Shown here: piece after piece, positions 1 through 24,481 of the stretch | How the letters are laid out: each line of letters starts with the position of its first letter | How positions within the stretch are numbered: the stretch's first letter is position 1 | IMG/VR virus record: IMGVR_UViG_3300046660_000183 | Span: 1-24,481 of that record | Strand: one strand, 5' to 3' | From: a virus | DNA: 24,481 bases | Notes under the pieces: model-generated | Told to the model about the DNA's origin: nothing | Database searches by the model: none | What the model saw: only the letters and a program-made list of their open reading frames with translations | Translations under genes and position numbers: made by a program

Positions 1-1
1 C

Positions 2-166
2 CTCTCTGAGTCCTACTACAAGGACTGGGACGGCGGTCGCCTCAAGCGGTTGCTGACCGACGCCGGCGAGGACACGAACACGTACCAGGGCTACCCCCAC
101 GTGAACCGAGAGCGGGTCCACAGGGCTATCGCCAACCGCGAAAACGACACCCCAGAGACCGGGTGA
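2..166 (+). CDS. C-terminal end of an unrecognised protein (gene cut by window edge)
   Basis: An open frame enters from the left edge and ends at TGA 164-166, giving 54 residues. Visible landmarks are YYKDWDGGRLKRLLTDAG near the start and GYPHVNRERVHRAI near the end. The pattern of a helix, then LLxxAG, then a basic GYxxxxRExVxxAI segment resembles the small C-terminal winged-helix or accessory domain that closes several mobile-element ATPases. Candidates are FtsK/TraB-like DNA translocases and DUF3631-type primase/helicase proteins, but 54 residues are too few to decide. The stop codon lies inside the first copy of a repeat (161-171) that continues downstream, and the next genes look like plasmid-transfer accessory genes. 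That context makes a mobile-element DNA-handling protein plausible. This is inference, not identification. Confidence 0.6.
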   Translation, partial: LSESYYKDWDGGRLKRLLTDAGEDTNTYQGYPHVNRERVHRAIANRENDTPETG

Positions 167-273
167 GGCGGCGAAGTCCAGGTGACTTTCCACCTGCCGC
201 CTCACCCACCAGCCTCACCTGGCTTGACCTGCATAAACGAGGTCCAGGTGAGGCAGCAGGGCGCCTCACCTGG
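161..273. repeat. Cluster of five inverted/direct GGTGAGGC-core repeats
   Basis: The core GGTGAGGC or its complement occurs five times in 113 bp. GGGTGAGGCGG at 161-171 is the exact inverse of CCGCCTCACCC at 197-207. GCCTCACCTGG occurs at 212-222 and 263-273, with its exact inverse CCAGGTGAGGC at 244-254. A further direct repeat GTCCAGGTGA is at 176-185 and 242-251. The stretch has no convincing gene. Repeats this regular in non-coding DNA are usually protein binding sites: an operator array, replication iterons, or the clt-type sites bound by TraB translocases in Streptomyces plasmids. Confidence 0.8.
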
Positions 274-364
274 GGCGCCAGAACCCCCGGATTGCGCAGT
301 TTCCCGCCGACCACACAGTCACACCCACCAGATCAACAACCCCCTGACCGAAGGAGACCCGACC

Positions 365-706
365 ATGGCCAACGACGGCCGCATCTACACCGCCAGCGAG
401 CGCTTCCAGATCGCCCGGCTCGCCATCAAGGGCGGCCGGCAGGCCGTCCAGCGCGGCAGCGAGCACGCGGTGGACGCCCGCATCGACAACGCCCTCGACC
501 GCATCGAAGACCGGGCCGCCACCCGCTACCAGCGCGAGGCGGGTGCCGCCTTCGGCCAGCTCGAAGCCGCCGAGGACGAAGTCGCCCGCGCCAAAGCCGC
601 CCTGCGTGCAGCCAGCGGCTCCGAGAAGGCCGCCGCCCGCCGAGCCCACAACGACGCCAAGGACAAGCAGCGCCGCGCCGACCGAGCCGCCCGCAAGTAC
701 CTCTGA
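365..706 (+). CDS. Small Ala/Arg-rich helical protein, possible plasmid-transfer accessory gene
   Basis: The product has 113 residues. The ATG at 365 was chosen because AAGGAGA lies about 8 nt upstream; in-frame starts further upstream run through the repeat cluster and are rejected. The N-terminus (NDGRIYTASERFQIARLAIKGG) is followed by a long charged, alanine-rich stretch (about residues 35-113) expected to form helices or a coiled coil. There is no signal peptide or membrane segment. It is first in a three-gene run with 727-1224 and 1236-1436. Its leader (CTGACCGAAGGAGACCC) is almost repeated before the next gene. I do not recognise a named family; the position and composition recall small proteins of Streptomyces conjugative-element tra/spd operons. 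Confidence 0.75.
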   Translation: MANDGRIYTASERFQIARLAIKGGRQAVQRGSEHAVDARIDNALDRIEDRAATRYQREAGAAFGQLEAAEDEVARAKAALRAASGSEKAAARRAHNDAKDKQRRADRAARKYL

Positions 707-726
707 CCCGAAGGAGACCCACAGCC

Positions 727-1224
727 GTGACTGTCCTGCCCGAGCCGACGCCCACCGCCCCCGCGGCCGGGCAGGCCCACAACTTGCTCACCGACGCTGT
801 CATTGAGGCCGCCGTCGACAACGCCATCGACAAGGCCAGGCGCCAGGGCACCAGCCCCCAAGTCGTTATCGGCACCACCCCGCCCGTACCCCAGCCCGAT
901 ACGCGGATCGCACCCCAGTGGGCGGTCGGTATCGCCGTCGCCTCCATCGGTGTCGGCGCTGGATCGACTGGTCTCGGCTGCGCGGCCTGGCTGGCGTTCA
1001 AGGGCCTGTCGCTCGTCAGCGTGCCCGGCCTCGAGCGGTTCGCGGTCATCGTCATTGCCCCGTTCGCTGGCGCGGCCATGGTGCTCACCGCCCTCGGTGC
1101 CGCCCTCGGCAAGGCCCGTGCGACGATCACCACCATCCACAACCACGGCCCCGTCCACGAGGACCGGCGCGAGATCCGCAGCAAGACCATCGGCATCCTG
1201 GCCAAGACCGACAACCAGCAGTAG
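727..1224 (+). CDS. Two-helix membrane protein, Spd/DUF6251-like
   Basis: The product has 165 residues, starting at GTG 727 behind GAAGGAGACC. Residues 1-63 are soluble and proline-rich. Two hydrophobic helices follow at about 65-91 (AVGIAVASIGVGAG region) and 105-128 (FAVIVIAPFAGAAMVLTALG). The soluble tail is basic, with an HNHGPVHEDRREIRSKT segment and a final TDNQQ. This layout resembles small membrane proteins of Streptomyces plasmids and integrative conjugative elements (spread-type proteins, DUF6251-like). In those systems such proteins act with the TraB translocase at the mycelial membrane. Family placement is by pattern memory only; a phage membrane protein of unknown role remains possible. 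Its stop TAG is immediately followed by the GGAGG-type site of the next gene. Confidence 0.8.
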   Translation: MTVLPEPTPTAPAAGQAHNLLTDAVIEAAVDNAIDKARRQGTSPQVVIGTTPPVPQPDTRIAPQWAVGIAVASIGVGAGSTGLGCAAWLAFKGLSLVSVPGLERFAVIVIAPFAGAAMVLTALGAALGKARATITTIHNHGPVHEDRREIRSKTIGILAKTDNQQ

Positions 1225-1235
1225 GAGGGCCCGTC

Positions 1236-1436
1236 ATGCCGTTCTGGAGGGTCACGGCCCAGGTGCGGCACGGACAGTTCGACTGGCCCGGCACCATCGA
1301 ACGATTCCTGGACGCACCCGACGAGGAAGCCGCGCTCGAGGCTGTCGCCGAGAAGGTGCGCGAGGACGGGCATCACGTCGACAGCAGCAACGCCGAACCG
1401 ATCCCGCCGGCGCCGCCCGCAAGGGAACCGCGCTAG
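1236..1436 (+). CDS. Small acidic protein, third gene of the operon
   Basis: The product has 66 residues with ATG at 1236. The ribosome binding site GGAGGG overlaps the stop of the upstream gene, so the two are probably translationally coupled. The sequence begins MPFWRVTAQVRHGQFDWPG, continues through an acidic helix (DAPDEEAALEAVAEKVREDG) and ends in a proline-rich tail (IPPAPPAREPR). The first half looks like a small beta-alpha fold. There are no Cys residues and no membrane segment. It is last in the run, followed directly by a 14-bp hairpin. Function is unknown. The stop codon TAG shares the palindrome CTAG with the stop of the convergent gene at 1433-1636. Confidence 0.75.
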   Translation: MPFWRVTAQVRHGQFDWPGTIERFLDAPDEEAALEAVAEKVREDGHHVDSSNAEPIPPAPPAREPR

Positions 1437-1636
1437 CCGGAAACGCCCAGGCCCCGGCCGCCATCCTCGGCGGTCGGGGCCTTCGTCGTGCGGGCGGGGA
1501 CGGCACGCGCCATCCACCGGCCGTCGGTGAGGCACTTCGGCGGCATACGGGAGACGAGGCCCAGCGACAGCAGCAGCTGGTAGCCCTCCGCCGTCTCCTG
1601 CTCGTCGTCACCCTGCACCGTGAAACGCAAAGCCAT
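1433..1636 (-). CDS. Small hypothetical protein, convergent orientation
   Basis: The product has 67 residues. The start chosen is the ATG at 1636, giving MALRFTVQGDDEQETAEGYQ, which reads like a genuine protein N-terminus. The 44-residue upstream extension is Pro/Arg/Trp-rich and looks like read-through of non-coding sequence. No strong ribosome binding site precedes ATG 1636, so a leaderless transcript is possible. The first half is compact (TAEGYQLLLSLGLVSRMPPKCLTDGRWMARAV) and the last 20 residues, encoded over the terminator hairpin at 1449-1482, look disordered. It faces the 365-1436 operon and shares the CTAG stop. I do not recognise the family. Confidence 0.55.
   Translation of the reverse strand: MALRFTVQGDDEQETAEGYQLLLSLGLVSRMPPKCLTDGRWMARAVPARTTKAPTAEDGGRGLGVSG
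1449..1482. terminator. Strong 14-bp hairpin, probable terminator of the 365-1436 operon
   Basis: AGGCCCCGGCCGCC (1449-1462) pairs with GGCGGTCGGGGCCT (1469-1482) across a 6-nt loop, with one G-U wobble on the + transcript. It begins 13 nt after the stop at 1436. There is no long T tract, which is common for actinobacterial terminators. It also lies inside the 3' end of the reverse-strand gene. Confidence 0.7.
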
Positions 1637-1785
1637 ACAGGCAGTGTGCCCGGGGTGGTGGGGGAGACGGGGCGGAATGCGGGAAGGGCACCCGGCTGCG
1701 CCATCGGCCCACCGTGTCAACCCTCGGTGCAACAATTGGCTCAGGAATGGCCACGCCTCCCGTACCACCGCCGAGGAGCCGCACC

Positions 1786-2439
1786 ATGCACGACCACGCC
1801 CCTGCTGACGACGGCTACATCTGGCCGGTCTGCGACCCCTGCGGACGGGAACTCCGGCAAGACGAACTCGGCCGCCGCGCCTGCCGTCTCTGTCAGGAAC
1901 GTGTCGACCAAGCGCTCCGCCAACTGCCCGGACCCGACGGCCTGTACGCCCGACTTGCTACCCGGCTCGTTCCTGGCCGTGGCGGCGACGGACTGGCGGT
2001 GTCGTCTTCCCGCACCGCCCCGCTCCCGCTCCGGCTGGAGCCCCTGTCGCTCATGGCGCGCGGCGGTGTCGTCACCGTGCTGCAGGACTGGCGGGTCGAC
2101 TGGCACGATCGCCTCGGCTGGCCCCATCCGCGCTGGCAGGGCAACCTCCAGCAGCAACTCGACCACGTGGCCAGGGCCTTGCGCGTCAACCTCGAATGGG
2201 CTGCCACCGAACACCCCGCCTTCGGTGACTTCGCCCGGGAGGTCGCGAGCCTGGTCCGGCAGTGCGAACGCCAGATAACCGGAGAGCGGGCCGAGCGGCG
2301 CGTATCCGTGGCCTGCCCGTGCGGCACCACGCTGCGGGTCACTGTGTCCACGCCGGGCGCACGGTGCCGTGGATGCGGCACGCAGTACGCGCGAAGCGAC
2401 GTTCTCGAACTGCCCATCGCCGAACGGGCCGCAGCGTAG
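1786..2439 (+). CDS. Protein with two zinc-ribbon-like cysteine clusters
   Basis: The product has 217 residues. ATG 1786 was chosen for its GAGGAG 7 nt upstream and because the N-terminal cluster then starts at once; an in-frame start at 1714 lacks such a site. The first cluster is C16-x2-C19 and C33-x2-C36 (CDPCG...CRLC). The second is at the C-terminus, C177-x-C179 and C194-x2-C197 (CPCG...CRGCG). Between them is a helical region with DWRVDWHDRLGWPHPRW and VNLEWAATEHPAFGDFAREV. Each cluster would bind one zinc ion. Architectures like this are frequent in actinophage accessory regions as small DNA- or RNA-polymerase-binding proteins, but I cannot name a function. It starts 150 bp from the divergent gene at 1636, so the gap probably holds promoters that I could not resolve. 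Confidence 0.8.
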   Translation: MHDHAPADDGYIWPVCDPCGRELRQDELGRRACRLCQERVDQALRQLPGPDGLYARLATRLVPGRGGDGLAVSSSRTAPLPLRLEPLSLMARGGVVTVLQDWRVDWHDRLGWPHPRWQGNLQQQLDHVARALRVNLEWAATEHPAFGDFAREVASLVRQCERQITGERAERRVSVACPCGTTLRVTVSTPGARCRGCGTQYARSDVLELPIAERAAA

Positions 2440-2460
2440 GCGTGACAGGCCCCGTGGTGT

Positions 2461-2522
2461 CCTAAATTTCAATAGAATTGGGGCAGTTGAGACCCCGGCG
2501 AGTGCTGCGAACACTCCCGGGG
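2461..2522 (+). promoter_or_regulatory. AT-rich leader with hairpin before the GIY-YIG gene
   Basis: A short AT-rich patch (2461-2480, containing TAAATT and TAGAAT) stands out in GC-rich DNA and may hold a promoter -10, though no well-spaced -35 is evident. It is followed by a hairpin: CCCCGG plus GAGTG (2493-2498, 2500-2504, one bulged C) pairs with CACTC plus CCGGGG (2512-2522), loop CTGCGAA. The hairpin lies about 13 nt before the AAGGAG site, so it could affect transcription or translation of the gene. Confidence 0.4.
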
Positions 2523-2547
2523 CGTGGCCGATCCCAAGGAGATCGAC

Positions 2548-3162
2548 GTGGCGAAGAATGTCAGAGGGCGGTACTCCGCACCAAAGCCCTTCACGCCCGA
2601 GAGCGTGAAGCCTGAGGCTGGCTGGATTGGCGTGCCGGGTGCGCGACACATTCCTGCTTCCAGTGATCCCGTGTTCCCGCACTTCACTTCCGTGGTCGGT
2701 ACCTGGACGCGGGCGGGTATCGAGATGACTGACGAACTCATGGCCGCAGCCGTGCAACTTGCCACGGCACAGCTGGAACGTCGGATGCATCGACAGGCAA
2801 TCGAGCGGAGCCAGCAGGAGCGGGCGGCTGAAGCGGTGGCCAACATCCCGCCGTCCGGAACCTTTGGCGACGCCCCTGGCGGCGTCGTGTACTACGTGAG
2901 GCGCGACAGGTTCGTGAAGATTGGCACGACGACGCGTTTGCCGGTCCGGATGCGCGACCTGATGCCTGATGAGGTACTCGCCGTTGAGCCTGGAAGCTAC
3001 AAGCTGGAGGGTGAACTCCATCGACAGTTCGCCCATCTCCGCGTTCGCCCGAACTGCGAGTACTTCTTGCTCGGTCCTGAGCTGCGGGAGCATGTAGACC
3101 TTGTCCTTGATCGAGTAGGACCACCGCCCGAGGGGCTCGGAATCAAAGATCTGTTGGGGTGA
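2548..3162 (+). CDS. GIY-YIG family protein (T5orf172/MUG113-like domain)
   Basis: The product has 204 residues. GTG 2548 was chosen because AAGGAG (2536-2541) is 6 nt upstream; an in-frame GTG at 2524 lacks a site. Residues 1-60 are an unrecognised N-terminal region and 60-100 a helix. The domain spans about 112-178: VVYYVRRDRFVKIG supplies the YIG-like strand and KIG motif, R134 is the expected conserved arginine, and LEGELHRQFAHLR plus NCEYF form the conserved acidic helix and end. This is the T5orf172/MUG113 version of the GIY-YIG nuclease fold, common in phages and mobile elements. Nuclease activity is inferred, not shown. Base composition is visibly less GC-rich at third codon positions than the flanking genes. 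It stands alone between a leader hairpin and a terminator, like a morphogenesis-independent cargo gene. Confidence 0.85.
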   Translation: MAKNVRGRYSAPKPFTPESVKPEAGWIGVPGARHIPASSDPVFPHFTSVVGTWTRAGIEMTDELMAAAVQLATAQLERRMHRQAIERSQQERAAEAVANIPPSGTFGDAPGGVVYYVRRDRFVKIGTTTRLPVRMRDLMPDEVLAVEPGSYKLEGELHRQFAHLRVRPNCEYFLLGPELREHVDLVLDRVGPPPEGLGIKDLLG

Positions 3163-3168
3163 GACCGG

Positions 3169-3197
3169 TTAGCTGACTAGCGCCACTTGCTAGCTGA
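3169..3197. repeat. TAGCTGA direct repeat, possible operator
   Basis: TAGCTGA occurs at 3170-3176 and 3191-3197, 21 bp apart (two helical turns), in a locally AT-richer gap. The weak promoter-like pair TTGCTA (3187-3192) and TAATCT (3210-3215), 17 bp spacer, overlaps the second copy. The evidence is thin. Confidence 0.3.
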
Positions 3198-3255
3198 TCG
3201 TTGAATCTGTAATCTCCGAAGTCGATGGTGGAACACCCATCCCAACAGCAACTCG

Positions 3256-3290
3256 GACCCCCGCGAAGCAGAAGCCGCGGGGGTCTTCGC
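3256..3290 (+). terminator. Perfect 10-bp hairpin terminator
   Basis: GACCCCCGCG (3256-3265) pairs exactly with CGCGGGGGTC (3276-3285), loop 10 nt, followed by TTCGCTT. It lies between the GIY-YIG gene and the helix-turn-helix gene. Confidence 0.75.
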
Positions 3291-3306
3291 TTATCCCGGA
3301 GGTGGC

Positions 3307-3534
3307 ATGCCGACCTTCCCCAACCCCGGCCTCCGCGAGGTCTGCGACCGGGACGATCTCGGCACCATCTGGGAAGCAGCCCGCGTGGCGGGCGTAAAGC
3401 CTGGCACGATTCGCGTCTGGGTCTCGCGAGGCAAGATCCAGCCCATGCCGATCGGTAACGGCCAACTGCTCTACCACCTGCCCACCGTGAAGGCCGCATC
3501 CCAGGTCAAGCCCGGCCGACCCAAGGCCGCCTGA
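3307..3534 (+). CDS. Small helix-turn-helix DNA-binding protein
   Basis: The product has 75 residues, with ATG 3307 behind CGGAGGTGG. Residues about 17-45 (DLGTIWEAARVAGVKPGTIRVWVSRGKI) fit a helix-turn-helix: WEAARVAGV as the first helix, KPGTIRVWVSRG as the recognition helix, then GNGQLLYHLP as a wing-like hairpin. This is the MerR/AlpA-like small DNA-binding type seen in phages and integrative elements. The C-terminus is basic (VKPGRPKAA). It is bounded by terminators on both sides (3256-3290 and 3565-3600), so it is probably a single-gene unit. It could be a regulator, an excisionase-like factor or a packaging-associated DNA-binding protein; nothing here decides between these. Confidence 0.75.
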   Translation: MPTFPNPGLREVCDRDDLGTIWEAARVAGVKPGTIRVWVSRGKIQPMPIGNGQLLYHLPTVKAASQVKPGRPKAA

Positions 3535-3564
3535 GACTGGGGCGGTCCGCTCATGCCGCCCCGA

Positions 3565-3600
3565 CCCGCCGTCCGTAACGCCCCCGTCGCGGACGGCGGG
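3565..3600 (+). terminator. Perfect 11-bp hairpin terminator
   Basis: CCCGCCGTCCG (3565-3575) pairs exactly with CGGACGGCGGG (3590-3600), loop 14 nt. No T tract follows. It closes the helix-turn-helix gene unit and precedes the structural-type genes. Confidence 0.7.
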
Positions 3601-3645
3601 GCTTGAACCTTGCGCCACGCGGCGCTCACCTGACAGGAGACCGCC

Positions 3646-4092
3646 GTGGCCAACATCGTCTTCAACGTTGCGCTCGGCCGCGTGGCGACCCTCGCCGCTC
3701 TCCCCTTGTCCAACGACGCCCTCATCGCAGTGCCCATCGAAACGACGGGCATCGTGGGCGACGCGACGATGCGCGACTATGACGACCTCGCAACGCTCCT
3801 CGCTGGCGCGAGCAACGAGCAGACGACCATGGGCAGGAAGACGCTGACCGGCGTCACCGTGACGGTCGACGACACCAACGACCGAGTGGCTGTCGACTCC
3901 GCCGACATCGTCTGGACTGGTGTAACGGGCAACCCGATCAGCGCGCTCGTCATCTGCTACGTGCCCGACAACACCGCACCGAGCGACGCCACGACGATCC
4001 CGCTCGCGAAATTCGACTTCGTGATCGTCCCCGACGGCTCCGATGTCACCGCTACGGTCGCGGATCTGTACCGCGCCAACAGCGCCGCCTGA
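3646..4092 (+). CDS. Probable phage minor structural protein, beta-rich
   Basis: The product has 148 residues, with GTG 3646 behind CAGGAGACC. It is Val/Thr/Asp-rich with alternating hydrophobic strands and only two Cys or Met positions of note. Recognisable stretches are KTLTGVTVTVDDTNDRVAVDSADIVWTGVTG, ALVICYVPDNTAPSDATTIPL and FDFVIVPDGSDVTATV. Proteins of this type recur in Streptomyces phages and prophages beside tail-fibre or decoration genes. An all-beta virion component is therefore the likely role, inferred from composition and neighbours. It opens a three-gene run (3646, 4119, 4980) with tight spacing. It lies upstream of the packaging genes rather than with the main tail module, which is unusual. 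Confidence 0.75.
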   Translation: MANIVFNVALGRVATLAALPLSNDALIAVPIETTGIVGDATMRDYDDLATLLAGASNEQTTMGRKTLTGVTVTVDDTNDRVAVDSADIVWTGVTGNPISALVICYVPDNTAPSDATTIPLAKFDFVIVPDGSDVTATVADLYRANSAA

Positions 4093-4118
4093 CCCCGGCC
4101 GCCCGGGAGGGATGAACC

Positions 4119-4967
4119 ATGGCGCTCATCTCCACCCTCGTCGACGACTTCAACGACGGCATCGTCGACCCGGCCAAGTGGCCCAACAGTTTCGGGACAT
4201 ACAGCGAGACCGGCGGTCGGGCGCGGATTGTCTGCGACACCGGCTTCAACGCGTACAGCTCGGCCCTCAACTACACGCTCGCCGGATCCTCGATCTACCT
4301 ACGCGGCTACGCCCCTGCGGCAGGCGGTGCCACCACGGAGGCGTGGGCGCAGATCCTGATCAAAAGCAGTACCGGCGGCACGGACCTCGGTTTCGAGCTG
4401 AGGGCTCTCACGGGCGAGTTGGTCATGTTCTCGCGCACCGGCTTCTTCGACGCCGGGGCCGTCCTCATCCCGTACTCGGCGACCGCGCATGCGTGGCTGC
4501 GGGTCCGTGAAACCGGCGGCACCACCTACTGGGACACGTCACCCGACGCGGCAACCTGGACGAACAGGCGCAGCCTGACCAGCCCGGCTTGGGTCGCCGA
4601 CACCAACATCGAGTTCCAGCTCATCGCCCACCGCGACAGCGGCACCGTCGACTTCGCCGAATTCGACAACGTCAACGTCACCGGAACCCGCGTCGCCCTC
4701 GGTACGGCCGGCGAGACGGACACCGCGCAGACCCTCGGCGCCCGGAAGACGAAGCTCCTGCCCCTCGCGACCGGCATCGAGACGGCCGTTGCACTGGGGC
4801 GACGCAAGACCCACACCCTCACGCCAGCAGCCGAGATCGCGACGGCCGTAACCCTGGGCTCCCGCGTGGGTGACGACGATATCGACGTGGCCGTCGGCCA
4901 GCCCTACAGCCCGTGGACCGCAGGCGAACCGCAAGGCGCGTCATGGCCCGTGGGCGTACCGCATTGA
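4119..4967 (+). CDS. Lectin-like (jelly-roll) minor tail protein with C-terminal repeats
   Basis: The product has 282 residues, with ATG 4119 behind GGGAGGG. Residues 1-190 fit a concanavalin A/LamG-type sandwich: VDDFNDGIVDPAKW at the start, AWLRVRETGGTTYWDTSPDAATW in the middle and VDFAEFDNVNVTG at the end. This order is typical of carbohydrate-binding domains in tail and surface proteins. Residues 198-249 hold about two and a half copies of a 20-21-residue unit, ETAxxLGxRKTxxLxPA. A short tail (VGQPYSPWTAGEP) follows. Role inferred: glycan contact at the host surface or virion decoration. The flexible repeats look like a linker that can expand or shrink by recombination. It lies between two other probable virion proteins. 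Confidence 0.8.
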   Translation: MALISTLVDDFNDGIVDPAKWPNSFGTYSETGGRARIVCDTGFNAYSSALNYTLAGSSIYLRGYAPAAGGATTEAWAQILIKSSTGGTDLGFELRALTGELVMFSRTGFFDAGAVLIPYSATAHAWLRVRETGGTTYWDTSPDAATWTNRRSLTSPAWVADTNIEFQLIAHRDSGTVDFAEFDNVNVTGTRVALGTAGETDTAQTLGARKTKLLPLATGIETAVALGRRKTHTLTPAAEIATAVTLGSRVGDDDIDVAVGQPYSPWTAGEPQGASWPVGVPH

Positions 4968-4979
4968 GAGGTGGTGGAC

Positions 4980-5279
4980 ATGCAGTTGCCCGCCACTACT
5001 ACCGAGTACGTCCGCATCCCCGTCACCCCGCCCGTCGGGGTCGACATCACCAGCACGCCACCCAAGCTCGCGTTCCTGCCCGTCTCCAACCGGGACAACC
5101 CGACGGTGGCCGACTGGAAGACCGGAGCGTGGGCCAGCGGACCCGAGGCCCGGCTTCTCGTCGGCCCCGATGGCGGGGCAGTCACGCTCGCGCGAGGCGA
5201 CTACCGGGTGTACGTCAGCTTCGATCCGCCAGGCAGCGAGAACATCGTGCGCATGTCCGGCTACCTCGGGATCATCTAG
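4980..5279 (+). CDS. Small beta-sandwich virion-associated protein
   Basis: The product has 99 residues. ATG 4980 is preferred because GAGGTGG sits 5 nt upstream; two in-frame GTGs (4971, 4974) fall inside that site. The sequence has paired strands (EYVRIPVTPPVGVDITS, KLAFLPVSN), a central DWKTGAW, ARLLVGPDGG, and closes with GDYRVYVSFDPPGSENIVRMSGYLGI. This is a common actinophage layout for short structural proteins that resemble an immunoglobulin-like strand order, often encoded beside minor tail genes. Function is not known. Its stop TAG shares the palindrome CTAG with the convergent reverse-strand gene. Confidence 0.75.
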   Translation: MQLPATTTEYVRIPVTPPVGVDITSTPPKLAFLPVSNRDNPTVADWKTGAWASGPEARLLVGPDGGAVTLARGDYRVYVSFDPPGSENIVRMSGYLGII

Positions 5280-5491
5280 CCCCGCTTACGCCACGGCCGG
5301 CCTTCACCGCCCGGCCTCAGCGTCACCTTCGGATCCGGGCCAGTCCGCCGCTGCCGTGCCGTTGCAGCCACCGCGCCCAGCATGATCAGCCCGCCGACCA
5401 CGAGCAGGGCCACGTTGAACTCCTTGACCACGCCGATCATCAGCACGGCCAGGCCAACCACGAACACCCCGAGCACTGCATCAGTACGCAT
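5276..5491 (-). CDS. Small two-helix membrane protein (holin-like layout)
   Basis: The product has 71 residues on the reverse strand. ATG 5491 gives MRTDAVLGVFVVGLAVLMIGVV. Two hydrophobic helices lie at about 5-22 and 26-44, separated by the short charged turn KEF, followed by a basic tail (TARQRRTGPDP...RPWRKRG). This size, topology and charge are compatible with a class II holin, but also with many small phage or element membrane proteins, and no endolysin gene lies beside it. The GGGGGGTGAGC just upstream can serve as a ribosome binding site. It is isolated on the opposite strand among rightward genes. Its 5' end lies 43 bp from the divergent 5535 gene. Confidence 0.65.
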   Translation of the reverse strand: MRTDAVLGVFVVGLAVLMIGVVKEFNVALLVVGGLIMLGAVAATARQRRTGPDPKVTLRPGGEGRPWRKRG

Positions 5492-5534
5492 GCTCACCCC
5501 CCCATTCGCCCCGCTCATGCGAGACCATGGAGCT

Positions 5535-5786
5535 ATGCGCCTGAAGCCACGTCGCCGCGACCATGACGCCAAGCTCCTCATGTTCGACTGCCGCCACGGG
5601 ATTCCCGAGGCGATGCGGAGTCTCATTGATCAGGGACTTCACGTCCACGGCTTCGACGAAGAGCGAGGCTTCTGCCTGTTCGGAGAACACGGCACTGTGC
5701 GCTTCGGCGAGACCGTCACCACCACGGGTGGCGTGACCATCGAGCTGCGTGGCTCGCGTCGACCGAGGGTCACCGTCTGGCCGTAG
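5535..5786 (+). CDS. Small hypothetical protein
   Basis: The product has 83 residues. The start is uncertain: ATG 5535 has only a GGAG 2 nt away, and in-frame ATG 5517 has no site, so the message may be leaderless. The sequence has a basic N-terminus (MRLKPRRRDHDAKLL), then DCRHGIPEAMRSLIDQGLHVHGFDEERGFCLFGEHGTVRFG and a beta-rich end. It reads as a compact alpha/beta domain with two Cys. I do not recognise the family. It is divergent from the two-helix membrane protein and 39 bp upstream of the HNH gene, so it may be co-transcribed with it. Confidence 0.6.
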   Translation: MRLKPRRRDHDAKLLMFDCRHGIPEAMRSLIDQGLHVHGFDEERGFCLFGEHGTVRFGETVTTTGGVTIELRGSRRPRVTVWP

Positions 5787-5825
5787 TACTGGCGCCCGCT
5801 CGCAGGGACAGGAGCGGAGGCGCGC

Positions 5826-6212
5826 ATGCCCAGACGCGGCGGATACCGGGTGTGCACCGTACCCGGGTGCCCGGCCTACAGCCTGGGCGGCGGCCGGTGC
5901 GACGAGCACAAGCGTGAGGCAGAGCAGCGACGCGGCAGCGCGAGGCAGCGAGGCTACGGACGCACGCACGAGCAGCGCTTCAGGCCTGGCGTACTGGCGC
6001 GCGATCCGCTGTGCGTGTGCACCGACGAGGCGTGTGGCCATGGCTCACCGTGCGGACAGCGCAGTGTGCACGCCGACCACTGGCCACTCGGCCGGCGCGA
6101 GCTGGCAGCCCAAGGCCTCGACCCTGACGACCCGAAGCATGGCCGTGGCCTGTGCACGTCGTGCCACAGCAGATCGACGGCACGAGAGCAGCCAGGAGGA
6201 TGGAACCGATGA
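5826..6212 (+). CDS. HNH endonuclease, probable DNA-packaging component
   Basis: The product has 128 residues, with ATG 5826 behind GGAGCGGAGG. An N-terminal Cys/His group (C10, C15, C25, H28) could bind zinc. The HNH core follows: C63/C65 and C70/C76, then HADHW (D84, H85) as the catalytic His segment, and GLCTSCHSRST (C110, C113, H114) as the closing zinc/helix part. HNH proteins encoded just beside the terminase genes are known in HK97-type cos phages to work with the large terminase in cleaving cohesive ends. The position here, 0.4 kb before the small terminase, fits that. The stop overlaps the next start (ATGA), suggesting coupling. A homing endonuclease is a less likely alternative. Confidence 0.9.
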   Translation: MPRRGGYRVCTVPGCPAYSLGGGRCDEHKREAEQRRGSARQRGYGRTHEQRFRPGVLARDPLCVCTDEACGHGSPCGQRSVHADHWPLGRRELAAQGLDPDDPKHGRGLCTSCHSRSTAREQPGGWNR

Positions 6213-6433
6213 CCACCAAGCCCAAGGCGAAGGCCGACGACGAGAGCGCAGAGGCGACCGCAGACGAGGCAGCGAAGGTCGAAGAGGTGCCCCTGTGTGG
6301 TGCCCCGCACTTCCTGCCGGCCCTCGCCCACGTCACCTGCACCGAGCCGGCCGCCGACCCGGACCTGCCGCCCGGCACCCCGGAGCACGAGCACCGGCAC
6401 CAGGACGGGGATGCGCTCTACGTCTGGCGGTGA
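6209..6433 (+). CDS. Small acidic Cys/His protein between HNH and packaging site
   Basis: The product has 74 residues. ATG 6209 was chosen: AGGAGG (6194-6199) is 9 nt upstream, while an in-frame ATG at 6200 abuts that site. It overlaps the HNH stop by ATGA. Residues 1-27 are a charged Lys/Glu/Ala tail. Residues 30-74 hold C30, H34, H42, C45 and a late HEHRH cluster, which could bind a metal. It ends in ALYVWR. Family unknown. Co-translation with HNH and the position beside the presumed cos region make a packaging role possible, but that is inference only. Confidence 0.65.
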   Translation: MTTKPKAKADDESAEATADEAAKVEEVPLCGAPHFLPALAHVTCTEPAADPDLPPGTPEHEHRHQDGDALYVWR

Positions 6434-6649
6434 CCACGCCGGGCCATCGTCCCAGGTCGCCGGCGGCCGACTTCGGTCACGGATCGTGACGATCAGGGTG
6501 GGGGTGACCCCCCTGATCAAGATCCGCCAGGGACCGCCGGGGAGGTGGCTCCCGGGTTTGCCGGGTTCAGAGCCTAGGTGATCATGCTCCGCTGTCACGC
6601 AAGGTGACGGCGTTTTCGCCGCGCAACGCGGCTCGTTGGAGTGATCGAT
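6434..6649. other. Hairpin-rich non-coding region, candidate cos packaging site
   Basis: These 216 bp between the HNH-linked genes and the small terminase carry no convincing gene. They hold several inverted repeats: GATCAGGG (6491-6498) with CCCTGATC (6511-6518), flanked by outer GGATC (6481-6485) and GATCC (6521-6525); GGGAG/CTCCC around 6539-6553; CGCTGTCAC/GTGACGGCG (6590-6598, 6604-6612) followed by TTTT; and GCCGCG/CGCGGC (6618-6623, 6627-6632). In HNH-linked cos phages the cohesive-end site lies at this place. The exact cut is not identifiable from sequence alone. Confidence 0.5.
6590..6616 (+). terminator. 9-bp hairpin with T4 tail before the small terminase
   Basis: CGCTGTCAC (6590-6598) pairs with GTGACGGCG (6604-6612) with one wobble, loop GCAAG, followed by TTTT (6613-6616). 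It could end rightward transcription coming from the HNH unit, or be part of the packaging site. Confidence 0.5.
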
Positions 6650-7123
6650 ATGCCGAAGGGTGGAGCACGCACAAGGTCCGGGCCGGCGCCCGATCCGACC
6701 GCGCTGCGGCGTGAGCGGGATGCTGGCGAGTGGATGATCCTGCCTGCTGAGGGCCGTGAAGGCGCAACGCCTGACTGGCCGTTCGAGGAGCAGAGCGTCC
6801 GCGAGGTTGTGCTGTGGGAAGGCCTATGGAGGAAGCCGCAGGCGTTGATGTGGGAGCGCTACGGCCAGGAGCTGGAGGTAGGTCTGTACGTCCGTCGTCT
6901 TGCGGAGGCGGAGAAGCCGGACTCGGCTGTCGTCTTGTCGACGCTGGTCCGGCAAATGGCCGACTCGCTGGGGCTGACGACGCCGGGGATGCGCGGTAAC
7001 AGGTGGCGTATTGACCGGGCGGGCGAGGAAGACGAGACACGGACCGGCCCGGGTGCGGCTCCGATGGTCGCGGCGGACTCGGCGCGCGCCCGGCTGAGGG
7101 CGGTGGCCGGTGGTAGCGGCTGA
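6650..7123 (+). CDS. terS: Terminase small subunit
   Basis: The product has 157 residues. ATG 6650 is preferred, with GGAGTGA about 6 nt upstream; the in-frame GTG 6641 lies inside that site. The N-terminus MPKGGARTRSGPAPDP is a hallmark of small terminases in Streptomyces phages. A helical middle (RREVV... SVREVVLWEGLWRKPQALMWERYG, VGLYVRRLAEAEKPDSAVVLSTLVRQMADSLGLTTPGMRGNRW) provides the DNA-recognition and oligomerisation region, close to the P27-type small terminase pattern. It binds the packaging site and loads the large subunit. It overlaps the large subunit start by 14 bp and follows the candidate cos region. Confidence 0.88.
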   Translation: MPKGGARTRSGPAPDPTALRRERDAGEWMILPAEGREGATPDWPFEEQSVREVVLWEGLWRKPQALMWERYGQELEVGLYVRRLAEAEKPDSAVVLSTLVRQMADSLGLTTPGMRGNRWRIDRAGEEDETRTGPGAAPMVAADSARARLRAVAGGSG

Positions 7124-8744
7124 CGATGGGACCTGGCCGCGCGACTTCCCGATGTTGTTCATAGTCCCGGACTGGATAGCCCGGCACTGCCGCATCCGGT
7201 CTGTGGGCGGCCTGGATAACACTCCTCAGCCGTTCAAGATGTACGACTGGCAACTGTGGGCGACGGCGAATTTCTACCGTGTTCGGCCGACAGCCCAGTT
7301 GGGCCAGCTATCCACGGCGTTTCACTACCGGCGCGGGCAGGTGATAGCGCCCCAGAAGTCCGGTAAAGGGCCCTGGACGGCCGGGATTGTGGCGGCCGAG
7401 GCGGTCGGTCCCGTCTTGTTCGCCGGGTGGGCGCAGGGCGGTGAAAGGTACGACTGTCGCCGCGACGGTTGCAGTTGTGGATGGGTGTACGAGTACGAGC
7501 AGGGCGAGCCGATGGGTCGGCCTTGGAATCAGCCACTCATCCAGATCACTGCTACGTCCGAGGACCAGACCGACAACGTATACCGCCCCCTCCAGGCCAT
7601 GATCCGGGACGGCTTCCTCGGTGAGCGCATGAAGGTTGGCGAGCAGTTCATCCGGCTGCCGAACGCTGGCCGAATCGACGTCGTGACCAGTAGCGCCCAG
7701 TCCAGGCTGGGCAATCCGATCACTTTCGCCATCCAGGATGAGACCGGGATCTGGACTGACGGCAACGGCATGACGAAGGTGGCGACCACCCAGCGCCGCG
7801 GTCTGGCGGGCATGTCGGGCCGTTCGCTGGAGACGACGAACGCTTGGGATCCGACCGAGAACGCGGTGGCGCAGAAGACGGCGGAGACCAAGGCGGAGGA
7901 CGTCTACCGGTTCCACCGGCTGCCGCCGAAGGGCTTGTCGTACACCAATAAGGCTGAGCGGCGCCGGATCCATGCCGCCGTGTACCTGGGCAGCACGCAC
8001 ATTGACCTCGATGCCATCGAGGGTGAGGCCGCGGAGCTGCTGGAGAAAGAGCCTGCCGAGGCGGAGCGCTTCTACGGCAACCGCATCGTGGCCGGCATGG
8101 GCGCTTGGCTTCAGCAGGATCGTTGGGACGCCCGATTCGTCGCTGAGGACGTGCCTGACGGAACCCGCATCGTGTTGGGCTTCGACGGCAGTGACGTGGA
8201 CGACTGGACTGGCATCCGGGCGGAGACGCTGGACGGCTTCCAGTTCACGCCGCTGTACGGGCCAGACCTTCGGCGCTGCATCTGGGATCCGGAGGAGTGG
8301 GAAGGCCAGGTGCCGCGCCTTGAAGTCGACGCCGCGGTGGATGAGCTGTTCCAGCGCTACGACGTGGTCCGCATGTACGCCGACCCGCCGTACTGGACCA
8401 GTGAAGTCGCCCAATGGCAGGCCCGCCACGGCGAGAAGCGCGTCACCGAGTGGCACACCAACCGCGTGGTCCAGATGCACGCCGCCTGCGAGCAGCTGTT
8501 GACGGACGTCACCAAGGCAGACACCGCGTTCCGGCACGACGGGTGCGAGGTCGCCTCAACGCACGTGCGGAACGCCCGGAAGGCAGCTAGGCCGGCGAAG
8601 CGTTACGTCCTGCGTAAGGCGTCCGTGCATCAGAAGATCGACCTTGCGGTCTGCTCGATCCTGGCGCATGAGGCCGCGAGCGATGCGGTGGCCGCCGGCC
8701 AGGCCCGTCCGAAGAAGAAGTCGAAGATGCTGATCCTGCAATGA
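7110..8744 (+). CDS. terL: Terminase large subunit (ATPase and nuclease)
   Basis: The product has 544 residues with GTG 7110, overlapping the small terminase. It is the packaging motor: an ATPase translocates DNA into the prohead and an RNase H-like nuclease cuts it. Walker A is at about 79-88 (IAPQKSGKGP), Walker B at about 204-212 (ITFAIQDE), and the TSEDQT segment near 149-154 is typical of the family. The nuclease domain shows FDGSD (D359), YADPPYW (D425) and HQKIDLA (D511) as the likely metal-binding acids. A Cys-bearing insert (C116, C121, C123: DCRRDGCSCGW) sits between Walker A and TSEDQT. A basic C-terminus (RPKKKSKM) may contact the portal. Length is normal for the class. Confidence 0.95.
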   Translation: MVAADDGTWPRDFPMLFIVPDWIARHCRIRSVGGLDNTPQPFKMYDWQLWATANFYRVRPTAQLGQLSTAFHYRRGQVIAPQKSGKGPWTAGIVAAEAVGPVLFAGWAQGGERYDCRRDGCSCGWVYEYEQGEPMGRPWNQPLIQITATSEDQTDNVYRPLQAMIRDGFLGERMKVGEQFIRLPNAGRIDVVTSSAQSRLGNPITFAIQDETGIWTDGNGMTKVATTQRRGLAGMSGRSLETTNAWDPTENAVAQKTAETKAEDVYRFHRLPPKGLSYTNKAERRRIHAAVYLGSTHIDLDAIEGEAAELLEKEPAEAERFYGNRIVAGMGAWLQQDRWDARFVAEDVPDGTRIVLGFDGSDVDDWTGIRAETLDGFQFTPLYGPDLRRCIWDPEEWEGQVPRLEVDAAVDELFQRYDVVRMYADPPYWTSEVAQWQARHGEKRVTEWHTNRVVQMHAACEQLLTDVTKADTAFRHDGCEVASTHVRNARKAARPAKRYVLRKASVHQKIDLAVCSILAHEAASDAVAAGQARPKKKSKMLILQ

Positions 8745-8754
8745 GGGGCGGTGA

Positions 8755-10182
8755 GTGGTGGACCGCTCCGACATTCAGTGGCTGAAGCATCTGATCCACT
8801 GCCACGACCAGGAGCTGCCGGAGCTGAGGAAGCTCAACAGCTACTACGAGGGCAAGCAACTGCTGTCGTACATGGCGCCGGAGCTGGAGCGTGAGCTGCA
8901 GGAGACGGTGCGGCAGGTCGTCATCAACTGGCCGCGCCTGGTGGTCGACTCGGTCGAGGAGCGTCTCGACGTCGAGGGCTTCCGCTTCCCCGGGGAGCCG
9001 GGTGCGGACACCGAGCTGTGGCGGATCTGGCAGGCCAACGACATGGATGAGCAGTCCCAGCAGGGGCATCTCGACTCGCTCGTCATGGGCCGCGCCTACG
9101 TCGTCGTCGGCACCCGGGAGGACGACGACAGCACGCCGCTCGTCACCGTCGAGTCGCCGATCGACATGTACGCCGACTTTGATCCGCAGACCCGTGAGGT
9201 GCGGGCCGCGGTGAAGAGGTGGTGCGAAGAGGAAGAGGGCGGCAAGAAGGTCGACCACGCCACCCTCTATCTGCCGAATACGACGTCGTGGTGGGTGAAG
9301 GAAGACGGCGCGTGGGTTGAGGACGCCGAGTACGCCCGTGATGAGCACAACATCGGCGAGGTCATGGTCGAAGTGCTCGCGAATCGGCCCCGACTGAAGA
9401 CACCGAACGGTGTCAGTGACCTGGCCGACGTCATCCCCATCTCGGATGCCGCCTGCAAGATCGCCACCGACATGATGGTGTCCGCCGAGTATCACGCCAC
9501 TCCTCGCCGGGTGGCGTTCGGGTTCGGCGAGGAGGATTTCGTCGACGCGAACGGCCGTAAGGTCTCGGCGTTCAGCCGGATTATCGGCCGGATGTGGGCG
9601 ACGGAGAAGAACCGCAAGGAGGACGGTGCGGACGTCGTTCAGTTCTCCGAGGCGTCGCTCTCGAACTTCCATGAGACGATCAAGCTGCTGGCTTCGCTCG
9701 TCGCCTCCCTGTCCGGGCTCCCGCCGCACTTCCTGGGGCACGCCACCGACAACCCGGCTTCCGCGGACGGCATCCGCAGCGCGGAGACCCGCCTGGTGAA
9801 GCGTGCCGAGCGCAAGCAGCGCAGGGCGGGCGGAACCTGGGAGCGCGTTAACCGCAAGGTGATGCGTATTCGGGACGGCGCCTGGAACGACGATGCGCGC
9901 TCGCTGGAGACGATCTGGCGGGACGCCTCGACGCCGACTGTTGCGCAGAAGGCGGATGCCGCAGTGAAGTTGTTCACGGCGCACATCGTGCCCTTGCGGC
10001 AGACCCGCGAGGACATGGGGTATACGCAGGCGCAGATTGAGCGGATGGAGGAGCAGGACGAGCAGGCGGCGCAGGATGCCATGCAGCGCATCATGAGCGG
10101 CGACCTCGCAGCTCTGGAAGCCGGCCCGAAGCCGCCCGAGGAGCCGGTTCCTCCTGAACCGCAGCCTGTCCAGGTGACCTGA
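8755..10182 (+). CDS. Portal protein, SPP1 gp6-like
   Basis: The product has 475 residues. GTG 8755 or the adjacent in-frame GTG 8758 could be the start, with AGGGG just upstream. It forms the dodecameric ring at the capsid vertex through which DNA passes. Family signs: the N-terminal YYEGKQLLSYM, VVINWPRLVVDSVEERLDVEGF, GRAYVVVG, SPIDMYADFDP, and the central SLSGLPPHFLGHATDNPASADGIRSAE stretch that precedes the long clip/stem helix in gp6-like portals. The C-terminus is acidic and proline-rich. It lies directly after the large terminase and 1 bp before the MuF-like gene, the normal order. Confidence 0.93.
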   Translation: MVDRSDIQWLKHLIHCHDQELPELRKLNSYYEGKQLLSYMAPELERELQETVRQVVINWPRLVVDSVEERLDVEGFRFPGEPGADTELWRIWQANDMDEQSQQGHLDSLVMGRAYVVVGTREDDDSTPLVTVESPIDMYADFDPQTREVRAAVKRWCEEEEGGKKVDHATLYLPNTTSWWVKEDGAWVEDAEYARDEHNIGEVMVEVLANRPRLKTPNGVSDLADVIPISDAACKIATDMMVSAEYHATPRRVAFGFGEEDFVDANGRKVSAFSRIIGRMWATEKNRKEDGADVVQFSEASLSNFHETIKLLASLVASLSGLPPHFLGHATDNPASADGIRSAETRLVKRAERKQRRAGGTWERVNRKVMRIRDGAWNDDARSLETIWRDASTPTVAQKADAAVKLFTAHIVPLRQTREDMGYTQAQIERMEEQDEQAAQDAMQRIMSGDLAALEAGPKPPEEPVPPEPQPVQVT

Positions 10183-10183
10183 C

Positions 10184-11251
10184 ATGCGGATCACGCGATC
10201 AGTGCGCGAGATCGCCCTGGCCTTTCAGGCAGCGCAGGCTCGCCGAACTCGTCTCACCGTGAACGAGGTTCAGCGCCTGTGGTCCCAATTGGACCGTGCA
10301 GATCTGTCGGGATCGTGGGATGCCTCGGTGGGGCCGCGGATTGTCCGCGCTATCACGGCTGGCCAGCTGTCATCGGCGGCCGCTGCGGACGGGTATGTGG
10401 ATGAGGTGGTGGATGCCGAGGGTGCGGATCCGGCTCGGGCGGGCCGGGTTCGCCCCGAGGCGTTTGCTGGGCTGGCGGCTGACGGACGGTCGCTGGACTC
10501 GCTGATGCTGTTGTCGGTTATCACGACCAAGCAGGGCATCGCCGGTGGCCTCTCGACAGACGATGCGCTGATGCGGGGCCTGAGCCAGGCGTTGCGGCTG
10601 TCGACGTCGGAGGTGACGCAGGCGGGCCGGAGCGCGGTCGGCTCCAGCATGGCCGGGAAGCGGACGATCCAGGGCTACGTGCGGGTGGTGCAGCCTCCGG
10701 CCTGCTCCCGCTGCGTGATCCTCGCAGGCACGGAGTACGGCTGGAACAGGGGCTTCCAGCGGCATCCGCGCTGCGACTGCGTACACCTGCCGACGACCCT
10801 GATTGCCCGCAATCAGCACCGCGGCTCGCTGCCATCTGACGACTTTTCGCCGACGACGCGCCCCGGAGCGGGTGGTCGCGGCTTCCTCGATCCGAACGCC
10901 TATTTCAATGGCTTGTCGCGCGCGGAGCAGGATCGCGTGTTCACCGCTGCCGGAGCGCGGGCGATCCGTGAGGGCGGCGACATGTCGCAGATCGTTAACG
11001 CCCGTCGCGGCATGTACACCACGACGACCTACGGCCGCACGTTGCGTGCGACCCGCGAGGGTACGACGACCCGGGGCTTCTTCTACCGGCAGGAGCGGGC
11101 CCGGGACATTGCCCGAGGCCGGGTGCCTGCGGACATCGGCCGCCAGTACCGGCTGACGTCGCCACGTCTGCTGCCCGAGCAGATTTTCAAGCTCGCCGAG
11201 TCCCGCGATGAAGCGATCGCGATGCTCCGGCGTTTCGGCTACCTGAGCTGA
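10184..11251 (+). CDS. MuF-like head morphogenesis protein
   Basis: The product has 355 residues, with ATG 10184 one base after the portal stop. The N-terminal half is helical. The region about 170-205 holds PPACSRCVILAGTEYG and HPRCDCVHLP, so C174, C177, H194, C197, C199 and H201 can form the metal-binding core typical of MuF-family minor head proteins. In this family the protein is carried inside the capsid near the portal, sometimes fused to a toxin or protease. Here the C-terminal part (residues 230-355) has a short conserved phage tail (LDPNAYFNGLSRAEQDRVFTAAGARAIREGG) and no recognised effector or protease motif. Capsid maturation may instead rely on the Prp-like gene downstream. Confidence 0.88.
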   Translation: MRITRSVREIALAFQAAQARRTRLTVNEVQRLWSQLDRADLSGSWDASVGPRIVRAITAGQLSSAAAADGYVDEVVDAEGADPARAGRVRPEAFAGLAADGRSLDSLMLLSVITTKQGIAGGLSTDDALMRGLSQALRLSTSEVTQAGRSAVGSSMAGKRTIQGYVRVVQPPACSRCVILAGTEYGWNRGFQRHPRCDCVHLPTTLIARNQHRGSLPSDDFSPTTRPGAGGRGFLDPNAYFNGLSRAEQDRVFTAAGARAIREGGDMSQIVNARRGMYTTTTYGRTLRATREGTTTRGFFYRQERARDIARGRVPADIGRQYRLTSPRLLPEQIFKLAESRDEAIAMLRRFGYLS

Positions 11252-11318
11252 AGGTGGCCGTCTTCACCTGACCTGGCGCAAGGCCCGGTCTCTGATCCCG
11301 CAACGGGAGCACATCACC

Positions 11319-12011
11319 ATGAGCACGACGCGTACCCGCTGGCTGCCCGCTGCCCAGAGCGCGGACTGGTTCCAGCTGACCCGGCATGACGACCCCGAAC
11401 CGGCCGACCCGGAGCCTGCTCCGGACCCGGTGGACGATCCGGCAGATTCTGATCCGGAGCCGGACCCGGAGGGCGCCGACAAGCTCGGCGACGCCGGCAA
11501 GAAGGCCCTGGACAAGATGAAGGCGGATCGAGCCGAGGCCAAGCGCCTGGCTGCCGCCGAGAAGAAGCGGGCCGACGAACTCGCTCGGAAGGTCGCCGAG
11601 TTCGAGGACGCCCAGAAGTCGGAGCTGGAGAAGGCCACCACGAAGGCCGAGCGGCTCGAAGCTGCCGCCGCGAAGGCCACGGCCCGCGCGGTGAAGGCCG
11701 AAGTAAAGGCTGCTGCCGCCGAGTTCGCCGACCCCGAGGACGCTGCCGCGTTCCTCGACCTGTCCTCCTACACCAGCGACGACGGGGAGATCGACACCGA
11801 GGCAATCTCGGCCGACCTCGACGCTCTCCTGGAGCGCAAGCCGCACCTGCGCAGGGCCGCCTCCGCTGAGCCGAAGAAGCCCGCACCCAAGCCCGACCCG
11901 GGACAGGGTGCACGACCCGCTGAGCCGCCGGCCGACTTCCGCACTGCCGATCGTGCAGCGCTGGACGCCGAACTGGCGAAGGTCGCTCCCGGGTTCCGCA
12001 TCCGCTCGTGA
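11319..12011 (+). CDS. Capsid scaffolding protein
   Basis: The product has 230 residues, with ATG 11319 behind CGGGAGC. After a basic start comes DWFQLTRHD (WFQLTRHD at residues 17-24), then a Pro/Asp/Glu-rich stretch (DPEPADPEPAP), a long Lys/Ala/Glu coiled coil (about 50-140), and an acidic SSYTSDDGEIDTEAI region ending in a Pro-rich tail and FRIRS. This is the layout of phage scaffolds (DUF4355-like), which guide capsid assembly and are then removed. It lies directly before the Prp-like protease and capsid genes. The WFxLxRHD element recurs in the capsid protein N-terminus and is a candidate protease site. The stop overlaps the next start (GTGA). Confidence 0.9.
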   Translation: MSTTRTRWLPAAQSADWFQLTRHDDPEPADPEPAPDPVDDPADSDPEPDPEGADKLGDAGKKALDKMKADRAEAKRLAAAEKKRADELARKVAEFEDAQKSELEKATTKAERLEAAAAKATARAVKAEVKAAAAEFADPEDAAAFLDLSSYTSDDGEIDTEAISADLDALLERKPHLRRAASAEPKKPAPKPDPGQGARPAEPPADFRTADRAALDAELAKVAPGFRIRS

Positions 12012-12196
12012 TCCGCATCCGTGCCCGCTTGGGCGACGGGCACACCTCGATCGAGGTGGACGGACACGAGGGGCACGCCGTGGACGGCCGCGTATGTGCG
12101 GCGATCACGGCTATCACTCAAACCGCCCTGCTGGGCCTGGAGCAGTACGCCCTGCAGTACCCGGACCTCGTGTCCGTCGAGATCACACAGGAGTAG
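12008..12196 (+). CDS. Prp-like cysteine protease, very short, between scaffold and capsid
   Basis: The product has 62 residues. GTG 12008 overlaps the scaffold stop, and ATRIR-type upstream extension is impossible because the frame is fixed by the overlap. The sequence IEVDGHEGHAVDGRVCAAIT followed by AITQTALLGLE matches the core of the Prp family (ribosomal-processing cysteine protease, PF04327). Catalytic His would be H20 in GHEGH and Cys C30 in VCAA. Known cellular Prp proteins are about 105-110 residues with the His and Cys 12 apart; here they are 10 apart and the C-terminal half is missing. Prp trims ribosomal L27 in Firmicutes and also processes scaffold and capsid of phage 80-alpha. 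A capsid/scaffold-processing role is therefore inferred. Confidence 0.8.
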   Translation: MIRIRARLGDGHTSIEVDGHEGHAVDGRVCAAITAITQTALLGLEQYALQYPDLVSVEITQE

Positions 12197-12198
12197 AC

Positions 12199-13497
12199 AT
12201 GACCACACTGACGGCTGCCAAGCCGTGGTTCCGGCTCGACCGCCACGATGTGCGGTCGACCGTCCCGGCCGCGATCCGCGCCATGATGCAGAACGGCATC
12301 CTGGACAGGGTCTTCCAGGAGGCGCTGCGTCCGAACTTCATCTTCCCGGCCATCGCTGATGCGATGCCGTGGCAGGGCGGGCTCGGTGACACCAAGACGT
12401 TCACCCGTAAGGGCCTGCTCGCTCCGGCGACCACACCGATCACCGGCTCGGACACGTCGGCGGCGACGTACTCGATCGAGCAGTGGTCTGTGACGATGGA
12501 CCAGTACGGTCAGGCTGTCGACACGAACATGCTGACCAGCAGCATGGCTCTCGCGTCTAAGTTCCTCGCCGACGTGGAGACCCTCGGCATCAACGCGGGG
12601 CAGTCCATCAACCAGGTGGCCCGGAACAAGCTGTACGGCGCCTACATGGGTGGCCGCACCTGGTGCACCACGGGTGGAACCTCGGACACGTCGATCATCG
12701 TGAACTCGGTGGCCGGCTTCCAGTACGTGCTCGTCAACGGCGTCCCCACCGCAGTGTCGGCGTCGAACCCGCTCACCGTCACTATCGCGGGCACCGGGAA
12801 CACGGTGACCGGCGTGAACGCGGGCACGAACACGCTGACGCTCGGCACGGCCCGGGTGGACGTCGCCGGCGACTCGGTGGTGGCAGCCAACGCCCCGGTG
12901 ACCGTGCGGCCGACCGGTTCGACGGCCTACGACCTCGGCACCTCGAACGTTGCGACGTTCGCGCTGTTCCGCAGCTGTGTCACTCGCCTGCGGAAGATGA
13001 ACGTTCCGACGGTGGGCGGCTACTACATCGCCCACATCGACCCCGACACCGAGGCGCAGCTGTTCTCCGACTCGGACTTCAAGCAGGCCCTCCAGGGGCG
13101 TGTGGACAGCCCGATCTACCGGGACCTGTCGATCGGCCGGTTCGGCGGTATCGACTGGGTCCGCAACATCGAGGCCCCCACTGTGCTGGGTGGTTCCGCG
13201 GGCAACGTGACCGTGCACCGCCCGATCGTGCTTGGTGCGGGCGCGCTGGTGGCGGCCCCCTTCGAGGGCATGGGTGACCTGCTGCGCGGCAGCGGCGTCG
13301 AGGATGTCCCCGACATCTCGATGGTCAACGCGGCGCCCGGAGTCGACGTGGCCCGGATCGTCCGGCCGCCGCAGGACCGCCTGCAGCAGAACCTGTCGAC
13401 CTCCTGGTCGTGGGTGGGCGACTACGGCGTCCCGTCGGACTCCACCACCGGTGACGCGGCCCTGTACAAGCGCGCCGTGGTCCTCGAGCACGCCTGA
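12199..13497 (+). CDS. Major capsid protein (HK97-fold)
   Basis: The product has 432 residues, with ATG 12199 and AGGAG 5 nt upstream. It builds the icosahedral shell. The N-terminal arm holds WFRLDRHD (residues 10-17), shared with the scaffold. Then come an ALRPNFIFPAIADAMPWQGG region, TKTFTRKGLLAP (E-loop-like area), YSIEQWSVTMDQYGQAVDTNM, and helix ETLGINAGQSINQVARNKLYGAYM. A Thr/Val/Asn-rich stretch (about 180-240) looks like an inserted beta domain. The later FALFRSCVTRLRKMNVPTVGGYYIAHIDPDTEAQLF is typical of P22/T4-like major capsid proteins in actinophages. Its place after scaffold and protease confirms the call. Confidence 0.93.
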   Translation: MTTLTAAKPWFRLDRHDVRSTVPAAIRAMMQNGILDRVFQEALRPNFIFPAIADAMPWQGGLGDTKTFTRKGLLAPATTPITGSDTSAATYSIEQWSVTMDQYGQAVDTNMLTSSMALASKFLADVETLGINAGQSINQVARNKLYGAYMGGRTWCTTGGTSDTSIIVNSVAGFQYVLVNGVPTAVSASNPLTVTIAGTGNTVTGVNAGTNTLTLGTARVDVAGDSVVAANAPVTVRPTGSTAYDLGTSNVATFALFRSCVTRLRKMNVPTVGGYYIAHIDPDTEAQLFSDSDFKQALQGRVDSPIYRDLSIGRFGGIDWVRNIEAPTVLGGSAGNVTVHRPIVLGAGALVAAPFEGMGDLLRGSGVEDVPDISMVNAAPGVDVARIVRPPQDRLQQNLSTSWSWVGDYGVPSDSTTGDAALYKRAVVLEHA

Positions 13498-13506
13498 TCG
13501 CGCCTG

Positions 13507-13536
13507 GCCGGGACGCCGCACTGTCGGCGTCCCGGC
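13507..13536 (+). terminator. Perfect 12-bp hairpin after the capsid gene
   Basis: GCCGGGACGCCG (13507-13518) pairs exactly with CGGCGTCCCGGC (13525-13536), loop CACTGT. It begins 9 nt after the capsid stop; no T tract follows. It may partly end transcription and so keep capsid output above the downstream genes. Confidence 0.7.
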
Positions 13537-13553
13537 GGCCTGAAGGAGGAAAC

Positions 13554-13904
13554 ATGCGCGCGAAGGTGCTTGAGAACATCACCCCGTACTGGAACTACGG
13601 CATCCACCCCCTGGCGGAGGGTGAGGAGGTCAGCGGTGATCTGGCTGCCTACCTCGTGTCCACGCATTCGCCCGTCGAGCCGCTCGACGACGAGGCCGCC
13701 GCTCTCCTGGAGCCCGCCCCGGAAGAATCCAAGGAGCCGCCCGCCGAGCTGGACATCGACGGCACCGCCGCCGACGTCCTGGCCTGGGTGGGCGAGGACC
13801 CGGAGCGGGCTGCGGTTGCCCTGGAGGCAGAGCAGGCGAAGGAGAAGCCGCGCTCGACTCTGGTGAAGCAGCTGGAGAAGCTCGCTGACTCCGACAGCGA
13901 GTGA
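13554..13904 (+). CDS. Small acidic head-associated protein
   Basis: The product has 116 residues, with ATG 13554 behind GAAGGAGG. A short N-terminal beta part (MRAKVLENITPYWNYGIHPLAEGEEVSGDLAAYLVSTH) is followed by a Glu/Pro/Ala-rich linker (about 43-65). A helical end follows (GTAADVLAWVGEDPERAAVALEAEQ... LVKQLEKLAD) that resembles a small SAP- or head-fibre-like domain found in many actinophage proteins at this locus. It lies between the major capsid and head-tail connector genes, so a head decoration or neck role is likely. No experimental role is assignable from sequence. Confidence 0.7.
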   Translation: MRAKVLENITPYWNYGIHPLAEGEEVSGDLAAYLVSTHSPVEPLDDEAAALLEPAPEESKEPPAELDIDGTAADVLAWVGEDPERAAVALEAEQAKEKPRSTLVKQLEKLADSDSE

Positions 13905-13916
13905 GGGGAGGCCGCC

Positions 13917-14540
13917 ATGGCTCTCCCCCCGCTCGCCACGGCGGCCGACCTGCGCAACGCCGGCGCCACCGGCACGGATGCCGAGCTCGAACTGGCGCTG
14001 CGCCGGGCCTCAGCCCGGGTGCGCCGCTACACGCGGCAGGACATCACGTTCGTCGAGAACGACCCGTTCGAATTGCCGGGCGGGGAGCGGGTGCTGAGGC
14101 TGCCGCAGTATCCGCTCGTCGTCGACGCCACCCATCCGCTCACCGTGGTGGAGGTCGCCGACTTCAGCGGTGTCGAGTGGGAGGCGATCGAGAACCGTGA
14201 CTACTCGCGGCTGGGGAACGAGCTGACCCGCGGCTACCCATGGCAGGCCCCGACCCGGCTGATGGGCTGGCCGTGGAACCGGGCGCAAGGCGTGTGGGCG
14301 CCGAAGGTACGCGGCCTCTACAGCCACGGCTACTTCGAGATTCCCGACGATCTCATGGACGTCGTGCTGGACTTGGCGACGATGAACCTGTCCAACCCGG
14401 AGAACCTTCGGCAGGTCAGCATCGACGACTATCAGCGGACGTTCGCGTCGGAGACCATCGGCAGCGCCAAGCTGACGCAGCAGCACAAGGAAGACCTGCG
14501 CCCTTACCGGCGGACCGCATTTTCGGTGGCCCCATCGTGA
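13917..14540 (+). CDS. Head-tail connector (adaptor) protein
   Basis: The product has 207 residues, with ATG 13917 and GGGGAGG upstream. The start MALPPLATAADLRNAGATGTDAELELALRRASARVRRYTRQDI is the classic helical beginning of gp6/gp15-type connectors that dock on the portal ring. The central part (LPQYPLVVDATHPLTVVEVADFSG) is beta-rich, and VWAPKVRGLYSHGYFEIPDDLMDVVLDLATM continues the family's pattern. It lies directly upstream of the stopper gene with a GTGA overlap, the usual neck order. Confidence 0.85.
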   Translation: MALPPLATAADLRNAGATGTDAELELALRRASARVRRYTRQDITFVENDPFELPGGERVLRLPQYPLVVDATHPLTVVEVADFSGVEWEAIENRDYSRLGNELTRGYPWQAPTRLMGWPWNRAQGVWAPKVRGLYSHGYFEIPDDLMDVVLDLATMNLSNPENLRQVSIDDYQRTFASETIGSAKLTQQHKEDLRPYRRTAFSVAPS

Positions 14541-14950
14541 GCCTCCTGGATTCCACGCTCGCCGCGGGCCGACGCGAGGCCGAGGCCCGCATGAGGGACA
14601 CCGTGCACCTGTACACGCAGGCTGCCGACGGGTTCGACCGAGCCACCGGTGCAACGACTCAGGGCGCGCAGACCACGCTGTATACGGGCAAGGCCCGGGT
14701 GAAGGCCATCGCCGCAGCCACCGGCGAGGACACCGAGGCCGGGGAGCGCGAGGTCCTGCTGCGCGAGTACGAGGTGTCCCTGCCCTGGAGTACACCGCTT
14801 CCGCCCGGAACGCGCGTCCTCCCAGGGACCCGTATCGAGGTGACGGCCTCACAGGATGCCCGCATGACCGGCCTGGTCCTGTGGGTGCTCGGCGCCACGT
14901 TCAGCGATCAGTCCACAGCCTGGCGGATCAGAACGGAGGACCGGTCATGA
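14537..14950 (+). CDS. Head-tail stopper, DUF6093-like
   Basis: The product has 137 residues, with GTG 14537 overlapping the connector stop (GTGA). The N-terminal helix (SLLDSTLAAGRREAEARMRDTVHLYT) and the beta body (TTLYTGKARVKAI, REVLLREYEVSLPWSTPLPPGTRVLPGTRIEVTAS, LVLWVLGATFSDQSTAWRIRTED) match the DUF6093 pattern of Streptomyces phages, placed as the neck stopper that closes the DNA channel. The stop overlaps the next gene's ATG (ATGA). Confidence 0.8.
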   Translation: MSLLDSTLAAGRREAEARMRDTVHLYTQAADGFDRATGATTQGAQTTLYTGKARVKAIAAATGEDTEAGEREVLLREYEVSLPWSTPLPPGTRVLPGTRIEVTASQDARMTGLVLWVLGATFSDQSTAWRIRTEDRS

Positions 14951-15351
14951 GCGGCGGTGCCCGATTCGACATGAGCGACGTGCGGCGCCTGGAAGCGCAC
15001 CTCGCGCGGGCGATCCCCCGGGCCCGCCGGGACACCCGGGCGGTCGTCGTGCGGGGCGCGATGAATATCAAGAAGGATTGGCGGGCCAACGCGCGCTCGT
15101 CCGCCCCCAAGCATGCCCCCCACTATCCGAAGTCGATCGGCTACGACGTCGCTGGCTACGGGCGGGACATCCTCATCGCGACGATCGGCCCTGACAAGGG
15201 CGGCCCGCAGGGAGCCCTCGGCAACCTGCTGGAATACGGCAGCGTCAAGAACCCGCCCCACAGGGACGGCGGCCGGGCCCTGGACGTCGAAGAGCCGCGC
15301 TTCGAAGCCCAGCTCGCACTGATCGCCGAACGCGGCCTGGCCTGGTGGTGA
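14947..15351 (+). CDS. HK97 gp10-like neck/tail component
   Basis: The product has 134 residues, with ATG 14947 overlapping the stopper stop. It has a basic helical start (DVRRLEAHLARAIPRARRDTRAVVVRGAMNIKKDWR). A YPKSIGYDV region follows, and then NLLEYGSVKNPPHRDGGRALDVEEPRFEAQL, the NPPHR-type stretch typical of HK97 gp10-like proteins. These join the neck and tail completion complex. The position after the stopper and before the tail terminator agrees. Confidence 0.85.
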   Translation: MSGGARFDMSDVRRLEAHLARAIPRARRDTRAVVVRGAMNIKKDWRANARSSAPKHAPHYPKSIGYDVAGYGRDILIATIGPDKGGPQGALGNLLEYGSVKNPPHRDGGRALDVEEPRFEAQLALIAERGLAWW

Positions 15352-15355
15352 GCGG

Positions 15356-15766
15356 ATGAGCACACCGGCCGTTCTGCCGCACGTGGACGCGGTACAGGCG
15401 GCACTGGAGGCCGCGGATCTGATGGTGTATCTCGGTGGTGCGCCCACGGCACCCGGCTGGACGCCGCCTGACAAATTCGCCGTGCTCTACCCGGAGCCCG
15501 GCGAGGCCGTGCGTGAGTCCCTGGCGGATACCCGGACGGACTTCGTGACGACCTTCCAGATCACCTGTGTGGGCGGCTCGATGGAGCGCGCCCTGTGGGT
15601 GGCCGACAGAGCGCGTGCTGCCCTGTCGGCGCCGCTGGCGGTGGAGGGTCGGGCCACGTGGCGGCCGGAGGAGTTGGGCGGGCCTCCGGTGCAGCGCGAC
15701 GACGACACCAATCCGCCGTCCTGGTTCGTGCCGGTGCAGTACCGGCTGATGTCCATCCCCGCCTGA
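15356..15766 (+). CDS. Tail terminator protein
   Basis: The product has 136 residues, with ATG 15356 a few bases after the neck gene stop. An N-terminal helix (VLPHVDAVQAALEA) is followed by strands and the TTFQITCVGGSMERALWVADRARAALS segment, the strand-helix-helix pattern of phage tail terminators that cap the tail tube and set its length with the tape measure. The C-terminus has WFVPVQYRLMSIPA. Gene order (neck, terminator, tube) supports the call. Confidence 0.78.
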   Translation: MSTPAVLPHVDAVQAALEAADLMVYLGGAPTAPGWTPPDKFAVLYPEPGEAVRESLADTRTDFVTTFQITCVGGSMERALWVADRARAALSAPLAVEGRATWRPEELGGPPVQRDDDTNPPSWFVPVQYRLMSIPA

Positions 15767-15778
15767 CAGGAGACCCTC

Positions 15779-16111
15779 ATGGCGCTTCTCGCTCAGCAGG
15801 TCGTCGCTTTGAGCGGCCTGACCCCGACCTACTCGGCTGCCGCCGCGTCCACCACGGTGACATGCGGCGAACGCAGCTTCCTGCACGTCAAGAACACGAA
15901 CGGCAGCTCGATGACCGTCACGGTCACCGCCACCTTCAAGCAGCGAGGCCAGGCGGTCGCCGACCTCGTCGTGACCGTCCCGGCAACGACCGGCGACAAG
16001 ATGATCGGCCCGATCACCGCGGATCTCTTCGCCTCCGCTGCGGACGGCGTGAGCGCGTCGATCACCTACTCGTCGACGACCAGCGTCACCGTCGCCAGCC
16101 TCGTCATCTGA
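15779..16111 (+). CDS. Small beta-rich virion protein (possible decoration protein)
   Basis: The product has 110 residues, with ATG 15779 behind CAGGAGACC. Residues 30-110 are alternating strands (TTVTCGERSFLHVKNTN, SMTVTVTATFKQRG, DLVVTVPATTGDKMIGPITADLFASAADG, ITYSSTTSVTVASLVI) forming a single Ig-like or jelly-roll domain. This short protein, with the ITADLFA and TYSSTTSVTVA segments, is recurrent in Streptomyces phages between neck and tail-tube genes. Decoration of capsid or tail is inferred. The gene is followed by a classical T-tract terminator, so it ends a transcription unit. Confidence 0.75.
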   Translation: MALLAQQVVALSGLTPTYSAAAASTTVTCGERSFLHVKNTNGSSMTVTVTATFKQRGQAVADLVVTVPATTGDKMIGPITADLFASAADGVSASITYSSTTSVTVASLVI

Positions 16112-16131
16112 CCCGTCACCCAGTCCTGCCC

Positions 16132-16153
16132 GCCCCGTCGCCGGGGCTTTTTT
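16132..16153 (+). terminator. Rho-independent terminator with T6 tract
   Basis: GCCCCG (16132-16137), loop TCGC, CGGGGC (16142-16147), then six T (16148-16153). This is the only hairpin in the window with a long T tract. It separates the neck genes from the tail-tube gene. Confidence 0.88.
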
Positions 16154-16172
16154 CATGCCCTGAGGAGGGTTC

Positions 16173-16652
16173 ATGTCTGACCTGATCAGCGACGGAATGA
16201 CCAAGGTGGTCTGGGCGTCGTCCATCTCGAACATCAACGCGCCGACCACGACCGAGCTCAACGCGGGCAGCGACTTCACGACCCGCGTCACCCCGGACGG
16301 CCTGAAGATCGACCCCAGCACGGCGGACGTCGACACGTCCTCGCTGGCGAGCACGTTCGACACGAAGACCGTCGGTCGCGTCGGCTACGACACGGAGATG
16401 ACCTTCAAGCGCGGCACCACCGGCGGCGAGGACCTGCCGTACACCACGCTGAAGTACGGCGTCAGCGGCTACCTCGTCGTGCGCCGTGGCGTCGCCTACG
16501 CCACCGCCTGGGCGACGTCGCAGAAGTGCGAGGTCTACCCGATCACCTGCGGCGAGCCGCAGAACAGCTCGCCGGCCGCCAACGAGGTCATGAAGTTCGT
16601 CAGCCCGATGAAGGTCACGGCGCCGCCGGCGACCGCCGCGACGGTTGCCTGA
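16173..16652 (+). CDS. Major tail (tube) protein
   Basis: The product has 159 residues, with ATG 16173 behind GAGGAGGG. It forms the tail tube by stacked hexamers. Signs: ELNAGSDFTTRVTPDGLKIDPSTADVDTSSLASTFDTKTVGRVGYDTEMTFKRG, a stretch found in tube proteins of actinophage siphoviruses, then SGYLVVRRGVAYATAWATSQKCEVYPI with strands typical of the tube fold. It stops in an overlap (TGATG) with the tail chaperone gene and lies just after a strong terminator, so it probably has its own promoter or depends on read-through. Confidence 0.88.
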   Translation: MSDLISDGMTKVVWASSISNINAPTTTELNAGSDFTTRVTPDGLKIDPSTADVDTSSLASTFDTKTVGRVGYDTEMTFKRGTTGGEDLPYTTLKYGVSGYLVVRRGVAYATAWATSQKCEVYPITCGEPQNSSPAANEVMKFVSPMKVTAPPATAATVA

Positions 16653-17173
16653 TGGGCAACACCTTCGCGGATATCCTCGCCAAGGCCAAGCCGCGGGAGA
16701 AGACCGTCCCGGTCTGTCTCCGCGGCGACCTGGCGGGGGAGGCGGAGCGTCTCCAGGACGAGCTGTCCCGGGTCTCCGAGGAGTGGGAGCCGGACGATCT
16801 CACCTCCGTGCACCCGGCGCGTGCGATCGCCGAGCAGCTCAAGGCGACGCTCGCGGAGGTCCGCGAGGCTGAGGAGCCGTTCCTGTTGCGGTACATCGGC
16901 GACCGCGCGTACTCGGACCTGATCGCCGCCCATCCGGGCCAGAACGAGCAGGAGCTGTTCGACAACGTCACCTTCCCCCGGGCTTTGGTGGCCGCCTCGT
17001 GCGTGCAGCCGGAGATGACGGAGGACCAGGTCGTCGAGCTGTTCGAGGTCATCAACGAGGGCGAGATCAAGAAGCTGTTCGATGCGGCGTGGGATGTCCA
17101 CAACGCCTCGGACGTCATCCCTTTCTCGTTGGCCGCCTCCGCACTCCTGGCCTCCCTCACCGACGAGAGCTAG
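16652..17173 (+). CDS. Tail assembly chaperone (gpG-like)
   Basis: The product has 173 residues, with ATG 16652 overlapping the tail-tube stop. It is a mostly helical, acidic protein (AKPREKTVPVCLRGDLAGEAERLQDEL, HPARAIAEQLKATLAEVREAEEPFLLRYIGDRAYSDLIAAHPG, PEMTEDQVVELFEVINEGEIKKLFDAAWDVH). These proteins bind the tape measure before tube assembly and are not in the finished virion. The zero frame ends at TAG 17171-17173. Inside it is a frameshift signal (17119-17181) leading to the longer gpGT product. It lies between tube and tape measure genes as expected. Confidence 0.9.
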   Translation: MGNTFADILAKAKPREKTVPVCLRGDLAGEAERLQDELSRVSEEWEPDDLTSVHPARAIAEQLKATLAEVREAEEPFLLRYIGDRAYSDLIAAHPGQNEQELFDNVTFPRALVAASCVQPEMTEDQVVELFEVINEGEIKKLFDAAWDVHNASDVIPFSLAASALLASLTDES

Positions 17174-17181
17174 AGGCGGCC
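17119..17181 (+). promoter_or_regulatory. Programmed -1 frameshift signal: slippery site plus stem-loop
   Basis: The heptamer C_CCT_TTC (17119-17125) is in the zero frame of the chaperone gene (codons ATC CCT TTC). After a 5-nt spacer (17126-17130) GGCCGCCTC (17131-17139) pairs exactly with GAGGCGGCC (17173-17181), loop 33 nt. Slipping back one base keeps Pro-Phe decoding (CCC TTT) and enters the frame that is open to 17481. Confidence 0.85.
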
Positions 17182-17481
17182 CGCTCCTGGGGCGTGCCGC
17201 GCAGCGTGTTTCTCGGGCGGGTCATTGCCGAGGGCGAGCCTCTGTGGCTGGACGAGGACCGGCACTGGGCGCTCGCCCTCGCCGAGATTGAGGCGGACTC
17301 CTGCCCGGACTGCGGCCAGCCCTGGAGTGAGGCCACCGACAAGGACAGCGAGGGCGCCTACACGGCGCATCTCGTCCGCTGCCACGCCTGCGCCATCTCC
17401 GCAAAGAAGGTCCGGGCCCACCAGGACAACAAGGGCGACACCGACGGCCTGCACGTGCACGTCAATCGCGACCGGAGGTGA
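17125..17481 (+). CDS. Frameshift extension of the tail assembly chaperone (gpGT-like)
   Basis: This frame has no good ribosome binding site or ATG at its head and is read as a fusion after -1 slippage at 17119-17125, giving a predicted product of 276 residues (158 shared plus 118). The shared sequence joins LVGRLRTPGLPHRRELEAARSWGVPRSVFLGR, then DRHWALALAEIEAD and a zinc-ribbon-like pair C-x2-C ... C-x2-C (CPDCGQPW and CHACAIS), ending basic (HVHVNRDRR). The frame ends directly before the tape measure start, with GGAGGTGA as that gene's binding site. The product is the T-domain partner that recruits the tape measure; a late internal GTG (17194) is a less likely independent start. Confidence 0.82.
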   Translation, partial: LVGRLRTPGLPHRRELEAARSWGVPRSVFLGRVIAEGEPLWLDEDRHWALALAEIEADSCPDCGQPWSEATDKDSEGAYTAHLVRCHACAISAKKVRAHQDNKGDTDGLHVHVNRDRR

Positions 17482-17484
17482 CCT

Positions 17485-20400
17485 GTGGCGACCCGTACTG
17501 TCACCGTCCGGCTGCGCGCCGACATCAGCAGCTACACCCGCGGCATGCGCACGGCAGCCGATCAGACCTCGCGTCTGGCGGGCGCCGGCGCAGCCGTCGG
17601 CACCGCCATGATCACGGGCTTTGCGGTAGCCGCAGCGTCGGCCGCCAAGTTCGACAAAGCCCTCAGCAACGTCCGGGCCGTGACCGGGGCGTCGTCCAAG
17701 GACATGGCCAAGCTCCGGGCCGCAGCCCTGGAAGCGGGCAAGACCACCTCGTTCACGGCGACGGAGGCCGCGGACGCCGAGGCGGAGCTCGCCCGCGCGG
17801 GCGTCTCCGTCGCGAACATCACGGGCGGCGCCCTGAAGGGCTCGCTGGCCCTGGCGGCGTCCGGGCAAATGGACCTCGCGGACTCTGCGGTCATCGCTGC
17901 GCAGGCCATGAACACCTTCGGCCTGAAGGGCAAGGACGTCACGCACATCGCCGACGTCCTCTCGGCCGGTGCGAACAAGTCGGCCGCCGACGTCCACGGG
18001 CTCGGCATGTCGCTGCGGATGGGTGGCCTGCTGGCCCACCAGACCGGCCTCTCGCTGGAGGACACCGTCGGCACCCTGTCCGCGTTCGCCGACCACGCCC
18101 TCATCGGGAGCGACGCCGGTACCTCGCTCAAGGTGATGCTGCAGCGTCTCGTTCCGCAGTCGGACGAGGCCAAGGCCGCCATGAGCAAGATCGGCTTCTC
18201 GGCCTACGACGCCTCGGGCAAGTTCGTCGGACTCAGCGAGCTCGCGGGCCGCATGAAGACGTCGTTCAGCAAGCTGACGCCCGAGGCCCGCAACTCGGCC
18301 ATGGCCACGATCTTCGGTGCGGACGCCGTGCGGTCGGCGACGATCCTGTACGAGCTGGGTTCGCAGGGCATCGACAAGTACGTCAAGAGCGTCAACGACC
18401 AGGGCGCAGCGGGCAGGATGGCCGCCATCCAGACCGATAACCTCGTCGGCGACCTGGAGCGGCTGCGGGGCGCCATCGAGGTGGCGCTCATCGAGGGCGG
18501 TACTGCGGCCAACGGGGCCCTGCGGAACATGACGCAGTGGGTCACCCGCCTGGTGAACGCGTACAGCGACCTTCCGCCAGAACTCCAGCGGGCCGTCACC
18601 CTGTTTTCTGGAATCGGCGGTGCCGCTGCCCTGGCAGGCGCGGGCATGCTGCTCCTGCTGCCACGGATCGCCGCAACCAGGGCCGCCCTTGTGTCGATGG
18701 GCGTGACCGCAGCTCGCACCCGCTATGCCCTGATGAGCATGGCGCGCCTTGGCGTCGTCGTGGCCGGGCTCGCCGCAGTCTCCTGGGGTGTCGAAAAGTT
18801 GGTGTCGCAGTTCGACGACGCTCCGCCGAACGTGACCAAGATGGCCAACAGCCTGCTGAACTTCGCCAAGACAGGCAAGGCCGCCGGCGAGCTGACGAAG
18901 ACTTTCGGCAAGGACCTGGACGGATTCGGCGACGCCGTAGCCCGAGTCGCCCACCCGGGCGTCCTGGACCGCGTAGGCGACTCGCTGTACACCATCACCC
19001 ACATCGGTGCCGACGATCACCACCTCGAAGAGGCCCGCGACAAGATCAAGGCAGTCGACCAGGCCCTCCAAGGCCTGGTCGAGGGCGGCGCCCCGGACGT
19101 GGCAGCGCAGGCGTTCGCGAAGATGGCCAAGGAAGCCGAGGCGAACGGTACATCCACGGACAAGCTCCGTACCCTGCTGCCGGGCTATGCCGATGCGCTG
19201 ACCTCCGCTGACACGCAGACGAAGCTGTCGGCGGACGCGCAGGCCAAGCTGGGCAAGGAAGCCGGCATCACGGCTGACGAGATGCAGGACCAGCGGTCCG
19301 AGGCGGAGAAACTGTCGGACGCGTTGAAGACCCTCAACGGGGTGGCCATCGACTCCGCCGAGGGAGAGATCAGCTTCCGGCAGAGCCTGGCGGACCTCAA
19401 CAGCGCGGTGAAGGACAACGGCCACTCGCTGGACGTCACCACCGACAAGGGCCGCAAGGTCAAGTCGGCGTTCCTCGATGCGGCGAAGGCTGCCATGGAG
19501 CACGCTCAGGCGGTCTCCGAGGAGAAGAACAGCCAGGAGGCAGGGCAGGCCGTCCTCTCGAAGGACATCGACCTGCTGAAGAAGGACATGCTCGCGAAGG
19601 GCTTCTCGAAGGACGCGGTCGACCGGCTCGCCGCCGCGTACCTGAAGCTGCCCCCGTCGGTGTCCACGAAGGTGGACGCGAAGACCGCGGAGGCCATGTC
19701 GGACCTGACGGCAGTGCAGTCGAAGATCCGTGGCACCAAGGGGCGGACGTTCACGATGTCCGCGCTAACCAAGGACGCGCGCACCGCCCTGGAGTCCCTG
19801 GGATTCAAGATTAAGACGACGAAGGGCAAGAGCGTCTCGATCACCATCCCGACCGGCACCCCGAAGGCTGCGATCTCCTCGATCCAGAGCTACATCAACG
19901 GCATGCAGGGCAAGACCGTCCCGATCAACATCGTGACCACCCACACGGACAAGGGGACCGTCTTCCATGAGGGCGGCAACTACCGCCGGGGCGGCCGGGT
20001 CCGCGGCTACGCGGATGGCGGAGAGATCCAGTACATCCCGTTCGGTGGGCGGGTCGTCGGCCCTGGCACGGGGACGTCGGACAGTATCCCTGCGCTGGTC
20101 TCGAACGGCGAGTACGTCATCAAGGCGGATGCGGTCCGCAAGTACGGCGTGGCCATGTTCGACCGGCTCAATGCCCAGCGGTACGCCTCCGGTGGCTTGC
20201 TGGGCGGCTTCACTTACGCCCCGGCCAGTCAGGCAGTGCTCGGCGGCCCGTCGGACGCGAAGGGCCGGTACGACAAGGGCATCGAGAACCTGAAGAAGGC
20301 GTGGGACGACCTCAACACTGCGGTGAAGGACGCCAAGAAGAAGGCCGACGCTCTGAAGGACGCCGAGAAGAACCTCTCGAGGGTCCGGAAGGGGCACCAC

Positions 20401-21510
20401 ACCGCGGCTCAGCTGCGGGCCGCCGAGTCCCGCGTGGACAAGGCGCGGACGGCAAAGAAGGCGTCCGACAAGAAGGTCCGCGACGAGCGGGCGGACGTCA
20501 ACGCAGCCGACAAGGCCCTCGGGTTGAAGAACGGCAGCAAGGCGCCCACCTCCTTCAACCTCAAGGCCTACGAGGCGCAGCTCGACAGGAGCGTGGCCGC
20601 GACGGAGAAGTGGCGCGGCAGCCTCAACAAGATCGGCAAGCGTGGCGGCAAGGAACTGCAGGCCATGCTGGAGGGGATGGGCGAGGAGGGCTACAGCCTC
20701 GTCAACGCCCTCGCCGGCGCGAGCAACAAGCAGTTCAAGTCGATCACGGACAAGCTGCAGAAGACCGGTGAGCTCGCCAAGGCCACGCTGGCGGACTTCA
20801 CCAAGCAGCTGGGCGCCAGCACCAAGGACTCCCAGCAGTTCGCCAAGGACCTGCAGACCCTCGCCGCGAACGGGTTCGGGGACCTCGCCCAAGCACTCGC
20901 CGCGCAGGGCGACTCCAACGCGATGACGCTCGCCCACCAGGCCGCCGGCGACAAGAAGCAGGCGGCCACGGCGAACAGCGCCGCCGGCAAGGCACAGAAC
21001 ACGCTGACCGGCGACGATCTACTGAACAGCCTGACCCTGCTGTCCACCCTGCGGGGCGGACCAGGCCGCGGCTATGCGGACCTGATCGCGGCCGGGCTGG
21101 ACACCGCGACCATCAAGGCCCTGGTGCCGAAGATGACCGCGCAGATCTCCGCGCTGCCCGCCCCGAACAAGGCGACGTTCGTAAGGCAGTGGGTCGCTCA
21201 GGGCGGAAAGGCCATGGCGGCTGGCGGGATCCTCTCCAGGCCCACGATGGTCCTCGGCGGCGAGGCCGGAGACCGCGAGTCGTGGATCCCATGGAACGGC
21301 TCGGCCCGCTCCCGGGCACTGCTCGCCAAGACGGCGTCCGCGATGGGCTACCAGCTCACCCCAGCCGGACGGTACGCGGGCAGCTCCACATCCGCGGCAG
21401 CCGTCGCCAGGGAGGTCACCCGACAGATCACGGTGAACCTGTACGGCGCCAAGCAGACCACCGCCGAGCAGGCGATGGACGTTGCCCGGCACATGACGTT
21501 CGTCGGCTGA
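17485..21510 (+). CDS. Tape measure protein
   Basis: The product has 1341 residues, with GTG 17485 behind GGAGGTGA. It sets tail length and helps eject DNA. Residues about 50-340 form the TP901-type tape measure core (SAAKFDKALSNVRAVTG, LRAAALEAGKTTSFTATEAADAEAELARAG, GTSLKVMLQRL). Two hydrophobic helices lie at about 372-393 and 416-440. Long Ala/Lys/Asp-rich helices follow, and two Gly-rich elements lie near 827-905 (EGGNYRRGGRVRGYADGG... LVSNGEYVIKADAVRKYGVAMFDRLNA) and near 1245-1290 (AAGGILSRPTMVLGGEAGDRESWIPWNG). At roughly 0.15 nm per residue the tail would be about 200 nm, assuming full extension. No peptidase or lysozyme motif was seen. Confidence 0.95.
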   Translation: MATRTVTVRLRADISSYTRGMRTAADQTSRLAGAGAAVGTAMITGFAVAAASAAKFDKALSNVRAVTGASSKDMAKLRAAALEAGKTTSFTATEAADAEAELARAGVSVANITGGALKGSLALAASGQMDLADSAVIAAQAMNTFGLKGKDVTHIADVLSAGANKSAADVHGLGMSLRMGGLLAHQTGLSLEDTVGTLSAFADHALIGSDAGTSLKVMLQRLVPQSDEAKAAMSKIGFSAYDASGKFVGLSELAGRMKTSFSKLTPEARNSAMATIFGADAVRSATILYELGSQGIDKYVKSVNDQGAAGRMAAIQTDNLVGDLERLRGAIEVALIEGGTAANGALRNMTQWVTRLVNAYSDLPPELQRAVTLFSGIGGAAALAGAGMLLLLPRIAATRAALVSMGVTAARTRYALMSMARLGVVVAGLAAVSWGVEKLVSQFDDAPPNVTKMANSLLNFAKTGKAAGELTKTFGKDLDGFGDAVARVAHPGVLDRVGDSLYTITHIGADDHHLEEARDKIKAVDQALQGLVEGGAPDVAAQAFAKMAKEAEANGTSTDKLRTLLPGYADALTSADTQTKLSADAQAKLGKEAGITADEMQDQRSEAEKLSDALKTLNGVAIDSAEGEISFRQSLADLNSAVKDNGHSLDVTTDKGRKVKSAFLDAAKAAMEHAQAVSEEKNSQEAGQAVLSKDIDLLKKDMLAKGFSKDAVDRLAAAYLKLPPSVSTKVDAKTAEAMSDLTAVQSKIRGTKGRTFTMSALTKDARTALESLGFKIKTTKGKSVSITIPTGTPKAAISSIQSYINGMQGKTVPINIVTTHTDKGTVFHEGGNYRRGGRVRGYADGGEIQYIPFGGRVVGPGTGTSDSIPALVSNGEYVIKADAVRKYGVAMFDRLNAQRYASGGLLGGFTYAPASQAVLGGPSDAKGRYDKGIENLKKAWDDLNTAVKDAKKKADALKDAEKNLSRVRKGHHTAAQLRAAESRVDKARTAKKASDKKVRDERADVNAADKALGLKNGSKAPTSFNLKAYEAQLDRSVAATEKWRGSLNKIGKRGGKELQAMLEGMGEEGYSLVNALAGASNKQFKSITDKLQKTGELAKATLADFTKQLGASTKDSQQFAKDLQTLAANGFGDLAQALAAQGDSNAMTLAHQAAGDKKQAATANSAAGKAQNTLTGDDLLNSLTLLSTLRGGPGRGYADLIAAGLDTATIKALVPKMTAQISALPAPNKATFVRQWVAQGGKAMAAGGILSRPTMVLGGEAGDRESWIPWNGSARSRALLAKTASAMGYQLTPAGRYAGSSTSAAAVAREVTRQITVNLYGAKQTTAEQAMDVARHMTFVG

Positions 21511-21522
21511 GGGGAGGCGCGA

Positions 21523-22392
21523 GTGGCCTACATTCCGGGCACGGACATCGACGGCCGACAGGCCACCCTCGGCACGCTGCGCCTCGGCGCGGTCGATACG
21601 TCGGGGGTGGCCTGGTTCCTGCAAGGTGTGGAGGGGTGGGACAGCCCGGAGGTGCGGGCCGAGCTGCAGGACCGGGAGGCGGACCACGGCTCCTGGGCCT
21701 CGCCCGTCTACCTCGGGTCCCGGCCGATCACGCTGAAGGGGACCGTTGAGGCGCCGGACCGGCCGACTCTCGACGGCGCGCTGGACCAGCTGTACGCGGC
21801 GGCGGCCCTGACGGACACGACGCTGACGGTGTGGGAGGCCACGCCCAAGCAAGCGACGGTGCGCCGGTCCGGGAAAGTGCTGACCGAGTACGTCACCGAC
21901 CGCACCGCCACGTGGTCCGTGATGGTGACGGCCGCCGACCCGCGCCGCTACAGCACCACCCTGCAATCCGGGACGACGGGCCTGCCCACCACAACCGGCG
22001 GCCTCGTGTTCCCGGCCGCGTTCCCGCTCGCGTTCTCGGCGACGACCGTGTCTGGGCAGATCAACGCCACGAACTCCGGCTCCATGGACACCCGGCCCGT
22101 CCTGACGATCGCCGGACCCGTCGTGGCGCCCGTGGTCTCCGCCCTCTACCCGGACGGCTCGGTGCGGCAGCTCGTCTACTCGCTGGACCTGGCCAGCGGC
22201 GATGCCCTCGTCATCGACACCGACGCGCACACCGTGATTCTCAACGGTGGCGTGAGCAGGCGCCGATTCATGACCGTTGCGTCCGGCTGGCCGACCATCC
22301 CGGCCGGCTCGGCCGTCAACTACCAGTTCCAGAGCTCGACCTATAGCGCGCTCCCGATGCTGACCGCCACGTGGCGCTCGGCCTGGATGTGA
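21523..22392 (+). CDS. Distal tail protein (Dit-like)
   Basis: The product has 289 residues, with GTG 21523 behind GGGGAGGCG. The N-terminal half is the Dit-type tube-joining domain (DIDGRQATLGTLRLG, VEGWDSPEVRAELQDREADHGSWASPVYLGSRPITLKGTVEAPD, LYAAAALTDTTLTVWE, RTATWSVMVTAADPRRYS). The C-terminal half (VLTIAGPVVAPVV... DLASGDALVIDTDAHTVILNG, ALPMLTATWRSAWM) is a second beta domain, often carbohydrate-binding. It forms the hexamer at the tail tip. Direct placement after the tape measure is the normal order. Confidence 0.9.
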   Translation: MAYIPGTDIDGRQATLGTLRLGAVDTSGVAWFLQGVEGWDSPEVRAELQDREADHGSWASPVYLGSRPITLKGTVEAPDRPTLDGALDQLYAAAALTDTTLTVWEATPKQATVRRSGKVLTEYVTDRTATWSVMVTAADPRRYSTTLQSGTTGLPTTTGGLVFPAAFPLAFSATTVSGQINATNSGSMDTRPVLTIAGPVVAPVVSALYPDGSVRQLVYSLDLASGDALVIDTDAHTVILNGGVSRRRFMTVASGWPTIPAGSAVNYQFQSSTYSALPMLTATWRSAWM

Positions 22393-22402
22393 GGAGGCAG
22401 TT

Positions 22403-23434
22403 ATGCCGGTAGACGTATGGGCGATCGACTCGCTGACCTTCTCGGGTCTGGAGGCCCGCAACGTCGAGGCCCTGTCGGTCATGACCGACGGGACCGCGCT
22501 CGGCTCCCGTTCGGGCGTCCGTCCCGGCGACCCGGGCCTGACGGTCACGCTGGCCGGTACGACGATCAACTGCTCGGCTGGCGTGGCCGCGGTCGCCTAC
22601 AGCGGCCAGGGCGTGTACCGGGTGGCGTTCCCGTCCACGGTGTCGCCGGGTACGTACACGGCAGCCCACGCCACCCTGAACAGGGTGGACTTGGTCTATC
22701 TGAGGGTGTGGGACAACTCGGTCGACGCGTCCGGCCTGGCCAAGGGGGACATCGTCTACCTGGCGGGCACCCCGTCCGCCTCCCCGGTCGCGCCGACTCC
22801 GGCGGGCACGCAGATCTACATGCCGCTGGCCACGATCAGCGTGCTGTCCGTGTCGAACGGCGGCACCGCCTCCGTGTCGACCGCGGTCCGCCCCAACACC
22901 GTGGCCCCGGGCGGGATCCTCCCGTCGTCGACCGCGCCGTCCAGCCCGTACATCGGCCAGTTCTACGACAACGGCACCGACCTGCTGCGCTGGAACGGAT
23001 CGTCCTGGGATACCTACTACAAGGTGCCGGGCCTCTGGACGCCTTACACGCCGGTGTGGACCGGCTCCGTCACCAACCCGAATCCCGGGAACGGGACGCT
23101 GGCCGGCCGCTACCAGAAGATCGGCCGCCAGGTGATCTTCCACATCAACCTCACCTGCGGGTCGACCACCACCTTCGGGTCCGGCAACTACAACTGGACT
23201 CTGCCGCCCTTCGCGGCCGCCAACCTCGGCGCCAGCATGATCGGAAGCGCCCAGCTGCTCGGCACGAACCGGTGGGCAGGACAGACCGTCATCTCGCCGA
23301 CCGCGACGAGCATTTCCACATTCTTCCCGCCCTCGTCGGGCGACTGCCGACTCGCCTTCCACAGCCAGGGCGTGCCGGAGACCATGACCAGCACCACCCA
23401 GGTCCGCATCACCGGCTCCTACGAGTCCGTCTGA
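22403..23434 (+). CDS. Minor tail / receptor-binding-type protein
   Basis: The product has 343 residues, with ATG 22403 behind GAGGAGG. Residues 1-160 form a beta-rich platform (LEARNVEALSVMTDGTALGSRSGVRPGDPGLTVTLAG, AYSGQGVYRVAF, ATLNRVDLVYLRVWD) resembling baseplate-type upper proteins. A linker has YIGQFYDNGTDLLRWNGSSW (about 186-206), a common tail-fibre element. The C-terminal domain (about 215-343: WTPYTPVWTGSVTNPNPGNGTLAGRYQKIG, NWTLPPFAAANLG) has the lectin-like beta pattern seen at tips of phage tail fibres, so it probably contacts the host. The stop overlaps the next start (TGATG). Confidence 0.85.
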   Translation: MPVDVWAIDSLTFSGLEARNVEALSVMTDGTALGSRSGVRPGDPGLTVTLAGTTINCSAGVAAVAYSGQGVYRVAFPSTVSPGTYTAAHATLNRVDLVYLRVWDNSVDASGLAKGDIVYLAGTPSASPVAPTPAGTQIYMPLATISVLSVSNGGTASVSTAVRPNTVAPGGILPSSTAPSSPYIGQFYDNGTDLLRWNGSSWDTYYKVPGLWTPYTPVWTGSVTNPNPGNGTLAGRYQKIGRQVIFHINLTCGSTTTFGSGNYNWTLPPFAAANLGASMIGSAQLLGTNRWAGQTVISPTATSISTFFPPSSGDCRLAFHSQGVPETMTSTTQVRITGSYESV

Positions 23435-24481
23435 TGACAGAGACGCCCTACCAACTCGCCTGGTACGGCTGCGACCTCGGATCGGGCGGCATCGTCGAAG
23501 ACCTCCCCTCCCTCAAGCCCAGCGGTGCGCTGGCGAGGAAGCTGGGAGATTCGACCACGCTGCAGTTCGAGCTCAACCTGAACGGCGCCGCCACCAACTG
23601 GGACGAGGCGACCGTGCCGGGCAGCAGCCTGCTGGTCGCCGTCGACACCGCCACCGACACCCCTGTGTGGGGCGGGGTGGTCCTGACCAGGGAGGCCGGG
23701 AGCGCGCAGAGCGTGCAGCTCGGCGCGGCCACCCTGGAGCGCTACCTCAACGGCCGGTACCCGGGAACGCAGACCCTCATCGGCACCGACCAGGCCGCGG
23801 TCATCTCCGCGCTGGTCACGCCTGCCCTGACCAGCGGGCCGCCGATCGTCATCGACGCCCCCAGCACCGGCGTGGTCATGGACTACACAACGCAGAACGG
23901 CGACGACAAGACGATCTTGTCCTGTCTGCAGGAGGTCATGGGCCTGGACGGCGGCCCCGAGTGGGCGATCGACGTCGTCTGGAACGCCGGCCACACAGGC
24001 TTCCAGTTCCCCCTGCGCGTCCGCCCGAAGATCGGTGTCCAGACCGCCACGACCGTGACGTTCGACTTCCCGGGCTGCGTCGCGACGTACACCCTGACCG
24101 AGTCCTACGAGGACGGAAAGGGCGCCACGGTCGTCGTAGCCCGCGGCGAGGGCGAGGGCAGTTCCCGGCTCACCTCCAGTCCGCACGAGGCGACCGCCCT
24201 GATCAATTCCGGCTGGCCGCGCTGGGAGTACCGGTTCACCCCCGCGACGGGCGTAACGGACCCCGACCAGCTGGAGGCGCACGCCGCGCAGTCGCTGGCG
24301 CTCATGGCGCAGGGCGGCCAGGTATGGACGCTCGACGCGGTCGCCTCCCGCTCACCCCGGCTCGGCCGGGACTGGGGGCTCGGCGACACCATCCACCTCG
24401 CCGTCGAACGCTCGCCCCGCCACCCGCAGGGCGCCGACACCGTGGCCCGCTGCTGGTCGTGGGAGCTCGACCCGGGCGCCG
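23434..24481 (+). CDS. Tail hub/baseplate protein, N-terminal part (gene cut by window edge)
   Basis: ATG 23434 overlaps the preceding stop and the frame is open to the end of the window, giving at least 349 residues. The sequence starts MTETPYQLAWYGCDLGSGG and continues with LARKLGDSTTLQFELNL, WGGVVLTREAGSAQSVQLGAATLERYLNGRY, TTQNGDDKTILSCLQEVMGLDGGPEWAIDV and ESYEDGKGATVVVARGEGEGSSRLTS. The WGGVVLTR and LERYLN elements with the later LGDTI segment are typical of Gp37-like or Tal-type tail hub proteins in actinophage siphoviruses, which close the tail tip and carry the fibres. Its C-terminus and any enzymatic domain lie outside the window. Confidence 0.85.
   Translation, partial: MTETPYQLAWYGCDLGSGGIVEDLPSLKPSGALARKLGDSTTLQFELNLNGAATNWDEATVPGSSLLVAVDTATDTPVWGGVVLTREAGSAQSVQLGAATLERYLNGRYPGTQTLIGTDQAAVISALVTPALTSGPPIVIDAPSTGVVMDYTTQNGDDKTILSCLQEVMGLDGGPEWAIDVVWNAGHTGFQFPLRVRPKIGVQTATTVTFDFPGCVATYTLTESYEDGKGATVVVARGEGEGSSRLTSSPHEATALINSGWPRWEYRFTPATGVTDPDQLEAHAAQSLALMAQGGQVWTLDAVASRSPRLGRDWGLGDTIHLAVERSPRHPQGADTVARCWSWELDPGA

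Follow-up and report, generated by a model that had tools for sequence, protein, structure and literature searches.

A predicted single-module Prp-like protease encoded between the scaffold and capsid genes of an actinobacterial phage, and a candidate cleavage motif on both proteins

Introduction

The closest described system is that of staphylococcal phage 80-alpha, whose scaffold and capsid proteins are cut by the Prp cysteine protease of the host at KFNLQFF'A and KLNLQHF'A (PMC9405229; PMC5744158). The N-terminus of the 80-alpha scaffold is essential while its cleavage is dispensable (PMC5744158); cellular Prp also cuts ribosomal protein L27, has the topology bb-a-bb-a-b and is dimeric in crystals, with the substrate residues L4 and L6 (P4 and P6 in our reading) located where the two subunits meet (PMC9405229). 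The S. aureus enzyme is inactivated by either D31A or S38A, the latter in helix 1; Asp31 contacts the Gln at P3 of the substrates, in which P6 and P4 are hydrophobic, P1 is aromatic and P1' is small (PMC9405229).

Cleavage of phage scaffold and capsid by Prp is thus already known from 80-alpha; since the enzyme is there host-borne and essential to the host, removing it to learn what it does in assembly is difficult. In the literature that we consulted, mostly outside subscription journals, we found no description of a phage-encoded Prp together with the motif of its scaffold and capsid. Here we examine a stretch of viral DNA (hereafter the window, that is, the whole 24,481 nucleotides analysed), in which an earlier note had pointed to a shrunken, phage-borne Prp.

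Results and Discussion

Organization of the head genes

The virus infects soil bacteria such as Streptomyces. The genes of its head cluster are arranged in the order portal, VG15 protein, scaffold, Prp-like gene, capsid, an ORF without matches (13554-13904) and head-tail adaptor, which is the gene order of Streptomyces phage Kromp. The relevant features are the following:

8755..10182, plus strand: portal protein, given as context (PF05133, 1.7e-57).
10184..11251, plus strand: VG15/phrog_1522 protein, with the database label head or capsid maturation protease; rival candidate.
11319..12011, plus strand: scaffolding protein of 230 aa, predicted substrate (phrog_4708, 1e-23; Phage_scaffold, 1e-6, below the cut-off).
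11367..11390, plus strand: predicted cleavage motif WFQLTRH'D, scaffold residues 17-24; predicted cut after His23, placed by alignment with known Prp sites.
12008..12196, plus strand: predicted single-module Prp-like cysteine protease of 62 aa (PF04327, phrog_4478, conservation, selection).
12065-12067 and 12095-12097, plus strand: codons of His20 and Cys30, the predicted catalytic dyad.
12199..13497, plus strand: major capsid protein of 432 aa, predicted substrate (phrog_1357, 1.1e-26; N4-gp56 family capsid model below the cut-off).
12226..12249, plus strand: predicted cleavage motif WFRLDRH'D, capsid residues 10-17; predicted cut after His16.

The 62-residue ORF is as the earlier note described it, with GHEGHAVDGRVCAAIT followed by TALLGLE; it runs from a GTG at 12008 to the stop at 12194-12196 and translates to VIRIRARLGDGHTSIEVDGHEGHAVDGRVCAAITAITQTALLGLEQYALQYPDLVSVEITQE. 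The GTG overlaps the stop codon of the scaffold gene (GTGA), and the capsid ATG at 12199 lies 2 nt beyond the Prp-like stop. Kromp gp6, annotated as 'protease', is its direct ortholog (75.8% identity) and the sole match of the window protein at E<=1 among 50,697 phage records. Elsewhere in the window, 2524-3162 encodes a protein matching the T5orf172 and MUG113 domains.

Homology, conservation and selection

The window protein matches PF04327 at 3.1e-6 with 27.8 bits, narrowly above the curated cut-off of 27; a six-frame search of the contig with the same model gave 24.9 bits, slightly below it. The NCBIfam Prp equivalogs score 20 bits or less against cut-offs of 133 or more, and phrog_4478 ('peptidase') matches at 2.5e-5. 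A scan of IMG/VR retrieved 55 relatives, which, after the frameshifted L057 had been left out, were aligned with the window and Kromp proteins to give 56 sequences, 42 of them distinct. Twelve positions (G19, H20, C30, Q38, T39, A40, G43, L44, P52, D53, V55 and S56) are invariant in 42/42 distinct proteins, among them the counterparts of the Prp residues Gly21, His22 and Cys34 (G19, H20 and C30), and position 34, corresponding to Ser38 of the S. aureus enzyme, is occupied by Ser (24/42) or Thr (18/42), the window protein having Thr, a conservative substitution. H20 and C30 are likewise invariant in a second, broader alignment of 42 sequences that overlaps the first, and 42/42 of its members match PF04327 at E<=0.01. 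Both the kinship with Prp and the conservation of the two putative catalytic residues, as the earlier note had anticipated, are thus borne out.

In 112 loci retrieved from phages and prophages (Kromp included, repeats counted; 91 distinct gene sequences) the gene is flanked by scaffold and capsid. Its placement in the head cluster of a phage of a high-GC host agrees with the earlier note. Among 87 distinct nucleotide sequences the median pN/pS is 0.36, pN is lower than pS in 99.97% of 3727 pairs with pS>0.1, and 54% of the changes fall on codon position 3. Purifying selection thus acts on the gene, and the window ORF is genuine and conserved, with kinship to the cysteine protease Prp (PF04327).

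Scanning the GTDB species genomes with the family profile yielded 55 loci, 20 actinobacterial (12 Streptomyces, 2 Nonomuraea, 3 Streptosporangiaceae MAG contigs and one each of Sphaerimonospora, Catenulispora and Glycomyces) and 35 other. The former have genes of 62-65 aa, with the motif described below on the capsid in 20/20 and on the scaffold in 19/20 (the remaining scaffold is cut off). The latter are longer Prps of Firmicutes, Spirochaetes and others, 33/35 of them 91-123 aa long, in keeping with the noted shortening of about 40%; by reading, an rplU-like ORF lies upstream in 29/35. Against the sequences of solved structures, the phage profile retrieved the Prps 2g0i (E 0.023), 4peo (0.092) and 2idl (1.6) plus two unrelated chains, while phmmer with the single window protein retrieved no Prp, its matches being three chains of an unrelated antiporter at E 1.4 or worse; this search thus lends the Prp kinship weak support.

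A single module lacking Asp31

The predicted structure of the phage protein consists of two strands and one long helix (pLDDT 86, pTM 0.60), and the model does not have the bb-a-bb-a-b topology of cellular Prp. By hhalign, the phage profile aligns with the N-terminal half of cellular Prp, catalytic residues included, at 99%, and also with its C-terminal half (score 46.7, residues 4-58, YPxxV tail included), where 100 column-shuffled versions of that half reached a maximum score of 17.4. This double fit recurs with HMMER and NCBIfam. Taken together, the profile alignments and the model indicate that the protein consists of a single beta-beta-alpha module, for which each half of cellular Prp provides a counterpart. 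The idea of a shrunken Prp is right as regards size, but mere truncation of a Prp does not describe the protein. Compared with each other, the N and C halves of cellular Prp gave a weak match (24.5% by hhalign), too little to establish that they arose by internal duplication.

A two-residue deletion directly precedes the V-C pair (GR--VCAA against GKDIVCAA) and removes Asp31; it also accounts for the His-Cys distance of 10 remarked upon earlier, the longer relatives having two more residues before Cys. Tests for Asp31 and for the two-module topology were both negative. We therefore keep the protein out of family C108 in the strict sense and describe it as a single-module variant related to Prp, which most likely works like Prp. 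By analogy with the crystal dimer of Prp and the substrate contacts at its interface, it probably functions as a homodimer.

Foldseek against the PDB gave no match at E<=0.001 and no Prp among the 26 matches listed, whereas re-alignment with VIA of 51 chains ranked T. maritima Prp (1s12, TM1457) first, weakly (Z 4.6, rmsd 2.4, 53 residues), on chain residues 40-92, its C-terminal part. In BFVD, a 61-aa phage 'Cysteine protease Prp' (UniProt A0A6J5LQL6) was found at E 4.9e-4 (TM 0.73, 35% identity).

A motif common to the scaffold and capsid N-termini

Scaffold and capsid share the N-terminal motif W-F-x-L-x-R-H-D or, more broadly, F-x-L-x-R-(H/F)-(mostly D). On the plus strand of the window, the pattern [WF][FAR].[LIV].R[HF] occurs at two positions, 11367 (scaffold residue 17) and 12226 (capsid residue 10); the minus strand has one match, in a short ORF.

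For the 112 loci (repeats included) we located scaffold and capsid by homology and used the pattern [FY].[LIV].R[HF], which had been relaxed (Tyr at P6, any P1') after the misses of a stricter one were seen; that stricter pattern had given 106/110 for the capsid, 94/106 for the scaffold and 88/104 for both, with some scaffolds read in the wrong frame. The motif is present in 109/109 capsids (located in 109/112 loci) and in 102/111 scaffolds (located in 111/112). Eight of the nine scaffold misses are contig ends and were set aside, and the ninth (L041) has the motif in another frame. Both proteins carry it in 99/100 loci in which both N-termini are readable, that is, in 83/84 distinct combinations. 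As a control, the first 80 residues of other ORFs of at least 150 codons from the same loci contain the motif in 1/1584 cases, a figure to be read knowing that the scaffold and capsid stretches searched could exceed 80 residues and that many control ORFs are probably not genes; with the first 140 residues the count is 2/1722 distinct ORFs, one of them the frame-shifted L041 scaffold. The stretch preceding the motif differs in length and sequence among loci.

Counted over 78 distinct scaffold and 68 distinct capsid contexts, P6 is Phe in 78/78 and 67/68 (the other being Tyr), P4 is Leu in 74/78 and 63/68, P2 is Arg in all, P1 is His in 73/78 (the other five Phe) and 68/68, and P1' is Asp in 66/78 and 45/68; P3 is Gln in 1/78 scaffold contexts (L018) and 0/68 capsid contexts. 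The motif lines up with the LQxF'A sites of Prp, F-x-L-x-R-H-D aligning with F-N-L-Q-R-F-A, and the P6, P4 and P1 features that are reported to matter for S. aureus Prp substrates (PMC9405229) are retained. The FDLARF'DE of the Nonomuraea-type scaffolds is intermediate between the two. A cut would most likely fall between His and Asp, judging from this alignment.

A further 22 loci were chosen from 71 + 16 matches with the earlier contigs excluded, 5/22 being already in the capsid scan described below. The capsid motif is present in 21/22, the exception being L406, and the scaffold motif was found by pattern in 18/22; of the others, L392 reads WFRLTRHDA, L360 has the variant FNLACFDE, and the scaffolds of L384 and L406 are cut off. 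L406 has a divergent Prp-like gene (105-302, 42% identity), a capsid N-terminus without recognisable motif and a scaffold start off the contig. A tandem, two-copy motif (WFRLDRHDGLRT...WFDLGRHDVR) occurs at the capsid N-terminus in a Streptomyces scabiei prophage (L060, 8192 onward) and in L125 and L126.

Co-occurrence of motif and gene

When loci were selected by the capsid alone (best 80 of 329), the Prp-like gene was found in 79/80, the remaining locus having 54 nt upstream of the capsid, and the capsid motif in 80/80. We compared these with a sister capsid family related to that of Komagataeibacter phage phiKX1, whose capsid is 32% identical to that of the window. Among the best 80 of 114 sister loci there was no Prp-like match below E=1 and the capsid motif was found in 0/80, with at least 1000 nt available upstream of the capsid in 69/80 and at least 300 nt in 76/80. 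The sister scaffold was read for phiKX1 alone; within 1500 nt upstream of the sister capsids, the pattern occurs in some plus-strand frame in 5/80, a count over three frames that includes chance. The sister capsids start with M-x-I-x-N-F-P or similar, immediately past the predicted cut position.

Host genomes

PF04327 has one match at E<=0.001 in each of seven actinobacterial host genomes (7/7), namely the gene of the prophage. Among 199 Streptomyces genomes it matched in two: one is the S. scabiei genome with its prophage, which had served as centre, and the other holds a further prophage whose locus carries both the scaffold and the capsid motif. The host L27 is of the short form, starting MAHKKG without extension, in 7/7 genomes, with a stop within 7 codons upstream in 6/7; in L407 the frame is open and the start was inferred. 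According to these data, the enzyme is hardly borrowed from the host and L27 is not a likely target; with no Prp in the hosts examined, the phage must bring its own. The 80-alpha type of cut, at LQFF'A and by a host Prp, is thus not that of this system, in which P3 is rarely Gln, P1 is mostly His and a host Prp was not found.

Interpretation and alternative explanations

We favour, with a probability of about 0.78, the reading that a phage-borne single-module Prp variant acts as a homodimer and processes the scaffold and capsid of the same phage, cutting between His and Asp. The common motif lends support to the action on these two proteins that the earlier note had implied. Beyond that note, the present analysis adds the motif itself and the single-module architecture with the Asp31 deletion. 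Several points call for caution: Asp31, essential in S. aureus Prp, is deleted, although the invariant dyad argues for activity; Foldseek returned no Prp from the PDB and the T. maritima Prp match has a Z of 4.6; P1' is mostly Asp, whereas the known S. aureus Prp substrates have small residues; another gene bears a maturation-protease label; and the L406 capsid is without the motif.

The loss of Asp31 is also what one would expect of a Prp-derived assembly factor that binds the common motif and no longer cuts, and in 80-alpha it is the scaffold N-terminus that is essential and not the cleavage (PMC5744158), so that conservation of the motif need not mean cleavage. We consider such a role unlikely, since binding alone would not require an invariant His20/Cys30 pair or a position 34 restricted to Ser and Thr, and since the sister capsids that have no Prp-like gene start where the cut would leave the N-terminus.

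In principle, the VG15 protein (10184-11251) might instead be the real maturation protease, with another role for the Prp-like gene. It matches phrog_1522 'head maturation protease' and PF25310 VG15, and its Kromp counterpart gp4 is annotated as 'capsid maturation protease'; the remark in the earlier note that it saw no classical prohead protease is only partly right: among 30 ORFs scanned in the 24,481-base record, none had a Pfam match to S14, S49, S78 or U35, but this gene bears a maturation-protease label. The invariant or near-invariant columns of VG15 form a C-x2-C ... R-H-P-x-C-x-C cluster with no invariant Ser; its model is largely helical, fold searches listed helical-bundle look-alikes and no protease fold stood out among the matches listed, and hhalign against MuF minor head proteins gave no match (0.1%). 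In view of these conserved residues and of what the fold searches listed, VG15 may be mislabelled. This alternative, which moreover leaves the Prp-type motif unexplained, seems to us quite improbable.

Even less can be said for a host target during infection such as L27, which cellular Prp does cut (PMC9405229): the extension is missing from the host L27 in 7/7 genomes, the Prp-like gene belongs to the head operon and goes along with scaffold and capsid, and we regard this as very improbable. That the ORF arose by chance in GC-rich DNA, where the window has many long overlapping ORFs, has a negligible probability and was rejected on conservation, codon-position bias and profile matches.

Returning to trimming by a Prp variant, the process might run as follows. 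The Prp-like proteins would pair as a homodimer, two copies replacing the two beta-beta-alpha modules of cellular Prp. Like the N-terminus of the 80-alpha scaffold, the motif would probably act as a tag for assembly before it is cut. The Cys30/His20 dyad would then sever scaffold and capsid between the His and Asp of the motif while procapsid assembly is still at an early stage, and the window capsid would lose 16 residues and the scaffold 23. A further step, which we put forward tentatively and with less than even confidence, is that this one-module protease is active solely as a homodimer, which would restore the two-module fold, and that Asp31 and the P3 Gln were lost together, giving rise to a new phage-specific site, FxLxRH'D, common to scaffold and capsid. 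The pairing of the two losses has exceptions: Gln occupies P3 in the L018 scaffold, and the Prp of Acutalibacter phage Fontainebleau has Asn at the Asp31 position with the substrate Gln kept.

With the enzyme and its predicted substrates encoded in the same phage gene cluster, and no Prp found that belongs to the host, a clean knock-out of this step would be feasible. If the proposal is true, a half-module protease of 62 residues is a remarkably small enzyme, one with implications for how the Prp fold originated. Moreover, searching for the motif could bring to light further Prp systems encoded by phages, in which the protease now goes under the name 'hypothetical protein' or 'peptidase'.

Comparison with known systems

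With the Prps of family C108/PF04327 (S. aureus Prp, T. maritima TM1457) the phage protein shares the GH...CAA His/Cys dyad, in which His is preceded by Gly and Cys is followed at the fourth residue by Ser or Thr; the profiles are homologous over residues 1-53, and the C-terminal YPxxV segments are similar. It differs in length (62-65 aa, where those Prps have about 105), in having a single beta-beta-alpha module in place of two and no Asp31, in being encoded by a phage, in its predicted site, FxLxRH'D instead of LQFF'A, and in that the host L27 is not a likely target. With 80-alpha it has in common a Prp-type N-terminal motif on both scaffold and capsid; the enzyme is host-borne there and phage-encoded here, and the motif differs at P3-P1'.

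Annotated phages with a Prp amount to 21 records, of which, besides Kromp, 19/20 were fetched (a duplicate PLgT-1 was left out). Seven of the 19 (L320, L323, L324, L326, L328, L329 and L330) have ribosomal protein L27 adjoining and thus look like bacterial chromosome pieces recorded as 'phage'; two are short pieces without head genes, and ten are head modules with a full-length Prp. The latter, near-duplicates included, represent about seven lineages, and three are unannotated metagenome clones; an LQxF-type motif is present at the start of the capsid or a capsid-sized ORF in 10/10 and on the scaffold too in 8/10, an example being KFNLQRF'A in TP712.

Some of these records deserve separate mention. 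Downstream of the head genes, L178 (7722) and L175 (7917) encode a third protein that begins with an LQLF motif (MFETGLQLFAEA; MKKKIFDLQLFDES), which suggests a further virion protein as a possible Prp substrate in these phages. The Fontainebleau minor capsid protein (L175, 1827-3725) is fused to a Gln_amidase (papain-fold) toxin domain. The Prp of a Latilactobacillus phage (L176, 4001-4315) is annotated as a 75-aa hypothetical protein starting inside the gene, whose reading frame begins earlier and overlaps the portal gene.

Kromp gp6 and UniProt A0A6J5LQL6 belong to the same size class as the window protein and carry protease labels without a substrate or site. The full-length phage Prps (Lactococcus TP712 and PLgT-1, Acutalibacter Fontainebleau, Oenococcus Krappator and Latilactobacillus) resemble the present system in combining a Prp gene in the head cluster with a motif-bearing scaffold and capsid. 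They are about 95-108 aa long (four ORFs read), have LQxF'A/S/D sites and are in several cases recorded as 'peptidase'; in the named phages the gene lies upstream of the scaffold, whereas here it lies between scaffold and capsid.

Follow-up and report, generated by a model that had tools for sequence, protein, structure and literature searches.

The window analysed here is the whole of a 24481-base IMG/VR virus record. On its plus strand lies a head module in which a predicted cysteine protease of the Prp type is encoded between a scaffold protein and a major capsid protein, both of which carry a WFxLxRHD motif near the N-terminus. The relevant features are as follows:

10184..11251, plus strand: VG15-like minor head protein P0004 (PF25310, E 4e-7; phrog_1522), the rival candidate for a processing enzyme
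11319..12011, plus strand: scaffold P0001, 230 aa, with an N-terminal extension and the motif (phrog_4708, head scaffolding protein, E 1e-23)
11367..11390, plus strand: scaffold motif WFQLTRHD (W17–D24), proposed cut after H23; kept in 167/169 relatives
12008..12196, plus strand: predicted Prp-like cysteine protease P0002, 62 aa, GTG start (PF04327, E 9e-6)
12065..12067, plus strand: codon of His20, predicted catalytic His, aligned with His22 of S. aureus Prp (SaPrp); invariant in 58/58
12095..12097, plus strand: codon of Cys30, predicted catalytic Cys, aligned with SaPrp Cys34; invariant in 58/58
12199..13497, plus strand: major capsid protein P0003, 432 aa, HK97-type fold (phrog_1357, E 1e-26)
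12226..12249, plus strand: capsid motif WFRLDRHD (W10–D17), proposed cut after H16; kept in 169/169 relatives

Further family matches, of the scaffold to Phage_scaffold (PF06810, E 1e-6) and of the capsid to the N4-gp56 family (E 1e-12), are under the respective cut-offs. The P0002 gene ends two bases before the capsid ATG, and at its other end the GTG start codon shares bases with the scaffold TGA stop (GTGA, 12008-12011), which hints at translational coupling of enzyme and substrate.

The first-pass annotation had recognized the motif in both head proteins, and the two copies indeed lie in the respective ORFs at the positions it gave, with 6/8 residues identical. Its remark that the codons differ at the third base holds for four of the six shared residues (CTG/CTC, CGG/CGC, CAT/CAC and GAC/GAT), whereas TGG and TTC are the same in both genes. 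A six-frame translation of the window contains WFxLxRH nowhere else. When the first 40 residues of each protein were shuffled, a 6/8 match arose in 12/5000 shuffles, and for the full-length scaffold and capsid pair a match of at least 6/8 anywhere arose in 42/300. The match within this single genome is modestly better than chance and suggestive, which is why the weight of the argument is placed on comparative data.

The motif in Prp-bearing relatives and its absence from Prp-less ones

Capsid and Prp-like protein served as queries for relatives, which come from IMG/VR, actinobacterial genomes and Streptomyces phage Kromp. The comparative set consists of 169 loci in which both N-termini are visible, with some contigs counted twice, and corresponds to 100 distinct scaffold-capsid pairs. 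The pattern [FY]xLxR[HF] is present in every capsid and in 167 of the 169 scaffolds, both exceptions being a single contig that begins inside the scaffold gene. Residues F, L, R and H, which occupy P6, P4, P2 and P1 relative to the predicted cut, show entropies of 0-0.4 bits in both proteins, while most upstream residues reach approximately 2-3.5 bits in the scaffold and 1.5-3.4 bits in the capsid. P1 is His in 172/180 sequences and Phe in 8/180, and P1' is mostly Asp. Natural replacement of His by Phe at P1 affects both proteins at locus L078 (FLLNRF↓D and FRLDRF↓D, the arrow marking the predicted bond) and the scaffold only at L068 and L069. Upstream of the motif, scaffold leaders belong to unrelated types (WLPAAQSxxW, VPATGxxW and short ones); since these different leaders keep the same motif, the motif is the constrained element. 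Within a phage, positional co-variation between scaffold and capsid is confined to P7 and, weakly, P1', and kinship can account for both.

Several minor observations concern the distribution of the motif. At least two of the unrelated scaffold leader types, WLPAAQSxxW and VPATGxxW, precede an unchanged motif among loci L002-L153, which suggests that leaders may have been swapped between phages. The first 50 kb of Kromp contain the motif in no genes but those for scaffold and capsid, apart from one minus-strand match, FFLGRFA. A scan of six host genomes for the nucleotide pattern encoding the motif found it exclusively in scaffold and capsid genes of prophages. At one locus (L080:3627-4001, which shares its contig with L293), a frameshift seems to split the Prp-like gene, leaving its N-terminal strands and its His/Cys part in different frames, beside two intact substrate motifs; either a sequencing error or recent decay may be responsible.

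Homologous capsids encoded without Prp serve as a natural control. The expectation that the motif would co-vary with the Prp-like gene is borne out: each of the 169 motif-bearing loci encodes Prp, and the Prp-less homologues are without the motif. Loci that had kept the motif and lost the protease were looked for among the related loci, and none was found. The capsid of Komagataeibacter phage phiKX1 is homologous (39% identity in alignment), and its whole record contains neither Prp nor the motif; the same is true of two further sets of 80 loci from the same capsid clade (161 loci in all). Prp-less capsids start with M(G/A/S)I(Q/N/E)NFP or a similar sequence, and when they are aligned by a conserved proline, their Met1 takes the position of D17 in the window capsid. 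This proline lies at a distance of 7 from Met in 145/173 Prp-less capsids and of 7 from the predicted P1' in 109/169 motif-bearing capsids; many of the other values reflect the choice of Met or Pro made by the simple pattern. The nearest Prp-less capsids (L296, MSINAFP; L301, MSVNAFP; L299, MGFREVLP) likewise start within one residue of D17, and no Prp was found in their records, two of which are short fragments.

The hundreds of loci do not count as independent cases, because the presence or absence of Prp goes back to one or two evolutionary events. Mapping Prp presence onto a maximum-likelihood tree of the capsids requires two changes of state, one being forced by well-supported branches. 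The co-occurrence of motif and Prp rests on these one or two events, and the VG15-like P0004 co-varies with the motif equally well, its gene being present at 159/186 motif-clade loci and missing from every Prp-less locus. Processing at the motif by P0004 in place of the Prp-like protein is nevertheless improbable. This minor head protein matches phrog_1522, which is labelled head maturation protease, and its counterpart in Kromp, gene 4, is named capsid maturation protease; yet it has no match to any protease family or solved structure, Pfam groups it with VG15, and Firmicute phages that carry Prp possess the same kind of shared motif with no P0004 homologue.

Prp matches in actinobacterial genomes amount to 2/395 at class level, 5/347 at order level and 6/393 at genus level. 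Every one of them lies within the present phage module, and both motifs are found wherever the contig shows both N-termini. No independent actinobacterial Prp lineage associated with another capsid family was found among these 395, 347 and 393 genomes. Actinobacterial hosts have a short form of ribosomal protein L27. Because these hosts are without a Prp of their own, the phage would have to bring the enzyme.

A predicted, reduced Prp-type enzyme

The gene between scaffold and capsid had been described as Prp-like by the first-pass annotation, and family searches agree. P0002 matches Pfam Peptidase_Prp (PF04327, MEROPS C108) at 26.3 bits against a cut-off of 27, and all 58 of its 58 non-redundant relatives match the same family at E <=0.01, several of them above the cut-off (27.6-36 bits). 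Within the P0002 family, G19, H20 and C30 are present in 58/58 sequences and G27 in 56/58, while residue 21 is always acidic (Glu in 54 and Asp in 4 of the 58). Gly19-His20 and Cys30 align with G21-H22 and C34 of SaPrp, whose hinge glycines are G21 and G29; the SaPrp sequence used for this alignment is 100% identical to an S. aureus record. When compared with the PDB, the family profile matches S. mutans SMU.848 (2G0I, E 0.0016) and gives a weak match to SaPrp (4PEO/7KLD, E 0.03), with His and Cys aligned in both cases.

P0002 thus has the Gly-His ... Gly ... Cys active-site layout of S. aureus Prp (PDB 4PEO, 7KLD) in a much smaller protein. SaPrp comprises 106 aa, with a central strand pair, Asp31 and a His-Cys spacing of 12, whereas P0002 lacks both the strand pair and the Asp and has a spacing of 10. 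Relative to SaPrp, the middle ~40 residues are missing, including the second strand pair, and the active-site loop bears a two-residue deletion in which Asp31 is gone, with no Asp there before the Cys. The structural model of P0002 consists of two strands and one long helix, compared with the strand order bb-a-bb-a-b and the length near 100 aa of Prp; it has no Foldseek match of any kind in the PDB, but with a pTM of 0.59 and four of the five models poor, this result says little about the fold.

In SaPrp, mutation of Asp31, a residue with a structural role, abolishes activity; the P3 Gln of the substrate touches Gly29 and Asp31, the P4 and P6 Leu lie at the dimer interface, the P1 Phe forms a stack with His22, and only a small residue is tolerated at P1' (PMC9405229). 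That P0002 has neither Asp31 nor the middle ~40 residues counts against its proposed role as the processing enzyme. The actinophage site likewise has hydrophobic residues at P6 and P4 and a ring-bearing residue at P1 (His, sometimes Phe), and the P3 Gln of the canonical LNLQxF↓A motif is absent from it, so that P3 Gln and the enzyme Asp31 are both gone. At P1', the Asp is bulkier than the Ala usually found there. The P2 Arg may pair with the acidic residue 21 of the enzyme. A tentative proposal, to which we give slightly less than an even chance, is that the 62-residue Prp, without central strand pair or Asp31, is an active protease cutting after His in F-x-L-x-R-H↓D, that Asp31 was lost alongside its partner P3 Gln, and that the invariant P2 Arg contacts residue 21 in the manner described. 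If this is true, a protease and its two substrates were re-coded together in actinophages.

Comparison with known Prp systems and the proposed processing

Prp cleavage of phage capsid and scaffold proteins has been studied in Staphylococcus phage 80alpha. There, both proteins are cleaved by the host Prp at an F↓A bond, and assembly depends on the N-terminal tag of the scaffold but not on cleavage of that tag (PMC5744158). The phage in the window resembles 80alpha in having a separate scaffold and an N-terminal Prp motif common to scaffold and capsid in the same register, namely a hydrophobic P6, a P4 Leu and a ring-bearing P1, followed by A or D. The N-terminal pieces are 13-14 residues long in 80alpha and predicted to be 16 and 23 here. 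The two systems differ in that 80alpha relies on a host enzyme with ribosomal protein L27 as a further substrate, whereas here the enzyme is phage-encoded in hosts without Prp; in addition, P1 is His and not Phe, the P3 Gln is lost, and the P7 Lys is replaced by Trp.

Phage-borne Prp in a head module is also found in Latilactobacillus phage TMW 1.1447 P1 and related Firmicute phages (L269, L388-L408), and this group shares an N-terminal motif between scaffold and major capsid protein. Across 22 Firmicute phage loci with a full-length Prp of their own, (L/M/F)xLQxF(A/G) is present at the N-terminus of 21/21 visible scaffolds and 20/20 visible capsids. Unlike the actinophage gene, Prp in these phages is full-length (~104 aa), adjoins or overlaps the end of the portal gene, and accompanies the canonical NLQxF↓A. 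Firmicute hosts generally carry Prp of their own. The phage copies (L388-L408, L269) are annotated as hypothetical, peptidase or ribosomal protein. A closer counterpart of the window is the direct relative Streptomyces phage Kromp (MH744420), whose genes 5-7 encode scaffold, a 62-aa 'protease' and capsid, the motif copies being WFQLTRHD and WFRLDRHD; these genes are annotated by name alone, and no paper on Kromp processing was found in the literature collection searched.

When the Firmicute and actinophage logos are compared, one register of 18 scores positive (2.21, the next being -2.81), a score reached by 475/20000 column permutations. The reading of the motif as a probable common processing site with a new sequence is supported in its first part, the motif being common to both proteins and tracking Prp, and has to be amended in its second: the sequence shows a relation to the known site, since a single register aligns it with the Firmicute motif and the Phe variants of L078 bridge the two. 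Because this single register aligns NLQxF↓A with the actinophage motif, the bond cut would likely be H↓D, that is, H16↓D17 in the capsid and H23↓D24 in the scaffold.

Taken with the comparative data, it is highly probable that scaffold and capsid are processed at their shared motif by a minimal Prp-type cysteine protease of the phage itself, whose gene lies between those of its two substrates. We infer the occurrence of cleavage, the role of Prp as the cutter, the exact bond and the contacts. In the proposed mechanism, the N-terminal tags would be flexible, and the protease would recognize P6 Phe, P4 Leu, P2 Arg and a P1 that is His (or Phe). The cut would most likely fall between H and D (or between H and A), so that the capsid would lose 16 residues and the scaffold 23; as in 80alpha, the capsid would be made with the tag and lack it in its mature form. 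In the AlphaFold model of the capsid (pTM 0.77), residues 1-16 are the sole segment with pLDDT <50, ending at the proposed cut, and the remainder matches solved HK97-type phage capsids in the PDB with probability 1.00; the low pLDDT shows predicted flexibility of this segment and is no proof of cleavage.

Since the 80alpha scaffold tag is required for assembly and its cleavage is not, the very strong conservation of the motif could instead reflect an assembly role, with the motif acting as an uncut signal common to scaffold and capsid that binds, for example, P0004, the portal or the Prp-like protein. We consider this as unlikely as processing by P0004: the segment is absent from Prp-less relatives, whose Met1 coincides with the predicted new N-terminus, the Prp-like family keeps an invariant catalytic dyad (predicted His/Cys), and the closest analogues are cut by Prp. 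Least probable is coincidence, or an N-terminal segment of shared ancestry and no function, for although six identities out of eight in a single genome are weak evidence and the loci are mutually related, the motif is constant in two unrelated proteins while flanks and leader types change.

Cleavage by the phage Prp-type enzyme would mean that a block of three genes unites a minimal protease with both of its substrates, in hosts without Prp. Head processing by Prp is known from Staphylococcus, and the actinophages probably represent a version in which the enzyme has shrunk and the recognition sequence has changed. Relatives without enzyme, motif and tag together provide a natural comparison for the role of head-protein trimming, and the block offers a compact enzyme-substrate set for the study of how protease specificity gets rewritten. 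Furthermore, two tandem copies of the motif, WFRLDRHDGLRTLIPSPAAARPWFDLGRHDVRST, are present in the capsid protein of a prophage of Streptomyces scabiei and in that of a relative (L235:4210-4310; also L102, L105 and L255), as if a putative cleavage site had been duplicated.
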